Shown here: positions 1 to 64,000 of the stretch, piece after piece
Position numbering within the stretch: the stretch's first letter is position 1
Layout: each line of letters begins with the position of its first letter
DNA from: Synechococcaceae cyanobacterium
GTDB taxonomy: Bacteria > Cyanobacteriota > Cyanobacteriia > PCC-6307 > Cyanobiaceae
Assembly (NCBI GenBank): GCA_947378425.1
Contig: CANCJV010000018.1
Coordinates: 1-64,000 of the forward strand
Length of the DNA stretch: 64,000 nucleotides
Reading direction: 5' to 3'
Made by a program: the position numbers and the translations under genes
Notes under the pieces: model-generated
What the model was told of the DNA's origin: nothing
The model's input: only the letters and a program-made list of their open reading frames with translations
Databases searched by the model: none

Positions 1-2
1 GG

Positions 3-155
3 GCCATCGTGCGTCAGCTGGAACATGAAGGAGTTCCCCGCTCCGCCATTGCTGTCTGCCCCCTGTGCACCGTGGCGCTACCCACCCTGTTCCATTCCTG
101 GCGTCGGGATCAGGTCAAGGCGGTGCAGTGGAGCGGCATCGTTTCTCAGGGCTGA
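3..155 (+). CDS. C-terminal end of an unidentified protein (cut by window start)
   Basis: An open frame enters from the left edge and stops with TGA at 153-155, giving about 50 residues. It reads as normal protein sequence, including a Cys-Pro-Leu-Cys motif and a Trp-rich tail, with no start codon required because the 5' part lies outside the window. I do not recognise the family. It could also be chance coding in GC-rich DNA, since only 50 residues are visible. Bases 156-356 after it hold no gene that I can support. Confidence 0.35.
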   Translation, partial: AIVRQLEHEGVPRSAIAVCPLCTVALPTLFHSWRRDQVKAVQWSGIVSQG

Positions 156-356
156 GCTTTTCAGGTCTGATGGCGCCGCTCCTGAGTGCCGGAGACTGAG
201 CCGTGCCGGTGGGCAGGGGCTCGGCATAGCGCAAGCCCGGTCAGATCGCGAGCCTGATGATCGCTCCTGGTGGCACAGATGTCGGGTCAGGTCTCTCCTG
301 CCGCTTGCAAAGGGTGCGGCGGGATGAGATGATGCAGATGTTGCATAAATGAGCAC

Positions 357-719
357 ATGCTTACGGGAGTCGAGCTTCTCGCGAAGGTCAAAGAGCTGGG
401 AGATGTCAGCAAATCTGACCTCGTCAGAGCCTGTGGCTACGTCTCAGCCAAGCGAGATGGGACCGAGCGCTTGAATTTCACAGCCTTCTATGAGGCGCTG
501 CTCAATGCCAAGGGTGTTGACTTCGGAGCGGCTCCGAAAGCCGGAAAGGCAGGGCGCAAGCTCAGTTTCAACACCAAGGTCCAGTTCAACGGCAACCTGA
601 TGGTGGGCAAGGCCTACACCGCCATGCTCGATCTCAAGCCCGGCGACGAGTTCGAGATCAAGTTGGGTCGCAAGCAGATTCGTCTGGTTCCCCTTGGGGC
701 CGAGGACGAAGAAGGTTGA
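357..719 (+). CDS. cyAbrB-type transcriptional regulator
   Basis: This 120-residue protein matches the cyanobacterial AbrB-like regulators (family of Synechocystis Sll0359 and Sll0822), which control nitrogen, carbon and hydrogenase genes. The N-terminal part (LLAKVKELGDVSKSDLVRAC, residues about 8-27) and the central (F)TAFYEALLNAKG stretch are characteristic. Unlike Bacillus AbrB, the DNA-binding AbrB-like swapped-hairpin region is at the C-terminus, here about residues 70-115 with GDEFEIKLGRKQIRL. The ATG at 357 fits the family start; an upstream ATG at 349 is in another frame. The last 62 bases overlap the 3' end of the convergent FAD dehydrogenase gene. Confidence 0.9.
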   Translation: MLTGVELLAKVKELGDVSKSDLVRACGYVSAKRDGTERLNFTAFYEALLNAKGVDFGAAPKAGKAGRKLSFNTKVQFNGNLMVGKAYTAMLDLKPGDEFEIKLGRKQIRLVPLGAEDEEG

Positions 720-2370
720 TCGCGATCGCTTCCGCCAGACGGATTCCATCGATCGCCGCTGACAGAATTCCACCGGCATAACCTGCACCTTCACCCCCTG
801 GGTACAACCCGGGGGTGTTGGTGCTTTCTCGTGTGACCTGATCACGGTTGAGCCGCAGCGGTGAGGAGGTGCGGGTTTCGACGCCGGTGATCAGAATTCC
901 TGGCCCGCAGTAGCCAGAAATACGCCGCTCAAAGGCAGGTAGTGCCTCCTTGAGAGCAGCGATCACAAATTCAGGCAGACACGAATCCAGCTGAGTGAGG
1001 CGAACGCCAGGCTGGTACGAGGCCTGGACCCCAGCCTCGCGGCGTTCACTGCTGCAGCCCGCCAGGAAGTCCGGAACCCACTGGGCCGGTGCGCAGAAAT
1101 CACCGCCGCCGGCCTCGAAGGCCTGGCGTTCCCAGTGCCGCTGGAAGGCCACCCCTGCCAGGGGATCGCCGGGGAACCGGCCCCAGGGCTCCAGATCCCC
1201 CAGGGTCACATTGACCACCAGGGCGCTGTTGGCGTTGCGTTCATTGCGGGAGTGCTGGCTCATGCCGTTGGTGACGACGCAGCCCGGCTCCGAGGTGGCT
1301 CCCACCACCAGGCCCCCAGGGCACATGCAGAAGCTGTAGACATCCCGACCGCCGGCGATGTGGTGCACGAGCTTGTATTCGGCCGCCCCCAGGCGCGGAT
1401 GGCCGACCGCCGCTCCCCAGCGGGCCCGGTCGATCAGTTGCTGGGGATGTTCGATGCGCACGCCGATCGCGAACGGCTTGGCCTGCATCGCCACCCCCTG
1501 GGCCCACAGGGCGGCGAAGCTGTCGCGGGAACTGTGGCCGGGGGCGAAGGCGACGTGCTCGGTGGCGATGATCTCGCCGCTGGCCAGCTTGACGCCGCGC
1601 AGCTGGCGGGATGGATCACTCGCCAGCACCAGCTCCTGGACCAGGGAGCCAAAGCGCACCTCCCCTCCCAGCGCCTCAATCCGCGCCCGCAAGCCCCGCA
1701 CCACCGTGGCCAGCTTGAAGGTGCCGATGTGGGGGCGATGCAGGGTCAGGATCTCCTCGTTGGCGCCGGCTGCCACCAGTTCTTCGAGCACCTTGCGCAC
1801 CAGGCGGGGATCTTCGCTGACCTGGCTGTAGAGCTTGCCGTCGGAAAAGGTGCCGGCTCCCCCTTCGCCGAACTGGGCATTGGATTCCGGATCGAAGGGC
1901 CGACTGCCGCGCCAGAAGCCGAAGGTGTCGGCGCTGCGCTCCTTCACCGGTTTGCCCCGCTCCAGCAGCAACGGGCACAGGCCCATCTGGGCCAGCAGCA
2001 GGGCGGCGAAGTAGCCGCAGGGGCCGGCCCCCACCACCACAGGCCTGCGCATCAGGGCCACGGCGGTCAGGGCCGGAGCATCCGCGGCTCTGGCGACGAA
2101 GCGATAGGTCGTATCCGGCGCCGGCCGCAGGTGGGGGTCGCCGGCGAACCGTTGCAGCAGGCGCTGTTGCTCGGCGGCGCTGAGGGCCAGGTCGAGATCG
2201 AGGCTGTACACCAGGGCGATCGCCCCATGGCGGCGGGCATCGACGCTGCACTTGACCAGCCGATGGCCCCGCAGAGCTTTTGGCGGCAGGCTCAGCCGGC
2301 GGCAGACAGCCGCACTCAGTTCGGCGTCGGTGTGGTCCAGGGGCAGTTTGAGCTCACTCAGGCGCAGCAA
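658..2370 (-). CDS. FAD-dependent dehydrogenase (COG2509 type)
   Basis: A 570-residue flavoprotein of the NAD(P)/FAD-dependent oxidoreductase family often annotated as uncharacterised FAD-dependent dehydrogenase. The dinucleotide-binding motif (V)VGAGPCGYFAALLLAQ lies about residue 110, followed by ERGKPVKERSADT, both typical of the family. Its substrate is not known. The start is taken as TTG at 2370: it gives the family-like N-terminus LLRLSELKLPLDH and has a GGAG Shine-Dalgarno seven bases upstream; an in-frame ATG at 2424 lacks such a site. The 3' end overlaps cyAbrB tail-to-tail by 62 bases, so the two transcripts must be partly complementary. Confidence 0.85.
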   Translation of the reverse strand: MLRLSELKLPLDHTDAELSAAVCRRLSLPPKALRGHRLVKCSVDARRHGAIALVYSLDLDLALSAAEQQRLLQRFAGDPHLRPAPDTTYRFVARAADAPALTAVALMRRPVVVGAGPCGYFAALLLAQMGLCPLLLERGKPVKERSADTFGFWRGSRPFDPESNAQFGEGGAGTFSDGKLYSQVSEDPRLVRKVLEELVAAGANEEILTLHRPHIGTFKLATVVRGLRARIEALGGEVRFGSLVQELVLASDPSRQLRGVKLASGEIIATEHVAFAPGHSSRDSFAALWAQGVAMQAKPFAIGVRIEHPQQLIDRARWGAAVGHPRLGAAEYKLVHHIAGGRDVYSFCMCPGGLVVGATSEPGCVVTNGMSQHSRNERNANSALVVNVTLGDLEPWGRFPGDPLAGVAFQRHWERQAFEAGGGDFCAPAQWVPDFLAGCSSERREAGVQASYQPGVRLTQLDSCLPEFVIAALKEALPAFERRISGYCGPGILITGVETRTSSPLRLNRDQVTRESTNTPGLYPGGEGAGYAGGILSAAIDGIRLAEAIAINLLRPRPQGEPDESACDPT

Positions 2371-3039
2371 GGATTCACTCCGGACACGGGACACAGACGA
2401 CAAGGAGATGCTGGCCAACGGCATGCACAACAACGATGACGCAGCGCCATGGCTGCTCAAGGCAAAGTCTGCTCAAAGCAAGGGCAGCCCAAGGCAGAGG
2501 CTGCGCGGCGGAGCCCAAAGCGAATGGAGCCTGGATCACGATCTTCGCCCGGTTGTGGACGGGAGGGCATCCCGGACTGTTGTCGACGACCGTGCGCCCC
2601 TGAGTGGTCTCCATCGCTGGTCATGGAGGGTTGCTATGTCCGGCCTGATCCCATCTTCTGCGTTGCCCGGCATTGGTGGCCCAAGCGACCAGGCTGGACT
2701 GGTGGAAGCCGGCATCCACCCGAGCCCCCCTTTGAGCCCCTGTGGCGAATCCGCTGGATTGGCGCCCCGGCCGCGGCGGCACCTGGTCAGAGGTGCCATG
2801 GTGGAGCCAACCTCAGCTGCGCCAAGCCCATGGGCCTTGCCCACTGCCCCCTCTGCGTCGGGCTGGCGATTCTGTCGGTGGTGCGCTGCAGTGCCTGCGG
2901 TGTCATGCTCTGGCAGTGGCTCCGTCCCCAGGTCCCTGGCGGAGAGCGTCATGGCCGCACAACACTGAAGCTGCGGCCGGCGCTCTGAAGGCACACCATG
3001 GCCTCCGTCAGCTCAGGTGAGGGGTATCCGCCAGCCGGC
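2371..3039. other. Intergenic region with no supportable gene
   Basis: This 669-base stretch lies between the FAD dehydrogenase start and the ppsA stop. Several open frames occur on both strands, as expected for GC-rich DNA, but none has a recognisable domain, a good ribosome-binding site or protein-like composition. Its leftmost part must contain the promoter of the leftward dehydrogenase gene. Confidence 0.5.
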
Positions 3040-5445
3040 TCAGCCGTGAATCTCCTGTTCCAGCTCGGCCACCAGCAGGCGGGTGCTCACGATCGCGTCA
3101 GGATTGAGGCTGATCGAGTCGATGCCTTGCTCCACCAGAAAACGGGCGAACTCGGGATAGTCACTGGGGGCCTGACCGCAGATGCCGATCTTGCGGCCAC
3201 AGCGCCTGGCGGTCTGAATCGCCAACTGGATCATCGCCTTGACCGTGGCATGGCGCTCGTCGAACAGCTCGGCCACCAGGGCTGAATCGCGATCGAGGCC
3301 CAGGGTCAGCTGGGTGAGGTCGTTGGAGCCGATCGAAAAGCCATCGAAGCGCTCGGCAAAGGCCTCGGCGCCGATCACATTGCTGGGCAGCTCGCACATC
3401 ACGTACACCTGCAGACCGTCCTGGCCGCGCACCAGACCGGCCTTCGCCATCTCGGCCAGCACCCGGTCGCCTTCTTCCGGTGTGCGACAGAACGGCACCA
3501 TCGGGATGGTGTTGGTCAGTCCCATCGTCTCTCGCACCCGCCGCAGGGCCTGACACTCGAGCGCAAAGGCCTGGCGGAAGCCCTGGGCGTAATAGCGCGA
3601 CGCCCCGCGCCAGCCGATCATCGGATTGTCTTCGCTGGGTTCAAAGGCGGCGCCGCCGAGCAGGCGGGCGTATTCGTTGCTCTTGAAATCGGAGAAGCGC
3701 AGGATCACCGGCTTCGGGAAGAAGGCCGCGGCGATGCGCGCCATGCCCTGGCTGAGCAGATCGACGTAGAAGTCGGAGGGATTGACGTAATGGAGGGTAA
3801 GTGCGGCGATGGCGGCCCGTTCGTCTGGATCACGGATCTGCTCCGGCTGGAGCAGGGCCATCGGATGGACACGGATGTGGTTGGCGATGATGAACTCCAG
3901 TCGGGCCAGACCGACGCCATCGCAGGGGATCGCCGCCAGGTTGAAGGCCTCCTCCGGGTTGCCCACATTCATCAGGATCTGGGTGCGGGTGGCGGGCAGA
4001 TCGTCGAGGCGTTGCTCGTCCACATGAAACGGAATCGCCCCGCGGTAGACGTGGCCCACATCCCCTTCGCAACAGCTGATCGTGATCGTGTCGCCATCGA
4101 CAATGCGGCGGCTGCCATCGCCGGTGCCGACGATCGCCGTGATCCCCATCTCGCGGGCGATGATCGCCGCGTGGCAGGTGCGCCCCCCCTGGTCGGTGAT
4201 GACGCCACTGGCTTTCTTGAGAATCGGCTCCCAGTCGGGATCGGTGCGCACCGTCACCAGCAGATCGCCCTCCTCGAAGCGCTGGATCTGGGAGGGATCG
4301 TCGATCACCCGGGCCCTTCCCTGACTGACCGAAGCGCCGATCGCCCGGCCGCTGGTGATCAGCTCCGCCTGGTGGGGCTCGAGATGCCAGCTGCGCAGCA
4401 CAGCCCCGGACTGACGGGACTGGACCGTTTCCGGCCGGGCCTGAAGGATGAACAGCTCACCGCTTTCGCCGTCCTTGGCCCATTCGATGTCCATCGGCGT
4501 CGGCGCGCCGCGCCGCTCGCTGTAATGACGCTCGATCCGGCAGGCCCAGCGAGCCAGGGTGAGAACCTCGGGATCCGTCAGCGCAAAGCGTTGCCGCTCG
4601 ACTTCGGGCACCTCCAGGTTGCGCACGGGACGGGAGTCGCCGCTGTCGGCTTCGCCGTACACCATGCGGATCGCCTTGCTGCCGAGGCTGCGGCTGACGA
4701 TCGGGCTGAAGCCCTGCTCGAGAGTGGGCTTGAAGATCAGCCATTCATCGGGATTGACCGCCCCCTGCACCACGTTTTCGCCCAGGCCATAGGCGGCGGT
4801 GAGCAGCACGGTGTCGCGGAAACCGGTCTCGGTGTCGATGCTGAACATCACCCCGGCGCTGGCCAGATCGGAGCGCACCATGCGCTGCACGCCAATCGAG
4901 AGGGCGACATCGAAGTGGTCAAAGCCATTGAGTTGGCGATAGGAAATCGCCCGATCGGTGAACAGGGAGGCATAACAGCGCCGGCAGGCCTCCAGCAGCG
5001 GGCCCTCCCCCTCGATGTGCAGGAAGGTTTCCTGTTGGCCAGCGAAGCTGGCGTCGGGGAGATCTTCGGCGGTGGCGCTGGAGCGCACGGCCACAGCGGG
5101 GCAGCCCAGCCGCCGGTAGGCCTCCAGGATGGCCGTCACCAGCGGCTCGGGCAAGGCCGCCTGCAGCAGCAGCTCCCGGCAGGCCCGGCCGGCCTGTTGC
5201 AGGGCCGTCAGATCGCCCGTATCGAGGTGGTCCAGCCAAGGGCGCAGGCTGGGGCTCAGGTCGTTGGCAGCAATGAACTGGCGGTAAGCCGAGGCGGTGG
5301 TGGCGAAGCCGCCAGGCACCTGCACCCCATCGGCAGCCAGCTCGCGGATCATCTCGCCCAGAGAGGCATTCTTGCCGCCGACATCGACGATCGCCTCGAT
5401 GCCCACCCTCTCGAAGGGCACCACGAGGATCTCAGGACTCAGCAT
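3040..5445 (-). CDS. ppsA: Phosphoenolpyruvate synthase
   Basis: An 801-residue PEP synthase converting pyruvate, ATP and water to PEP, AMP and phosphate, the usual size for the family. The N-terminal ATP-grasp/pyruvate-binding domain shows VGGKNASLGEMI near residue 20 and RSSATAEDLPDASFAGQQE. The central swivelling domain carries the phosphohistidine loop GGRTCHAAIIARE. The C-terminal TIM barrel shows GSNDLTQLTLGLDRDS and GICGQAPSD. The ATG at 5445 is chosen because it begins the conserved N-terminus (VPFERVGIEAIVDVGGKNAS) and has AAGG nine bases upstream; the frame is open further upstream but that sequence is not protein-like. It is transcribed leftward and appears to stand alone. Confidence 0.95.
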   Translation of the reverse strand: MLSPEILVVPFERVGIEAIVDVGGKNASLGEMIRELAADGVQVPGGFATTASAYRQFIAANDLSPSLRPWLDHLDTGDLTALQQAGRACRELLLQAALPEPLVTAILEAYRRLGCPAVAVRSSATAEDLPDASFAGQQETFLHIEGEGPLLEACRRCYASLFTDRAISYRQLNGFDHFDVALSIGVQRMVRSDLASAGVMFSIDTETGFRDTVLLTAAYGLGENVVQGAVNPDEWLIFKPTLEQGFSPIVSRSLGSKAIRMVYGEADSGDSRPVRNLEVPEVERQRFALTDPEVLTLARWACRIERHYSERRGAPTPMDIEWAKDGESGELFILQARPETVQSRQSGAVLRSWHLEPHQAELITSGRAIGASVSQGRARVIDDPSQIQRFEEGDLLVTVRTDPDWEPILKKASGVITDQGGRTCHAAIIAREMGITAIVGTGDGSRRIVDGDTITISCCEGDVGHVYRGAIPFHVDEQRLDDLPATRTQILMNVGNPEEAFNLAAIPCDGVGLARLEFIIANHIRVHPMALLQPEQIRDPDERAAIAALTLHYVNPSDFYVDLLSQGMARIAAAFFPKPVILRFSDFKSNEYARLLGGAAFEPSEDNPMIGWRGASRYYAQGFRQAFALECQALRRVRETMGLTNTIPMVPFCRTPEEGDRVLAEMAKAGLVRGQDGLQVYVMCELPSNVIGAEAFAERFDGFSIGSNDLTQLTLGLDRDSALVAELFDERHATVKAMIQLAIQTARRCGRKIGICGQAPSDYPEFARFLVEQGIDSISLNPDAIVSTRLLVAELEQEIHG

Positions 5446-5782
5446 GGTGTTGCCTTGGTCGCTGCCCCAACTCTGATCCCAACGGCGCTGGCTGACTCCG
5501 GCTTGTGATCCTCCGGAACGGATGGCTTGACGAAGGCCGAGATCACGCCTCCCAAGAGTCGCAGAAGATCGTTTCCATGCGCGGTGGACTCGGGTGACAG
5601 GTTCACGTTGATTCGTCGCCTTCCACGGGTTCGTGCCCAGAAGGTGGACGGAGCAGGCCGACCATGACCTCGGCGACCAACTGGAGCTGGTTATCGCCAC
5701 AGCTCTGGATCGCGTTCAGGTGCCCACCCACCTCGAACCGATCGGAGATGAAAAGTACTTGGATGACCAGGGGTTTCGCTGA
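5446..5782. other. Intergenic remnant next to an IS630 fragment
   Basis: No intact gene is visible. On the plus strand, bases 5640-5781 encode a protein-like stretch (LGDQLELVIATALDRVQVPT is part of it) that ends in a TGA at the edge of the IS630 fragment. It has no start codon and I do not recognise it; it may be the tail of a gene disrupted by the insertion. Confidence 0.3.
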
Positions 5783-5983
5783 GAAGAGGGTTAGGCGATG
5801 ACCCATCCGTTTGGCAATGGCCGTGCTGGCTTCACCAGCTCCGCAAGCCAGCACGATCTGCGCCCGCTGCACGATCGAATGGAGCAACGACCTGAAGTTG
5901 GCTATGCCCTGGAACTGCTGAACCTCGTCGTCACCGAGAACCAGAGGCGGCGTCGGGCGAGCCAGCCCCATGGGCGACCCCAT
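5783..5983 (-). mobile_element. IS630-family transposase, N-terminal remnant
   Basis: The leftward frame from the ATG at 5983 gives about 67 residues matching the N-terminal helix-turn-helix of cyanobacterial IS630 transposases: LARPTPPLVLGDDEVQQFQ, then HSIVQRAQIVLACGAGE and TAIAKRMG. After the last motif the frame continues into unrelated sequence and stops at 5603, so the DDE catalytic part is absent. This is a dead fragment, not an active element. No terminal inverted repeats could be assigned with confidence. Confidence 0.8.
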
Positions 5984-6023
5984 CAGGAGCCATCCCTTAT
6001 TTTAGCTATTATTTACGGGACTA

Positions 6024-6035
6024 TAGACTAGTCTA
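6024..6035. repeat. 12-bp perfect palindrome upstream of the RTX hydrolase gene
   Basis: TAGACTAGTCTA is a perfect palindrome 28 bases before the start codon of the RTX-type hydrolase, inside an unusually AT-rich patch. It may be an operator or an insertion-end relic; the sequence alone does not decide. Confidence 0.3.
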
Positions 6036-6062
6036 AGTGGGCTTTTTACTGTTCAGGCAAGA

Positions 6063-7679
6063 ATGGCCTCCAGCTCCCACCAAAGTGCCAGCAGCCTTTT
6101 CAAGGGGCTCTATGACTTTGGAGACAGCCTGACATCCTACGGCGATTTTGCGGCCTATATTCAAAAAACAGTTCTGGCAAGTACTGCTCTTCCTGAGTGG
6201 AGTGGGGTCACATTCAGCAATGCAAACTTCGGCTGCCAGCTAGGACTGCGTAACAATCTGGGGATTGAAACGACTTCGGTTCAAACCGACAACCCACCGG
6301 GCATACCTTCAACGTATTACAGCCTGGCCAATCCCTACGTAGCCATTCCCACGCTGGGAACCGAAAACGGCCCTTCCTACGCCATCGGTGGTGCCACCAG
6401 CGGCACAGGGAGTCTCTATGATGTCATCACAATACCGGTTGGTGGCAACAACGTACTGCTCTCGACAGTTTTCCCCAAACTGGCGAGCACCGGCTTGCAA
6501 AACCAGATCCTGGCGTCCTTGAATGAGAATATTCAGCCGAAATCAAATGAGCTGACAATTTGCCAGGGTGGCTCCAATGACCTCCTGATTAATTATATCT
6601 ATCAGAACCCTGATATCGAGGGGGTTCTTGCTCAGGTCATGATGAATATGCGCCAGAATCTCACGGTGCAACTGCGTGCTGGTGACTGCAGGCAAATGTT
6701 GAGTTTTGCTCTTGCGGATTTCCGCGGCGTGGTGGATGGAAAGGCCTATCAGATGCCGTTCCTGAGCAGCATCCTCCAGCAGGCAAGCCAGGCTGATGCC
6801 CCTGCGTGGTTGAAGAACTGGAAAAGCTTTGTGGACGGCGGCGGACTGGAAAAGTTCCAAGTTGACTACGCCAAAATGGTGAAGGATCTCAATAAAGAGT
6901 TCCCCTATGCATCGATGACCTATTTCAATCCAGAGTTCGGAGCCAACTGGCAGACGTATGGATCCAAGCTCGGCAACTTTGCTTCCTTCGGCATCGACAG
7001 CACCCTCACCTTCGCACAGATTACAAATCAAGCCTTAAGCGAAGATCAAACCAATAAGTTTCTCTATTTTGATACCATCCACAATACCGAAAGCGGTCAA
7101 ACGATGACGGCGCGGGCCATGTTCCTCACCTTGGAGGCCAATCGCAAAGCGATCGAGGGTGCGACCCTGGTGGATCAGAAGATTGGAAGCCTGGACGATG
7201 ACTGCCTGGTTGCCTGTAAGCGGAACACTGAGCTGATTGGTCTTGCAGGTGCCGACCGGTTGATAGGCCGCAGCGGCAATGATGCCCTTTCAGGTGGGTC
7301 CGGTTGCGATGTACTCATCGGGGACGGTGGCAAGGATTGGCTGAAGGGTGGCGAAAATTCGGATCGACTGAGTGGCGGCAGCAGCGCAGATTTCTTTTCC
7401 TGGGATGCCAAGGATGTCAAGTCCTCCTGGGTCGACACGATTACGGATTTTTGTGGCAAACAAGGCGATCGACTTGGCATCAATGCCATTCTCGATGGTG
7501 ACAATCCTTTCAACAATAAAGGCTGGGATTTTATCGGTCAGCAAGAGTTCACAGGAGTAGCTGCTGAGCTCCGCTTTCAAAAATCCTGGTTGCTAGGTGA
7601 TGTCGATGGCGATGGGACAGCTGATCTCAGGATCCACCTTCTTGGTGTGAAGTCATTTGAAACGAGCTGGATCAGCTGA
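6063..7679 (+). CDS. GDSL/SGNH-family hydrolase with C-terminal RTX calcium-binding repeats
   Basis: A 538-residue protein with an N-terminal SGNH-hydrolase (GDSL lipase/esterase) domain and a C-terminal hemolysin-type RTX region. The nucleophile is Ser22 in YDFGDSLTSYGD; the oxyanion block is CQGGSNDLL near residue 165; the catalytic Asp-His pair is in YFDTIHNTESGQ near residue 345. Residues about 385-440 carry glycine/aspartate nonapeptides (GADRLIGRSGNDALSGGSG, then DVLIGDGGKDWLKGG), and the last 90 residues resemble the serralysin-type C-terminus. There is no Sec signal, consistent with type I secretion known for RTX proteins; no matching transporter is in the window. Base composition is more AT-rich than the neighbouring core genes, suggesting acquisition. 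Substrate unknown. Confidence 0.85.
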   Translation: MASSSHQSASSLFKGLYDFGDSLTSYGDFAAYIQKTVLASTALPEWSGVTFSNANFGCQLGLRNNLGIETTSVQTDNPPGIPSTYYSLANPYVAIPTLGTENGPSYAIGGATSGTGSLYDVITIPVGGNNVLLSTVFPKLASTGLQNQILASLNENIQPKSNELTICQGGSNDLLINYIYQNPDIEGVLAQVMMNMRQNLTVQLRAGDCRQMLSFALADFRGVVDGKAYQMPFLSSILQQASQADAPAWLKNWKSFVDGGGLEKFQVDYAKMVKDLNKEFPYASMTYFNPEFGANWQTYGSKLGNFASFGIDSTLTFAQITNQALSEDQTNKFLYFDTIHNTESGQTMTARAMFLTLEANRKAIEGATLVDQKIGSLDDDCLVACKRNTELIGLAGADRLIGRSGNDALSGGSGCDVLIGDGGKDWLKGGENSDRLSGGSSADFFSWDAKDVKSSWVDTITDFCGKQGDRLGINAILDGDNPFNNKGWDFIGQQEFTGVAAELRFQKSWLLGDVDGDGTADLRIHLLGVKSFETSWIS

Positions 7680-7879
7680 ATTGCATCTCATACATCAAAG
7701 CGCCAGAATGACCAATGAAATCATCCTGAACCTAATCATCAGTCTCTAACGGTTCCGACTGTGAGGGGCACTGTACCGGCTGCTGACTCCAACTTGTCTT
7801 GGCGAAGGACGGTGCTATGAATCGTGGTCTTGGTGTGGTTGCGTAGCTGCCCTCAAGACCAGGTGCTTGTCCATGCTTA

Positions 7880-8325
7880 CCCCAGCAGCACCAACGCAGT
7901 CGCTTCATCGACCTCGCCGACGTCAATGGAGTTCTGATCCCAAGGCACCGCCAACGCTGCGCCTCATCTGCACGAACAGCGAATGCAAGGCAGAAGCCAC
8001 CATGTCCTGGCTGCTGTTGGGCGCCCTGAGCAGCAAGTTGCGGGCAACGTGAGTGCGGCACTGGGCTTGGCAACACGCACCTTTCGATGCGACGCCAGCT
8101 GCAGGCCTGAATGCAGCGGGCGATCGCCTGCTTGAGGCCAGCGAGGACGTCGCTGATCACCAGCCTCAGACCAGTGAGGCCGCGTACCACCAGGCGCCGT
8201 CAGAAGGCGCTCCTGAAGACTTCGTCCTTGCTGTCCCCGACTTCGATCCCGAACACTTCGTGCTAGCCGCTGGCGGTGATGCCCACGATTACGACCACCA
8301 CCTGAGCACGCCGCTCAACCATGGG
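7880..8325 (-). mobile_element. IS256 (mutator)-family transposase remnant
   Basis: Reading leftward in shifting frames gives pieces of an IS256 transposase: VVVVIVGITASG, then HEVFGIEVGDSKDEVF, then RGLTGLRLVISDVLAGLKQA, then (after a frameshift) THVARNLLLRAPNSSQDM. The segment around RLVISD includes part of the DDE catalytic region. At least two in-frame stops (after ITASG and after RSAF) and one frameshift inactivate it, and both ends are missing. The flanking 7680-7879 and 8326-8554 hold nothing else I can identify. Confidence 0.75.
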
Positions 8326-8554
8326 GCTCCGTTGATCCCTGTGCGAATTGATCTGGCTGATCCAGAAAGCGTTTGTCGACTGACAGGAAAGCCCGTACAA
8401 CCTGGGTTGCCGGGAGCAGCGCGGCGATGCCATGAGCTCTGGGCAGGGGCATCAGCAGACTCTCCACCGTCGTAGTCGATTGCCTGGCTGAAACACCTGT
8501 CATTCCTGCAGGAGCGGCCACGGCGAAACGAGCTGAACCGACATCTGCAGCCCC

Positions 8555-8944
8555 TCAGGCGAATCCCCTCAGTGCAGCGTCGGCGCGCAGCAGCTGCTGG
8601 TCGGCCGTGTCGTCCGCCAGGCATTCGGCCAGCCCATGGCCCACCGACAGGCCCGCCGCCCGCAACGGCTCACTGCTGTCCAGCCGACCCTGAAGAGCCG
8701 CCAGCCACAGCCGGGCACCGGCCGGGTCCAGCTCGGGCAACAGCACGGCAACATCCACCCCTGCCAGGCGACCCGCCATCTGCTCCTGACCCAGACTGGC
8801 GAGCACCAGGGGGGCGCTGGCCGCAGCGACAGCCAGTCCCAGACTCAGGAACAGCTCGATGGCGCGGTGGGCTTGGCGCACGGCAGTGGAAATGCAGGGC
8901 CCATTGTCACGATGCCGCCCCGCATGCAGGCGGAGCGAGGGCAC
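8555..8944 (-). pseudogene. Degenerate GGDEF-like domain fragment
   Basis: A 129-residue leftward frame whose second half resembles the C-terminal part of a diguanylate cyclase domain: AGRLAGVDVAVLLPELDPAG where RxGGDEFxxLLP is expected, followed by AGLSVGHGLAE and QQLLRADAALRGFA. The catalytic GGDEF signature is replaced by AGVDV, so it cannot make c-di-GMP. The N-terminal half of the domain is not recognisable. I interpret it as a decayed fragment; a small stand-alone non-catalytic protein is possible but less likely in this decayed neighbourhood. Confidence 0.5.
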
Positions 8945-8984
8945 CGATGAGGGTGAGCAATGGCAAAGGCCCGTGAAACCGATA

Positions 8985-9975
8985 TCAGGCAGGCACCACC
9001 TCGAACAGGCCCATGCAGCCCCGCTCGACGATCAGATCCTGGTGGGGGTGCAGCATGTAGCGCCCCGGAAAGGGGTAGCGGACTCCAGGATGCGCCGCTC
9101 CGCCATCCCCAGGGTCACCACATCAGTGATCGTGCCGCCACCGGGTTCGCTGCCGGTGTCGACAACCTGGAACTCGTTGGCGTGCACGTGGTAGGTGAGC
9201 AGCGCCTCCAGTTCGGTCATGTTCAACAGATACAGCCGCACCAGGGCGTTCTGGCGAATGCGGATCGGCCGGTTCATATAGGCGTCTGGGATGCCATTGA
9301 AGGCGTAAAGCTCGTTGCGGCCGTCGTTATTGAGGTCGTAGCCGCCCATCACCAGCACCAGTTCATCGGCGGGAGGGCGCGGCGTTGGGGGATCGACCAC
9401 CATTAGGCCGTAGAGCCCCTTGCGCACGTGGCGGCTGACCTGCGCCACGTGGCAGTGATCGGGGTACAGGCCGGCGCGGGGCAGATCGAACTCGTAGATC
9501 GCGGTGCGGCCCCGCAACACAGGCTCGATGCCATCCATGGCGGCGGGATGGACATCGTGGACATGGAGGCTGTGGGAGGTGCTGTCGCCGTTATGGAACA
9601 CCAACCCGCAGCCGCTCGCCCTGGCGGGCCCGCAGAGTTGGACCCGGCACGCGGCCATCAAAGCTCCAGGCCTTGAAGCGCACCTCCTCGGCCAGCTGCA
9701 GGGTGATGCTGCGGGGCCTCTACCTCGATCAGTCGGCCATGTTCAAAGGAGCGCAGCGTCTCCTGGGGATCAACAGGCACATCGCCTCTGGGGTTGCTGA
9801 CGCTGTGGAGGCCGGGCTCCATCGCTATCGCCCCATCGCGGCCCAGCCAGCCCAGGGCCACACCTCCCCCTGCCAGCAGGGCACCGGCACCGGCCTACAG
9901 CAACCGGCGGCGACCGAAGAGCGCAGGGTCTTCAGAGCGAAGAGGAGACAAGGGAGCGGATGGGGTGGGATGCAC
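8985..9975 (-). pseudogene. Multicopper oxidase pseudogene
   Basis: Joining three leftward frames reconstructs a multicopper oxidase (periplasmic metal or phenol oxidase family). It starts at a GTG at 9975 with a Tat-like GRRRLL, then EVRFKAWSFDGRVPGPTLRA, VFHNGDSTSHSLHVHDVHP, LYPDHCHVAQVSRHVRKGLY, TYHVHANEFQVVDTGSEPGG and, at the end, RYMLHPHQDLIVERGCMGLF. The copper-ligand motifs (HVH, HCH, HVH, HPH) are all present. Lesions: a TAG at 9895-9897 just after GRRRLL, and frameshifts near 9710, 9600 and 9075. Several independent lesions argue against sequencing error. It lies in a block rich in copper and iron genes. Confidence 0.85.
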
Positions 9976-10036
9976 AGGGAGTCAGCCCTCAATGTGGTCG
10001 AGCAGAATTCCGCGAGGCGATTCCAACCAGCCGCCC

Positions 10037-10306
10037 ACGCGCTTTCTGCTCATGCCGTTGCTGGCGGAGAAGAAGCTGCGGGACCTGGTCACCGCCCTGA
10101 ACGACCCACCGCCCCTGGAGCAATGGGGCCAGGACCGCCGGCTGGCACGCCCGCGGCCTCAAGCTGAGCGTCACGTCAATCAGCGCGAGCTGCTGTTTGA
10201 GCTCGACACCGCCCCCCTCGCCCTGTTCGAGCGGCACGGGAAGGACGAGATCTTCGATCTGATCAGCCGCAGCTCCAGCAACCTGTTGCGCCGCTGGGAC
10301 GGTTGA
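10037..10306 (+). pseudogene. PiuC-like Fe(II)/2-oxoglutarate hydroxylase, internally deleted
   Basis: This fragment is a decayed relative of the intact hydroxylase at 45793-46458. The N-terminal part reads RFLLMPLLAEKKLRDLVTAL, then in another frame ARTAGWHARGLK (intact copy: TTAGWHARAVK), and then jumps directly to the C-terminal end RELLFELDTAPLALFERHGK and DLISRSSSNLLRRW. The whole catalytic double-stranded beta-helix with its His-x-Asp...His iron ligands is missing. The expected start codon position reads ACG (10037-10039). It sits beside a decayed copy of the small Gly-Gly-Glu protein, as the intact gene sits beside an intact one. Confidence 0.8.
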
Positions 10307-10413
10307 GCTGCGGCGGCTGGGAGGGGACATCAGCGGGGCCGCTGAGCTCGATGGATGCTGACGCCATGCAAGAGCTCAGAAACCACCGCCCTTGAATCCG
10401 GTGTGAATCAATC

Positions 10414-10539
10414 TCAGCCGCCTTCCCCACCTTCGCCGCCTTCCCGGCTCGCAGGGCTGTGACGGCAGGCCACGGTGCCGCCAGCGAGGGCCAGGGTGAT
10501 GAGGAAGAGGGCAACCGTGCTGTTGCGGGGCCTATGGAT
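10414..10539 (-). pseudogene. Small Gly-Gly-Glu-tailed (lipo)protein, start codon lost
   Basis: Leftward frame encoding a hydrophobic segment VALFLITLALAGGTVAC with a lipobox-like Cys, then HSPASREGGEGGEGG and a TGA. It aligns with the intact lipoprotein at 45288-45506, which has the same order (Arg-Pro, hydrophobic helix, Cys, ending GGEGGEGGEG). At the position of the intact start Met there is ATC (10537-10539), and no ATG, GTG or TTG lies between it and the upstream stop. The acidic middle of the intact protein is also missing. Hence a pseudogene, paired with the PiuC-like pseudogene next to it. Confidence 0.6.
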
Positions 10540-10603
10540 CAGAGCAAGCAGGGGGATTCTCGGATTGATCAGCTACCGCTGCCGATGGGAGCTCACATTC
10601 TGC

Positions 10604-10619
10604 TGTGACAAATATCACG
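10604..10619. promoter_or_regulatory. CRP/FNR-type palindromic site
   Basis: TGTGACAAATATCACG fits the TGTGA-N6-TCACA consensus known for CRP-type regulators with one mismatch. It lies 240 bases upstream of the Crp-type regulator gene, so autoregulation is a reasonable inference. The rest of 10540-10860 holds no gene that I can support. Confidence 0.55.
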
Positions 10620-10860
10620 ATAAGACGCCATGGGATCAACGGTAAGCTCCAAATGGATCAAAAGAATCTACCGCTTGTTCGATCGGTCACACCAGCCAGC
10701 CTCGGATCGTCACCAATGCGAAAGCAAGGCCAAAAGCCCTACCACTACTGGATTTCCAACTCCAATGGCATGACCTCTGCGAGTGAGGATGGAGCGCATC
10801 GCCGTGTCGCGACTAACGAGGGTGGAGTGCACAATGACGGCTGGATCACTGTGGTGACGA

Positions 10861-11481
10861 TTGGAACTGGCCAGGCCGCTGCAGTTGGCACAGGGTGATG
10901 ATCTTCTGCTCAGCTGCACATTGGAAGCATCGACCTGGATGCGATTGGAGGTTGAGAGCGGGATCGGTCGGTTGTCGGCATCTTTCGGTGGTGCCTGGCC
11001 CGATGTCACCCTGGCTTTCTGTAGCGAAAGTGAACCGGAATGGTTGCGTGTTCCGCATGGATGCTTCTGCCAGCTCGAGGCCCTCACCACCATGCGGCTG
11101 CGCCTCCATCGCTTCCATCCAGACCAGCCTCAGGCTGCTGCCCTGCCATCCCCCCTGGAGCTGGGTGAGCACGAGCTGATCGCGGAGTGGCTGCTGGATC
11201 TGCATCTGGTGCGGCATCCGGTGGGTACAGACGCTCGACTGGCCAGCCTGCTGCGGATGCTGGTCGCTCACTTCGGAATCCGCACGGCGGATGGGTACCG
11301 ACTGCCCTTCACCCTTGGCCATGCGCGCCTTGCCGAGCTGATCTGCACCACCCGATCGACCGTGACGCGTCAGCTGGTGGTGCTGCGTCAGACGGGGCAG
11401 ATGCGACTGGGTGAGTCCCCTGGCAGCCTGCTGCTCGTGCCGTCTTTCGTGGAAGAGGGACCGGAACGACGGCCACGCTGA
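10861..11481 (+). CDS. Crp/Fnr-family transcriptional regulator
   Basis: A 206-residue regulator. The C-terminal winged helix-turn-helix is clear (RLASLLRMLVAHFG, then ARLAELICTTRSTVTRQLVV near residues 160-180). The N-terminal sensory domain is short and diverged, without the cyclic-nucleotide-binding cassette residues, so the effector cannot be predicted. The start is TTG at 10861; the in-frame ATG at 10834 is followed by a stop at 10855, and no clear Shine-Dalgarno is seen. The ferritin gene follows 85 bases downstream on the same strand, and CRP-type palindromes lie upstream (10604) and beyond the ferritin gene (12358), so it may control this iron-storage locus. Confidence 0.85.
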   Translation: MELARPLQLAQGDDLLLSCTLEASTWMRLEVESGIGRLSASFGGAWPDVTLAFCSESEPEWLRVPHGCFCQLEALTTMRLRLHRFHPDQPQAAALPSPLELGEHELIAEWLLDLHLVRHPVGTDARLASLLRMLVAHFGIRTADGYRLPFTLGHARLAELICTTRSTVTRQLVVLRQTGQMRLGESPGSLLLVPSFVEEGPERRPR

Positions 11482-11566
11482 GCCCGAATCCCGGGTGTGC
11501 TGTGCGATTCGCACCTCCGATCCCGGAGCGGAGGCGCTAAAAGGCATCCAGCCAACCGCCAAGGCC

Positions 11567-12103
11567 ATGAAGGAACTCACCCGCGCCATCAATGACCATC
11601 TGGCGGCGGAGTTCCAAGCCAGCCACACCTACCTGGCGATGTCGATCTGGCTGCGGGAGAAGGATCTGGCCGGCTTCTCCACCTACATGCTCGAGAAGAG
11701 CAATGAGGAGCGCGTGCATGCGGCCCGGATGATTGCCTACCTGGTGGACAGCGACGAGCAGGTGGAGCTGCCGACCGTAGAAGCACCGGAGCGCCAGTGG
11801 CCTTCGGTGCAGCAGTTGGTCGATGGCGTGTACGAAATGGAGAAAGGCGTCACCGCCTCGATCAACCGCCTCTACGGCATCGCCGAACAGCAGGGGGAAC
11901 GCAGCGCCACAGCGATGCTCGACTGGTTCGTGGCCGAGCAGCTACAGGAGGAGGCCGAGGCCCGCTTCGTGTGCAAACGCCTGAGACTCGCCGGAGACAA
12001 CAGTGCAGCCCTGCTGCTGCTTGATCAGCAGTTTCTGGAGGGCACGGCGCTCAGCCACGTCAAGGGGGGCCTGGGCGGGAATGGTGGGACAAGCGAGGCC
12101 TGA
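11567..12103 (+). CDS. Ferritin (bacterial non-haem type)
   Basis: A 178-residue ferritin that oxidises and stores iron in a 24-subunit shell. The N-terminal helix contains the ferroxidase glutamate (AINDHLAAEFQASHTYLAMS), the second helix the bridging Glu and His (EKSNEERVHAARMIAYL), and the third and fourth helices ligands around EMEKGVTASINRLYGIAEQQ and FVAEQLQEEAEA. The length is normal. The frame is open upstream, but the ATG at 11567 begins the conserved helix (KELTRAINDHLAAEFQ). It follows the Crp-type regulator and is convergent with a small cysteine-rich ORF. Confidence 0.92.
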   Translation: MKELTRAINDHLAAEFQASHTYLAMSIWLREKDLAGFSTYMLEKSNEERVHAARMIAYLVDSDEQVELPTVEAPERQWPSVQQLVDGVYEMEKGVTASINRLYGIAEQQGERSATAMLDWFVAEQLQEEAEARFVCKRLRLAGDNSAALLLLDQQFLEGTALSHVKGGLGGNGGTSEA

Positions 12104-12130
12104 GCCGAGGGCAAGGCTCCTCGACCTGCC

Positions 12131-12265
12131 TCACTCCCGGCCGCAGATACATTTGCCGCCTTTCCACTTCGAGCATTTCTTCTCCCGGCAACCCTTCTTC
12201 TTGTCCTGTTGGACAAGCCCACGCCGGGGCCGCTGCTGATCCTGAGGTCCGATGGGGTGGGCCAT
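12131..12265 (-). CDS. Candidate 44-residue cysteine-rich basic protein
   Basis: A short leftward frame with an ATG at 12265 and a TGA at 12131 encodes a Lys/Arg-rich peptide with four cysteines in the second half: GCREKKCSKWKGGKCICGRE is the C-terminus, a pattern C-x4-C-x7-C-x-C. Such spacing could bind a metal or an iron-sulfur cluster. No family is recognised and no strong Shine-Dalgarno precedes it. It converges on the ferritin gene, and a CRP-type palindrome (12358-12373) lies about 90 bases upstream of its start, which gives some support that it is real. Confidence 0.45.
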   Translation of the reverse strand: MAHPIGPQDQQRPRRGLVQQDKKKGCREKKCSKWKGGKCICGRE

Positions 12266-12357
12266 GGAGGGAGCGATTCAGTGCTGTTGAGAATCGTTCG
12301 CAGCTTATCGGACCTTCCGCGGCGCTGAACGGGCCAGAAGCTCCCTGCACATTCAAC

Positions 12358-12373
12358 TGTGACTTTTCTCACA
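12358..12373. promoter_or_regulatory. CRP-type palindromic site
   Basis: TGTGACTTTTCTCACA is an exact TGTGA-N6-TCACA match. It lies 93 bases upstream of the start of the leftward cysteine-rich ORF and about 250 bases past the ferritin stop. The adjacent Crp-type regulator is the obvious candidate to bind it; this is inference. Confidence 0.55.
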
Positions 12374-13006
12374 TGCCCCCGCCTCCACGCCGCGGCAGGG
12401 AGGGACAGATGCTCTGACCACAGTGTCCAGAGCGGGCTGGAGCAGAGAGCCTCGTCTTGTTCCATTGGACCTGAGGAAGGAGGAGCACGTACGGGCCAGG
12501 CACTGCTCAGTGCTTGACCGTCTCGCTTGTGATCAGGACCTGAGTCATTCAGCCCCATGTTTCAAGATGCGGGAAAAAGACATAACATATAACTCTTTTT
12601 GGCCACGGGAGGCCGTTCGCGCTGCGCCATTGTGATCGCCTGGTTATCCAGAAAGCCTTCGATTCACTCACATCTCCGTTGTACGCAGCGGCTCTGGTGT
12701 TCCCTGGCCGGACTCTTTGGATCCGGAGCCTCCCCTCGACCTCAACATCAGGCAACAGCAGTTGCCCTGGGACTTTTCCAGATTCAACCACTGTTTGGCA
12801 CTCCATTCAGCTCCAGCGGGGTCGCGGCAGCCGCAAGTCTTTAGCGAACACCAGCAGATTGGTGCGCATGTCGGCAAACATCGCCTGTAGCAAACCACGC
12901 CTCAAGCATCAGAACCGTGAGCAGGACTCCTGCCGAGCAGGAGCGTCTGGGGAAAATGGCTGCAAACATCAGTAGCTGGTTATCCATGCGCCTTTCACTC
13001 ATCGAA
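12374..13006. other. 633-base region without an intact gene
   Basis: Several short leftward frames are open here. One stretch reading GDVFADMRTNLLVFAKDLRL is protein-like but is interrupted by a stop and has no start, so it may be a remnant. I recognise no family and see no RNA gene. Confidence 0.4.
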
Positions 13007-13231
13007 TCACGATCCTTGGCGAATAGCTTTTTCATAGGAATCAAAGTCTTTGCAGGGCATCCATTCGTTTCCCATTGCAAAGGCTCCGTTACATTTCAGC
13101 TCCTTGGCCCGCTGCAAGGCAGCCGCTTATGTGGTGAACATATCATTGGTCTGGGCCTGAACCCAACTTGCAGCGACCATTGACAGGAGGATTGGTACGA
13201 ACAGGCTCAGACGAAGAAACGCGGATATCAT
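13007..13231 (-). pseudogene. DUF3721-type secreted protein with an internal stop
   Basis: The leftward frame begins at ATG 13231 with a signal peptide (RLSLFVPILLSMVAASWVQA) and continues through NDMFTT to a TAA, after which the same frame gives the DUF3721 signature LQRAKELKCNGAFAMGNEWM followed by PC, ending at TGA 13007. The DUF3721 core with its two cysteines and GxxxMGxxWMPC-like pattern is known mostly from cyanobacteria and their phages; its function is unknown. A single nonsense codon separates the signal from the domain, so this is a recent pseudogene, or a sequencing error. It lies just upstream of the CopM-like gene on the same strand. Confidence 0.65.
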
Positions 13232-13268
13232 GATTCTGGGTTGATGGCGATGACGGCAGTCGATCATT

Positions 13269-14000
13269 TCAGTTCAGGGAGAAAAAGCTGTCGTACTGGT
13301 GGTACTCAGGCTTGTTGAGCCCATCATGTTGGAGCATCCTGCGCAGCTGGATGATCTCGCGGCGCTGCGCAACGATGATCTCTCGCGCCAGCCGCTGAAT
13401 CGTGGGGTTGTTGCTCTTGTTCAGCGCGTCATGGGCCATGATCAGCGCGCCGCCGTGGTGCTGAAGCATCCCTTCCAGGAACCACGTCAGCCTGGTGGCA
13501 ACAGTGGGGATGGAGTTCATCATCTGCATCGCCTGGATCTGGGCAGGGCTCATCCGGATCAGATCGGCCTTGGCGTCAGGATCACCCCCGCCTTTGAGTG
13601 CCACTGGAAAGACAGGCGCCTCGGGATACCAGGCTTTGCGCCACTGCCCCATCGCCTTGATCTCCTGCACCTGGTCCCGCCAGATGTCCCTGGCCAGGGA
13701 TCCCACCCCCGGTGAGCCGATGTCGAACATGAACGCACTCATGCGCAGAGCGCCGGTGTGGTGCTGCACCATGCCATCAATCCAGCGCAGGTCGTAGGTG
13801 CTGCCTGCCGGGCCGACGTCATGGTTCTGGGCGCTGTGATCCATCGGTGCCGCCACCGCCCCATCCACCGTCGTCTTTGCAACCCCATCCCCTGCCGGAG
13901 CTGGAGCCATCATCCGATGGTGCTGATGGGGATCGATCTGAGCCTGGGCCACCGGGGTCAGCAGACCGACGAGAGCCAGAACACTCAGCGCTATGCGCAT
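13269..14000 (-). CDS. CopM-like periplasmic DUF305 protein
   Basis: A 243-residue secreted protein: a signal peptide (MRIALSVLALVGLLTPVAQA), a His/Met-rich linker beginning HQHHRMM, then two DUF305 repeats. Each repeat has a paired histidine motif: RWIDGMVQHHTGALRMSAFM near residue 75 and FLEGMLQHHGGALIMAHDAL near residue 178. Known relatives include Synechocystis CopM, a periplasmic copper-binding resistance protein, so a copper-buffering role is likely. It is divergently transcribed from a MerR regulator with a MerR-type operator in the 59-base gap, which suggests metal induction. Confidence 0.85.
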   Translation of the reverse strand: MRIALSVLALVGLLTPVAQAQIDPHQHHRMMAPAPAGDGVAKTTVDGAVAAPMDHSAQNHDVGPAGSTYDLRWIDGMVQHHTGALRMSAFMFDIGSPGVGSLARDIWRDQVQEIKAMGQWRKAWYPEAPVFPVALKGGGDPDAKADLIRMSPAQIQAMQMMNSIPTVATRLTWFLEGMLQHHGGALIMAHDALNKSNNPTIQRLAREIIVAQRREIIQLRRMLQHDGLNKPEYHQYDSFFSLN

Positions 14001-14028
14001 CGACGACGGGTTGAAGGGTTGCTTGTCT

Positions 14029-14059
14029 ACGGTGCACCCTCCAGCAGGGGGAGAGTCAA
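14029..14059 (-). promoter_or_regulatory. MerR-type metal-responsive promoter/operator
   Basis: Read leftward from 14059, a -35 hexamer TTGACT is followed by a dyad CTCCCCCTGCTGGAGGGTG of 19 bases and then a weak -10 (CACCGT, 14034-14029). The -35, overlong 19-base spacer and dyad are the hallmark of MerR-activated promoters and resemble the Ralstonia pbrA operator. It drives the CopM-like gene (start 14000) and abuts the GTG start of the divergent MerR gene, so it may also mediate autorepression. Confidence 0.75.
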
Positions 14060-14470
14060 GTGCCGGAGGCCATGCAGATCGGGGAGGTGGCCAGCCGCTC
14101 TGGACTCTCCGTCAAGACCATTCGTTTCTATAGCGATCAGGGGTTGATCGGCCTCCTCGGCCGCAGCGAAGGGGGCTACCGCCTCTTTGGTCGGGAGGTG
14201 TTCGCGGAGCTGGAGTTGATCGGCAAGCTCAAGGCGATGGAGATTCCGCTGCAGGATGTGGGCTTGATCCTGGAGTCCCGACGCTCGGGCTTCTGCACCT
14301 GCACCGCCTTGCAGACCAGGATCCGAGCCAAGGCTGGTGAAATCGAGCAGAAGATCGCTGGGCTGCGCATCCTGCAGGTCGAGCTGCTCGCCATGCTGAG
14401 CAGCTGGGAAGACTGTGGCGGCAGCAGAACGACCGCCTCCGCGCTGGTTCCAGCTTCAGCGAGCCACTGA
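14060..14470 (+). CDS. MerR-family metal-responsive regulator
   Basis: A 136-residue MerR protein with the N-terminal helix-turn-helix MQIGEVASRSGLSVKTIRFY, the winged part EGGYRLFGREVFAELELIGK and a long dimerisation helix. Cys79 and Cys81 (GFCTCTALQ) and a later Cys in WEDCGGS are candidate metal ligands, in positions similar to those of ZntR/CueR/PbrR sensors, so the ligand could be Cu, Zn, Cd or Pb. The GTG at 14060 has GGGGGAG about six bases upstream; an ATG at 14072 is the alternative. It is divergent from the CopM-like gene and is probably its activator. Confidence 0.88.
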   Translation: MPEAMQIGEVASRSGLSVKTIRFYSDQGLIGLLGRSEGGYRLFGREVFAELELIGKLKAMEIPLQDVGLILESRRSGFCTCTALQTRIRAKAGEIEQKIAGLRILQVELLAMLSSWEDCGGSRTTASALVPASASH

Positions 14471-14512
14471 GACCACTCGACGCCAGCCGACAGAGTCCGC
14501 CTGATTCACGCT

Positions 14513-14872
14513 TCAGGGGGGGAACCATCGGCGATACGAGCGCGCCATCGGATTGATCTCCTCGCTCTGGACCCGGACCATGACGGTCTCCAGCTGCCGC
14601 AGCTCGGGATGCACGGTTCCCCACTGGGCGTGGGAGGCCATCATCACGCCCATGCGCAGGTGGGTGATCGTCTGCTCGAGGAAGGCCCCACCGAAGTCGG
14701 GGGCGTTGCGCAAAGCCTCGAGGCTGGTGCCAGAGCCGGGCATCTCCGAGCCCGTACCACTGCCGGGTACCAGGGGCGCATCCGGACATTCTCCTGAGGC
14801 TGTCTGGTGCGGATCCCCTCGGCCAGAGCTGGATCGCACGGCTTCGGCCGGAGAGCACCGCCACCCGATCAA
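14513..14872 (-). CDS. Truncated DUF305 protein, probably degenerate
   Basis: Residues about 45-119 of this frame form one DUF305 unit: LEALRNAPDFGGAFLEQTIT, then HLRMGVMMASHAQWG, HPELRQLETVMVRVQSEEIN and MARSYRRWFPP. The second histidine of the usual His-His pair is Leu. The first 40 residues are low-complexity and not protein-like for the family, and no signal peptide is present, so export is doubtful. It may be the leftover 3' half of a second copper-binding protein. It converges on the MerR gene. Confidence 0.55.
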   Translation of the reverse strand: MIGWRCSPAEAVRSSSGRGDPHQTASGECPDAPLVPGSGTGSEMPGSGTSLEALRNAPDFGGAFLEQTITHLRMGVMMASHAQWGTVHPELRQLETVMVRVQSEEINPMARSYRRWFPP

Positions 14873-15164
14873 GCCAGGACCAGACCTGGGGGGGGTCGGT
14901 TCGAGAAAACCGGAGCTAACAAGTGGGAAGTTAGACGAGCACCAGGACTATGAGCGCCTGGTTGTGTCACAGAGGTGGTCGGGATCTCTGGATCAGCAAC
15001 CGGCTGCTGAAAGAGCATCCGGCATGAGCCTCCCTCACCTTCCACCACGGGTTACTTCCTTGTTTACGAAGGGGATTAAAGACGCTTGCCTGGGATCGGG
15101 AGTTGGCAGGAATGCTGAGAGGCTGGCATGGGTGTACAATAGGCTCTACGCCAAGTTATTTGCG

Positions 15165-15365
15165 ATGTCAAAAGAGTCACTGGAAGCCCTACTTGCCAAG
15201 CTGAAAGACGACGAAGAATTGCAGAAAAAACTCAAAGGTGCTGCCAGTCTTGATGAAGCTGTCGCTCTTGGGAAGGAGGCCGGCTTTGATATCTCCAAGT
15301 ACGATTTCCTGGAAAACAAGCGACTGATAGGGCCTCATTTGCTATGGGAGTGGAGCTGGATTTAA
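15165..15365 (+). CDS. Nif11-type leader peptide protein
   Basis: A 66-residue protein whose first 50 residues match the Nif11 domain: MSKESLEALLAKLKDDEELQ, then LKGAASLDEAVALGKEAGFD and ISKYDF. Nif11-type proteins include leader peptides of ribosomally made peptides such as prochlorosins and others of unknown role. The C-terminal 15 residues (LIGPHLLWEWSWI) lack the expected Gly-Gly cleavage motif and a Cys/Ser/Thr-rich core, so this copy looks truncated or frameshifted. The ATG at 15165 starts the conserved part; an upstream open frame is not protein-like. A TACAAT at 15135-15140 may be a -10 element. No modification enzyme is adjacent. Confidence 0.7.
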   Translation: MSKESLEALLAKLKDDEELQKKLKGAASLDEAVALGKEAGFDISKYDFLENKRLIGPHLLWEWSWI

Positions 15366-15598
15366 GATTTTAGCAGCAATAGATCGAAAGAGTATTTTTC
15401 AGATCTATTCCCAAGGTCAGGCGTTTCTGATCAGAGACTTGCTGCAGATGGTCAGCACCCTGTGGCTATCGCATAATGATAGGCGGGGCTCCGACCGGCA
15501 TCACGGCAACTGCGGTTGGCCACGACAATCGAGCGGGATAAAGTATTATATGTGGTCATACACAGACCGCATACGTTTCCACAAGATCGGCATCTTAT

Positions 15599-15880
15599 TC
15601 AGAATTGCATTTGCCTGTCTTTGACTTCTTCCCAAGTTCCTTGCAGCACGGGGGTGGCCATGGGTTGAGGGGGATGGTCCGCTGCCACTTCTTCCCATAC
15701 ACCGTCGGCTTCTTCAATCCCATTGAGAACAAAAGTCTGAGCTGCTTCATGGAGCTGTTTCAGCCTTTGCAGGACAGCAGCCTTACCCTGTGAGGCAACA
15801 TCATCAGAAACGAAGGCGTAGTGATCCTGCTGGATGGTGAATGTATGCTTGTAAATTGGCACAAGTTTTCTGCGGATCAA
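15599..15880 (-). CDS. Hypothetical protein (93 residues)
   Basis: A leftward frame with balanced composition (SDDVASQGKAAVLQRLKQLH, EEADGVWEEVAADHPPQP) that looks protein-like but matches no family I know. It has no signal peptide or membrane segment. It lies in the accessory block, and the gap before it (15366-15598) holds nothing recognisable. Moderate chance of being real. Confidence 0.4.
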   Translation of the reverse strand: MIRRKLVPIYKHTFTIQQDHYAFVSDDVASQGKAAVLQRLKQLHEAAQTFVLNGIEEADGVWEEVAADHPPQPMATPVLQGTWEEVKDRQMQF

Positions 15881-15925
15881 TCAAGCATAAGCGGGCTCCA
15901 CCGCAAACATCCTATTTCGCAACAA

Positions 15926-16429
15926 TCAGCTGAAGACCAGTAGAGTTGCATATCTATCGGTCAGCCGACGCATATCCAAGCAGACGAACAAGTCTTGATC
16001 GGAGCTGGAAGACTGACCGAGCTTGGCCATGAGAGCCTCCATGCAATCAAATCGCATGAGTCCCGACCATCCCGCAGCTGGTGTGAAGACTGACTTATCC
16101 TCGGGAAGAGACACATACTGACCGGACCATTTAATGCACAGCTGAAGATATCCTGCAGAGGTTTTGATGACCTTTTCAGGATGGGAGTGCACTTCGCTGG
16201 TGGATCTCGGTAGTGACAGTTCCCGATTGGATACGACCCATGCCTGTCGTGGGGACAGTGCCCGGAACCCAATGGGAAGGCCCTGATGGAGCCCTGGCCC
16301 CAGCTGCCAGCGCCGGCAGCTCCGACCGACAACCAAAGCGTAACTTGATCTGACGATCACGATTGCCAAGCCAAGCTGACTGACGGCGGTAAGCACCTGC
16401 TGAACCCGCTGGCAGGCATCGAGAGACAA
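15926..16429 (-). CDS. Hypothetical protein (167 residues)
   Basis: A leftward frame with protein-like composition, especially residues 55-160 (LPRSTSEVHSHPEKVIKTSA, then GYLQLCIKWSGQYVSLPEDK and LFVCLDMRRLTDRYATLLVF). A short hydrophobic stretch near residue 20 (GLAIVIVRSSYALVV) could be a membrane segment. No family recognised. The start is uncertain, since the first 25 residues are weak. Its 5' end lies about 110 bases from the divergent methyltransferase gene. Confidence 0.4.
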   Translation of the reverse strand: MSLDACQRVQQVLTAVSQLGLAIVIVRSSYALVVGRSCRRWQLGPGLHQGLPIGFRALSPRQAWVVSNRELSLPRSTSEVHSHPEKVIKTSAGYLQLCIKWSGQYVSLPEDKSVFTPAAGWSGLMRFDCMEALMAKLGQSSSSDQDLFVCLDMRRLTDRYATLLVFS

Positions 16430-16536
16430 CCGGTTCGGAGTCCCAGTCGATGCATGTCAGGATTGCACTGGAGTGGTTGGTGTGATCATGCCGTGCAGCC
16501 ATGAGCCAAGCGCAGCCTTGAAAACCGTGGAACCCT

Positions 16537-17334
16537 ATGGCCATGATCAGTGAACCCATCCGCTTCACCGATGGGGCCGGTTATGACCGCTTCATGGGGG
16601 TCTGGAGCCGCCTCGCCGGTCAGCAATTTCTCGATTGGATCGCCCCTGAACACGGCCAGCGTTGGCTGGATGTGGGCTGTGGCAATGGTGCCTTCACGCA
16701 ACTGATTGTTCAAGACCGTGAACCGTTCTCGCTCGTCGGCATTGATCCGTCGGATGCGCAACTCGCCTTTGCGCGGCAGCATCCCCTCCTGCAGGGCGTG
16801 GACTTTGTCAACGCCGACGCCATGGCCCTGCCGTTCCCAGACGACGCGTTCGACCTCGCGGTCATGCCGTTGGTGATCTTCTTCGTGCCTGAACCGGCGA
16901 AGGGTGTGGCTGAAATGGCGCGTGTTGTTGCCCCAGGTGGAACCGTGGCCGCCTATGCCTGGGACATGGAAGGTGGAGGCTTTCCCTATCAAATCGTGAA
17001 TGAAACCCTGAGCGCCGTCGGCCGCTCCGCCCCGATGCCGCCCAGTGTCGGCTCCTCCCGCCTGGATGCGCTGGGGGATCTCTGGGCCAATGCCGGTTTG
17101 GGCGAGATCCAGACCAGGGTGATTGACGTGGCTCGCAGCTTCGTTGACTTTGACGACATCTGGAACACCATCCTCAACGGCCCGAGCGCTGGTCAGGCCC
17201 TCGCGGCCATGAGCGAAGAGGACGTCTCCCGGTTCCGGGAGTTGCTCAAAGCCCGCCTCGAGCCTGCCGGCAGTGGACCGATCACCCTGTCAGGGCGGGC
17301 CCATGCCATTCGGGGCACGGTGCCAGAGCGGTGA
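16537..17334 (+). CDS. Class I SAM-dependent methyltransferase
   Basis: A 265-residue methyltransferase of the UbiE/Methyltransf_11 group. Motif I is WLDVGCGNGAFTQLI (residues about 45-59), the acidic residue after strand 2 is in VGIDPSDAQLAFA, and motif II/III appear as VNADAMALPFPDDAFDLAVM and VVAPGGTVAAYAWDM. The substrate is not predictable; small-molecule methylation is usual. The start is the first of two close ATGs (16537 and 16543). The downstream gene begins about 200 bases later on the same strand but need not be co-transcribed. Confidence 0.85.
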   Translation: MAMISEPIRFTDGAGYDRFMGVWSRLAGQQFLDWIAPEHGQRWLDVGCGNGAFTQLIVQDREPFSLVGIDPSDAQLAFARQHPLLQGVDFVNADAMALPFPDDAFDLAVMPLVIFFVPEPAKGVAEMARVVAPGGTVAAYAWDMEGGGFPYQIVNETLSAVGRSAPMPPSVGSSRLDALGDLWANAGLGEIQTRVIDVARSFVDFDDIWNTILNGPSAGQALAAMSEEDVSRFRELLKARLEPAGSGPITLSGRAHAIRGTVPER

Positions 17335-17537
17335 AGCACCTGCTGATGTGAAGCCCCATGCGCCGCACCGTCCTGCGGTTTTTCCGGAGAAATCGGCGCC
17401 CTGTCATCGCTTCAGTTGGCAGGACATGCAGACCTTGTGGGTGCGGCTGGTCCGTAGGACATCATGATCCAGCCCGTACCAGACCTTGCTGTGTCCCTGG
17501 AGAGTGGGCTGACACTGCCGCGTCGCCTTCGTTTCTG

Positions 17538-18464
17538 ATGTCTCAGCCCTGCGTGACCCCGACCACAGGCAAAGCCGCTGACATGGTGGCGGGCGATGCG
17601 ACAGCGATGCCGCCTGGATTGAGCTCGTTGATGCTGCCTGTGCGCGGTGCGGCCTGTCGCCTTTGGGCCGGCCATCATCTTCCAGCCACGCCTGCGGATT
17701 CCCTGCCCCTGCTGGTGTGTCATGGCGGACCAGGCGTTCCCAGCGACTATCTGTTTCCCCTGATCGAGCAACTGCAACGACCAGTGATTTTCTTTGATCA
17801 ACTGGGTTGTGGGCGCAGCGACAGACCCAGCCCCGATGCAGAGGAATACTCCATCGCCGCATCAGTGCAGGACCTTGTGGACGTGATCGAAGCTCTCGTG
17901 GCTATGGGGCTGATCCCGAGGCAGCAAGAGGGTCGCCCTGCCTACCACCTCTACGGCCAGTCATACGGCGGCATCCTGGCCTTTGAAGCCCTCACCTCAG
18001 ACAGTGGCCTGCCGATTCCACGCTCGCTGACCCTCTCCAACGTGCCGAGCTCGGTGCCTTTTCTGCTGGAGGATGTGGCGACCCTGCTGGCGAATCTTGG
18101 TGGCGACGCCGCCCGCTTTGAGGCGACCCATGTCTGCAGAACGACGCCAAGACCACCGGCACTGCTGGCGGCCTACGCCCCAGGCCACCCAGGAAGCCAT
18201 TGGAGAGGCGTGGATGTCATCGCTGATTGGTGTGCGACGGAGCAAACCATGGGCTCCCTGACGTTGCCTGTGCTTCTGCTCGCCGGGGAACACGACTTCG
18301 TCACCCTCCGCTCGATGGAGGGGTGGCAACAATTGGCTCAGATCCGCTGTGTCGTCATCCCCGGGGCGGCGCACCACGCCCTGCTGGAGATGCCTGAGGC
18401 CTATGGCGCTTGCCTTGAGGGCTTTCTACAGAGTCATGAGGAACATTTGCTGGAAAAAGGTTGA
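17538..18464 (+). CDS. Alpha/beta hydrolase, proline iminopeptidase-like (S33)
   Basis: A 308-residue protein of the proline-specific peptidase type. Motifs: oxyanion LVCHGGPGVPSDY, then IFFDQLGCGRSDRP, nucleophile elbow LYGQSYGGILAFEAL, acid region LLLAGEHDFVTLRS and the catalytic His in VVIPGAAHHALLEMPEAYG. The family releases N-terminal proline from peptides or hydrolyses related amides. The frame is open upstream to 17358, but ATG 17538 is the first start followed by plausible sequence; ATG 17583 is an alternative. The usual lid region is short. No signal peptide, so cytoplasmic. Confidence 0.8.
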   Translation: MSQPCVTPTTGKAADMVAGDATAMPPGLSSLMLPVRGAACRLWAGHHLPATPADSLPLLVCHGGPGVPSDYLFPLIEQLQRPVIFFDQLGCGRSDRPSPDAEEYSIAASVQDLVDVIEALVAMGLIPRQQEGRPAYHLYGQSYGGILAFEALTSDSGLPIPRSLTLSNVPSSVPFLLEDVATLLANLGGDAARFEATHVCRTTPRPPALLAAYAPGHPGSHWRGVDVIADWCATEQTMGSLTLPVLLLAGEHDFVTLRSMEGWQQLAQIRCVVIPGAAHHALLEMPEAYGACLEGFLQSHEEHLLEKG

Positions 18465-18599
18465 GATATCTGGTGCAACTTGAAAGTGCTCGAATCTTTA
18501 CAATCGAACTTCTGCCAAGCGCGCCTTAAAGCAATCCCTTCAATGGGATAGATCACCCCTCTCCCGCAAGACTCCACTGACTTCAGGGTCATGCTCTCC

Positions 18600-18866
18600 C
18601 ATCCACTTCCACGCCGATAGACGCGTCCTGGCTCAACCAGGTGGAGCGCTGGTTTGGGAGCAGCACCCAGCGAGCGATTCGGCATGGCAGCTTCCCGAGC
18701 ATCAATGAACGGATCGCCATAGCCTGGAGGGCTTCCACTGGCAATCCATCGAACACTTCATCGCAACCTGCAACAAGAGCTCAGTCCCATTCCGTTGGAC
18801 TGCAACTGCAGATATTCAATCCTGGAGAAGCTTCAGCGACTTTGCTCGCGAACTTCTGGCACTTGA
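18600..18866 (+). mobile_element. IS630-family transposase, C-terminal remnant
   Basis: Three plus-strand frames together give the C-terminal end of an IS630 transposase: TPIDASWLNQVERWFGSSTQ, RAIRHGSFPSINERIAIAW, then (frameshifted) FQWQSIEHFIATCNKSSVPF and finally ILEKLQRLCSRTSGT with a TGA at 18864. This includes the last DDE-region motif WLNQVERWF. At least two frameshifts and the absence of the 5' two thirds make it inactive. It marks the right edge of the decayed block and ends three bases from the next gene. Confidence 0.8.
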
Positions 18867-18868
18867 CA

Positions 18869-19060
18869 CTAGGGATTGGAAGGGTCGCCGTTGGCCAGAA
18901 AGCGCTCGATCCGATAGGCCAGGATCACCACCAGCACCACGAACCAGAACCACAGTTCGGGGGCGTTGGCATTGGTGATCACCACCAGCAGCACCACCTC
19001 GGCTACCAGCCAGGGCAGCTCCTGACGGAACAGCTGCCGTGAAGAAGGAGGTTTCACCAT
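18869..19060 (-). CDS. Small two-helix membrane protein
   Basis: A 63-residue protein with two hydrophobic helices (WLVAEVVLLVVITNANA and LWFWFVVLVVILAYRIERFL). It starts inside the 3' end of the HlyD-like gene (7-base overlap) and so is translationally coupled to it; a role in the same transporter is plausible but unproven. No family is recognised. Confidence 0.7.
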   Translation of the reverse strand: MVKPPSSRQLFRQELPWLVAEVVLLVVITNANAPELWFWFVVLVVILAYRIERFLANGDPSNP

Positions 19061-20376
19061 CCGGATGCCCCCGGCTGCTCCAGCCCCCGCTTCCAGTGGC
19101 GATCGATCTCACGGCTGCGGTAACCGCCGGTGATCGAGCGCAGACCGGGCAGCAGGTAGGAGAGGGGCGTGCGCCATTCCACATAGGCATGGCTCGCCAC
19201 CGTCAGGCCTTCGCGCACCGGAAACACATCGCTGCCGCCGGAGAGGGTCCAGCGGAAGCCGTCGTGGCTGCGGGAATCCCGTTCCAGGGCGATCTGAACC
19301 CGCATCACCGGCCCACTCTGGCTCAGGGCCTTGGCCAGCTGAGGATTGCCGATCGTGGTGGAGATGTCCTCCTCCGTGGCCGGCAGGACATTGACCTGAC
19401 GCACCGTGCCGACGATGCCACCGAAGCGCCCCCGCTGATCCCACTGGGGCACCACCTCCACGGGCATGCCGGGCCTCAGGCGCCGGGCATCGGCCGGGGC
19501 GAAGTAGGACACCGCCCGCAGCGGCAGGCCCGTCGGCAGCCGCCCGATCGTGCCGAGCCGCTGGCCCACCGCCACCGTCTGGCCCGGGATCACCTGCAGA
19601 TCGAGCACCTGGCCGTCCCGGTCGGCGTGCAGCTTGCCGTCGTAGGCGAGCCGGGCTTCGGTGACCCGGATCTGTCGGCGCAGATCATCGATCTGATAGC
19701 GGCGCTGCAGGGCCTCGGTTTCGATCGTCAGCTTCACCTGCTGGTAGGCGGTGAGCACCTTTTTCTCTTCAATGCGCACCTGATCGAGATTCACGCCGGT
19801 GGTGGTCAACCCCTGTTCAACGCTCACCACCTCGGTGGAGAGAGGAGCCACCACCTCGCGGCGACTCAACCACTGCAGATTCCTGAACTTCTCGGCGTAG
19901 GTGCTGCGCAAGGCGCCGTAGCGGGCCGCATCGCCCCGCAGCTTGGCCAGGGCAGTGTCCACCGCCAGCTGCTCACTCTGCAGCCGCAGGCGATCGCGCC
20001 GATCAAGGGCGTCGTTCTGGCGCTCGAGTTCGTGGAGGTTGGCACGCTGTTGCTCCAGCTCCTTCTCCAGCACCGGCAGGTAGAGCTCGAGCAGCACCTG
20101 GCCCCGCCGCACCCGATCCCCCACAGCCACGCCGATGCGACGCACCTGCCCCGCCGCCCGGGCATCGAGCAGGCCGGCGTTGTCGGGGAGTAGCAGCACC
20201 CCCCGGCCCACCACCTCCGTGGGCACGAGCCAGAACAGGGCCCAGGCGCCCAGTGTCGTCGTCATGGCCGCCAGCACCAGCCCCAGCTGGCGCCGCGGAC
20301 CCAGGCCCCGCCAGCGTCCATCGGCCTGGTTCAGCCAGCGCCGGGGGGCCGGCGCTGACGCACTTGCAGAGTTCAT
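19054..20376 (-). CDS. HlyD-family membrane-fusion protein (NHLP bacteriocin secretion type)
   Basis: A 440-residue membrane-fusion protein with one N-terminal transmembrane helix (LVLAAMTTTLGAWALFWLVP), a biotinyl-lipoyl-like half (GQVRRIGVAVGDRVRRGQVL), long coiled-coil helices around residues 110-250 and the second lipoyl half (DGQVLDLQVIPGQTVAVGQR). It resembles cyanobacterial proteins annotated as NHLP bacteriocin system secretion proteins, which partner a peptidase-containing ABC transporter. No such transporter is nearby. ATG 20376 is used; an in-frame ATG at 20388 also fits. It follows the FAD oxidoreductase by 37 bases in a leftward string. Confidence 0.8.
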   Translation of the reverse strand: MNSASASAPAPRRWLNQADGRWRGLGPRRQLGLVLAAMTTTLGAWALFWLVPTEVVGRGVLLLPDNAGLLDARAAGQVRRIGVAVGDRVRRGQVLLELYLPVLEKELEQQRANLHELERQNDALDRRDRLRLQSEQLAVDTALAKLRGDAARYGALRSTYAEKFRNLQWLSRREVVAPLSTEVVSVEQGLTTTGVNLDQVRIEEKKVLTAYQQVKLTIETEALQRRYQIDDLRRQIRVTEARLAYDGKLHADRDGQVLDLQVIPGQTVAVGQRLGTIGRLPTGLPLRAVSYFAPADARRLRPGMPVEVVPQWDQRGRFGGIVGTVRQVNVLPATEEDISTTIGNPQLAKALSQSGPVMRVQIALERDSRSHDGFRWTLSGGSDVFPVREGLTVASHAYVEWRTPLSYLLPGLRSITGGYRSREIDRHWKRGLEQPGASGW

Positions 20377-20413
20377 GGCGGCCAGCATGGAACCTTTCGG
20401 GCCCACTGTCAGC

Positions 20414-21505
20414 TCAACTGGTCCCAGCGATGCTGCTGGCCAGATCGGGCGCCAACACCGGCAGCAGCGCAAAGGCGCCCTGAAAGCCCGCCAATCCCCA
20501 CAGCCCCGGAGCGCCGGCGATGGCTCCGAACAGGGGGCCGGCGGCGGCGGGAAAGGCCACCGGCACCTGCACCAACCGGCCCGGCAGCTGCGCCAGCTGG
20601 GGCCAGACGGCCCCCAGGCGACGGCGCAGTTGCGCCTCCATCCAGGTGGGATCTGGTGGCTTCTGCCAGGCGCCCTGAGGCGCCACCACACTGATCTGGC
20701 CCAGCCACCAGCCGCTGCCCCGCGGTGCCAGGCCCACATCGACGATCCAGTCCTGCTGCTGCAGCTCCGGACAGCGGGCCTCCAGGCCCTGGCGCTGGCC
20801 CAGCAGCGGCATCACGATGCCCTCGGCAGCGCCGGCCGGCAGGGATTCCGCTGGGCAGACCCCAGCCTCCAGCACCAGGGCCCCCGACCAGCTCATCGCC
20901 AGAGCCGGGGGCTGACGCTCGGCCAGAGGGGGCCAGAGCCCAAGACTGCCGGGCCCGGCCGCCAGCAGCACCCGGGAGGCGTCGAGCGGCTCGCCCCCCG
21001 CCAGCTGCAGCCGCCAGCCCTGGGGCGCCAGGGTCTCGAGACGGACCACCCGCCGCTCCAAGCGGCGCACACCACTGCGTGCCAGCACTTGCGGCAGGGC
21101 CTGGGCCAGGCGTGCCCCATCGACCCGGCCAAAGGGCAGGATCAGCCGCCGGTCCTGTCGGCGAGCTCCGGGCACCTGGCTGAGCAGGCTTTCCGCCAGA
21201 GGCCAGGCGGCATCCGTCTCGCTCTCCTGCCAGTACAGACTCAGCTCGCAGGGCTGCCAGCCCAGGCAGCCGTGGCGCTGCTCAAGGGCGCTCCAGCAGC
21301 CCGGAGCCTGCACCATGACCTCGCCCAGAGGGCCCGGCAGAGCCGGCCAGCCCACCACGCCGCCGTAGCCGCTGTAGGAGGCGATGGCAGCCTGGGGAGG
21401 CGCCACCACCAGGACTTCAAGACCCTGCTCTCGCAGGGCGAGAGCCGCAAGAGAACCCGCCAGGCCGGCGCCGATGACGAGCACTTCGCCATCGACGAGC
21501 CCCAT
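20414..21505 (-). CDS. FAD-dependent oxidoreductase (DAO family)
   Basis: A 363-residue flavoprotein: N-terminal Rossmann motif VLVIGAGLAGSLAALALREQ (residues 8-27) and a C-terminal FAD-contact segment near GLWGLAGFQGAFALLPVLAP. It resembles DAO-type amine or amino-acid oxidases of picocyanobacteria; the substrate is unknown. Its ATG overlaps the psbP stop by one base (TGATG), so the two are translationally coupled. Confidence 0.85.
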   Translation of the reverse strand: MGLVDGEVLVIGAGLAGSLAALALREQGLEVLVVAPPQAAIASYSGYGGVVGWPALPGPLGEVMVQAPGCWSALEQRHGCLGWQPCELSLYWQESETDAAWPLAESLLSQVPGARRQDRRLILPFGRVDGARLAQALPQVLARSGVRRLERRVVRLETLAPQGWRLQLAGGEPLDASRVLLAAGPGSLGLWPPLAERQPPALAMSWSGALVLEAGVCPAESLPAGAAEGIVMPLLGQRQGLEARCPELQQQDWIVDVGLAPRGSGWWLGQISVVAPQGAWQKPPDPTWMEAQLRRRLGAVWPQLAQLPGRLVQVPVAFPAAAGPLFGAIAGAPGLWGLAGFQGAFALLPVLAPDLASSIAGTS

Positions 21506-22092
21506 CAGATCTGCAGGGTGAAGGAGCCGATCACCCGCTCAAACAGCTCCTTGACCCGGGGCCAGCGCAACTCATTGGTGCTGGCGGCAAAGGTGTAAAG
21601 ACGACCCCGGTCAGCAACGACGGTGGCCAGCTCGTGGCGATCGCGATCGCTCAGATGCACGGCGTATTCCAGGTCGTAGAACGTGTGGCCGCCCATCTCC
21701 CGCTGACGCGCCTCGACCAGATCGGCCTCACGGCCGCTGCCGGCCGGAGCGATCACGGTGCGGCGCAGCTTCTCACCCACGGCCACGGCACTGCCGAGCT
21801 GCTCCAGGTCGCGGTCGGGGGTGACATCGGAGATCACCAGGCTGAGGGTTTCATCGCTGTTGATCAGGTCGTGAAACACCACCTGGGGCCCGCCGCTCAC
21901 CTGCACCCGCGTCCAGCCGGTGGGGTAGAGGAAGGCGTAGCGGCCATCCGGGCTGGCGAAGGAGTTCAGGCCGGCGGCAGCGGCACTGCAGCCCACCAGG
22001 GAGAGGCCGATCACGGCCGAGAGCAGCAAAGGCAGCAGCGACCTCGGCGCCCGGGAGCAGAAGCGGATCAAGCGGCGGGCATCGGGGCCCAT
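21505..22092 (-). CDS. psbP: PsbP-family photosystem II lipoprotein
   Basis: A 195-residue CyanoP-type protein, a lumenal lipoprotein associated with photosystem II assembly and the oxygen-evolving complex. The N-terminus has a basic region, a hydrophobic helix and the lipobox SLVGCSAA. The PsbP fold follows: FASPDGRYAFLYPTGWTRVQ, VVFHDLINSDETLSLVISDV and, near the end, TFAASTNELRWPRVKELFER. ATG 22092 is the family-like start; upstream coding is not convincing. It is first in the leftward string with the FAD oxidoreductase and HlyD-like protein, and divergent from recR. Confidence 0.92.
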   Translation of the reverse strand: MGPDARRLIRFCSRAPRSLLPLLLSAVIGLSLVGCSAAAAGLNSFASPDGRYAFLYPTGWTRVQVSGGPQVVFHDLINSDETLSLVISDVTPDRDLEQLGSAVAVGEKLRRTVIAPAGSGREADLVEARQREMGGHTFYDLEYAVHLSDRDRHELATVVADRGRLYTFAASTNELRWPRVKELFERVIGSFTLQI

Positions 22093-22200
22093 GGCACGAC
22101 AGCAGATGGGGGCATTCTCACCCTGCGGCGGCAACCCCTGCGCCGACCATCGACGCAGTCCCCCCGAGGCGCGGGGCCAGCCTGAGGCCATCGTCCCTAG

Positions 22201-22824
22201 ATTCGCCTGAATTGCACTGCGGCCCTGAGCGGCTTCACCCGACCCCTGGCCCGGCTGATCGACCAGTTCGAGCGACTGCCGGGCATCGGACCGCGCACGG
22301 CCCAGCGCTTGGCCCTGCATCTGCTGCGCCAGCCGGAGGAACAGATCCGCGCCTTTGCCGATGCCATGCTTGCCGCCCGCAGCCAGGTGGGCCAGTGCCA
22401 GCGCTGTTTCCATCTTTCGGCCGAACCCCTCTGTGAGATCTGCCGCAATCAGGAGCGCCGCAACGGCCAGCTGTGTGTGGTGGCCGATTCGCGCGACCTG
22501 CTGGCGATGGAGCGCTCCCGCGAATTCAGGGGTGCGTATCACGTCCTGGGCGGCCTGATCTCGCCGATGGATGGTGTCGGACCAGAGCTGTTGCAGATCC
22601 AGCCCCTGGTGGCCCGGGTGGATCGCGAAGCCATCAGCGAAGTGATCCTGGCCCTGACCCCGAGCGTCGAAGGGGATACCACCAGCCTCTATCTGGCGCG
22701 GCTGCTCAGGCCCTTCACCGTCGTCAGTCGTATCGCCTACGGCCTGCCAGTGGGGGCTGAACTGGAATACGCCGATGAAGTGACCCTGGCGCGGGCCTTC
22801 GAAGGACGCCGTCCGGTGGAATGA
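22201..22824 (+). CDS. recR: Recombination mediator RecR, no standard start codon
   Basis: RecR acts with RecO/RecF to load RecA at gaps. Seen: helix-hairpin-helix region ([20 protein letters not shown]), the four-Cys zinc motif [16 protein letters not shown], and the Toprim domain ([19 protein letters not shown], then [20 protein letters not shown]). The total of about 207 residues from the in-frame stop at 22198-22200 is normal. No ATG, GTG or TTG occurs until TTG 22309, which would delete the hairpin motif. Candidates are ATT 22201, CTG 22207 or CTG 22225, so the true start is unknown; the coordinate given is the widest. Divergent from psbP. Confidence 0.88.
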
Positions 22825-22867
22825 CCTCTCAGCAAGCGCCCCTTTGGGCCCGACGAGCGACCCGCCG

Positions 22868-23782
22868 ATGAGCCCGTCCCAGAGCCGCTACAGCAGTGTC
22901 CGGCCCAGCGAGCGGCTGCCGCAGTGGCTGCGGCGCCCCGTCGGCGATGCCTCCCAGCTGGAAACAGTCCAGGGCATCGTTCGCCAGCAGCGGCTGCACA
23001 CGATCTGCGAGGAGGGCCGCTGCCCCAACCGGGCCGAGTGCTTCGCCGCCGGCACCGCCACCTTCCTGCTGGGGGGACCGATCTGCACCCGCAGCTGCGC
23101 CTTCTGCCAGGTGGACAAGGGCCAGGCACCGGTCCCCGTCGATCCTGACGAAGCGGAGCGGGTGGCGGCGGCCGTCGCCGATCTGGGGCTGAGCTACGTC
23201 GTGCTCACCGCCGTCGCCCGCGACGATCTGGCAGACCACGGTGCCAGCCTGTTCAGCAGCACCATGGCGGCGATCCGCCGGCACCGGCCCCAGGTGGCGA
23301 TCGAGGTGCTCACCCCCGACTTCTGGGGCGGACACCGCGAGGCTGGCAAAGGCCGCCAGGCCCAGCGTCAGCGGCTGGCCGCGGTGCTGGCCGCGGAGCC
23401 GGTCTGCTTCAACCACAACCTCGAAACCGTGGAGCGCCTGCAGGGGGAGGTGCGGCGCGGCGCCACCTACCGGCGCTCCCTCGACCTGCTGGCCGCGGCC
23501 CGGGAGATGGCGCCGTCCATTCCGACCAAATCCGGCCTGATGCTGGGGCTGGGCGAAACCTTCGAAGAGGTGGTCGCCACCCTGGAGGCTCTGCGCGCCG
23601 TCGATTGCCAGCGCCTCACCCTGGGCCAGTACCTGCGGCCCTCCCTGGCCCACCTGCCGGTGCAGCGCTACTGGCAGCCCCAGGAGTTCGAGCAGCTGGG
23701 CCGCATCGCCAGCCAGCTGGGCTTCGCCGACGTGCGCAGCGGCCCCCTGGTGCGCAGCAGCTACCACGCCGCCCTGCCCTGA
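22868..23782 (+). CDS. lipA: Lipoyl synthase
   Basis: A 304-residue radical-SAM enzyme that inserts two sulfurs into protein-bound octanoate to make lipoyl groups. The auxiliary cluster ligands are in [20 protein letters not shown] and the radical-SAM CxxxCxxC is in [17 protein letters not shown]; a C-terminal RSSYHA contains the conserved serine. Further family motifs are SGLMLGLGE and [13 protein letters not shown] 22868 was chosen over TTG 22844. It lies 43 bases after recR on the same strand and overlaps the convergent GNAT gene by 22 bases. Confidence 0.95.
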
Positions 23783-24342
23783 TCGGCCCGCTGCAGCCGC
23801 CGCTGGCAGCGCCGCAGACCCTCGGCGCAGTCGCCGCGCATCAGCAAGCCGGCCCCACCCCAGATCAGCCGCAGGGGCAGTTCGGCCGGGCCGGACCCCA
23901 GCTCGCGCACCGGTTCGAAGCCAAGCCGGCTGAAGTAGCGCACCAGGCGCCGGTGCTGGCGATCGTCGTCGTGGATCGCCAGCAGCCGGGCGCTGCGGCA
24001 GGGGGTCGCCTCCAGGGCCCAGGCGAAGGTGGCTGCCCAGATCAAGGGGCCCACCAGGGTCGTGTCCTGCCCCTGCACCCGCATCGTGTCGAGCTGCAGG
24101 CCAGCAGCCGTGGACAGGGCCCAGCCCTTGAGCTCACCCAGCAACTGGGCCCGACCTGGCCCCAGCGGACGAGCCACCCCCACCTGCAGGGTCCGAATCC
24201 CCAGCCTGCGCCCCGACCGCAGGCGCAGCAACAGCCCCTGCGCCGTCGCCCACCGCTCCAGTGCCGCCAGATCCGGCGTCGTCCGGGCGTCTGCGGCCTG
24301 ATCCGGAGGAATCCCAGCCGCCGCAGGGGTCAGCCCACTCAT
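23761..24342 (-). CDS. GNAT-like conserved cyanobacterial protein
   Basis: A 193-residue protein whose C-terminal half resembles an N-acetyltransferase fold: [20 protein letters not shown] followed by [12 protein letters not shown] is the typical last helix/strand of GNAT proteins. The acetyl-CoA-binding loop is not obvious, so activity is uncertain. It is the last gene of the leftward lysA string, with a 4-base ATGA overlap with the gene upstream. Confidence 0.65.
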
Positions 24343-25427
24343 GCCGCCACCGCCTGTGCCAGCGTCGCCGGCCGCCAGCGCTCCGCCGCCAGCACCGCTG
24401 CCAACGGCAGGGGGCCATAGAGGTGGGGGAAGAGCTCCTGGGTCTCGGGCGCCGGCTCGGCCCGCACGACCACCCCGGCGGCCGCCAGCCGCTGGGGATC
24501 AAGCGTCAGCAGCAACACCCCGGGGACATCGGCGTAGAAGCGCCGCTGGGTAGCGGCCAGCTGGTGGGCGTAGCTGGCGTGGATGAAGCCCACCTGCTCC
24601 AGGCTGAGGCCGCGGCTGGAGCGCCGGTATTCGCCCTCGGCCTGGGCCGCGGCCCATTCCTCCGGCAGGGCCAGGTGATATAGCCAGCGGGGCGATCGCC
24701 AGGGACGGCGCGGCCCCCAGGGATCGGCCAGCACCGCCGCCAGCTCCGGCCCCTGCAGAAAGCGCTGCAACCAGGCCTGCAGGGCCGCCAGATCGGCGGC
24801 GGCATCGAAGGCGACGGGATCGGCGAGCCGGAACTGGCGCACGAACGGCAGCAGGGCCCAGTCGGCCAGCGAGGGCCGTGAACCCAGCAGCCAGCCAGGC
24901 TCACCGGCACAGCCGGACGCCGCGGCCAGTCGCCCGTTCCACGCTTGCAGCACCATCAGCGCAGCCTGCCGATGGGCCTCGGCGCCGAGGTCGCGATCGG
25001 TCTCGCGAGCAGCCGCACGATCGACCTCCGCATAGCGGCTCGCATACTTGAAGCGATCGAGATGGTGCTTGAAGGGGCCATCGCAGGCCACCAGCAGCTC
25101 CTGCATTGCGGCCTGGGCGCCCGGATCACCGCAGCGCAACCAATCCTGAGGATCATGGCGGCCCAGGGCCCAGCGCATGATCGCCAGGCTTTCCTCGATC
25201 GGCCGGGCAGGCGACTCAGGCGCCGGCTCCGGCGGAACGGCAGGCAGCACCAGCACGGGCACCGTGCCCTTGGGCGAGGCCTCCAGCAACTCCGGTGGCT
25301 TGCACGCCAGCGCCACCTCCCGGATCTCCGGTGTGATGGCGGCGGCCGCCAGCGCCAGGCGGGCCCGGATCGCAAATGGGCAGCGACGGAAGCTGTAGAG
25401 AATCGGCCGCTGCGCAGCGACGCTCAC
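24339..25427 (-). CDS. Glutathione S-transferase/DUF952 fusion protein
   Basis: A 362-residue two-domain protein. Residues 1-230 are GST-like: the thioredoxin-fold motif LYSFRRCPFAIRARLALAAA with a Cys-Pro-Phe active site, and an all-helical C-terminal part including RPSLADWALLPFVRQFR. Residues about 245-350 form a DUF952 domain (WLYHLALPEEWAAAQAEGEY, GFIHASYAHQLAATQRRFYA, ELFPHLYGPLPLAAVLA). DUF952 proteins are ADP-ribosyltransferase-like in fold but of unknown activity. Possible role: glutathione-dependent stress response. It follows trhO after 64 bases. Confidence 0.85.
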   Translation of the reverse strand: MSVAAQRPILYSFRRCPFAIRARLALAAAAITPEIREVALACKPPELLEASPKGTVPVLVLPAVPPEPAPESPARPIEESLAIMRWALGRHDPQDWLRCGDPGAQAAMQELLVACDGPFKHHLDRFKYASRYAEVDRAAARETDRDLGAEAHRQAALMVLQAWNGRLAAASGCAGEPGWLLGSRPSLADWALLPFVRQFRLADPVAFDAAADLAALQAWLQRFLQGPELAAVLADPWGPRRPWRSPRWLYHLALPEEWAAAQAEGEYRRSSRGLSLEQVGFIHASYAHQLAATQRRFYADVPGVLLLTLDPQRLAAAGVVVRAEPAPETQELFPHLYGPLPLAAVLAAERWRPATLAQAVAA

Positions 25428-25491
25428 GCCGGGAACCAGAGCCGGCAGGCCGCCGGCCCAGGGCCCGGAAGCCCGAGGCCCACCAAGGTCC

Positions 25492-26490
25492 TCATGGGGA
25501 TTCGGGGGTCAGCCCGATCGCCGCCGCCGCCGGGGCGGTCGGCAAGACGTCGCCGCCAAACACCTGGCCGATGTGGCGATCGCCACGAACCCTCGCCAGG
25601 CTCACCTGATGCTGGCGCTCGGCGAAACGGGCGCGATCGGCCTCGCCCCGCTCCCTGTGGCAATGGGGACAGGACACCCCAGGGACGTAACTGGCGTCGC
25701 TGCGATCCGCAGCGGAGAGTGGCATGCGGCAGCCATGGCAGAGGCTGTGCTCGCCGGGCTCGAGCCGATGGTTGAGAGCCACCCGCTGATCGAAGACAAA
25801 ACAGTCCCCCCGCCAGGCACTGTCGGCCTCCGGCACCTGCTCCAGGTAGCGCAGGATGCCGCCCCGGAGATGGTGAACCCCTTGGAAGCCCTGCCGCAGC
25901 AGCCAGGCTGTCGCCTTCTCGCAGCGGATGCCGCCGGTGCAGAACAGGGCCAGGGCCCGGGGTCGCTCCTGCTGCACCAGGGGCCGCAGCTCGTCCTCCA
26001 CCCAGTCGGGAAAATCGTGAAAGTTGGTGGTACCGGGATCGATCGCCCGCTCGAAGCTGCCCACCGCCACCTCGTAGGTATTGCGGGTGTCGATCACCAG
26101 GGTGCCGGGATCGCGGATCAGGGCGTTCCAGTCGCCCGGTTCGACATAGGTGCCCACGGGAGTCTCCTGAGCCAGCCGCAGCTCCGGGCGAGCGAGGGTG
26201 ACGATCTCGCGCTTGATTCGCACCTTGAAGCGATGGAAGACCGGCTCGGGTGCCTGGCTGTGCTTCAGCTCCAGCTCCGCCAGCCGCGGATCGGAGCGCA
26301 GCAGCGCCACCAGGGCCTCCACGGCGGCCTCCTCGCCGCTGACGGTGCCGTTGATGCCCTCCTCAGCCAGCAGCACCGTGCCGCGCAGATCGACGCTCTG
26401 ACCCAGGTCCAGCAGTCGCTGCCGCCACAGGGGCAGCTCCTCGGGCGCCAAGGCCACGAAGCGGTAGAAACTGACGACCCGTGTCTCCAT
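25492..26490 (-). CDS. trhO: tRNA uridine(34) hydroxylase, rhodanese type
   Basis: A 332-residue protein of the TrhO/YceA family, which makes 5-hydroxyuridine at tRNA wobble position 34 using oxygen. The N-terminal acylphosphatase-like part contains VLLAEEGINGTVSG; the rhodanese domain has VIDTRNTYEVAVGSFERAID and the catalytic Cys in ALFCTGGIRCEKATAWLLRQ; the C-terminus has a Cys-rich zinc-type region (SLCHGCRMPLS, then GVSCPHCHRE). ATG 26490 is preferred to the GTG three bases upstream. It starts six bases after bioB ends. Confidence 0.9.
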   Translation of the reverse strand: METRVVSFYRFVALAPEELPLWRQRLLDLGQSVDLRGTVLLAEEGINGTVSGEEAAVEALVALLRSDPRLAELELKHSQAPEPVFHRFKVRIKREIVTLARPELRLAQETPVGTYVEPGDWNALIRDPGTLVIDTRNTYEVAVGSFERAIDPGTTNFHDFPDWVEDELRPLVQQERPRALALFCTGGIRCEKATAWLLRQGFQGVHHLRGGILRYLEQVPEADSAWRGDCFVFDQRVALNHRLEPGEHSLCHGCRMPLSAADRSDASYVPGVSCPHCHRERGEADRARFAERQHQVSLARVRGDRHIGQVFGGDVLPTAPAAAAIGLTPESP

Positions 26491-26496
26491 CACCGC

Positions 26497-27489
26497 TCAG
26501 CCCCGGGCGGCCGCGACAGGCTGGCAGGCGTGCTGCAGGGACTCCTGCTGCACGCGCACGCCGGCGGCCGCCAGCAGCGCCTGGTCGGCGGCCACATCCG
26601 GATTGCCGGTGGTGAGCAGGGTGTCGCCGTAGAAGATCGAATCGGCCCCGGCCAGCAGGCAGAGGATCTGGGCCTCGCGGTTCAGCTGTTGGCGGCCGGC
26701 ACTGAGGCGCACCCGGCTGTGGGGCATGAGGATGCGGGCGGCGGCCACCATGCGCACCAGCTCGAGGGGATCCACCGGCGGCAGATCGTCCAGAGGGGTC
26801 CCTTCCACCGCCACCAGGGCGTTGATCGGCACACTTTCGGGATGGGGATCGAGGTTGGCCAGCACCTCCAGCAGCCCGGCACGGTCGGCAGGTCCTTCAC
26901 CCATGCCGATGATGCCGCCGCAGCAGAGGGTGATGCCCGCCGAGCGCACCCGGCTCAGGGTTTCGAGCCGCTCCTGATAGGTGCGGGTGCTGATGATCCG
27001 CTCGTAGTGCTCCGGACTGGTGTCGAGGTTGTGGTTGTAGGCGGTGAGGCCGGCTTCGGCCAGGCGACGGGCCTGGTGATCGCTGAGCATGCCGGCGGTG
27101 ACGCAGGCCTCCAGCCCCAGCTGCCGCACCCCCTTCACCATCGCGAGCATGGCTTCGAAGGGGGCGCCATCGCGGATCTCCCGCCAGGCCCAGCCCATGC
27201 AGAAGCGATGGGCCCCGGCCTCGCGGGCGGCCCGGGCCCGCTCCAGCACCGGCTCCACCTCCAGCTCCGGTCGGCCGCCGACATCGGCGCTGTGGTGCAT
27301 CGACTGGGGGCAGTAGGCGCAATCCTCCTCACAGCCCCCCGTTTTGACGCTGAGCAGGGAGGCCAGCTGCACGTGATAACCGGGGTTCGCCGCCCGATGC
27401 ACCTGCTGGGCCTGCCAGAGCAGATCGACCAGGGGCAGCTCAAGCAGGGCCTGGATCTCGGATCGAGACCAGTCGTGACGCGTGATCAT
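26497..27489 (-). CDS. bioB: Biotin synthase
   Basis: A 330-residue radical-SAM enzyme that converts dethiobiotin to biotin. Seen: the cluster motif [17 protein letters not shown] (C-x3-C-x2-C), [13 protein letters not shown], the [13 protein letters not shown] block with a [2Fe-2S] ligand Cys, and [11 protein letters not shown] with the unusual arginine ligand. Its ATG overlaps the uppS stop by four bases, so translation is coupled. Confidence 0.95.
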
Positions 27490-28262
27490 GAAGATGTGGG
27501 GATGCCGCCGAAACGGCGGGTGCGGCCCTGATAGTCCAGCAGGGCCGCCAGCAGGGCCGCCTGGTCGAAGTCGGGCCAGAGCACTTCGGTGATGTGCAGC
27601 TCGGCGTAGGCCAGCTGCCAGAGCAGGAAATTACTGATGCGCTGCTCACCGCTGGTGCGGATCAACAGGTCGGGATCCACCTCGCCGGCCGTGAACAGTT
27701 CCGAGGCGAACAGGGTCTCGTCGATGCAGGCCGGATCCAGCTCCCCGGTGGCGGCCCGCTGGGCCAGGAGGCGGGCGGCGCGCACCAGCTCACGGCGGCC
27801 GCCGTAGTTGGTGCAGACATTGAAGTGAATGCCGCCGTTGAGGGAGGTGCGGGCCGTGGCATCGGCGATCAGATCCTGGAGGCGGCGCGGCAGCGCCTCG
27901 AGATCCCCGAGGAAACGGATCCGCACCTGCTCCCGCTCCAGCGCCTCCAGCTCCCGGGCCAGCACGTTTTCAAACAGGGTCATCAGGAAGGTGACCTCCT
28001 CGCCCGGGCGGGTCCAGTTCTCGGTGGAGAAGGCGTAGGCAGTGAGGGCGCGGATGCCCCAGTCGCTGCAGAGCCGCAGGGTGCGCTTCAGGGCTTCGAC
28101 GCCGGCGCGATGCCCCATCACCCTGGGCAGGCCCCGCTGACGCGCCCAGCGGCCGTTGCCATCCATGATCAGGGCCACATGGACGGGCAACCGTGCCCCA
28201 TCAAGCTGGGAGGGCAGCGGCTGATGGGGGGTGCTGGGGGTGGTCGCCAGGGCGCGACTCAT
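27486..28262 (-). CDS. uppS: Isoprenyl transferase (undecaprenyl diphosphate synthase type)
   Basis: A 258-residue cis-prenyltransferase making the C55 carrier for peptidoglycan and polysaccharides. The signature [20 protein letters not shown] contains the catalytic Asp; other motifs are [14 protein letters not shown] and the C-terminal [20 protein letters not shown]. It overlaps dacA by four bases upstream and bioB by four bases downstream. In picocyanobacteria the order lysA-dacA-uppS-bioB is common. Confidence 0.95.
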
Positions 28263-29074
28263 CCGCGGGCTTCCGGCAGGTCCGGAGTCAGGCTACGCCC
28301 AGACGGCACCGACGCCAGGCTGTCGGTGAGCAGGTCGTGGAGCCGGCTGCTGGTGATCGGCCGCTCCAGCCGGCCCTGACGGGCCAGGGCCAGGGTGCCC
28401 GTTTCCTCGGAGACGACGATGCAGAGGCAGCGGGCATGGCGCTCGGTCAGCCCCAGGGCCGCCAGATGGCGGGTGCCGTAGCGGTTGAGCCCCTGGCGCG
28501 ACAGGGGCAGGATCACGCCCGCGGCGGCGATGCGGTTGTGCTGCACCAGGACAGCACCGTCGTGGAGCGGTGTATCCACCGCAAACAGATTGAGCACGAG
28601 GTCCACCGACAGCTGGGCATCGAGCGGGATGCCGGGGTTGAGGAAATCCTCAGGGCGCAGGTCACTGCCCAGATCCAGCACGATCAGGCCGCCGCGGCGA
28701 GCCTGCGACAGCCGACCGGCGGCCTCGGTGAGGATGCTGACCGACCCGGAGGCCAGCTGGTCCCGGCTGCGATCGGCGAACAACACCGCAAAGCGCCCCG
28801 TGCCCAGCAGCTCCATCAACCGCCGCAGCTCCCCCTGCCAGAGAATGGCCAGAGCCATGCTGCAGGCCAGCACCAGGGCATCCACCAACTTGCTGGTCAG
28901 GGGCAGGTTGGCGTAGCGCTGCACCACCCAGGCCAGGGCCACCAGGAAGAGATACCCCCGCAGCAACCAGAGCGTGCGGGGTTCGGTGACCCGTCCCAGC
29001 AGCAGCACGCCTAGGGCCGTGGCGAACAGCAGATCGAGCAGCAGGCGCAGGTCGAGGTTCTGCAGCCAGGTCAC
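28259..29074 (-). CDS. dacA: Diadenylate cyclase, CdaA type
   Basis: A 271-residue membrane enzyme making c-di-AMP from two ATP. Three N-terminal transmembrane helices (residues about 10-80: [18 protein letters not shown] and following) precede the DAC domain, with the catalytic DGA in [20 protein letters not shown] and the RHxA motif in [13 protein letters not shown]. The start is GTG at 29074. In Firmicutes CdaA is grouped with cell-wall genes; here it is coupled to uppS. c-di-AMP affects potassium and osmotic or light-dark responses in cyanobacteria. Confidence 0.93.
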
Positions 29075-29192
29075 AGGGAGGAGCTTGAAAATCCGACGAC
29101 GGGGACGCGCTCAACCGGGCCTTTATGGCCTTGCTGAATCGACTTCGACTGGTCCGGAACCCGGCCATCAAAGTCACGCAGCGCGTGTGGGA

Positions 29193-30644
29193 TCAACCTA
29201 CTGAGGAAAGCCGCGACGGCAGAACGTCGTAGCGCAGTAGGTCTTCCGGCTGTTCACGGCGCTGAACGAGATCGGCCATACCCTCGCCGACCAGCACCGC
29301 CGCCGGTCTGGGGATGCGGTTGTAGTTGGAGCTCATCGAGGCGTTGTAGGCCCCGGTACCGAACACCGCCAGCACGTCGCCGCTGGCTGCCGGCGGCAGG
29401 GCCAGATCCCTGAGCAACACGTCGCCGGATTCACAGTGCTTGCCGGCAACAGTGACGGTTTCGGTGGCCGGGGCCTCTGGTCGATCAGCCAGGACTGCGG
29501 TGTACACGGATTGATAGGTGATCGGCCGTGGGTTGTCGCTCATGCCACCGTCAACCGAGAGATAGGTGCGCAATCCGGGGATCGTCTTACGGCTGCCCAC
29601 GGAGTAGAGGGTGACTCCCGCCGTGGCCACCAGCGAACGGCCCGGCTCACAGAGCAGCCGGGGCAGGGCCAGGCCCCGCTCGTTGCAGGCGGCCACCACC
29701 GCCTCGGCCACCGTGCGCACCCAGTCCTGAATCGAAGGGGGGTCATCGCCGGCCACGTAGCGGATGCCGAGCCCGCCGCCGACATTGAGATCGGAGCAGG
29801 CATGGCCCAGCGAGCGGGCCAGCTGCAGGGCGTCAGCCAGCACGCCGGCCAGATCGCGATGGGGCTCCAGCTCGAAGATCTGGGAACCGATATGGGCGTG
29901 CAGCCCATCGAGATCAGCCCAGGCACAGTCGGCAAGATGGCGCAACACCGGCTCGAGCTGGTCGGGGTCAAATCCGAACTTGCTGTCGAGATGGCCGGTG
30001 CGGATGTACTCGTGCGTGTGGCATTCGATGCCGGGGGTGAAGCGCACCAGCAGGCGCACCGGCTGCGGTCGGGCAGGGGCGATGGCCGCCAGCAGCTCGA
30101 CGTCATTCCAGTTGTCGATCACCACGGTGACGCCGCGGCTGACGGCCAGCTCCAGCTCCTCGGCGGACTTGTTGTTGCCATGCAGCACGATCCGCTGCGG
30201 CGGCATGCCACCAGCCAGGGCTGTCAACAGCTCACCGGCGGAAACGGCATCCAGGCCGAGCCCCTCCGAGGCGACCAACGCCGAGATCGCCAGCGAACTG
30301 TTGGCCTTGGAGGCATAGAGGGCCAGGGAGGGGCCCGGGTAGTGGCGCTCGAGTGCCTCGCGATAGGCCCGGCAGGTGGCCCGCAGGGTGGCTTCATCGA
30401 GCACATACAGCGGTGTGCCATAGCGCTGGGCCAGGACGCTCAGCCGGCAGCCGCCCACCTCCAGGCCCCCCTGAGCATCGAGCCGGGTGCTGATCGGCGT
30501 GAGATTGCGATTGGGACTGAGGGGATCACCGGGCAACTCGAAGCAAGGCTCCAGGCGGGGATCGGCTTCGACACCGGTGCCGGCTGCCGGAGTGCCGGCT
30601 TCCGGGGTGCCGGTTGCCGGGGAGGCGGCGGACGACAGGACCAT
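29193..30644 (-). CDS. lysA: Diaminopimelate decarboxylase
   Basis: A 483-residue PLP enzyme catalysing the last step of lysine synthesis. The PLP lysine is in LALYASKANSSLAI, phosphate-binding in DLNVGGGLGIRYVAGD, and the dimer-interface Cys in LLCEPGRSLVA; the C-terminal Greek-key barrel contains CESGDVLLRDLALP. The ATG at 30644 is followed by a 60-residue Ala/Pro/Gly-rich leader before the fold, slightly longer than usual; the frame is open further upstream but that part is a shadow of rimI. First gene of the leftward seven-gene string. Confidence 0.93.
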   Translation of the reverse strand: MVLSSAASPATGTPEAGTPAAGTGVEADPRLEPCFELPGDPLSPNRNLTPISTRLDAQGGLEVGGCRLSVLAQRYGTPLYVLDEATLRATCRAYREALERHYPGPSLALYASKANSSLAISALVASEGLGLDAVSAGELLTALAGGMPPQRIVLHGNNKSAEELELAVSRGVTVVIDNWNDVELLAAIAPARPQPVRLLVRFTPGIECHTHEYIRTGHLDSKFGFDPDQLEPVLRHLADCAWADLDGLHAHIGSQIFELEPHRDLAGVLADALQLARSLGHACSDLNVGGGLGIRYVAGDDPPSIQDWVRTVAEAVVAACNERGLALPRLLCEPGRSLVATAGVTLYSVGSRKTIPGLRTYLSVDGGMSDNPRPITYQSVYTAVLADRPEAPATETVTVAGKHCESGDVLLRDLALPPAASGDVLAVFGTGAYNASMSSNYNRIPRPAAVLVGEGMADLVQRREQPEDLLRYDVLPSRLSSVG

Positions 30645-30705
30645 GGGCTGGAGCTCCGGAGCATTCGGCGGTAGCCGATCGTAGGGAGCCAGGCCGCCCA
30701 GGACC

Positions 30706-31188
30706 GTGACCGCCGCACCGATCTCGCCCCTGCGGCCGCTGAAGCCCGCGGATCTCGAGGCCTGCCTGGCCCTCGACAACCTGGCCCTCGGCGGTCTCTG
30801 GACCCCGGGCCAATGGCAGCGGGAGCTGGAGGACGATCGCAGGCCCGGGCTGGGGCTATGGCGCCGGGGAGAGCTGCTGGCCATGGCCAGTGGCTGGCTG
30901 GTGGTGGATGAGCTGCACATCACGCTGGTGGCGGTGGCGCCGGAGCGACGCCGCCAGGGCCTGGGCCGGCTGGTGCTGAAGGGACTGCTGACCGCAGGCC
31001 GAGAAGGCGGGGCGGAGCGCGCCACCCTGGAAGTGGCCAGCGGCAACAGTGCCGCCCGAGCCCTGTATGGCGATTGCGGTTTCCGGGAGGCGGGCATCCG
31101 TCGCGGTTACTACCGCAACGGCGACGATGCCCTGATCCAATGGCTGAAGCTCGAAGCTTCTGAAGCAGGCTGCCCGGAGTGCGGTTAA
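30706..31188 (+). CDS. rimI: Ribosomal protein bS18 alanine N-acetyltransferase
   Basis: A 160-residue GNAT protein with the RimI pattern: HITLVAVAPERRRQGLGRLV (acetyl-CoA loop RRQGLG), ATLEVASGNSAARALYGDCG and FREAGIRRGYYRNGDDALIQ. RimI acetylates the N-terminus of ribosomal protein S18 in enterobacteria; the cyanobacterial member may have other targets. It starts with GTG at 30706 and is divergent from lysA, 61 bases away. Confidence 0.85.
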   Translation: MTAAPISPLRPLKPADLEACLALDNLALGGLWTPGQWQRELEDDRRPGLGLWRRGELLAMASGWLVVDELHITLVAVAPERRRQGLGRLVLKGLLTAGREGGAERATLEVASGNSAARALYGDCGFREAGIRRGYYRNGDDALIQWLKLEASEAGCPECG

Positions 31189-31362
31189 CCGAAGATTCCT
31201 GAAGCGGAAACAGTCCGATTGAAGCGATCCAGCTATAACGAAGCCGAGCGAAATCACTGACGGAGACTGGCGTAGCCCCCTATTCGCTCTGATGCTTCCC
31301 CCCGAACACACGCCATCGCTTCAACCCTGATAGCTTGGATGCACTTGCACCAGGCCCGGGCC

Positions 31363-33945
31363 ATGTTCGAGCGGTTTACCGAGAAGGCCATCAAGGTGAT
31401 CATGCTGGCCCAGGAAGAGGCCCGTCGCCTTGGCCACAACTTCGTCGGCACCGAGCAGATTCTGCTGGGTCTGATCGGCGAAGGCACCGGCGTCGCGGCG
31501 AAGGTTCTCAAGTCCATGGGGGTCAACCTCAAGGATGCCCGGGTTGAGGTCGAGAAGATCATCGGCCGCGGCTCTGGTTTCGTTGCTGTGGAGATCCCCT
31601 TCACCCCCCGGGCCAAACGGGTGCTTGAGCTCTCCCTGGAGGAAGCCCGCCAGCTGGGACACAACTACATCGGTACCGAGCACCTGCTGCTCGGCCTGAT
31701 CCGGGAAGGCGAAGGCGTCGCCGCCCGGGTGCTGGAAAATCTCGGCGTCGACCTGGCCAAGGTGCGCACCCAGGTGATCCGCATGCTGGGCGAGACGGCT
31801 GAAGTGGCCGCCGGCAGCAGCGGCAAGGGCTCCACCAAGACTCCGACCCTGGATGAGTTCGGCAGCAACCTCACCCAGCTGGCCGCTGATTCCAAATTGG
31901 ATCCGGTGGTCGGTCGCCACAACGAGATCGATCGGGTGATTCAGATCCTGGGCCGCCGCACCAAGAACAACCCGGTGCTGATCGGCGAACCGGGCGTCGG
32001 CAAGACCGCCATCGCCGAGGGTCTGGCCCAGCGCATCACCACCGGCGATGTGCCGGACATCCTTGAAGACAAGCGCGTTCTCACCCTCGACATCGGCCTG
32101 CTGGTGGCCGGTACCAAGTACCGCGGTGAGTTTGAGGAGCGCCTCAAGAAGATCATGGAGGAGATCCGCTCCGCCGGAAACGTGATCCTGGTGATCGATG
32201 AGGTTCACACCCTGATCGGCGCCGGGGCCGCCGAAGGCGCCATCGACGCCGCCAACATCCTCAAGCCGGCCCTGGCCCGCGGTGAGCTCCAGTGCATCGG
32301 TGCCACCACCCTGGATGAGTACCGCAAGCACATCGAGCGCGATGCCGCGCTTGAGCGCCGTTTCCAGCCGGTGATGGTGGGTGAGCCCTCCGTCGACGAC
32401 ACCATCGAAATTCTGCGGGGTCTGCGGGAGCGCTACGAACAGCACCACCGCCTCAAGATCTCCGATGAAGCCTTGGTGGCCGCCGCCACCCTCGGCGATC
32501 GCTACATCTCCGATCGCTTCCTGCCCGACAAGGCCATCGATCTGATCGATGAGGCCGGCAGCCGGGTGCGGCTGATGAACTCCAAGCTGCCCCCCGCCGC
32601 CAAGGAGGTGGACAAGCAATTGCGAGCCGTTCAGAAAGAAAAGGAGGACGCCGTCCGCGACCAGGATTTCACCAAGGCCGGTGAACTGCGCGACAAGGAA
32701 GTGGAATTGCGCGAGCAGATTCGCTCGATCCTGCAGACCCGCAAAGACGAAGAGCCCGAGGCTGCCGCTGGGGCAGCGCCGGAAGTCGGGTCGCTGGCCG
32801 TGGCGGACACCGCCGCCAGAACCGGCAGTGCCTTTGCCGATGGCGGCAACGAAGTCAGTGGTCGCCCGCCGGTGGTCACCGAAGAGGACATCGCCCACAT
32901 CGTGGCCTCCTGGACCGGTGTGCCGGTTCAGAAACTCACCGAGAGCGAATCGGTCAAGTTGTTGAACATGGAGGAAACCCTCCACCAGCGCCTGATCGGC
33001 CAGGACGAAGCCGTCAAGGCGGTGTCCCGCGCCATCCGTCGGGCCCGAGTCGGCCTGAAGAATCCCAACCGGCCGATCGCCAGCTTCATCTTCTCCGGCC
33101 CCACCGGCGTCGGCAAGACCGAGCTCACCAAGGCTCTGGCCACCTACTTCTTCGGCAGCGAAGAGTCGATGATCCGACTCGACATGTCGGAATTCATGGA
33201 GCGCCACACCGTCAGCAAACTGATCGGCTCGCCTCCGGGCTATGTGGGCTTCAACGAAGGTGGCCAACTCACCGAAGCGGTCAGGCGCCGGCCCTACACC
33301 GTCGTGCTGTTCGATGAAATCGAGAAGGCCCACCCGGATGTCTTCAACCTGCTGCTGCAGCTGCTTGAAGACGGTCGTCTGACCGACTCCAAAGGCCGGA
33401 CGGTGGACTTTAAAAACACCCTGATCATCATGACCTCGAACATCGGTTCGAAGGTGATTGAAAAAGGTGGTGGCGGCCTCGGTTTCGAGTTCGGCGGCGG
33501 CGACGTCGAAGAAACTCAGTACAACCGCATTCGCTCGCTGGTCAACGAAGAACTCAAGCAGTATTTCCGCCCCGAGTTCCTCAACCGCCTCGATGAAATC
33601 ATTGTCTTCCGTCAGCTCACCCGCGACGAAGTCAAGCTGATCGCCGAGATCATGCTGCGTGAGATCTTCGGTCGCATGCAGGAGAAGGGCATCCGCCTTT
33701 CGGTCACCGAGGCCTTCAAGGAACGGCTCGTCGAAGAGGGCTACAACCCCAGTTATGGGGCCCGTCCCCTGCGGCGTGCCGTGATGCGCCTGCTGGAAGA
33801 TTCCCTGGCGGAGGAGTTCCTTTCCGGTCGGATCAGCGATGGCGATGCCGCCCTCGTCGATGTCAACGACGACAAGCAGGTGGTGATCCGCAAGCAGGAA
33901 ACCCTGCTGTCACCGGTCCCCGAGCTAGCTGGCGCCAGCGCCTGA
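31363..33945 (+). CDS. clpC: ATP-dependent Clp protease ATP-binding subunit ClpC
   Basis: An 860-residue HSP100 unfoldase that feeds ClpP/ClpR and is essential in cyanobacteria. Domains in order: two Clp_N repeats (residues 1-140), AAA1 with Walker [10 protein letters not shown] and Walker B LVIDEVHT, a UVR/middle segment ([20 protein letters not shown], about 430-450), AAA2 with GPTGVGKTE and [15 protein letters not shown], and the D2-small domain. ATG 31363 starts the conserved [12 protein letters not shown]; an in-frame ATG eight codons upstream is not family-like. A terminator follows. Confidence 0.97.
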
Positions 33946-33982
33946 ACGCCAGGCTCAGGTCCCAGCCCCACATTGGCTTCTG

Positions 33983-34012
33983 GCCCCCTATGCCTGAGGT
34001 GTAGGGGGCTTT
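33983..34012 (+). terminator. Rho-independent terminator after clpC
   Basis: GCCCCCTA (33983-33990) pairs perfectly with TAGGGGGC (34002-34009) around an 11-base loop, followed by TTT. It lies 38 bases after the clpC stop and before the next rightward gene. Confidence 0.75.
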
Positions 34013-34070
34013 GCATGGAAGCAGCGCTCCGTTGTCCACAACCAGGCGGCACGACTCGCCAGTTCACTCC

Positions 34071-35222
34071 ATGGGATCCAGCAGCTCTCCATCCCCGAAC
34101 CAGGCCGGCGGCGGCAGCGGCATTTCCGTTAGCAGCAGCCACGCCATTGCACCCATCACGGTGCTGCGCGGCCCCGGGGTCTGGTCGGCCGCCCTGCCAC
34201 GGGTCGCCGCCCTCGGCCGCCGCCCGCTGCTGCTGGGTCGCAGCGCCTGCACCCTCGAGCTGCGCCGGCGTCTGCAAGCCGGCCTGGAGACAGCAGGCCT
34301 TGCGCCCCAGGCCGCGGAGCTGCTCCATGACTGCTGCGAGCAGGATCTCAGCCGCCTCGCCGCCCTGAGCCGCTCCGCCGGTTGCGACGCGGTGGTTGCC
34401 GCCGGCGGCGGCAAGGTGCTCGATGCCGGAAAGTTGCTGGCCGATCGGCTCGGCCTGCCCTGCATCACCGTGCCCACCAGCGCCGCCACCTGCGCCGGCT
34501 GGACGGCCCTGGCCAATGTCTATTCACCGGCTGGAGCCTTTGAGCGGGATGTGACCCTGTCGCGCTGTCCCGATCTGCTGGTGTTCGACCACGACCTGGT
34601 GCGTCAGGCCCCGGCCCGCACCCTCGCCAGTGGCATCGCCGATGCCATGGCCAAGTGGTACGAGGCCTCAGTCAGCAGTGGCAACAGCAGCGACGGCCTG
34701 GTGCAGCAGGCCGTGCAGATGGCACGCCTGCTGCGCGATCAGTTGCTGCTGGAAGGGGAGGCGGCCCTGAGCGAACCCGGTGGTGAGGCCTGGGGGCGTG
34801 TCGCGGAAGCCTGCGGCCTGACGGCTGGCCTGATCGGTGGCGTGGGCGGAGCCCGCTGCCGCACGGTCGCCGCCCACGCCGTCCATAACGGCCTCACCCA
34901 ATTGGCTGCCAGCCACGGCCAGCTGCATGGTGAGAAAGTGGGTTTCGGCATCCTGGTGCAACTCAGGCTGGAGGAGCAGGTGGGCGGCAACCGCCTGGCC
35001 TCCCAGGCCCGCCGACAGCTGATCAGCCTGTTCCGCCGCCTGTCCCTGCCGATCACCCTGGCCGACCTCGGCCTGGGCGGCGCCAGCCTCAACGACCTGG
35101 GCCGGGTCTGCAGCTTCGCCTGCCGTGACGATTCCGACCTGCATCAATTGCCCTTCCGGGTTGATGCCACGGACCTGCTCGCGGCCCTGGTCAGCACCAC
35201 GGCGGAGCTGCGGGTTTCGTGA
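34071..35222 (+). CDS. Iron-containing alcohol/glycerol dehydrogenase family protein
   Basis: A 383-residue GldA-like protein: NAD-binding VVAAGGGKVLDAGKLLADRL, then LPCITVPTSAATCAGWTALA, and metal-ligand regions GIADAMAKWYEA, VAAHAVHNGLTQLA and SHGQLHGEKVGFGILVQLRL, with the Asp and two His residues expected for a metal site. The substrate is not known in cyanobacteria. ATG 34071 gives a Ser/Gly-rich 25-residue leader. Its TGA overlaps the GTG of the next gene (GTGA), so the two are coupled. Confidence 0.88.
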   Translation: MGSSSSPSPNQAGGGSGISVSSSHAIAPITVLRGPGVWSAALPRVAALGRRPLLLGRSACTLELRRRLQAGLETAGLAPQAAELLHDCCEQDLSRLAALSRSAGCDAVVAAGGGKVLDAGKLLADRLGLPCITVPTSAATCAGWTALANVYSPAGAFERDVTLSRCPDLLVFDHDLVRQAPARTLASGIADAMAKWYEASVSSGNSSDGLVQQAVQMARLLRDQLLLEGEAALSEPGGEAWGRVAEACGLTAGLIGGVGGARCRTVAAHAVHNGLTQLAASHGQLHGEKVGFGILVQLRLEEQVGGNRLASQARRQLISLFRRLSLPITLADLGLGGASLNDLGRVCSFACRDDSDLHQLPFRVDATDLLAALVSTTAELRVS

Positions 35223-36121
35223 GCGTGCCCGCTGGCCAGGATCTGCTGCAGGCCGCTGCCGCCAATCTGCTGGATCCCCAGGGGCGCCAGCTGGCCGCCG
35301 CCGTGCAGTGGTGGCCGTTGGCCGGACTGCCGGGCGACTGGCCGGTGGCCGTGGTGGGCACCGGGCCACCGGTGCTGCTGCTGCATGGCTTTGACAGCTC
35401 CCTGCTGGAGTTCCGGCGCCTGGTGCCGCTGCTGGCAGAGCGGCACTGCCTGATCATTCCCGATCTCTACGGCTTCGGCTTCACCCCCAGGCCCGACGAC
35501 GGCGATTACTCCCCCCGCGGTGTCCTGACCCATCTGGAGGCCCTGCTGGCAGCCCTCGCCGAACGCCAGCACGGCGCTCCGGTGGGGCTGATCGGTGCCT
35601 CGATGGGGGGCTCGGTGGCGGTGGAACTGGCGCGGCGCCAACCGCAGCGCATCAGCCGGCTGCTACTGCTGGCCCCGGCAGGGCTCACCGGCCGGCCGAT
35701 GCCCCTGCCGCCGTTGCTTGATGGCCTGGGGGTGCGCTTTCTGTCCCTGCCAGGGGTGCGGCGGGGCCTTTGCCGCAGCGCCTTCGCCGACCCCGACAGC
35801 GGTGTGGGCACGCCGGAGCTGGAGATCGCCTCCCTGCATCTGCAGACTCCGGGCTGGGGCGAAGCCCTGCGCCGCTTTGCTCGCTCCGGTGGTTTCGCCG
35901 GTTGCGGTGCGCCGCTGCCGCCGCAACCACTGTCGGTGCTCTGGGGCGCCAACGACCGCATCCTGCGCCCGCCCCAGAAACGCGCCGCTCTGGCCCTGCT
36001 GGGCGAACGGCTGCAGGAGCTGCCGGCCTGCGGCCATCTGCCCCATATCGATCAACCGCAACGGGTGGCCGACACCTGGCTTGCGGGGGCCCCGGCGCCA
36101 GAGGCCGTCGCCAGGACCTGA
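35219..36121 (+). CDS. Alpha/beta-fold hydrolase
   Basis: A 300-residue serine hydrolase: oxyanion PPVLLLHGFDSSLLEFRRLV, nucleophile elbow IGASMGGSVAVELARR, acid in VLWGANDRILRPP, and His in LPACGHLPHIDQPQRVADTW. Start GTG 35219 overlaps the dehydrogenase stop by four bases. Substrate unknown; pairing with the dehydrogenase suggests a shared small-molecule pathway, which is inference. Confidence 0.87.
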   Translation: MSVPAGQDLLQAAAANLLDPQGRQLAAAVQWWPLAGLPGDWPVAVVGTGPPVLLLHGFDSSLLEFRRLVPLLAERHCLIIPDLYGFGFTPRPDDGDYSPRGVLTHLEALLAALAERQHGAPVGLIGASMGGSVAVELARRQPQRISRLLLLAPAGLTGRPMPLPPLLDGLGVRFLSLPGVRRGLCRSAFADPDSGVGTPELEIASLHLQTPGWGEALRRFARSGGFAGCGAPLPPQPLSVLWGANDRILRPPQKRAALALLGERLQELPACGHLPHIDQPQRVADTWLAGAPAPEAVART

Positions 36122-36132
36122 GCCGCGCGACG

Positions 36133-36684
36133 ATGGCGGACGCCAGCCCAGCCGCCACCGCTCCCATGCCTCCCCTGCCGATCCAGTCGCCCCTGGTCCG
36201 AGGCTGCGCCGCCCTGTTGTTGGTGGTGCTGCTGCTGGTCGGCGGCCAGCCCGCCGCCGCCTCCCTGCTCCATCTCGCTGGGCCAATGCCGGCAGATCTG
36301 GGGGTCCACAACGGTGGCCTGGCCGCCTGCCCGAGCCCGGCCCACTGCAGCCGGAAGAACTGGAGCACGGCGGATCCTGCTGCGGCCCTGGAGGCCCTGC
36401 TGCCCGCGGTGCGCAACCTGGAGGGCATCGAGCTGATCGAAGCCGGCGGCGGCTATCTGCATGCCACCGCCACGAGCCGGCTGTTCGGCTTTGTCGACGA
36501 CCTGGAGCTCTATGCCGACTTAGAACGGCAGACCCTGCAGGCCCGCTCCGCCTCCCGGCTCGGCGACTCCGATCTGGGGGTGAACGGCCGGCGGCTGGAC
36601 CGGCTGGAGCTGGCCCTCAAGGCAGGTCTTGAACGCCAAGTTCGCCCCACCCCGGAGCACCTGAACCACCAGCCAGGCGCCTAG
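36133..36684 (+). CDS. DUF1499 secreted protein
   Basis: A 183-residue protein with an N-terminal signal or membrane helix (GCAALLLVVLLLVGGQPAAA) and a DUF1499 domain: LGVHNGGLAACPSPAHCSRK, GGGYLHATATSRLFGFVDDL and ARSASRLGDSDLGVNGRRLD. The family is found in cyanobacteria and plastids; its function is unknown. It begins 11 bases after the hydrolase stop and is probably the last gene of that rightward set. Confidence 0.88.
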   Translation: MADASPAATAPMPPLPIQSPLVRGCAALLLVVLLLVGGQPAAASLLHLAGPMPADLGVHNGGLAACPSPAHCSRKNWSTADPAAALEALLPAVRNLEGIELIEAGGGYLHATATSRLFGFVDDLELYADLERQTLQARSASRLGDSDLGVNGRRLDRLELALKAGLERQVRPTPEHLNHQPGA

Positions 36685-37206
36685 ACACGTGCCAGGCATG
36701 GCCCCCAACCACAACCTGCGGTCCGCAGGCTTGCTGCTGTCGACCAGGTTGGGCCTGGAGCTCAGGCAACGGCTGCCGAAGCTGCCGAGCTGCCAACACC
36801 TTGGCCTTGGCGAATGAATCGTGGCGCTGCGCGCCAACCTTCGGTTCTTGCAGATGGTGGCCGCTGCACAGGATCGCGAGCGCGGTGCCCGTCCTCTGGC
36901 CAGCGCGCAGACGGACTCGCGCCCACTATTTCGGTTTGGAGATGGCCTTGGGGAAGTTGATCGGGGGGGGGGACCATGGGTGCCGAATCGGCTTCTGACC
37001 CGGAACATCAGAGAACCCACTCACAGGAACGCCGATGCTGAATACGGCGGACAAGACACCCATGACAGCGTGGTATCAGCCCCAGAAGCTCAAGACTTCA
37101 GGACCGCTGATGTGGGACGATAGGTTGAGGTTGAAATATCGCTATTCCTCAGGTACGACTTCAGCAGCCTCCATCATCTTCTGAACTTTTTGACTGAAGC
37201 AGTTCA
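36685..37206. other. 522-base intergenic region with a 10-G tract
   Basis: No convincing gene. A rightward frame from about 36821 is open for 100 codons and starts in a protein-like manner (ALRANLRFLQMVAAAQDRER) but loses coherence; it could be a remnant. A run of ten G residues occupies 36963-36972. The promoter of the HpsJ-like gene must lie near the AT-richer right end. Confidence 0.4.
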
Positions 37207-38034
37207 ATGGAATCCACAAACGAGCTGACGCCGGCACAACAGCAGATCGACTACGACAAGGGCCTGGCCCACTCGGCCCGATTCTTTGGTGTGCTTGGCC
37301 TATGCCTTCCAGCCCTTTTTGTCGTCAGCGTGCTGGCGGTGATATTGCCCCTGAAAATTTTAGACCCAAGCTGGCAATTGCGGTTCGGTGCAGTCATGGT
37401 GGAGCGGGGCCCCCTGGCACTACTGGGTGTGGCGATGAGCTATCTCGCCTCGATCATGAACCCTGGCGATGTGCAATTGCGGGCTAGGCGCAACGCTCTT
37501 GTGCGTTTCACGAAGCTTGCCGTAATTGGCTACGTGCTGATCATTCCCTTGCAGCTGGCCGCAGTCTGGCGCAGCACCATAGTGCTGTCCCAGCAACAAA
37601 ACGCCAGGATTTTGCATGCGCAGCAAAATCTGCAACTGATGCGTCAGCAGATCGAAGTTGCCAGTAGTTTCAAGGATATTCAGACGCGTCTCACCTCGAT
37701 TGAGGCCCCGAATCTGCCGATTGAGTCGGCCACATTGTTCAAACCCCTGCCCGAGATCAAGGCCGCGCTATTGACCGGGGTGGATCAGGCCGAGCGGGTG
37801 ATCGATCGCCAGTCGCAGGCCAGCCGACGACCGGCCCTGCTCTGGGGTGTACTGCAATCGTCCTTCGTCACGGTGCTGGCCGCCAGCATTGAGGCCCTGG
37901 CCTTTGCGGCTGCAGCTCCGCGCCGACCCATGACGTCGAAGCTATGGCGGCATTGGCAGCAGTGGAGCAAGGCCAATAAGAAACGAATGCAGGAAATGAA
38001 ACGAAAGAAACGATTCCCTATTCCCTTCTGGTGA
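37207..38034 (+). CDS. HpsJ-like membrane protein
   Basis: A 275-residue cyanobacterial membrane protein with four predicted helices: about residues 30-52 (VLGLCLPALFVVSVLAVILP), 68-85 (GPLALLGVAMSYLASIM), 98-118 (LAVIGYVLIIPLQLAAVW) and 217-235 (LLWGVLQSSFVTVLAASIEA), with a soluble helical segment between the third and fourth. It resembles the HpsJ family linked to hormogonium polysaccharide and pili in filamentous species; in a unicellular strain the role is unknown. The C-terminus is strongly basic (KRMQEMKRKKRF). Confidence 0.7.
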   Translation: MESTNELTPAQQQIDYDKGLAHSARFFGVLGLCLPALFVVSVLAVILPLKILDPSWQLRFGAVMVERGPLALLGVAMSYLASIMNPGDVQLRARRNALVRFTKLAVIGYVLIIPLQLAAVWRSTIVLSQQQNARILHAQQNLQLMRQQIEVASSFKDIQTRLTSIEAPNLPIESATLFKPLPEIKAALLTGVDQAERVIDRQSQASRRPALLWGVLQSSFVTVLAASIEALAFAAAAPRRPMTSKLWRHWQQWSKANKKRMQEMKRKKRFPIPFW

Positions 38035-38070
38035 CATGACAGGTGTTTCACGTCATCCAACCGGCCGCCG

Positions 38071-40107
38071 ATGAACGGCTTCACTGACGACGACTTCACT
38101 GATGACGGCACACCGGACCATCGGCCCAGCCCCGGGGGCGTGAAGGAATCGGGTGTGGGCCCCTCCCCCAAGGTACTGCTGGTGGCCTGGGATGGCGTGG
38201 ACTGGGATCTGCTGGCGCCCTTGATTGAAAGCGACCAACTGCCGACGATTGCGTCCATGATCGAGCAAGGGATAGTCGGAGATCTTGCCAGCCTTCAGCC
38301 ACAAGCCCCAGCCCTTCTCTGGACCTCGCTGGCCACCGGCATGACCGCCGATCGCCATGGGATTCTCGACCATCTCAGCCCCGATCCGCTGTCGGGCGAA
38401 TTGGTGCCGATGAGCTCCGATCTGGTCAGAGAAAAAAGTCTCTGGCGCCTGCTCGCCGATGCCGGCTTCCTCAGTCATGCCGTGAATTGGTATGGAAGCC
38501 ATCCGGCCGAACCCCTATCGGGGCTCAGTGTTTCTGATCGCTTCGCGGCCCTCGCGGCAGACTCACCTGATGCCCCCTGGCCCCTGGCCAACGGTGCGGT
38601 GTGTCCCGCGGAGCAGGTGGAGGATCTCAGCCGTGTGCGCTGCCATCCCGGTTGGTTCAACGCTGAGGATCTGGAGCCTTACATCCAGGATCTGGCGGCG
38701 ATCGATCCGACCCTGGATCGCCGCCCGCTGGAGATTGCGGCGATCCTGGCTGCCACCGCTTCCGTCAATGGCGCCGCTCGCCGGATTCTGGAGCAGCATC
38801 CATGGCAATTTCTGGCGGTTCGATTCCCCGCCATCGCCCAACTCAGCAGCCGATTCATGGCGTGTCAGGCGCCGCGACTCGAGGGCGTCAGCGAGCCTGA
38901 CGAGCACCATTACGGCCAGGTGGTGACGGCGGCCCTGCGCCTCCACGACGCCATGCTGGGCCAGCTGCTGAGGATCGGCGGACCGGGCACCAGCGTGCTG
39001 CTGGTTTCGGAGCAGGGGATTCGCTCGGGGGCGATGCGACCCAAACTGCCGACGGCCGCCGCCTCGGGCGCAGGCCTCGGCTGGTTTCGGCGCCAGGGCC
39101 TGCTGGCCATGGCCGGGCCGCTGTTTCGCCGCGATGACCAGCTGCACGACGCTTCCCTCCTGGATGTGGCGCCCACCGTGCTGCAGCTGTTCGGCCTGCC
39201 CGTTGCGGCGGGGATGGCCGGACGGGTGTTGCTGAAGGCCTTTCGGGAACCCCCGGATGTGGTGCCCGCAGCTGCCTGGTCCTCCGAGGACCCTGACATC
39301 GGCCCCGTGTCCGAGCCCCCCTCGCCCGAGCTGCTGCCCCTGGCGGAGGCAGGCTTCCAGCATGAGGCCGTGGAGCAACTGCTCGCCCTGGGATTTCCCC
39401 TGTTCAGTGCCGAGGAAGAGCTGCAGCAGCAGCAGCACCGGCTGCGCAGCCAGTACAACCTGGCCCAGGTGTACCTCCAGAGCGGTCGTTGGCAGGCGGC
39501 GATCCCGCTGCTGGAGGAGGTGGTTCAACAGCCGCAGGTGAGCCCCTTGCTGCGCCTGCACCTGGCCTATCTGAATCTGCGCTGCGGGCGACTGGCGGAG
39601 GCCAGCCGGGAGGCGGAGGCGGTGCGGCAGCAGGAGGGACCCGGCTGTCTGGTGCTGGTGGTGCTGGCCCTGATCGCCGTGGCACGCCATCAGTTGATCG
39701 AGGCCCTGCGGCTGTTGAAGGAGGCGGAACAGGATCCGGAGCCGACCCCCTTTGCCCAGGGTCGCTTGGCCCTGGCCTGGATCCAGATCGGCCGGCTGGG
39801 GAATGCGGAGCGGTACCTGCGCGCCTCCCTGGAGCGGGAACCCGACGACAGCATCCTGCGGCTGGCCCTGGCGGCGGTGCTGCTCGATCGACGCAAGCAC
39901 CGGCAGGCTCTCGGCCAGGCGCAACTGGCCATGAGCCAGTTGCAATCGCTGGCGGGGGCCCATGCGCTGCTGGGACTGGCCCTGTGGCGCTGCGGCGAGC
40001 AGGCCCAGGCACGGGAAGCGTTCGAAGCCGCCCTGGATCGCGACCCACCGCTGGCGATCCGTGGACGCATCGAGGCATTCCTGGCGCATGACGAGGCGAC
40101 GCCATGA
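38071..40107 (+). CDS. Alkaline-phosphatase-superfamily phosphodiesterase with C-terminal TPR repeats
   Basis: A 678-residue protein. Residues 30-400 form a type I phosphodiesterase/nucleotide pyrophosphatase domain: metal-binding VLLVAWDGVDWDLLAPLIES, the nucleophile region ALLWTSLATGMTADRHGILD and a C-terminal VAPTVLQLFGLPVAAGMAG. From about residue 425 to the end there are at least five tetratricopeptide-like units (LRSQYNLAQVYLQSGRWQAA, ARLAL...IGRLGNAERYLR and HALLGLALWRCGEQAQAREA). No signal peptide. The TPR half probably binds a protein partner. The ATGA overlap couples it to the following GNAT gene. Confidence 0.85.
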   Translation: MNGFTDDDFTDDGTPDHRPSPGGVKESGVGPSPKVLLVAWDGVDWDLLAPLIESDQLPTIASMIEQGIVGDLASLQPQAPALLWTSLATGMTADRHGILDHLSPDPLSGELVPMSSDLVREKSLWRLLADAGFLSHAVNWYGSHPAEPLSGLSVSDRFAALAADSPDAPWPLANGAVCPAEQVEDLSRVRCHPGWFNAEDLEPYIQDLAAIDPTLDRRPLEIAAILAATASVNGAARRILEQHPWQFLAVRFPAIAQLSSRFMACQAPRLEGVSEPDEHHYGQVVTAALRLHDAMLGQLLRIGGPGTSVLLVSEQGIRSGAMRPKLPTAAASGAGLGWFRRQGLLAMAGPLFRRDDQLHDASLLDVAPTVLQLFGLPVAAGMAGRVLLKAFREPPDVVPAAAWSSEDPDIGPVSEPPSPELLPLAEAGFQHEAVEQLLALGFPLFSAEEELQQQQHRLRSQYNLAQVYLQSGRWQAAIPLLEEVVQQPQVSPLLRLHLAYLNLRCGRLAEASREAEAVRQQEGPGCLVLVVLALIAVARHQLIEALRLLKEAEQDPEPTPFAQGRLALAWIQIGRLGNAERYLRASLEREPDDSILRLALAAVLLDRRKHRQALGQAQLAMSQLQSLAGAHALLGLALWRCGEQAQAREAFEAALDRDPPLAIRGRIEAFLAHDEATP

Positions 40108-41009
40108 GCCTGGCCGCAACCGCCGTGATCCGGCCGGCCGAGGGGGGCGAACGCCGGGCCTGCCGGATGCTGATGCCGGAGCTGGCCGGCGGCGCCTGGG
40201 GGGAACCCCAGGTGGTGGTGCAGGAGGCCCCTTATCGGCTGTACGGCACCCTCGCCTGGATGCCGGTGCGGCTGATCGATGGCACCAACCTCTGGCGCCT
40301 GAGCTTTCGGCTGGCGCCCCCGTTTCTGGGCCAGGGCCTCGGCCAGCGGCTGCTGGCGCACGTGCGCGACCTGGCCCGCCAGCGGTCGGTGGCCGGGCTG
40401 GTGCACTACGCGGATGGCCAGGCTGCGGCGGGCAGCCGCAGCTGGCTGGAGGCGCACGGTTTTGCCCCTGTCACCGAGGAACTGGTGTTCAGCGCGCCGC
40501 TGCCGCCGCTCCAGGCCCAGATCGAGGGGTGGCTGGCCTGGTTGCGCGCCCGTGATGGCGTGCCGGCCGGCGCGCGCGTGATCCCTCTTAACGCAACGCT
40601 GCTCGAGCCGCTCTGCCTGCTCCATGCCCAGCGGATCGGCGGGGAGCCGTGGGCGGTGCGGCGACGCCTCGAGGCCCAGCTGAGCGGGCCCCATGGCCAT
40701 CACCATCTCGTGCTGATGCTCGACGACTTGCCCCAGGGCCTGATGTTGTCCCAGCCCCTGGGGGGTAAACCGGGCACCAGTGTGATCAGCGCCAAGGCGC
40801 TGGCCCCGGATCTGCAAGCCCAGCAAGGGGGCCTGGGCTGGGCCGATCTGCTGCTGATGGCCGAGGGCCTGGCCCTGGCGCAAGCCTTCGGCCATGAACG
40901 CCTGCAGTTCAGCTGCCTGGCGGGCAACATCCACACCCAGGCGCTGGCCCGCCGCGCCGGGGCCGACCAGACGGACCACATCACCATCCTGCGGCGTGGG
41001 CTGGATTGA
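40104..41009 (+). CDS. GNAT-family acetyltransferase-like protein
   Basis: A 301-residue protein; the first half contains an acetyl-CoA-type loop (FLGQGLGQRLLAHVRDLARQ) and SRSWLEAHGFAPVTEELVFS, typical of GNAT enzymes. The second half may be another GNAT-like half without a clear loop (LLLMAEGLALAQAFGHERLQ). Substrate unknown; overlap with the phosphodiesterase-TPR gene by four bases implies a shared function. Confidence 0.75.
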   Translation: MSLAATAVIRPAEGGERRACRMLMPELAGGAWGEPQVVVQEAPYRLYGTLAWMPVRLIDGTNLWRLSFRLAPPFLGQGLGQRLLAHVRDLARQRSVAGLVHYADGQAAAGSRSWLEAHGFAPVTEELVFSAPLPPLQAQIEGWLAWLRARDGVPAGARVIPLNATLLEPLCLLHAQRIGGEPWAVRRRLEAQLSGPHGHHHLVLMLDDLPQGLMLSQPLGGKPGTSVISAKALAPDLQAQQGGLGWADLLLMAEGLALAQAFGHERLQFSCLAGNIHTQALARRAGADQTDHITILRRGLD

Positions 41010-41057
41010 GTATGACGGCAGCGCCAGGGGCTGAAGGCCGAGCCGCAACCACGGGCA

Positions 41058-41075
41058 CAGCGCTGCAGAGCGCTG
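41058..41075 (+). other. Short hairpin upstream of the PEP-CTERM-like gene
   Basis: CAGCGCT and AGCGCTG flank a GCAG loop, 48 bases after the GNAT stop. A T-run occurs 19 bases later (41094-41099), too far for a classical terminator, so it may be either a weak terminator or a leader structure of the next gene. Confidence 0.35.
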
Positions 41076-41107
41076 CTGATATGCTGCATTAAATTTTTTG
41101 GTTAGTC

Positions 41108-41956
41108 ATGCGCGACAAAAGCTCCAAATCTGGGAAATCGCAACCAAAAACTCAGGCTTCCAACTCCCTGGGAACCGCCTGCGCGCTGCTCTCCGGCAGC
41201 GGCGTGCTGCTGGCCACACCCCCTGGACAGGCTGCAGTTATTTACAGCGGCGCACAGAACATCTCAGTCTCTGTACCTGCACCTACGGGCGGAATAAACC
41301 CTACGGATGGAGTAAACTTTTCGTCAGTCGACTTAGGCTTTGGAGGGAATGGCACGACCAGAATTGGGTGGTACAGCACAGCACCTGGCAATCGTTCTGC
41401 AGCGAAATCAACTACGGATGTTTACGCACTTTACGTCGACTCAGGCAGCAACAGTAGCATAGAATTCCTCAATTCATTCTCTAATGTACCTATTGGGAAC
41501 AATAATATACCCGTAAAGTCCCTGCCGCTGAACGGAGGCGAGGCCGTTCCGGTGGGCAACACGCCCAGTTGCTCAGGCACTGCTTGTACTTGGCTGAGTG
41601 GCTCTTTTCCCAATACTTCAAAATATGATAACAGCAACGTACTGGTATCGTCGGTGGGAGAGCCCTTGCCTTCCACCTTTTTTGCTGGATATCGTTTCAC
41701 TGATCCAACCAATCCCTCAGATTATTACTATGGCTGGCTGAGGCTGCAGCTTCCTGCTTCCTCCCTTCCCGGTAACAATGCCCTGACCTTGGTGGATTGG
41801 GCCTACGAGTCCGTCGCCAATCAGCAAATCCTGGCTGGAGCCGGAGCCCCTACCCCTGGTCCCCTGCCGGCCCTGGGGGCAGCGGCTGCTCTCACCGCCT
41901 CGCGCCGCCTACGGCGACGCATCGCCGCGGCCAAAGCAACTGAGGCCAAGGGCTGA
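41108..41956 (+). CDS. Secreted protein with PEP-CTERM-like C-terminal anchor
   Basis: A 282-residue exported protein: a basic N-terminus, a weak signal helix (CALLSGSGVLLATPPGQAAV), a Ser/Asn/Thr-rich beta-type body and a C-terminal tripartite signal APTPGPLPALGAAAALTASR followed by RLRRRI, i.e. a Pro-rich motif, short helix and Arg cluster as in PEP-CTERM proteins processed by exosortase. No exosortase is in the window. The body matches no family I recognise and is more AT-rich than the flanks; a cell-surface or exopolysaccharide-linked role is likely from the anchor alone. Confidence 0.8.
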   Translation: MRDKSSKSGKSQPKTQASNSLGTACALLSGSGVLLATPPGQAAVIYSGAQNISVSVPAPTGGINPTDGVNFSSVDLGFGGNGTTRIGWYSTAPGNRSAAKSTTDVYALYVDSGSNSSIEFLNSFSNVPIGNNNIPVKSLPLNGGEAVPVGNTPSCSGTACTWLSGSFPNTSKYDNSNVLVSSVGEPLPSTFFAGYRFTDPTNPSDYYYGWLRLQLPASSLPGNNALTLVDWAYESVANQQILAGAGAPTPGPLPALGAAAALTASRRLRRRIAAAKATEAKG

Positions 41957-41973
41957 GCACTGCGGGCTGGGCT

Positions 41974-43356
41974 TCAGCTGGCACCCCTCGGCCGTAACCG
42001 CACCCTCACCCCATTGCTGCTGCGCAAGGTGAGCTTGCCCAGCAGCTCCGGTTGATGGGCGTCATCGGGCAACACTTCGTACCTCAGCACCAGGCGGCTG
42101 AGGGCCAGCACTGCCTCCTGTTGGGCCACCGCGGCCCCGGGGCAGCGGCGGGGCCCCAATCCGAACGGTAGGTAGTGGTCGCCGGCGCTCGCTCCATCGC
42201 CCCCGGGTAGAAAGCGATCGGGCAGAAAGGCTGAAGGCTGCTGCCAGTAGCGGCGATGGCGCTGGATCACCCAGGGCGAAATCGTCACCAGGCTATGCAA
42301 TGGGCAGCGCTGGCCAGCCAGCTCGGTGCTCTCGCCGGCCTCGCGCAGCAAAAAGGGCAGCGGTGGATAAAGGCGCAGCGTTTCGCAGAACACCGCCGTG
42401 GCATAGGGCAGGTTAAGCAGGTCCCGCGGGGCGCAGCCCACCCCACCCCGCGGGCCGAAGACCGCTCCGGCTTCCTGTCGCAAGCGATTCTGCGCCACCG
42501 GATCGCGGCTGAGCAGATAGCAGGCCATGCTCAGGGCGCTGGCGGTGGTCTCATGACCCGCCACCAGCAACACGCAGAGTTGATCCACCAGTTGTTCCGC
42601 GGGGCTGAAGCCCCCCTGATGGATCAGGGCCTGGAGTAGGTCCTGCGGCGGGCGGGCTTCAGCCAGCCGGGCCTGCACCTGGCGCCGCACCCAATGGCGA
42701 ATCGGCGCGGCTGATCCCAGCAGCGAGGCGGCCACCAGAGACCGTGGCAGGCGCAGAAAGCGCAGTGCCATCGCCAGCGCCGAGCGGCTCTGGTAGTGGG
42801 AAAACGACCGGAAGATCGCCTCGCCATCGTCCCTGGCCAGGGGATGGGACAGGGTGGCGCGTACCAGCACGTCGGCGCTGAACAGGGTCATCAGCTCCTG
42901 CAGATCAACGCTGCGGCCATCCGCCTGCTGGTCGAGCGTGACGAACAGCTGATCAAGGGCGGCCTGCATCGGCGGCAGCCACGCTTCCAGGGGCAGGGTT
43001 CTGAAAGCCTCGTCAAACAGGCGCCGTTGACGCTGCCATTCGCGGCCGTTGGCGCTGAACAGCCCCTCACCGATCAGGGGCGACAACAGCAGGGTGATCA
43101 AGGCCGGCTTGGGAAACGACGCCGTCTCCTCCACCAACACCCTGCGGACCGCAGCGGGCTCATTGAGCAGCACGAGCGTTTTGCCCAGCACCGTTTCACT
43201 GCCCGCCGGCACCTGCAGGCTATAGGGGGTGAGCAGCTCCAGAAAGGAGCGATAACCACGACGCAGCCGCAGCACCAGTGGTTCGCCAAAGGCCCCCAGG
43301 CGGGGCTGGGGCGGAATCAGCGGCTGCGGCTGCGGCTCCGGAGGCTGCTCAGCCAT
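41974..43356 (-). CDS. Cytochrome P450
   Basis: A 460-residue soluble P450. The I-helix oxygen-binding motif is LLVAGHETTASALSMACYLL (residues about 265-285), the ExxR motif is in VFCETLRLYPP, and the haem-thiolate loop is PFGLGPRRCPGAAVAQQEAV. The N-terminus is Pro-rich without a membrane helix. It starts within the 3' end of the acyl-carrier-protein gene (8-base overlap), so the substrate may be carried on that ACP, as for BioI or ACP-dependent hydroxylases; this is inference. Redox partners are not adjacent. Confidence 0.92.
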   Translation of the reverse strand: MAEQPPEPQPQPLIPPQPRLGAFGEPLVLRLRRGYRSFLELLTPYSLQVPAGSETVLGKTLVLLNEPAAVRRVLVEETASFPKPALITLLLSPLIGEGLFSANGREWQRQRRLFDEAFRTLPLEAWLPPMQAALDQLFVTLDQQADGRSVDLQELMTLFSADVLVRATLSHPLARDDGEAIFRSFSHYQSRSALAMALRFLRLPRSLVAASLLGSAAPIRHWVRRQVQARLAEARPPQDLLQALIHQGGFSPAEQLVDQLCVLLVAGHETTASALSMACYLLSRDPVAQNRLRQEAGAVFGPRGGVGCAPRDLLNLPYATAVFCETLRLYPPLPFLLREAGESTELAGQRCPLHSLVTISPWVIQRHRRYWQQPSAFLPDRFLPGGDGASAGDHYLPFGLGPRRCPGAAVAQQEAVLALSRLVLRYEVLPDDAHQPELLGKLTLRSSNGVRVRLRPRGAS

Positions 43357-43597
43357 CGGCCTGCAGCCGCTTCACATAGGCCAGCAATTCGGCCACGGTT
43401 TGCAAGCTGGGCAGATCGGAACCATCCACCTTGATGGCAAAGGCAGTTTCGGCTTCCATCAACACCTCGAACATGGCCAGAGAATCAAAGCCGAGATCAT
43501 CGACCAGGGATGATTCCAGCTGTACCTGCTCAGGCGGCACCGCGGCACATTTAGAAAAGATCTGGCGGATCATCGCGATCGCTTGATCATCAGTCAT
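43349..43597 (-). CDS. Acyl carrier protein
   Basis: An 82-residue ACP with the phosphopantetheine attachment serine in VDDLGFDSLAMFEVLMEAET (Ser39 or nearby) and acidic helices typical of the family. It is a second, dedicated-looking ACP, since it is not beside fatty-acid synthesis genes, and it overlaps the P450 gene. It may carry a fatty acyl or aminoacyl substrate for that enzyme. Confidence 0.9.
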   Translation of the reverse strand: MTDDQAIAMIRQIFSKCAAVPPEQVQLESSLVDDLGFDSLAMFEVLMEAETAFAIKVDGSDLPSLQTVAELLAYVKRLQADG

Positions 43598-44023
43598 CGG
43601 AAATCAGCGACGGCGTTGCAGGTGCTTTCCGGCCCATCCTACAGTTTTGATTAAGCCATTCTGAAGGCGCCAAGACGCCTCCCTGGCGCTGTGCCGATGC
43701 CCCCTCCATGGCCACGATCCACAGGGTTCGGGCCTGGCAGTCTGAAGCGATCGGTCTGAAGCGATCGGCACCGTCCTGGCAGAGGTGCCGATCGCCCTGC
43801 CATCCGCCCATTCTTCACCAAAATCAGCGTCATCAAGCTGAGGTTTTCGCTGCCGCACATCGCCGGTGCCAGGCTCACTCAAGCTCACATCATCGTGTGG
43901 CTCAGCACAGCGTGTGGCGCACCAAGGTGCTGCTGTTGTCGCTGAACGGCGGTGGGCATCCTGGAACTGGATGATCACCCGGCCACCGATCACAATCGGA
44001 TCATCGGATCCATCGCCGCCGGC
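43598..44023. other. 426-base intergenic region with a 14-bp tandem duplication
   Basis: Between the ACP start and the stop of the FAD protein. TCTGAAGCGATCGG occurs twice head-to-tail at 43741-43768. Short frames on the minus strand are open but not recognisable. Promoter elements for the leftward ACP-P450 pair should lie near 43600-43700; I see no clear hexamers. Confidence 0.45.
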
Positions 44024-45328
44024 TCAGCGGACCTTCGCACGGACGGGTTCGGCGGCGACCCACTCCTGCATCAACCGCTGCGCCAGCCATTCGCCACTGC
44101 GCAGCGCCCCCTCGATGCGGGCAAAGCCAGGGCCGGCGATGGCATCGCCGCAGAGCGCCACCCGGCTGGCCGGGCAGACCATCGCCTCGGCCTCCAGACC
44201 CGGAGGACAGGGAAAGGCCGCCCCCCAGCGCATCAACTGGCGTTGCTCCAGCCCGGCCAGGGGACTGTCCTGGGGCAGCAGCCCGGCCAGGGCATCGATC
44301 AGCGCCTCGCTCAGGGCCTGGATCAGCCGGGTCTCAGCCTCCGGATCCGCCGGGGCGGCCAGGAGGCGGCCGGCCGAGGAGCGGCTGCCATGCACCCCCA
44401 GGTAGCGGGCCGCCAAGGCAGCACTGGAATGGGCGACCACGACGACGCGGCCATCCGCCAGCGGCTGGATCGAGAGGCGCTCCAGCCCCCAGCGCCGCTG
44501 GGCAGCGGCGGAAAAACTGAGATGACGAAAGGGCAGGGCCAGCCAGCTCTGGGCCGCTTCGGCTCCGATCACCAGCAGCAGGTTGCTGCGGGCTTCACTC
44601 TCGAGCGCGGCGATGGCCTGGAGCGCCGCCTCCAGCCGGGAATCGCCGAGCTGGCGGGCCGCCGCCGCCAGGGGCACCTCCGACCAGCCGAACACCCGCT
44701 GGCCGCGGGGATGGGCCAGCAGGGTGCCGGCCAGCACCAGCCAGTCCGCCTCGGCCAGCAGCTGCCCCTGGCCATCAAGCAGGCGCCAGGGGCCGCCGCG
44801 GGTGGCTGTCAGCTGCCGCACCATCACCCCATAGCGAACCTGGGGCGCCGACACCCCGGGGGGCGTCGCAGCCGCCAGGGCCAACAGCCCCTCCGAGAGG
44901 GCCTCCAGGCCCCGGTTGCCGCGATAGAGCGCACCCTCCAGCCGGGGATCTCCCTGGCTGGCTGGGGTCTGAGCCTTGGCCCGGATCTGACCGTCAGCCT
45001 GAAGCTCGGCCAGGCCCGCCGGCCCAGGCGGCCAGGGTTCGATCCAGCCGCCCTGGAGCAGGGGCGCCAGCAAGGCCGGCGTCGGCTCGGCGCTGATGTT
45101 GAACATGGGGGCGCCATGGTCGATGGCCAGGCCCCCATCGCGGCGGGAGCGGCGGGTGGAAGCCCGACCACCGGGACCGCGGCCGGTTTCCAGCAGGGTG
45201 ATCGGCGCGCGGCAACCCAGCCGGCGCAACTGGGCCGCCAGGGCACAGCCGGCGACGCCGGCCCCGACCACGGCGATCGATCGCGGCTCAGCCCTCGCCA
45301 CCCTCTCCACCTTCACCGCCCTTTTCAC
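44024..45328 (-). CDS. Renalase-like FAD/NAD(P)-dependent oxidoreductase
   Basis: A flavoprotein of up to 434 residues. The Rossmann motif SIAVVGAGVAGCALAAQLRR is near the N-terminus, followed by LLETGRGPGGRASTRRSRRD, and near the C-terminus RVALCGDAIAGPGFARIEGA contacts FAD. This pattern matches the renalase/NAD(P)-binding family of cyanobacteria; substrate unknown. Only GTG starts are available (45328, 45310, 45301); the last would give a more typical N-terminus. The widest frame overlaps the lipoprotein gene by 41 bases. Confidence 0.85.
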   Translation of the reverse strand: MKRAVKVERVARAEPRSIAVVGAGVAGCALAAQLRRLGCRAPITLLETGRGPGGRASTRRSRRDGGLAIDHGAPMFNISAEPTPALLAPLLQGGWIEPWPPGPAGLAELQADGQIRAKAQTPASQGDPRLEGALYRGNRGLEALSEGLLALAAATPPGVSAPQVRYGVMVRQLTATRGGPWRLLDGQGQLLAEADWLVLAGTLLAHPRGQRVFGWSEVPLAAAARQLGDSRLEAALQAIAALESEARSNLLLVIGAEAAQSWLALPFRHLSFSAAAQRRWGLERLSIQPLADGRVVVVAHSSAALAARYLGVHGSRSSAGRLLAAPADPEAETRLIQALSEALIDALAGLLPQDSPLAGLEQRQLMRWGAAFPCPPGLEAEAMVCPASRVALCGDAIAGPGFARIEGALRSGEWLAQRLMQEWVAAEPVRAKVR

Positions 45329-45506
45329 CCATTTCAGGCTTTTCGCCCTTTTCAGCCTTGGGTTTGGCCGGCGCCGGGGCGGAGCTGCTGGGAGCCACCG
45401 TCTCGCCGGCCTTGGGCGCCGGGGAATGGGAGCTCTGTCCGCAGCCGCTGACGCCGGCGATCAGGCCGGCGGTGGCCAGGAACAGGGCAATGGACGGTCG
45501 AGCCAT
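45288..45506 (-). CDS. Small lipoprotein with a Gly-Gly-Glu repeat tail
   Basis: A 72-residue protein: Arg-Pro start, hydrophobic helix IALFLATAGLIAGVSGC with a lipobox (VSGC), an Ala/Pro/Lys/Glu-rich middle and the tail KGGEGGEGGEG. Lipid attachment at Cys would leave about 50 residues in the periplasm. A decayed copy at 10414-10539 keeps the hydrophobic helix, Cys and tail, and in both places a PiuC-like oxygenase gene is the divergent or adjacent neighbour. No family is recognised; the acidic tail might bind metal or be modified. ATG at 45506. Confidence 0.75.
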   Translation of the reverse strand: MARPSIALFLATAGLIAGVSGCGQSSHSPAPKAGETVAPSSSAPAPAKPKAEKGEKPEMGEKGGEGGEGGEG

Positions 45507-45792
45507 GACGACAGGGATGGGCAACAGGGCCATTGTTGGTGACGGTGCTGCGCAAGGGCGGCCCATGGGCGACAGAAACCTGTGCGATTTGGCACCACGG
45601 CAGCCAGCCTGGTGCCTGCCGGCGCGGGCCTGGCCATCGCGATCGCGGGGGCCGAGGCGCTGCGGGCGGGCACCATGGAGCGCAGCGCTGATCCCGGGCG
45701 ATTCAGGTCGTGCGGTGGACGTCACTTTCTGAGGCGCTCCATCCCCGCCTGACGATCGCCTGCTGTTTCCCTCTGGTTCCCTCCCTGCGACC

Positions 45793-46458
45793 ATGCGCTT
45801 TCAACTGGAGCAGCTGCTCAGCCCGGACCAGGTGGAGGCACTGCGATCGGCGCTGCTGGCCCCGGCCAGCCCCTGGCAGGCCGGGGCCACAACGGCGGGC
45901 TGGCATGCCCGCGCCGTCAAACACAACCGCCAGCTCAGCCGCGCCAGCGATCTTCATGGCCAGCTGGCGGCGGGGGTGCTGCAGGCACTGGAGGCTTCTG
46001 CGCTGCTGCAGGCGGCAGCCCTGCCCCTGAAGATTCACAGCCTGCGCTTCAGCCGCAGCGGCCCGGGCGAGGGCTATGGCCGCCATCTCGATGATGCCTA
46101 CATGGCCGAGGGGCGCTCCGATCTCTCCTTCACCCTGTTTCTGAGCGAGCCGGCGCAGTACGACGGCGGTGAGCTGGTGCTCGAGTTCCCCGGCGGGGAC
46201 GAGCCACACAAGCTGGCGGCGGGCGATGTGCTGGTGTATCCCAGCACCCTCCTGCATCGGGTTGAACCCGTGGAGCAGGGGGAACGGCTGGTGGCGGTGG
46301 GCTGGATCGAAAGCCGCATTCGCGGCGCCGAACAACGGGAACTGCTGTTTGAACTCGACACCGCCCGGCGCTCCCTGTTTGCCCGGGAAGGCAAGAGCGA
46401 GGAGTTCGACCTGATCAGCCGCAGCTACAGCAATCTGCTGCGCCTCTGGGGCCCCTGA
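45793..46458 (+). CDS. PiuC/YbiX-type Fe(II)/2-oxoglutarate-dependent hydroxylase
   Basis: A 221-residue PKHD-type dioxygenase. Iron ligands are His98 and Asp100 in GYGRHLDDAYM and His155 in STLLHRVEPV, with the oxoglutarate arginine near residue 166 (GERLVAVGW). Conserved ends: TTAGWHARAVKHNRQLS and the C-terminal RELLFELDTARRSLF and DLISRSYSNLLRLWGP. In Pseudomonas piuC is iron-regulated beside a siderophore receptor, but its substrate is unknown. ATG 45793. It is divergent from the small lipoprotein, 286 bases away; that gap holds no other gene. Confidence 0.93.
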   Translation: MRFQLEQLLSPDQVEALRSALLAPASPWQAGATTAGWHARAVKHNRQLSRASDLHGQLAAGVLQALEASALLQAAALPLKIHSLRFSRSGPGEGYGRHLDDAYMAEGRSDLSFTLFLSEPAQYDGGELVLEFPGGDEPHKLAAGDVLVYPSTLLHRVEPVEQGERLVAVGWIESRIRGAEQRELLFELDTARRSLFAREGKSEEFDLISRSYSNLLRLWGP

Positions 46459-46513
46459 CACCACGAACGGCCGCGATCCCCGCCACACTCACAGCATCGC
46501 CGCTGTAAGCCCC

Positions 46514-46846
46514 TTGTCGAGTGATCCCGTACCGGCCCAGCTCCCCGGCAATGCCACCGATCCGAGCCGCAAACAGGTGCTGGCGGCCGCGTCACCGGGC
46601 CTGGCGGCGCTGCTCAATCTCGTGCCGGGTCTGGGCAGCGGCTACATCTATCAGCGCCGCTGGCGCGCCTATTGGATCTGCTCGGCACTGGCCACCGCCT
46701 GGTTCCTGGCCGGAGCCCTGCTGACTCCGGCAGGTGCCAAACCAACGGACCAGCAACAGCTGGTGGGCCTCGCCGGCCTGCTGCTGCTGGCGGGGGTGAC
46801 GGCCACCGAAGCCTTCCTGGCCGGCCGCCGCGCCCGGATGGACTGA
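46514..46846 (+). CDS. Small conserved membrane protein (110 residues)
   Basis: A protein with an N-terminal soluble leader and three hydrophobic segments (GLAALLNLVPGLGSGYIYQR, RAYWICSALATAWFLAGALL, QQLVGLAGLLLLAGVTATEA). It resembles uncharacterised cyanobacterial membrane proteins with the Asn-Leu-x-Pro-Gly-Leu-Gly motif near a TM2-like hairpin. Start TTG at 46514 is the only plausible one. Function unknown. Confidence 0.65.
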   Translation: MSSDPVPAQLPGNATDPSRKQVLAAASPGLAALLNLVPGLGSGYIYQRRWRAYWICSALATAWFLAGALLTPAGAKPTDQQQLVGLAGLLLLAGVTATEAFLAGRRARMD

Positions 46847-46866
46847 ACGGATGGGCCACCTGGGCG

Positions 46867-47139
46867 TCAGAGGCCCAGGTGGCGGCGCGACAGCAGAAAA
46901 CCAACCCAGTAGCCGAGCACCAGCAGCAGCAGATCAAAGCGGGTCAGCAACCACAACAGGGCCAGAACGCCGATCAGCCAGGGCGCCAGCAGCAGCACCC
47001 CGAACACCAGCTGGCTGGACTGGTTGCGGCGGGCCAGGGAAGCGGAACGCTGCACCAACCGGGGCACACCGCGACCCAGCAGCCAGCCGGCACCGCCGCC
47101 AAAGGCAAGGCTGACCAGGGCCTGGAGAAGCATCAACAT
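46867..47139 (-). CDS. Small membrane protein (90 residues)
   Basis: Leftward frame with hydrophobic segments at both ends: LQALVSLAFGGGAGWLLGRG, then VFGVLLLAPWLIGVLALLWL and FDLLLLVLGYWVGFLLSRRH. Two to three helices, basic loops. No family recognised; convergent with the preceding gene, 20 bases away. Confidence 0.7.
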   Translation of the reverse strand: MLMLLQALVSLAFGGGAGWLLGRGVPRLVQRSASLARRNQSSQLVFGVLLLAPWLIGVLALLWLLTRFDLLLLVLGYWVGFLLSRRHLGL

Positions 47140-47237
47140 CGCCGCAGGTTAGGCAGAGCGTGCCGATGCGGCGACCACGTGCTGCGCAGCGATGCTCCGC
47201 TCTGTTAGGAGGGGCCCCACCACCGCCATGGCGTCGG

Positions 47238-47921
47238 ATGCCCGAGGAAGCTTCCCCCGCTGACGCCGGGACCCAGGGCGGCTCGGCCGCTGCGGCGCCG
47301 TCCCGGGGTGGTCCGATGCTGGCGCTGCTGGCTCGCGGCCTGGAGCTCTGGCTGCGCCAGCAGTGCGAGGCGATCGAGGATCTGGAGATCCGACTGGAGG
47401 GATCGGCGGTCCGGCTGCTGCGGGGTCGGCTGGAAGGCGTGCATCTGAGCGCACGGCGGGTGGTGTTCCAGCGCCTTGAGATCGAAGCGGTGGATCTGCG
47501 CAGTGCGCCCATGCAGGTGCGGATGGGAGACCTGCTGCGATCCCAGACTCTGCAGTTTGACCATCCCTTCCGCATCGACGGCTGGGTGCGTTTCAGCGCC
47601 GAAGGCCTCAATCGCTCCCTGGCCACGGCCCCCTGGCGGCCCCTGGGCGATGCCCTGGCGGAAGAGTTACTGGGGCTGGCACCGCTGGGGCGGCTGCGCT
47701 TCGACGGCGATCGTCTGATCCTCTCCAGCATGGGGTCAGCCGGAGGTCCGCCGATCGAGCTGGGTACCCGGGTCGAGGCCAGCGGCGGAACGGTGCAGCT
47801 GCGGGCCGAAGCGGACGGCCGGATCGCCCGGCTGCCGATGGATGCCAACGTCCGGATCGAACGGGCCGAGCTCGGTGGCGGTCAGCTGGAGCTGGCGGGG
47901 CAGGCGCGGGTGTCGGCCTGA
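47238..47921 (+). CDS. DUF2993 (LmeA-like) protein
   Basis: A 227-residue protein of the DUF2993 family, related to mycobacterial LmeA phospholipid-binding proteins. Seen: LLARGLELWLRQQCEAIEDL, VRLLRGRLEGVHLSARRVVF, EIEAVDLRSAPMQVRMGDLL and the C-terminal MDANVRIERAELGGGQLELA. No classical signal peptide, unlike LmeA, so membrane association may be peripheral. ATG 47238 is followed by an Ala/Gly/Pro-rich leader. Confidence 0.85.
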   Translation: MPEEASPADAGTQGGSAAAAPSRGGPMLALLARGLELWLRQQCEAIEDLEIRLEGSAVRLLRGRLEGVHLSARRVVFQRLEIEAVDLRSAPMQVRMGDLLRSQTLQFDHPFRIDGWVRFSAEGLNRSLATAPWRPLGDALAEELLGLAPLGRLRFDGDRLILSSMGSAGGPPIELGTRVEASGGTVQLRAEADGRIARLPMDANVRIERAELGGGQLELAGQARVSA

Positions 47922-48010
47922 GGCCGGTTTCAGCCTGTGCCTTGCTCCGGGCCAGCGGCTCTGCTCCCAGCGACTGGGGCGAGATCCCTGCGGGCAGCGG
48001 GCCGGCCGCC

Positions 48011-48160
48011 TCACCGCCCCTCCAGCTTCGCCAGCACCAGGGTGACCAGGGATTCGACCACCGCCGGCACCAACAGGTTGCTATCGATGCGATTGAGAAT
48101 GCCGCCCTGACTCGGGATCACAACACCGGAATCCTTGAGTCCCGCATCGCGTTTCATCAT
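48011..48160 (-). pseudogene. Duplicated 3' end fragment of cdsA
   Basis: The leftward frame gives MMKRDAGLKDSGVVIPSQGG, then ILNRIDSNLLVPAVVESLVT and LVLAKLEGR with a TGA at 48011. It aligns along its full length with the C-terminus of the cdsA gene at 50046 (MMKRDAGLKDSGDVIPGHGG, ILDRIDSYLFVPAVVYSLVT), including the family signature, with differences at several positions. Homology ends about 48172. It cannot encode an enzyme. Together with cdsA it brackets the MFS insert. Confidence 0.85.
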
Positions 48161-48210
48161 CGACTCCCTGCCATGCAATCTTATGGGGACAATACGTTGC
48201 CTGGAAATAT

Positions 48211-49419
48211 TCAGCGCTGTTGAATGGGATTTTTTATTAATAACGCCGCAGGAATGCCAAGAGCGATCGCTACCAAAAGAATTGGGAACAGACCACGCGC
48301 CATCTCTTCGGCCAATAAATTCGGGACTTCATGCATTCCATGGAGATGGGGTTCTCCCTGCATGTTCCAGAACACCAGCTGCAAAATCAGCGCGCAACCC
48401 AGGCTGGCGAATGTGCTCATGGCGCCAAGAGCCAACGAGGAGCTGGCAGGGAACATCTCCTTGACCGTGGCGAAGGAAAGATCAGCAGACATGCCCAGAA
48501 AGCCGATCATGAACAGGAGTAAAATCGAGAGTACTAAGGGGAGCCCGGGTGCATAAAAAAGCATCGCCAGAGCGGCTGCCACCCCAATCGACCCGATCAC
48601 CTGCATCCGCTTGCGGGAACCGAGCCGATCGGAGTGCCATCCCCAGAACAGTCCTCCGCCAACAACACCGGCAAACATTCCGGTAATCGCCTCACTGGCT
48701 CCCAATGAAGTGAGCCCGTATTTCGCTTGCAAGAAAGTGCTTGCATAAAGACCGCCAAATGTAAAGATTGGGGCGGCTACCGCTGTGGCCAAAAGACAAT
48801 TAAGTAAATATTGAATCTGCCTCTCAAGCGCTCTGCCGTTCCGGATAAGTGGGGCAAGATGGCCAACGTCGTGCGCTGGCACCGGGCTGGGGATGATCCT
48901 GGCGCCAGAAGGATCTCCCAGCAGCTCGACGAGTGTCAGTGAACCCACCAAAGCGCTGAACAGTCCCAGCAGAAAGAGCATGGACCTCCAGCCCCAATGG
49001 GAACTGATGAATTGCAGTGGGGCCGTGGAGATCAGTCCCAGGTTCCCGAGAGCCAGGCAGATGCCGAGGAGGGTGGCGAAGCGATGTGGTAGAAACCAGA
49101 CCTGGATGACTTTGGCACTACCTACAAAGGAAAATCCACTGGCAGCACCAATAATCAGACGTTCAAGATCGACCTCAAGAATGGACCTGGAAAACGCCAT
49201 TGTGATGCCACTCAGGCCAATCACCAAGGTGGATAGACCCAGGGTGCGACGAGGCCCATAGCGATCAATGATCGCACCACAAGGGATCTGCATCAAGCCA
49301 TAGGAGATGAAAAAGATTTCGCCGAATTGACTAATCTCTACTGGTGTAGCTGCTATGAAATGACTGAGGTCATAGGCAACAATATCAGGCAAGATCGTCC
49401 AGATTCGGTTGAGGGCCAC
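48211..49419 (-). CDS. MFS transporter, start codon uncertain
   Basis: A transporter of about 402 residues with roughly 11-12 hydrophobic segments, including the MFS loop motif GAIIDRYGPRRTLGLSTLVI after helix 2 and the repeat loop WGWHSDRLGSRKRMQVIGSI in the second half. The substrate is unknown. The given GTG start cuts into helix 1: the frame stays open upstream with coding-like ERINQAHGPSLAICVLLVAL up to a TAG, but no standard start lies there, so the 5' end may be mutated. Base composition is markedly AT-richer than neighbours, consistent with transfer. Confidence 0.75.
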   Translation of the reverse strand: MALNRIWTILPDIVAYDLSHFIAATPVEISQFGEIFFISYGLMQIPCGAIIDRYGPRRTLGLSTLVIGLSGITMAFSRSILEVDLERLIIGAASGFSFVGSAKVIQVWFLPHRFATLLGICLALGNLGLISTAPLQFISSHWGWRSMLFLLGLFSALVGSLTLVELLGDPSGARIIPSPVPAHDVGHLAPLIRNGRALERQIQYLLNCLLATAVAAPIFTFGGLYASTFLQAKYGLTSLGASEAITGMFAGVVGGGLFWGWHSDRLGSRKRMQVIGSIGVAAALAMLFYAPGLPLVLSILLLFMIGFLGMSADLSFATVKEMFPASSSLALGAMSTFASLGCALILQLVFWNMQGEPHLHGMHEVPNLLAEEMARGLFPILLVAIALGIPAALLIKNPIQQR

Positions 49420-50045
49420 CAGCAGGACGCAGATCGCCAGGGACGGACCGTGGGCCTGGTTAATACGCTCAAGGCCAAACGAATCAGTAAGCTTAGGACA
49501 GCCCTACAAAGGAGTTGAGCCAGATCGGATTCTACAGGAGAGCTTAAAGCATTTCTGCCTATTCTGAGCCGTCACAAAAGCGCGACGCAGCCGCCCCAGT
49601 CCCGGCGCACGGCAAGCCTTAGCTCATGGACATCAAGGACTGGACTATTGATTATTCATACGACCGTCGTGCATAATGTCTCTTGATTCCCAAACTTGCT
49701 CTTTACGGGCCAAGCAACCCGATCAAAGTGGCCGGCTACTACAACGCCGGCGATGGCGCACAACGGCAGCCAATTCCACAAGAACCTATCCCTGTTTGAG
49801 TTCCAGTAGCACTACGGCAACCCTGGCCAATGTGAGGCCACATCGGGGCAGGCCCACTGGCCCCATGGCTTCAGAGATCCGCGTTGTGACGGCCATGAGC
49901 ATGGACCAGGAGTTTGTTGACATCAGTACATCCACCACTGCGGGAAACGAATCCCCCGGCCGCACCCGCGCCGAATTCCGCGCCTGGTGTGGCTCCAACC
50001 CTCAGGAACTGCGTCAGCAGGTGTTGGCCGATGCCGCCTGGGGAC
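49420..50045. other. Spacer in the MFS insert with gene remnants
   Basis: Besides the 5' coding extension of the transporter (to about 49510), a plus-strand stretch at 49683-49797 reads LALYGPSNPIKVAGYYNAGD without a start, and an open frame at 49864-50080 reads NESPGRTRAEFRAWCGSNPQ, running into the convergent cdsA end. Neither matches a family I know. I see no intact gene, tRNA or integrase. Confidence 0.4.
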
Positions 50046-50975
50046 TCACCCGCGCTCGAGGATCGGCAACACAAGGGTGACCAGCGAGTAGACCACCGCC
50101 GGCACGAACAGATAGCTGTCAATGCGATCAAGGATGCCGCCATGGCCGGGGATGACATCACCCGAATCCTTGAGACCGGCATCGCGTTTCATCATCGACT
50201 CGGTGAGATCGCCGACGAGGGCGAACAGCGCCACCACCGCCCCGAGCAGCCCGCCCAGCAGCCAGCCCCAGTGCCAGCCCAGCAGCTCCCCTCCCAGCGC
50301 TCCGACCAGCAGGGCACAACCGATACCGCCGAGGGCCCCCTCGATCGTTTTGCCGGGAGAGATGGGGGAGAGCGGATGGCGGCCGAGGCGCCGGCCGATC
50401 ACGTAGGAGCCGATATCGGTGGCCACGATCAGGAAACAAGCCAGCAGGGTCAGGGCCAGGCCGGAGGTCCAGGGCCAGTCGGTGAACGGCAACGTGCCGG
50501 AGAGGTTGGGCGCCAGGGTCGGATCCACCAGGTTGCGCAACTTGATCCAGTGGCTGGGCAGGAATCCCAGGTAAAAGAGCCCGAACACCGAGGCGGCGAT
50601 GTCGGCGATCGTGCCGGTGCTGGGCTGCAGCAACAGCCAACCGCAGATCACGGCCCCCGAAGCCGGCAACACCGCCGCCGCCACATCGCCGGCGACCCCG
50701 GCTGGCGGGCCGCCGGCACTGACCCAATGAGCTGCCGCCGCCGCCTGGGTGGAGAGCAGCAGCAGCTGCACCGCCACCAGGGTGGTCTTGGTGGCGGGCC
50801 GGATGCCCTTGAACTGGGCCATGCGGAAGAACTCCAGCAGGCCCAGATGCACGATCAGCCCCACCGCCAGGGTGAACCACCAGCCGCCGAGCAACACCAC
50901 CAGGGCGCCGAAACCGCCCGCCGCCCAGCCACTGGCCAGACGGGCGATGGAGGTGGCGGCACGGGGGCGATGCAA
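50046..50975 (-). CDS. cdsA: Phosphatidate cytidylyltransferase
   Basis: A 309-residue integral membrane enzyme making CDP-diacylglycerol from CTP and phosphatidate. About eight hydrophobic helices precede the signature DLTESMMKRDAGLKDSGDVI followed by PGHGGILDRIDS at the C-terminus; GSYVIGRRLGRHPLSPISPG and KTIEGALGG are also typical. The start is taken as TTG at 50975, two bases after the cbiT-like stop; the frame is open farther upstream inside the cbiT gene but that is a shadow. Its 3' end is duplicated at 48011-48160. Confidence 0.93.
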   Translation of the reverse strand: MHRPRAATSIARLASGWAAGGFGALVVLLGGWWFTLAVGLIVHLGLLEFFRMAQFKGIRPATKTTLVAVQLLLLSTQAAAAAHWVSAGGPPAGVAGDVAAAVLPASGAVICGWLLLQPSTGTIADIAASVFGLFYLGFLPSHWIKLRNLVDPTLAPNLSGTLPFTDWPWTSGLALTLLACFLIVATDIGSYVIGRRLGRHPLSPISPGKTIEGALGGIGCALLVGALGGELLGWHWGWLLGGLLGAVVALFALVGDLTESMMKRDAGLKDSGDVIPGHGGILDRIDSYLFVPAVVYSLVTLVLPILERG

Positions 50976-50977
50976 GG

Positions 50978-51607
50978 TCAGCGTTCGGCGGCGATCACGA
51001 ACAGCGGTTCGGCTGCCGCAAGCTTCGCCTGGCTGCCGCGACGCTGCATGCGATGGACCGTGGCCTGAACCACCTGCAGATCGCGGGCCTCGAGCTGGGC
51101 CAGGGTGTCGGTGGCATCCACCAGCCCCTCCAGGCTCACCGTGCTGATCACCAGCCGTCCCGTGGGCCGCAGCGCCTCCCACACCGCCCTGAGCACATCC
51201 ACCAGCGGCCGGCCCACCTCCAGCAGCACCCGATCGGGATGGGGTGGCAGCTGATCGAGATCGGCGGGGGCCCTGCCCAGGTGGCTGTGGAGATTGGTGA
51301 TGCCGAAGCGCTGGCGATTGCGCTCCAGCAGCTCCACCGCATCGGGATCGCGCTCCAGGGTATGCACCTGGCCCAGGGGCATCAAGCGGGCGATCTCCAG
51401 GGCCAGGGCGCCGGTGCCACCGCCCACATCCCAGACCAGCGAATCGGGCCGGGGCCGCAGATGGGCCAGCAGCATCACCCGCAGTTCCATCGGTGTCGGG
51501 CTGAAGCCGGGAGCGGCCTCAAAGGCCCCATCGGGCAATCCCGGAGTGACGAAATCCCAGCGGTAGGCCTCGTTCTGGGACGTCATGGCCGCAGGATCTT
51601 CAGCCAT
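50978..51607 (-). CDS. cbiT: Precorrin-6Y methyltransferase CbiT-like protein
   Basis: A 209-residue class I methyltransferase. The SAM motif is SLVWDVGGGTGALALEIARL, followed by the acidic HTLERDPDAVELLERNRQRF and the loop LGRAPADLDQLPPHPDRVLL; TPGLPDGAFEAAPGFSPTP at the N-terminus is CbiT-like. CbiT performs the C15 methylation/decarboxylation step of cobalamin synthesis, which fits cobalamin-making cyanobacteria. ATG 51607 overlaps the upstream gene by eight bases; ATG 51586 is an alternative. Confidence 0.85.
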   Translation of the reverse strand: MAEDPAAMTSQNEAYRWDFVTPGLPDGAFEAAPGFSPTPMELRVMLLAHLRPRPDSLVWDVGGGTGALALEIARLMPLGQVHTLERDPDAVELLERNRQRFGITNLHSHLGRAPADLDQLPPHPDRVLLEVGRPLVDVLRAVWEALRPTGRLVISTVSLEGLVDATDTLAQLEARDLQVVQATVHRMQRRGSQAKLAAAEPLFVIAAER

Positions 51608-52982
51608 CCACGACCAGCACGCTAGCCGGCAGCTGCCCTGGCCAGAGCTGCTGTTGTTGCGCCAGCCACAGGGCGCGGGCCGGGTCGATCCGCTCCCCCG
51701 GCACCAACAGAGGAATCCCCGGCGGATAGGGACAGAGGGGTTCGGCAGCGATCCGGCCGGCGGCCGCAGCTAGGGGCACAGGGATGGAGGCGGCGCGCCA
51801 GGCCTGGCCGAGGGGCAGCTCCAGCGCCGCCAGCAGCGGCAGGGGTGGGGGCGTGAACGGCGGCAGGGGCGCTCCAGCCAGGGCCTGACGCATGGCCTGC
51901 AGCCAGCGGGGCAGCAGCCGTTCGAGGGAACGGGGTGGATCCAGACCAAGACAAAAGGTGAGGGAGCCGGGTTCCGGCAGTTCGGCGACCACCCCCCGCT
52001 CCATCAGCCAGGCATCGGCCGCCAGCCCCGAAATCCCCAGGGGAGCCGTCGCCAGCACCAGCCGCAGGGGATCGCCATTGGCCAGCAGGGGGACATCCAG
52101 ATCCTGAAGGCGCTGGCGCAGGGCCAGGCCCCGGCGCCGGGCACGCTCCAGCTGGCGCCGTCCCGCCGGGCTGTGGGCGTGGTCGATGGCGGCGGCACTG
52201 GCGGCCAGCAGCAGGGCACTGGGGCTGGAGGTCTGCAGCCACAGCAGGCTGCGCTCGATCGCCGCGACCGCCACCCTTGGGCCCTGGGCCAGCAGCAGGG
52301 CGCTCTGGGCCAAACCGGTGGCGTTTTTCTGCAGGGACAGCACGGTGAGATCGGCCCCGGCCGCCACGGCCGAACCGGAACCATGGGCCTGGTCCACCAG
52401 CACCGGCAGACCTTGCGCATGGGCCAGGGAGATCAGGGCCGGCAGATCCGCCACCAGCCCCTGGTAGGTGGGATCGAGCAGCACCAGGCCAACCACGCCC
52501 CCCAGCGCCCTCGCCGCCGCCAAGACCGGCTCCAGATGCCGCGGCCCCGGGGGCAACCACAACCCGGTGAGGGGATCAAAGGGCAGGTCATAGAGCAGGG
52601 GCTCGATCTGGCCCAGCACACAGGCGTGCAGCAGCGAGCGATGCAGATTGCGCGGCAGCAACACCCTGGCCCCCGGCGGCGCCAGGGCCAGCAGGGCCGC
52701 CTGCAGCAGCCCGGAGGCGCCATTGACGCCGTACCAGCAGCGCTCTGCCCCCAGCCGCGCTGCCGAGCGGGCCTGGGACTCGGCCACCGCCCCGCTGGAG
52801 ACCAGGGGACCGCCGATGGCGGGCAGTTCCGGTAGATCCCAGGCGCCGGGCACCAGCCGCAGCAACCGGCGCAGGCCGGGAGCCAGACCGCGACCGCGCC
52901 CATGGCAGGGCAGGTGCAACGACAGAGCGGGGGCGGGGGCGCCCAGGGCACGCAGCAGCGGCTCCCCGTCGACGGGGCCCAT
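51600..52982 (-). CDS. PLP-dependent Orn/Lys/Arg decarboxylase-like protein
   Basis: A 460-residue fold-type I PLP protein of the short Orn/Lys/Arg decarboxylase group (YaaO-like). PLP-site regions: GVNGASGLLQAALLALAPPG, LVLLDPTYQGLVADLPAL, VLVDQAHGSGSAVAAGADLT (aspartate to the pyridine nitrogen, then His) and LSLQKNATGLAQSALLL with the candidate Schiff-base lysine. A C-terminal segment with PYPPGIPLLVPGERIDPARA is typical. Substrate (Arg or Lys) not determined. It heads a leftward string with cbiT and cdsA and is divergent from the ABC1 kinase. Confidence 0.85.
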   Translation of the reverse strand: MGPVDGEPLLRALGAPAPALSLHLPCHGRGRGLAPGLRRLLRLVPGAWDLPELPAIGGPLVSSGAVAESQARSAARLGAERCWYGVNGASGLLQAALLALAPPGARVLLPRNLHRSLLHACVLGQIEPLLYDLPFDPLTGLWLPPGPRHLEPVLAAARALGGVVGLVLLDPTYQGLVADLPALISLAHAQGLPVLVDQAHGSGSAVAAGADLTVLSLQKNATGLAQSALLLAQGPRVAVAAIERSLLWLQTSSPSALLLAASAAAIDHAHSPAGRRQLERARRRGLALRQRLQDLDVPLLANGDPLRLVLATAPLGISGLAADAWLMERGVVAELPEPGSLTFCLGLDPPRSLERLLPRWLQAMRQALAGAPLPPFTPPPLPLLAALELPLGQAWRAASIPVPLAAAAGRIAAEPLCPYPPGIPLLVPGERIDPARALWLAQQQQLWPGQLPASVLVVDG

Positions 52983-53018
52983 GGTGACTCGGACGAACTT
53001 TCTAGAGTCTCGGCAGCG

Positions 53019-54824
53019 ATGAGTCCTGCTCTGCCCGTTTCCGAGCCGCGATCCACTGGCGCCAGAACCATTGCCGCGACGACCAGCGCCAGAGCGGCTG
53101 GTGGAGCGGCCGGCGTTACCGAATTCTCAGCTGCTGCCAGTACAACGGGCAGCCGTCCGGGCACCGTGCCCAGCGACGAAGCCCCCCGCTACAACCCCAG
53201 GGCCGATCTGCGCTGGCTGGCCCTGCGCCCCTGGATCTGGATCGGCCGCCTGGTGGTGGTGGTCTGGTCACTGAGCAGCCTGGCCCTGAGCCTGGCGGTG
53301 CAGGGCAACAGCCGCGACCCCCAGGTGCAGCAGCGACTGGCCCAGCGCATTCTCTCCACGCTCACCCGCCTCGGCCCCTGCTTCATCAAGGTGGGCCAGG
53401 CCCTCTCCACCCGCCCGGACCTGGTGCGGAAGGACTGGCTCGATGAGCTCACCCGGCTGCAGGACGACCTGCCCCCCTTCTCCCATGCCATCGCCCTGCA
53501 GCTGATCGAGACCGAACTCGGCGCTCCGGCAGACACCCTGTTTGAGACCTTCCCCGACTACCCGGTGGCGGCAGCCAGCCTGGGCCAGGTGTACAGGGCC
53601 CGCCTCGACGACGGCCACTGGGTGGCGGTCAAGGTGCAACGGCCCGAGCTGCCCTACATCCTGCGGCGCGATCTGGTGATCATCCGCACCCTCGGCATCC
53701 TGGCGGCCCCCTTCCTGCCGCTCAATCTCGGCTTCGGCCTCGGCGCGATCATCGACGAGTTCGGCTCCACCCTGTTCGACGAGATCGACTACCGCAAGGA
53801 AGCCGCCAACGCCGAGCGCTTCGCCCGCATGTTCGCCAGCCAGCCGGAAGTGACGGTGCCGAGCGTGGAACACAGCCTCAGCGCCCGGCGGGTGCTGACC
53901 ACCAGCTGGATCGACGGCGTCAAGATGCAGAGCCGGCGGGAACTGGAGAGCCATCACCTGGACCCGGCAGCGCTGATCCGCACCGGCGTGATTGCAGGGT
54001 TGCAGCAACTGCTGGAGTTCGGTTATTTCCATGCCGATCCCCACCCCGGCAACCTGTTTGCCCTGCCCGGCAAAACCAAGGGACTGGGCCATGTGGGTTA
54101 TGTCGATTTCGGCATGATGGATTCGCTCAGTGATGGCGATCGCCTCACCCTCACCGGTGCTGTCGTGCATCTGATCAACCGGGACTTTGAAGCTCTGGCG
54201 AAGGATTTCATCGCCCTCGGCTTTCTCAACCCCAAGGCCGATCTCGGCCCGATCGTGCCGGCTCTGGAGGAAGTGCTGGGTGGAGCCCTGGGCGAAAACG
54301 TCGGCAATTTCAACTTCAAGGCGATCACCGATCGCTTCTCGGAATTGATGTACGACTACCCCTTCCGCGTGCCGGCCCGCTTTGCCCTGATCATCCGGGC
54401 GGTGGTCAGCCAGGAGGGGCTGGCGATGCGCCTCGACCCCGACTTCCGCATCATTCGCGTCGCCTATCCCTACGTGGCCCGGCGGCTGCTGGCGGGAGAT
54501 ACGGCCGAGATGCGCGAAAAGCTGCTGGAGGTGATCTTCGATCGCCACGGGCGGCTGCGGGTGGAACGGCTCGAAAATCTGCTGGCCGTGGTCGAGAACG
54601 ACGGCCCCTCCACTGATCTGCTGCCGGTGGCCCGCGATGGCCTGCGACTGCTGCTCGGCCCCGAGGGTGGGGGCCTGCGCCAGCGCATGCTGCTGGCACT
54701 CGTCGCGGACGATCGCCTCAACACCGCCGATCTGCGGGCCCTGCTGAAACTGGTGGGCAGCCGTTTTTCGGCCCGGCGGCTGGCCAGTGACATGCTCTCC
54801 CGCCTCAATCCCCTGGCGGCCTGA
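53019..54824 (+). CDS. ABC1/UbiB-family atypical kinase
   Basis: A 601-residue protein of the ABC1/AarF/UbiB family, linked in plants and cyanobacteria to prenylquinone metabolism and plastoglobule-type functions. Seen: the family KxGQ motif in RLGPCFIKVGQALSTRPDLV, the Ala-rich nucleotide loop AAASLGQVYRARLDDG, the lysine in VAVKVQRPELPYILRRDL, the catalytic FHADPHPGNLFALPG and the DFG-like VDFGMMD. ATG 53019 gives a 65-residue low-complexity leader before the first helix. C-terminal extension of about 150 residues. Confidence 0.93.
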   Translation: MSPALPVSEPRSTGARTIAATTSARAAGGAAGVTEFSAAASTTGSRPGTVPSDEAPRYNPRADLRWLALRPWIWIGRLVVVVWSLSSLALSLAVQGNSRDPQVQQRLAQRILSTLTRLGPCFIKVGQALSTRPDLVRKDWLDELTRLQDDLPPFSHAIALQLIETELGAPADTLFETFPDYPVAAASLGQVYRARLDDGHWVAVKVQRPELPYILRRDLVIIRTLGILAAPFLPLNLGFGLGAIIDEFGSTLFDEIDYRKEAANAERFARMFASQPEVTVPSVEHSLSARRVLTTSWIDGVKMQSRRELESHHLDPAALIRTGVIAGLQQLLEFGYFHADPHPGNLFALPGKTKGLGHVGYVDFGMMDSLSDGDRLTLTGAVVHLINRDFEALAKDFIALGFLNPKADLGPIVPALEEVLGGALGENVGNFNFKAITDRFSELMYDYPFRVPARFALIIRAVVSQEGLAMRLDPDFRIIRVAYPYVARRLLAGDTAEMREKLLEVIFDRHGRLRVERLENLLAVVENDGPSTDLLPVARDGLRLLLGPEGGGLRQRMLLALVADDRLNTADLRALLKLVGSRFSARRLASDMLSRLNPLAA

Positions 54825-54888
54825 AGCGCTGCAACGAATCAGCCCCGCCTCGCCGCGATTAGCGTCGCACTCCCTCCGCCCCGCCACC

Positions 54889-55356
54889 GTGACCGTTCCG
54901 CCCATCGACCTGCAGGAAGCCGCCCTCGACCAGGCCACCGGCTTCTTCGGCGATCTCGATGCGGCTGAGATCCTGCTCGAATACGCGCCTTACAGCAATC
55001 CGCCCTACGTGCTGGCCGGCATCGGCCTGGCGATGGCGGTGCTGTGCGGGCTCACCTTCTCGAAGCTGGTGCAGAACCGCCTTGATGGCTGGAAGCTGGA
55101 TCGCCTCAGCCTGCTGCCCCTCGGCAACACCGAAACGATCCTGCCCTGGATCGGCACCGTGATCGGGGTGACCCTGTTCATCGGCGGCAGCCTGCAGGTG
55201 TTCGGATTCGGCAGTGGCGCCGCCCTGCTGGTGGCCTTCCTGCTCTCCGTCGCCACGGCCGGGGCCCTGTGGGTGCAGCTGGAACGCCTGATGACCCAGG
55301 TGCAGGAGGGCAACTTCAAGGCCGTCGACTTCGACAATTTCGACCAGTTCTTCTGA
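54889..55356 (+). CDS. Conserved membrane protein with three hydrophobic helices
   Basis: A 155-residue protein: helices at about residues 38-55 (YVLAGIGLAMAVLCGLTF), 85-103 (ILPWIGTVIGVTLFIGGSLQ) and 105-125 (GFGSGAALLVAFLLSVATAG), with an acidic C-terminus (VDFDNFDQFF). It appears to be a cyanobacterial conserved hypothetical. GTG 54889 is the only start near the conserved part. It follows the ABC1 gene by 64 bases on the same strand and may be co-transcribed. Confidence 0.75.
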   Translation: MTVPPIDLQEAALDQATGFFGDLDAAEILLEYAPYSNPPYVLAGIGLAMAVLCGLTFSKLVQNRLDGWKLDRLSLLPLGNTETILPWIGTVIGVTLFIGGSLQVFGFGSGAALLVAFLLSVATAGALWVQLERLMTQVQEGNFKAVDFDNFDQFF

Positions 55357-55420
55357 AGTCCCTGAGGTCGCAGTCCTCGATTCCACCTCAGCAGCCCATC
55401 AAGCCAGGACGAGCCTCACG

Positions 55421-56101
55421 ATGATCTACAACCCCTTTCGTCCCGCCCCTGGCCCCGCCGATCTGCTGCGCGAAAGGCTGACCCATGGCAGCGGCCGGCT
55501 GGCGGTGATCGCGGCCACCACCGGTGTCTGGGTGATGGATCTGCTGCTGGTCAGCCATCTGAAGCATCGCCGCCTGATCGCTCCAGCGACGAACAACGTG
55601 CTGCATGCGGTCGACGCGATCACCACCCTGGCCTTCATCGTCGTCACGATCGGGCTGACGATCAGCCTGTTCCGCGGCCACAAGCGGGGACTGTTCCGCT
55701 GGGCCCTGGCCTACCTGCTGTTCTCGATGGTCCAGGTGATCACCAATGTGCTCTCGATGGTGGCCAGCGCCGGCTTCGAACACGTCGGGGGCCTGGCGGG
55801 GTTGTGGGATGTGGCCGCCGTCTATCTGGAAAGCGTGCTGGTGTTCATGTTCGTCTATATCTTCCTTGATGTCAGCACGCCCGGGGGAGCCTTCGTCTGG
55901 CCAAGTCGTGAGGGGCAGGATCCACCCGAGCCCCACATCATCGATTACCTCTTCATCTCGCTGAACGTCAACTCCACCTATGGCCCCACCTCCGAGGCCG
56001 TGATGTCGCGCCGGGCCAAGTTGGTGATGTCCCTGCAGGTTCTGCTGGCGATTGTGATGCTGACCGTGCTCATCTCCCGCACGGTCAGCGCCTCCAGTTG
56101 A
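55421..56101 (+). CDS. Membrane protein with a degenerate ion-channel-like pore motif
   Basis: A 226-residue membrane protein with five hydrophobic segments; the penultimate region reads YLFISLNVNSTYGPTSEAV followed by the helix LVMSLQVLLAIVMLTVLISR. The layout (short pore-like helix, then a long helix ending in Ile-Ser-Arg) resembles bacterial two-TM potassium-channel and DUF1345 proteins, but the selectivity filter TVGYG is replaced by NSTYGP. Ion selectivity cannot be inferred. It is 64 bases after the preceding gene. Confidence 0.7.
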   Translation: MIYNPFRPAPGPADLLRERLTHGSGRLAVIAATTGVWVMDLLLVSHLKHRRLIAPATNNVLHAVDAITTLAFIVVTIGLTISLFRGHKRGLFRWALAYLLFSMVQVITNVLSMVASAGFEHVGGLAGLWDVAAVYLESVLVFMFVYIFLDVSTPGGAFVWPSREGQDPPEPHIIDYLFISLNVNSTYGPTSEAVMSRRAKLVMSLQVLLAIVMLTVLISRTVSASS

Positions 56102-56131
56102 TCCCGGACTGGAGCTCCGATCCGGCGGGCC

Positions 56132-58111
56132 TCAGCGCCCCGCTTTCGCCGCCGGCGGCTCGGCGACCCCCGCACCCAGAACCAGTGTCTCTCCCTCGGG
56201 CGTGGTCACCCGGGTGACATAGGAGATCTTGCGGCGGGGTTGACCGGTGCGGGGATCGGGCCAGAGGGCGGCGGTCCAGCCGGAACCGTTGCGCAGGGCC
56301 AGCAACAGCTCATCGCGGATCACCTCCTTGCCCTCCGCATCCTGGAGGCCGATCAGATTGCGGCCTTCCAGGGCCGGGAAGAACGGGTTGACCAGCTCCA
56401 CCCCGTTGGCATCGAGCACGAAGACATAGACGTCCCGGAAGACATAACGGCCCTGGCGATCGCGCAGGGCCGGGAAAGCCGCCCGACCGCGGCGGCTGAT
56501 CAAGGCCGCGGCCGCCTTCACCTGCTCCACCACGAAGGCGTTTTCAATCGGACTGTCGAGCAGCGAGCGCCCCACCAGCAGGCGACGTCCCGTGGGTGTG
56601 CGTGCCGCCTCCACGTAGGTGGAGCGCCACTGGGGTGCACGGCCAGCGGGAGGGGCGAGGCGGTCATGCAGCCAGCCCCGAGCGGCGGGGGAGTCGGCGA
56701 TCTCCAGCAAGCGCTGGCGATTGGGCAAGGCCGCGGCGCCGGCGCTGCCGATGTCCAGAGGCAGGGCGAGGGGTTCACCGCGGCCATCGAGCACGAACAG
56801 GCTGCGGGCAGCCGGGTCAACGGCGCCGGCCGGCCCGTGGAGCTGGGCCAGGGCCGCCTCCCCCCGCTGGTCGATCGCGGCGACCGCCGCCTGCACCAGA
56901 GCCACGTTCTGGCGGGTGAGGGGATAGGCGTAGGCCCGGATGCCGTTGGCCAGGTCGGGCGTACCGCCCCAGCAGGCCGCCAGACCCGCCTGCAGATCAA
57001 TGCTGGGCACACCGTTCAGGGGCCTGGCCACCACCAGGCTGACGCCGGTGTTGAGCAGCGGCTCGGGCCGCTGGCCCTGGCGCAACCAGGTGGCGGCAGC
57101 CGCGACACCGGCTTCGCCCATGCGGCCGGGAAACTGCTGGGCCGTGGCGCTCAGGTAGCCATCGGCGACGGCCCGCACCCCGAGACAGCTGCCATCGACG
57201 GTGAGCACCGGCACGCGGGTCGTCAGACCGGCAGCCGCCAGGGCCGTGGCCGCTCCGGCGGCGGCGGGTTCGTTGGCCGCAAACACCAGATCGACCGCGT
57301 TGCCCGCCAGACACCTCTCCATGGCGGTCTTGGCACTGATGCGATCGCCGCCGGTTTCGAGCCGGCAGGCCACGCCCGCCGGCGAACCGCCAGCGGCGGC
57401 GGTGACCTTGGGGACACCGGTCCCGACCCCGACGGCGGCCGGACCGAAGCCGGCCAGAAAGCCCTGGCGACGCTGCTCGCCGACGGCACTGCTCGCCGGC
57501 AGATCCAGCAGGGCCAGCCGCGGCGGCCGGCTGGGATGGCCCACCTCCCAGAGAGCCCGCCCGTAGCGGCCGGCCAGGGCACCGGCCTCCAGGTTGTCGG
57601 TGCCGATCACCGCATCGACGGCGGTGGGCGGCTCCGTGGGCCCATCCAGCGCGATCACCAGCACTCCCCGGGCCCGGGCCCGCAGGATCGCCGGCACCAC
57701 AGCCCGACTGTCGGCCGGTGTGATCAGAATCGCCTTGACCCCCGCGGCCACCAGCTTCTCAAGGGCCTCAATCTGGCCGGCGGCACTGTCCTGGGCCTGC
57801 TCGCCGCCACTGATCAGACGCACGTCCAGCTCCCGGGCCGCCTGCTCAGCGCCGCGGCGCACGGCCGCGTTGTAGGGATTGGTCTGCTCGCTGCGACTGA
57901 TCAGGGCGATCACCGGCCGGGCTGGGGCGGCCGGCACGGCCCGGGCTGCCGGCAGGGCCAGCAGCGACAGCGAAGCGGAGCCGGCCCCGGCGGCCAGCAG
58001 CGCCAGGGTGGCCAGGCGGCCAGGGCGACAGAGGGACACGAGCAGGGCGCAGGCTTGGGGCCACGATGGCAGCCGCTGAGCGATCCGACGAGGGCGGATC
58101 AGGGGGATCAC
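56132..58111 (-). CDS. Periplasmic sugar-binding-type receptor fused to a Cache domain
   Basis: A 659-residue exported protein. An N-terminal signal or anchor helix (residues about 33-58, LATLALLAAGAGSASLSLLA) is followed by a Peripla_BP_4 domain: VIALISRSEQTNPYNAAVRR, VKAILITPADSRAVVPAILR and VIGTDNLEAGALAGRYGRAL, as in ribose-type binding proteins. The last 160 residues form a Cache-like sensor domain (YVFRDVYVFVLDANGVELVN, ISYVTRVTTPEGETLVLGAG). No transmembrane helix, HAMP or kinase follows, so output must go through another protein. The start is GTG 58111, overlapping the small gene upstream by four bases. Confidence 0.85.
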   Translation of the reverse strand: MIPLIRPRRIAQRLPSWPQACALLVSLCRPGRLATLALLAAGAGSASLSLLALPAARAVPAAPARPVIALISRSEQTNPYNAAVRRGAEQAARELDVRLISGGEQAQDSAAGQIEALEKLVAAGVKAILITPADSRAVVPAILRARARGVLVIALDGPTEPPTAVDAVIGTDNLEAGALAGRYGRALWEVGHPSRPPRLALLDLPASSAVGEQRRQGFLAGFGPAAVGVGTGVPKVTAAAGGSPAGVACRLETGGDRISAKTAMERCLAGNAVDLVFAANEPAAAGAATALAAAGLTTRVPVLTVDGSCLGVRAVADGYLSATAQQFPGRMGEAGVAAAATWLRQGQRPEPLLNTGVSLVVARPLNGVPSIDLQAGLAACWGGTPDLANGIRAYAYPLTRQNVALVQAAVAAIDQRGEAALAQLHGPAGAVDPAARSLFVLDGRGEPLALPLDIGSAGAAALPNRQRLLEIADSPAARGWLHDRLAPPAGRAPQWRSTYVEAARTPTGRRLLVGRSLLDSPIENAFVVEQVKAAAALISRRGRAAFPALRDRQGRYVFRDVYVFVLDANGVELVNPFFPALEGRNLIGLQDAEGKEVIRDELLLALRNGSGWTAALWPDPRTGQPRRKISYVTRVTTPEGETLVLGAGVAEPPAAKAGR

Positions 58112-58308
58112 GGTCCGGGGGACAGCAGGGCCTCGAGACGATCGACCAGGGCCAGGGTCTGATCCATCTCCTGCCAGAGCAGCTCGCGGCGACTGCCGTG
58201 GACCGCATAGGAGCGGTGATGCAGATCCCGCGCCAGGTAGCGCAGGGCGTCCCGGATGCGGCGCCAGTCCTCGGACTCAAGGCTGATTTCCGGAGCAGGA
58301 TCTGGCAC
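58108..58308 (-). CDS. Small helical protein (66 residues)
   Basis: A leftward frame whose body ISLESEDWRRIRDALRYLAR then DLHHRSYAVHGSRRELLWQE and QTLALVDRLEALLSPGP is amphipathic helical and protein-like. The start is a GTG at 58308; no ATG is available in frame nearby. It overlaps the binding-protein/Cache gene by four bases (GTGA) and is therefore probably translated with it. Family not recognised. Confidence 0.6.
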   Translation of the reverse strand: MPDPAPEISLESEDWRRIRDALRYLARDLHHRSYAVHGSRRELLWQEMDQTLALVDRLEALLSPGP

Positions 58309-58377
58309 GGAACCCGACGGCAGCAGGGGCCATTGTCGGCGATCAGGCCATAGGCTGCCGCCCGGGACGCTGCCGCC

Positions 58378-58593
58378 ATGGACAAGGAACAATTCCGCTA
58401 CGAACCCCTGGAAAAGTTCGGCGAAGGGCTGACCACCTCCCGGCCCTGGAACACCACAGCGCTGACGGCGGTGGAACGGCTCAATGGCCGGGTCGCCATG
58501 CTGGGTTTTGGGGCTGCGATCCTGGGGGAGCTGCTCACCGGAGAAGGGATGGTGGGCCAACTCGGCCTTTGGCTGCGCTGGTATCTGGGCTGA
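58378..58593 (+). CDS. hli: High-light-inducible protein (one-helix Chl a/b-binding family)
   Basis: A 71-residue HLIP/SCP. The chlorophyll-binding motif is in AVERLNGRVAMLGFGAAILG (ExxNGRxAMxGF), inside the single transmembrane helix (residues about 38-60). HLIPs bind chlorophyll and carotenoid, and protect photosystem II assembly intermediates under light stress. The C-terminus (GLWLRWYLG) is ordinary. It stands alone, divergent from the small helical gene. Confidence 0.93.
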   Translation: MDKEQFRYEPLEKFGEGLTTSRPWNTTALTAVERLNGRVAMLGFGAAILGELLTGEGMVGQLGLWLRWYLG

Positions 58594-58658
58594 GCCCGCC
58601 GCTATCGTCTGGAGCTTGAGTTCCAGGCTTTCCAGCCCCCCATCTGCTCCCCCACCCC

Positions 58659-58817
58659 ATGGCCGACTTTCGCTCCAACCACTTTGTGATTTCGCAGACC
58701 GAAGATGGCTGGATCCTGCAATCACGGGTAGTGAAAGACGTGCAAGGAGATCTGTTGCTCAGCCACCACGAACTCGAGGAACTGATCGAGCTGCTCTCCG
58801 AGGCCGTCAGGGTCTGA
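58659..58817 (+). CDS. Small conserved-type protein (52 residues)
   Basis: ATG 58659 to TGA 58815-58817 encodes FRSNHFVISQTEDGWILQSR, then a C-terminal acidic helix HHELEELIELLSEAVRV. The composition and codon use are like those of the neighbouring genes, and similar short proteins are frequent in picocyanobacteria. No domain recognised. It lies 65 bases after hli and 59 bases before the sbcD-like gene, same strand. Confidence 0.65.
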   Translation: MADFRSNHFVISQTEDGWILQSRVVKDVQGDLLLSHHELEELIELLSEAVRV

Positions 58818-58876
58818 AAGCCCTCCGGATGGAGCCCATCCGGCCCCTGGCCCAGGCTGCCGGCCCGTATCCCTTG

Positions 58877-60310
58877 ATGACCCGCTTTCTGCACACCGCC
58901 GACTGGCAGATCGGCAAGCCCTATCTCTCGGTCGAAGACGACCAGAAACGTTTCCGCTTGCAGCAGGAGCGGCTTCAGGTGATCGGCCGGATCGGCACGG
59001 TCGTCCAGCGCCAGGCCGCCAGCTTCGTGCTGGTGGCCGGGGACCTGTTCGACTCCCCCACCGTGCCGAACGGGGCGGTGATGGAGGTGATGGAGGCCAT
59101 CGGCAGCCTTGACGTGCCGGTGCTGGTGATTCCCGGCAACCACGACCACGGAGCCGCCGGCAGCCTCTGGTTTCGCAGCGATCTGCGCCGGCAACAGCGC
59201 CAGCGGGCCCCGAATCTGCAGGTGCTGCTGGAGCGCCGGCCCCTCGAACTCGACGAGGCCGTGCTGCTGCCCTGCCCCCTGCTGCGGCGCAGTGAGAGCA
59301 GCGACCCCAGCGCCTGGATCACGGCGCTGGACTGGTCCAGACTCCCGCGCCACAAACCCCGCATCGTCCTGGCCCATGGCGGGGTGCGGGGCTTTGGGGG
59401 CAGGGACTACGAAACCGAGCCCGACAGCCCGGCCGGGGGTGGCAATCGGCTGGATCTGGAGCGGCTGCCGGAGGGCGAGATCGACTACATCGCCCTCGGG
59501 GATTGGCACAATCTGCGCCAGGTCAGTCCCCGGGCCTGGTACAGCGGCACGCCGGAACCGGATCGCTTCGACCAGGGAGAGGGCAATCAACGGGGGCAGG
59601 TGCTGCTGGTGGAGGTCAGCCGCGGCGCCCTGCCCGAGGTGACGACCGCCGCCACCGGCCGGCTTGGCTGGCACAACCTGGCCGTTCATTTCAGCCGAGA
59701 CGACGATCTCGATCGCTTTTCCGCCCGGCTCGACAGCCTGCTGGAGGGCCGGGTGGCCCGCGATCTGCTGCGGCTGGAGGTGAGTGGCAGCCTCAGCCTG
59801 GCGGGGCACCGCCGCTACGCCGCCCTGATCGAGGAGCTCCGGGATCAGCTGTTGCGGCTACGGCTCAAGGGGCAGTGCCAGCAGGCACCCCAGGCCGCCG
59901 AACTCCAGGCCCTCACCGAGAGGCCCGCCGATCCGCTGATCGCCGCCGTCGCCCGCCAACTGCACCAGCAGCTCGAGCGACAGGAGGCCGCTGGCGAAGT
60001 CACCGATCGCGAGGGCACGGATCGCGGAGCTACGGATCGTGAGGGCACAGATCGCGAAGCCGCCGTGATCCGGGAGGCGCTCTGCCAGCTGTACGCCCTC
60101 GTCGAGGACCAGGCCCCCGAATCGCCGAGCGGCGCAGCCGCGGGCCTTCCGAGCGACAACCGCGAGAGCCCGACCTCCGGAACCGGCCCCAGCGCCGCAA
60201 GCCCCAGCCGCAGCAACCCGGATGGCGCCTTTCCCAGCATCCCCGACCTGGACAGGCAGTCCCCCGCTGCTCCAGCCGCCGCAGGCCCCCCGGGACTGGC
60301 GCAACCCTGA
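58877..60310 (+). CDS. SbcD/YhaO-like metallophosphoesterase exonuclease
   Basis: A 477-residue DNA repair nuclease subunit. All calcineurin-type metal motifs are present: FLHTADWQIGKPYLS, LVAGDLFDSPTVPNG, VIPGNHDHGAAGSL, IVLAHGGVRGFGG and YIALGDWHNLRQVSP. The last 110 residues are low-complexity, with a short repeat TDREGTDRGATDREGTDRE around residue 378 and a Ser/Pro/Ala-rich end. It is probably the nuclease partner of the following ATPase gene, 60 bases downstream. The ATG at 58877 begins the conserved HTADW region. Confidence 0.9.
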   Translation: MTRFLHTADWQIGKPYLSVEDDQKRFRLQQERLQVIGRIGTVVQRQAASFVLVAGDLFDSPTVPNGAVMEVMEAIGSLDVPVLVIPGNHDHGAAGSLWFRSDLRRQQRQRAPNLQVLLERRPLELDEAVLLPCPLLRRSESSDPSAWITALDWSRLPRHKPRIVLAHGGVRGFGGRDYETEPDSPAGGGNRLDLERLPEGEIDYIALGDWHNLRQVSPRAWYSGTPEPDRFDQGEGNQRGQVLLVEVSRGALPEVTTAATGRLGWHNLAVHFSRDDDLDRFSARLDSLLEGRVARDLLRLEVSGSLSLAGHRRYAALIEELRDQLLRLRLKGQCQQAPQAAELQALTERPADPLIAAVARQLHQQLERQEAAGEVTDREGTDRGATDREGTDREAAVIREALCQLYALVEDQAPESPSGAAAGLPSDNRESPTSGTGPSAASPSRSNPDGAFPSIPDLDRQSPAAPAAAGPPGLAQP

Positions 60311-60370
60311 CCCTTTCCACCACCACCGCCGATTCCCCGCCGCTGCCGTTCGTCGCCCCATCCCCAGACC

Positions 60371-63139
60371 ATGCGCCTGCTCGACTGCCGCCTCCAGAAC
60401 CTGCGCCTGCACGGCGATCTGGCCCTGCGTTTCGGGCCGGGCCTCACCGTGATCGGCGGTCCGAACGAGACCGGCAAGAGCACCCTGGTCGAAGCCCTGC
60501 ATCGGGGCCTGTTCCTCAAGGCCACAGCCAGCGGCCCCCCGGTGGAACAGCTTCGCTCGCGACTGCACAGCGGCCATCCGATCGTGGAGCTGGGCTTTGA
60601 AGCCCGGGGCGTGCGCTGGCGCCTGATCAAGCGCTTCTCCGGCAGCAGCGGCACCGTCAGCCTGACCCCGGAGCACGGCAGCCACCACAGTGGCGCCGAA
60701 GCCGAGGAGATCCTGGCGGGCTTGCTCGGGGTGGGCGAAATCGTCGGCAGCAAGCAGGCCGGCAACGTCCTGCCGACCCGCTGGGCCCATCTGTGGGTGA
60801 TGCAAGGCAGCGCCGGCGACGACCTGCTGGCCCGCGGTGGCAGCCACTACGACCTCGATGCCCTGATCAACCGACTGGAGGAGGGCGGGGGCGCGGCGAT
60901 GCAGTCGCCCCTCGATCAACGGGTGTCCCAGAGCCTGGAAACGCTGCTGGCGCTCAACTTCACCGGTAAGCGCGACGATGTCAGGAAGAATTCGCCGCTC
61001 TGGCAGGCCCAGCAGGCCCTGATCCAGCGCGAGCGCGATCTCGAAGCAGCCCTGACCCGCCTGGCGGACTACGAGCGCTGCAGCGACGATCTGGCCAGCA
61101 CCGAAGAGGCGCTGCGCGCCATCCGCCAGCAGCACCTGCCCGCCCTGGAGGCGGAACGACAGGGCCTGCAGGCCGCCGCCGAAGCCCTGCGGCAGCTCGA
61201 TGCCACCTTCGCGCTGCGCAGCAGGGATCTGATGCCGCTGCGGCTGGGACATCAGGATCTGCAGCAGGATCAGCGCGAGCTCAGCGGCCTCGCACAGGAC
61301 CTGGCCAGCGGAGGGCAGCGGCAGCAGGCTCTCGCTGACCAGCGCCAGCAAGCCAGCAGCGACCTGCTCAGCCTGGATCAGGAGCTGGTCAGCGCCCGTC
61401 TGGCCCTGGCGACCCTCAGCCAGCAGCTGGACGGCACCCTGCAGCGGGGCCAACTGGTGCTGAAGCTCAGGGAGTACTGCCGCTGCGAGGCGGAGCAGCG
61501 ACGCCTGCTGCACCAGCTGCAGCAACGGCGCCAGCGGCAGAGCAGCCGCCAGGCCCTCCAGAGCCAGCTGACCGCCTTGCCAGCGGTCAACGGCGAGCAC
61601 CTGATCGACCTGCGCCAACGGCAGAACTCCCTGCGGGATGCCCGCACCCGCATCGAGGCCCTGGCCACCGGCGTGCAGCTGCTACGGGCCGAACAGCCGG
61701 TGCGGATCGATGGCGAGTCCCTGCAGCCGGGCGAGGAGCGGCGCCTGACCCGGGCCTTCGAGCTGGAGGTGGGCGAAGCGGTCCGCCTGCGGATCAGCCC
61801 AGGCGGCGGGGAGGCGCTGGGGGATGGCGAGGCGGCCCTGGCAGCCGCCGAAGCCGATCTGCACCAGGCCCTGCAGGCCCTCGGGGTGGACAGCCTCAGC
61901 CAGGCCGAAGCGGTCGCCCGCCAGCGCCAGACGATCGGCCAACAGCTTGCGGCCCTTGAAGCCGCTGAGCTCGCCAGTGGGGAAGCCCAGTCGGAGCCGG
62001 CCCGGCCCGGGCAAGCCCCTGGACATCTGGAGGAGCAGCTCGCTGGCCTCAGCGCCCAGCTGGCCGGGCTCGAGCAGGAGCTCAACGCCCTCGGGGAGCA
62101 GCGACAGGCGCTGGCAGCCGAGCAGCCCCTGCCTGACGACGAGGCCGGACTGGACGCCCTGCATCGCCAGCTGCAGCAGACCTACCGCCAGCAGCGCAGC
62201 AGCCGCCAGCGGGCCGAACAGGAGCTGCAGCACCTGGAATCGCGGCGCCTGCAAGCCAACCGGCTCGAGGCGGAGGCGGCCCTGGCCCTGGCCGCCCTGG
62301 AAGCGGAACTGCGCACCCGCCAGGAGCGCCAGCAAGCCCTGTTGAGCCGGCACGGCAGTGCCCAGGCTCTGGCCGAGGCCCTGCAGGCGATCGAAAGCCA
62401 GCGGCTCCAGGCGGAAGCGGAGCTGGCGGAGCTGCAGCGCCAGCGGCAGGCCCTGCCGGCCGGCGCCGGCGAAGCCCGGTTGCAAGTGATCGCGGTGGAG
62501 ATCGAGCAGCTCCAGCAGCAACTCGCCCAGCTGGGGGAAAATCTCGGCGCCGCCCGGGAGCGCTGCGAGAGCATCACCGCCGAGGCCCCACACGCCGCCG
62601 TGGAACGGGCGCAGGTGGCCCGGGACGCGGCGACGGCGGAACGGCTTGCGCTGGAACGCCGCACCGAAGCCCAGAAACTGCTGGCCCGGTTGTTCGCCGA
62701 GGCCCGCGCCGACCTCTCCTCGCGCTACAGCCTGCCCCTGGCCCGCTCGATCGAGCGCTTCCTGGGGCCCCTGCTGCCGGAGGCCCCCAACTGCCAGCTG
62801 CAATTCGACCAGGCCAGGGGGTTCATCGGGCTGCAGCTGCGTCGCGGCGGCGAGTACTACCCCTTCAGCCAACTGAGCGGCGGCATGCGAGAGCAGCTGG
62901 CGGCGGCCCTGCGGCTGGCGATGGCCGATGTGCTCAAGGGCGGCCATGACGGCTGCCTGCCCCTGATCTTCGACGACGCCTTCACCAACAGCGACCTTGA
63001 ACGCCTGAACGGCCTCAAGGGCATGCTCCAGGAAGCGGTGCGGGGGGGTCTGCAGCTGATCCTGCTCACCTGTCATCCCGAGCGCTACAGGGATCTGGAA
63101 GCCACGCCAGTCGATCTGACCACAATTGATCTGGCATGA
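60371..63139 (+). CDS. SbcC/YhaN-like SMC-type ATPase
   Basis: A 922-residue ATPase: N-terminal Walker A VIGGPNETGKSTLVEALHRG (near residues 27-46), long coiled coils (about 210-430 and 480-780) and a C-terminal ABC signature (QLSGGMREQLAAALRLAM) with Walker B LPLIFDDAFTNSDLERL. GPNETGKST resembles YhaN-type proteins. No CxxC zinc hook is visible; instead a small globular insert lies between the coils. With the upstream SbcD-like protein it should form a DNA-end processing complex. The 3' end runs into a 15-bp repeat tract. Confidence 0.9.
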   Translation: MRLLDCRLQNLRLHGDLALRFGPGLTVIGGPNETGKSTLVEALHRGLFLKATASGPPVEQLRSRLHSGHPIVELGFEARGVRWRLIKRFSGSSGTVSLTPEHGSHHSGAEAEEILAGLLGVGEIVGSKQAGNVLPTRWAHLWVMQGSAGDDLLARGGSHYDLDALINRLEEGGGAAMQSPLDQRVSQSLETLLALNFTGKRDDVRKNSPLWQAQQALIQRERDLEAALTRLADYERCSDDLASTEEALRAIRQQHLPALEAERQGLQAAAEALRQLDATFALRSRDLMPLRLGHQDLQQDQRELSGLAQDLASGGQRQQALADQRQQASSDLLSLDQELVSARLALATLSQQLDGTLQRGQLVLKLREYCRCEAEQRRLLHQLQQRRQRQSSRQALQSQLTALPAVNGEHLIDLRQRQNSLRDARTRIEALATGVQLLRAEQPVRIDGESLQPGEERRLTRAFELEVGEAVRLRISPGGGEALGDGEAALAAAEADLHQALQALGVDSLSQAEAVARQRQTIGQQLAALEAAELASGEAQSEPARPGQAPGHLEEQLAGLSAQLAGLEQELNALGEQRQALAAEQPLPDDEAGLDALHRQLQQTYRQQRSSRQRAEQELQHLESRRLQANRLEAEAALALAALEAELRTRQERQQALLSRHGSAQALAEALQAIESQRLQAEAELAELQRQRQALPAGAGEARLQVIAVEIEQLQQQLAQLGENLGAARERCESITAEAPHAAVERAQVARDAATAERLALERRTEAQKLLARLFAEARADLSSRYSLPLARSIERFLGPLLPEAPNCQLQFDQARGFIGLQLRRGGEYYPFSQLSGGMREQLAAALRLAMADVLKGGHDGCLPLIFDDAFTNSDLERLNGLKGMLQEAVRGGLQLILLTCHPERYRDLEATPVDLTTIDLA

Positions 63140-63193
63140 ATTGATCTGACCTCAGGTGATCTGGCCGCAGCCGATCGCTGACCCGTCAATCTG
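63113..63193. repeat. 15-bp tandem repeat tract across the end of the sbcC-like gene
   Basis: GATCTG or a variant recurs every 15 bases at 63113, 63128, 63143, 63158, 63173 (GATCGC) and 63188 (AATCTG). Units differ in the last nine bases. The first two are coding (DLTTI, DLA) before the TGA at 63137-63139; the remaining ones stay in the same frame after the stop (IDLTSGDLAAADR), suggesting that the tail was once longer. Confidence 0.7.
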
Positions 63194-63336
63194 TCCATCT
63201 CCAGCTGCGATCAAATAAGTGGAAAGCCTGAAGGCACCTGATCTCAAAGCGCAGTGAATCAGGGGTGATCTGGCACATGCCGATACGGAGGTGATGCCGC
63301 TGCTGCTAACCAGCACGGAGCTCTGGTCGGAAGCCC

Positions 63337-64000
63337 ATGCCATCGCTGACCGTGGTTCTGCTGCTCTGGCTCGTGGTTCTTGCGCTGCTGCTCTGGATCC
63401 TTGTTGTTCCTCTGTGGCTGTGGGAACGGAGCTCCAGGCAGCAGCAGCGGCTGGAGCTGCTTGAGGCGGCTGAGCGGGAGCTGCGCCAGGCCATCGCCTC
63501 CCTGGAGACACGGCTGGCCCACCAGGCTGGCAGCCGCGCCGTCCAGCCCAGCGACAACCGGTCGCCAGCCGCAGCGGCCGAAGCCACCACTCCATCCACC
63601 GCCAGCCTTGAGCTGGCGGTGCCGTCAGCTCCTGAGCCGGAAGGCCTTGAGCGAGCAGCACTGCAGCGCCCCCATCCGAGCCGACCGGATCGGCAACGGC
63701 CTGATCCACGGCGACTGACAGGGGCACCAGCGGCAGAGCCGCCAGCGGCAGGGCCGCCAGCGACAGCCGCTGGGCCGAACGCCGGTCGATCGGCCCCTCG
63801 GGCACCAGTCCCAGCCAGCCAGCCGACACAGCCCCCTGCAGCAATCGAGCTCCAGCCCCCTCTCACCACCGAAAGCCCGGCAGCTGCGAGGCTCCGATCG
63901 GCGTCCCGATCAGCGGCCTGGCGGCGCGTTGAGCAGCTCCTGATCGAACACTGGAGCGGCATCGTCGGGATGCTGGTGGTGGTGGCCGGGATCACGTTCC
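63337..64000 (+). CDS. DUF2339-like membrane protein, N-terminal part (cut by window end)
   Basis: An ATG at 63337 opens a frame of 221 codons without a stop to the window end. Residues 1-28 are a transmembrane helix (VVLLLWLVVLALLLWILVVP), followed by a coiled-coil-like stretch (QQQRLELLEAAERELRQAIA), then about 100 residues rich in Pro/Ala, and finally RRVEQLLIEHWSGIVGMLVV entering a second helix. This order (helix, coil, Pro-rich linker, Glu/His-Trp then a helix bundle) matches the start of DUF2339-type multi-helix proteins. The assignment is tentative because most of the protein is outside. Confidence 0.6.
   Translation, partial: MPSLTVVLLLWLVVLALLLWILVVPLWLWERSSRQQQRLELLEAAERELRQAIASLETRLAHQAGSRAVQPSDNRSPAAAAEATTPSTASLELAVPSAPEPEGLERAALQRPHPSRPDRQRPDPRRLTGAPAAEPPAAGPPATAAGPNAGRSAPRAPVPASQPTQPPAAIELQPPLTTESPAAARLRSASRSAAWRRVEQLLIEHWSGIVGMLVVVAGITF

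Follow-up and report, generated by a model that had tools for sequence, protein, structure and literature searches.

Does a PiuC-type oxygenase act on the small Gly-Gly-Glu-tailed protein that is encoded next to it? Enzymes of the PiuC/YbiX/CciO type are widespread and tied to the uptake of iron, and they are found mutated in Pseudomonas resistant to cefiderocol. In recent papers on Caulobacter, the PiuC/CciO substrate is treated as unknown (PMC12004947, PMC12004943). In the 64,000-nt stretch of Synechococcaceae cyanobacterium DNA analyzed here (the window), a piuC-type gene and a gene for such a small protein lie side by side at two places, and a preliminary description had proposed the small protein as a candidate partner of the oxygenase or even its substrate, whose acidic tail might be hydroxylated into a metal ligand. 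Our comparisons of genes and protein sequences show that Gly-Glu repeats are a portable tag on predicted exported proteins, genetically coupled to PiuC in cyanobacteria and in at least two proteobacteria.

An intact piuC gene is divergent to a gene for a tagged lipoprotein

The intact pair comprises the following features:

45288-45506, minus strand: small lipoprotein of 72 aa, with the leader MARPSIALFLATAGLIAGVSGC, a linker and a C-terminal GGEGGEGGEG tag
45507-45792, no strand: 286-bp intergenic region common to the divergent lipoprotein and piuC genes
45793-46458, plus strand: intact PiuC-type Fe(II)/2OG oxygenase of 221 aa, with H98, D100, H155 and R165 present

ORF analysis and profile searches bore out the description of an intact GGE lipoprotein gene lying divergently beside an intact piuC. 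The oxygenase matched NF003974 over its full length (E 8e-84; 280.5 bits, cut-off 143), and also 2OG-FeII_Oxy_3 (E 1e-13) and PKHD_C (E 8e-7). It is a predicted Fe(II)/2OG oxygenase of the PiuC family (NF003974/PRK05467, PKHD_C), which has the solved relatives 3DKQ, 9GHL and 9QN0-4. The HxD...H iron triad and the 2OG-binding Arg (H98, D100, H155, R165) were invariant across 62 aligned PiuC sequences. The lipoprotein, read from 45506 to 45288 on the minus strand, is MARPSIALFLATAGLIAGVSGCG...KGGEGGEGGEG, and its homologues were found as a family beside PiuC elsewhere. Leaders and lipobox were judged from the sequence by reading.

Apart from the lipoprotein, the products encoded around the intact piuC in the window are an FAD oxidoreductase, small proteins that gave no match, and an LmeA-like protein; a TonB receptor gene does not adjoin piuC. 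The three-GGE DNA pattern was found at only two places in the 3.63-Mb genome, the intact and the decayed locus. A reversed control pattern gave no match in this genome, and none were expected in shuffled windows. The pair at 45288-46458 is thus an instance of the arrangement described below, a putative exported tagged protein encoded near PiuC.

PiuC-like 2OG oxygenases were also seen in 101 phage records, nearly all of cyanophages (H43-H60, e.g., Synechococcus phage S-PM2). One paper mentions piuC, solely as responsive to warming (PMC12274634).

The pair at 10 kb is read as a relic of a larger cassette

The second locus contains four remnants:

8804-8986, minus strand: leader remnant of a helical GGE protein of about 270 aa (RAIELFLSLGLAVAAASAPLVLAS), 48% identical over 61 aa to L074
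8985-9900, minus strand: multicopper oxidase remnant, broken over several reading frames, with 85% aa identity to G081 across 181 aa
10037-10306, plus strand: PiuC remnant with no ATG, a frameshift and a deleted core, retaining the C-terminal PKHD_C part (10169-10306)
10415-10539, minus strand: remnant of a GGE-tailed small lipoprotein, with ATC replacing ATG and the tail EGGEGGEGG

The decay that had been described at 10037-10539, an oxygenase without ATG and catalytic core beside a small protein with ATC for ATG, was confirmed. At the start codon position, the PiuC remnant has ACG. Its residues ~4-25 and 27-43 are in different frames, with the frameshift between ~10099 and 10113, and residues ~44-176 are gone. 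These comprise the Fe/2OG core with the iron and 2OG ligands, so that both the HxD...H triad and the 2OG Arg are absent. Over the C-terminal 44 residues, identity to the intact window copy is 70%; the PiuC fragment is closest to L011 (86%). The small-protein remnant, read from 10539 to 10415 on the minus strand, is IHRPRNSTVALFLITLALAGGTVACRHSPASREGGEGGEGG*, with no in-frame ATG, GTG or TTG start.

From these similarities, the region 8804-10539 is interpreted as the relic of a larger cassette encoding a helical GGE protein, a multicopper oxidase, a GGE lipoprotein and PiuC. Intact cassettes with these genes are present in G124, G081 and G117. Recent duplication of the pair at 45-46 kb was rejected as the source, because the fragments resemble the cassettes of these other genera and L011 more closely than they do the resident pair. 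The gene order of the decayed cassette differs from that in G124 and G081, so that a rearrangement or a different source is needed. The tblastx comparison of the relic returned many chance matches, and its results were retained only when searches at the protein level agreed. In G032, G144 and G054, too, a second or sole copy of PiuC next to GGE genes is broken; gain and decay of extra pairs therefore recurs. Thus, both pairs in the window are real, as had been stated, but their repetition says little by itself, the second being the relic of a different cassette.

Beyond the decayed cassette come a reading frame for a Crp-type regulator (10861-11481) and an intact ferritin gene (11567-12103), which suggests an iron-related island. 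On the other side, at 8555-8944, the leader remnant of the GGE protein continues into an unrelated frame without a Pfam match, apparently a decay junction.

Tags accompany PiuC in the family of the window

We scanned one set of 201 genomes from the window's family for both PiuC and the tag patterns and compared the positions of the matches. PiuC was present in 123 genomes. A marine-type GEGENCW tail occurred once per genome in 82 genomes, in every case on the strand of PiuC and 271-418 bp downstream of it. Once overlapping matches were merged, 52 sites in 35 genomes fitted the GGE pattern. Thirty-seven of the sites were within 3 kb of PiuC, and 36 of these were upstream and divergent, the remaining one being the decayed window locus. 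The distance of GGE tails to the divergent PiuC was mostly about 280 bp. Sites beyond 3 kb mostly belonged to a second class of GGE proteins, again in PiuC genomes (G034 and G061 are PiuC genomes with the GGE protein more than 3 kb away).

Strict tag patterns were found in 116/123 genomes with PiuC vs 1/78 without it (p 5e-46, Fisher test ignoring kinship). Around the GGE DNA site of the sole PiuC-less genome, G057, no tagged ORF was found. Six of the seven PiuC genomes lacking a strict pattern have a slightly relaxed GGE tail beside PiuC, which leaves G178. With relaxed tails included, 122 of the 123 PiuC genomes have a tag, 120 of them within 3 kb of PiuC.

Small proteins of the marine and freshwater types have in common the N-terminus M-x-R/K-S-S-I-A-L-F-L-A-A/T and their place beside PiuC, and they look related from their sequences. 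A bridging protein (L101 8607-8987, in G037) contains many GEG/GGE repeats followed by CIPIGEGENCW, linking the two forms. In marine PiuC neighborhoods, a FutA-like binding protein cluster was identified in 13 and an SLH/OprB porin cluster in 21 compared loci (Pfam). We also noted a contig titled as a Bifidobacterium breve MAG (L007) with a PiuC 80% identical to that of the window and a GGE lipoprotein of cyanobacterial type. This contig is probably mislabelled or mis-binned.

The association extends to other cyanobacterial families

We mapped PiuC throughout the phylum and inspected its neighborhoods, with hand-tallied counts for the 32 PiuC genomes that belong to the same class but to other families. 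A Gly-Glu-repeat exported protein is encoded within about 450 bp of PiuC in 28 of these genomes and within 2 kb in three more (G227, G266 and G363), giving 31/32. In the last genome, G310, Gly-Glu-tagged genes are on other contigs. At the class level, an exported GGE-tagged protein was found in 21/32 genomes with PiuC vs 0/71 without (p 3e-14, Fisher). Since the tests take related genomes as independent, the p-values come out too low; we still give the pattern much weight, because it is seen across many families. Thus, the neighborhood search that had been suggested showed GGE-tailed ORFs to be enriched beside PiuC homologues (122/123 genomes in the family, 31/32 in the others), and the small protein is strongly supported as a candidate partner of PiuC.

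Five apparent exceptions (G285, G365, G449, the second PiuC of G211, and G239) have neighbors with GER, GES, GEK or GEY repeats. A "GGE only" definition, which also misses the marine GEGENCW, was rejected as too narrow, and the tag is best written (Gly-Glu-x)n. For the PiuC-type genes of G238 and G178, no tag was found nearby, and some tags are unlinked to PiuC. GGE DNA matches in PiuC-less genomes were considered as counter-examples and rejected: those inspected were simple AG-rich repeats or non-exported frames. Exported Gly-Glu-tagged proteins were not found in PiuC-less genomes in the family and class-level scans.

Several other genes recur beside PiuC. A PepSY-TM-like gene was seen at L156 7991-8560, L198 8308-8898, L199 6790-7338 and L201 7035-7577, the assignment being Pfam-tested for L156 only; in Methylobacterium (L224) a PepSY gene comes after PiuC. 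At three freshwater loci (L087 7789-8238, L088 9494-11002, L014 5688-6128), PiuC adjoins a Fur-family regulator and seemingly ZnuA/ZnuB-like transport genes. A metal other than iron may therefore apply.

The tag is carried by non-homologous, predicted exported proteins

Tagged scaffolds include small lipoproteins, imelysins (PF09375), a His_Phos_1-like protein, an RTX-repeat protein and the helical family of about 270 aa. By sequence comparison, these predicted carriers are non-homologous; what they have in common is the tag, a leader of the export type and the presence of PiuC in the genome. The tag is short, often three or four triplets, and is placed at the C-terminus in small lipoproteins and after the leader in imelysins. 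Small tagged proteins had no Pfam or NCBIfam match, that of the window giving one meaningless weak match.

The helical family has no significant Pfam or NCBIfam match either. Its reading as a divergent imelysin was rejected, since the profile comparison was negative and the fold match weak (E 0.05, TM 0.33). Many genomes without PiuC, most of them from a single family of cyanobacteria with large genomes, also encode members of this protein family; in these the alignment begins only at model position about 71, with leader and tag missing. Among the sequences read, the scaffold is tagged in 8/10 from PiuC genomes and in 0/20 from PiuC-less genomes. The species of the two untagged copies from PiuC genomes carry the tag on another protein beside PiuC.

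A leader profile was built from the small lipoprotein N-termini of the window's family. It gave higher scores to the leaders of tagged proteins in other families than to control signal peptides taken at the same loci (AUC 0.83, p 3e-7). Because starts were chosen automatically and some of the leaders are homologous, we treat this only as supporting evidence. Another leader type, KLWxGxGAYL, is found repeatedly, on imelysins as well as on small tagged proteins.

Within triplet repeat runs we counted 329 Glu vs 6 Asp, a bias that in part reflects selection by the search, because the strict tag patterns specify Glu codons. This near-exclusive use suggests that Glu is the target or is required for recognition. 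The marine tail CIPIGEGENCW differs from the GGE/GEx tags in its invariant Cys and Trp, and a conserved Cys is found only there; another residue may therefore be the target in marine strains.

Further repeat-bearing proteins were observed. Proteins with GES/GEY/GEL repeats are encoded beside PiuC at L132 421-1287, L156 5956-6684 and L198 6097-6798, and the first of these has RTX calcium-binding repeats. An SLH/OprB porin (L213 6434-8506) contains GGEGGEGGEGGE; its gene is far from piuC, in a PiuC genome.

Proteobacterial PiuC genes mostly adjoin a TonB receptor

Proteobacterial PiuC loci were sampled from plasmid records, giving a small sample. Most of the PiuC genes examined adjoin a TonB receptor, and no Gly-Glu tag was found at those loci. 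Thus, the tag cannot be the universal substrate of the PiuC family. Two PiuC genes without a TonB receptor nearby do have tagged neighbors. In Pantoea agglomerans, a small protein encoded divergently has a KLWIGVG leader and eleven GEHEG/GEYEG repeats, with a period of five, not three. In Roseovarius indicus, a gene 4 bp upstream of PiuC encodes GEG repeats at both ends of its product. By eye, this protein looks like a member of the family of about 270 residues, with which it has the motifs GH...HVGHPxEExY and EYQDSxGF in common. In this small sample, tag and TonB receptor may be alternative PiuC partners.

An alpha-hydroxy-acid oxidase gene was observed beside or near PiuC in several alphaproteobacteria (L223 6767-7885, L225 5358-6440, L233 4688-5779, L235 5383-6465), a possible hint at the chemistry of the PiuC product.

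PiuC probably acts on the tag

We are almost certain that PiuC and the tag are functionally linked in some way. The tag moves among unrelated exported proteins, only in PiuC genomes, and the simplest account is that PiuC acts on it. The tag is favored as the substrate because it is the only feature common to otherwise unrelated neighbors, and on balance we think that it is probably the direct substrate of PiuC. In the proposed mechanism, cytosolic PiuC would recognize the precursor, perhaps through the conserved leader as well as the tag, and would hydroxylate the repeated Glu (Gly is less likely) prior to export. Hydroxylation next to a carboxylate yields a hydroxy-carboxylate, a type of group found in iron chelators. 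The modified carboxylates would bind Fe(III), either within the periplasm or on the cell surface, and the tagged carriers would hold iron or pass it on for uptake. This last role is proposed because the tags are on lipoproteins, on imelysins and on a marine peptide encoded beside FutA-like and porin genes; the iron links of imelysins and of the FutA-like and porin neighbors fit iron handling outside the cytoplasm. That a hydroxylated Glu of the tag serves as an iron ligand is a possibility we advance only tentatively. In the window, the role would be performed by the pair at 45288-46458, and 8804-10539 would be a dead relative of the same system.

It is unlikely, in our estimate, that the target of PiuC is instead a small molecule (for example, a siderophore or an iron chelate), while the tags bind metal unmodified or are flexible acidic linkers and the genes are neighbors through the response to iron limitation. 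In proteobacteria, PiuC/CciO has been proposed to process the substrates of the TonB receptors encoded next to it (PMC12004947, PMC12004943), the tags are acidic and could chelate without modification, and a FutA-like binding protein and an SLH/OprB porin are among the marine PiuC neighbors. However, co-regulation leaves unexplained why the tag is the one feature common to unrelated neighbors, why unlinked tags are found in PiuC genomes only, why the helical scaffold has no tag where PiuC is absent, and why Glu is used nearly to the exclusion of Asp.

Still less probable is a docking or allosteric function, in which the tag would bind PiuC or another cytosolic partner and control, for example, export or metallation of the carrier. 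The same co-occurrence data fit this explanation, and conserved leaders suggest recognition before export, but the PiuC active site, unneeded for pure docking, is complete and invariant, and every PiuC copy observed without it is decayed. A last alternative is that GGE repeats would be common in any GC-rich genome and lie near piuC by accident. In its favor, some PiuC-less genomes contain the DNA pattern in simple AG-rich repeats. It is refuted by the genome-wide scans with a reversed-pattern control and by the fixed distance and orientation, and the inspected matches in PiuC-less genomes lie outside exported ORFs.

Returning to hydroxylation of the tag by PiuC, its co-occurrence with PiuC across the phylum makes the tag a concrete, testable substrate candidate. 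Possibly, PiuC of cyanobacteria and some proteobacteria hydroxylates Glu in a portable tag that is a ribosomally encoded iron ligand, a protein-borne siderophore-like module. Its carriers would be small lipoproteins, imelysins, phosphatase-like and RTX proteins, and possibly a porin. If so, picocyanobacteria and many other cyanobacteria would have such a module, and abundant phototrophs would use a new route for handling scarce iron and a new protein modification.

Comparison with known systems

No paper on GGEGGE in cyanobacteria was found. Among papers accessible without subscription, we found none linking PiuC to Gly-Glu-tagged proteins; the P. aeruginosa PiuC work (9GHL, 9QN0-4) may treat substrates.

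The closest known pairs are those of PiuC/YbiX/CciO and a TonB-dependent receptor in Pseudomonas, E. coli and Caulobacter, with the same oxygenase family and a link to iron. Here, in contrast, the partner is a Gly-Glu-tagged exported protein, and no TonB receptor gene stands beside the window piuC. Several tagged proteins are true imelysins (PF09375), the family of EfeO/EfeM, to which the tag is an addition, whereas the helical family of about 270 aa has only a weak fold resemblance to imelysins and no profile match. Prolyl and lysyl hydroxylases acting on collagen-like Gly-X-Y belong to the same 2OG oxygenase superfamily, and most tags likewise are Gly repeats with a period of three. However, the repeats are short, unlike the long Gly-X-Y stretches that can form a triple helix, and their constant residue is Glu instead of Pro or Lys.

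In bufferins and other MNIO-modified RiPPs, an iron-dependent oxygenase is encoded beside precursors with Sec signal peptides (PMC12452194); the tagged proteins likewise are encoded beside an iron-dependent oxygenase and have putative export leaders. Some MNIO RiPP precursors are lipoproteins and some are protein-sized, and bufferins are exported metal binders (PMC12452194). Cys motifs are the main targets of MNIO (DUF692) enzymes, which work together with partner proteins and in a copper context, whereas the enzyme described here is of the 2OG-FeII_Oxy_3/PKHD_C type, the Gly-Glu repeats are mostly without Cys, and the context is iron. Bufferins set a precedent: there, an iron oxygenase modifies metal-binding peptides that are exported through Sec (PMC12452194).
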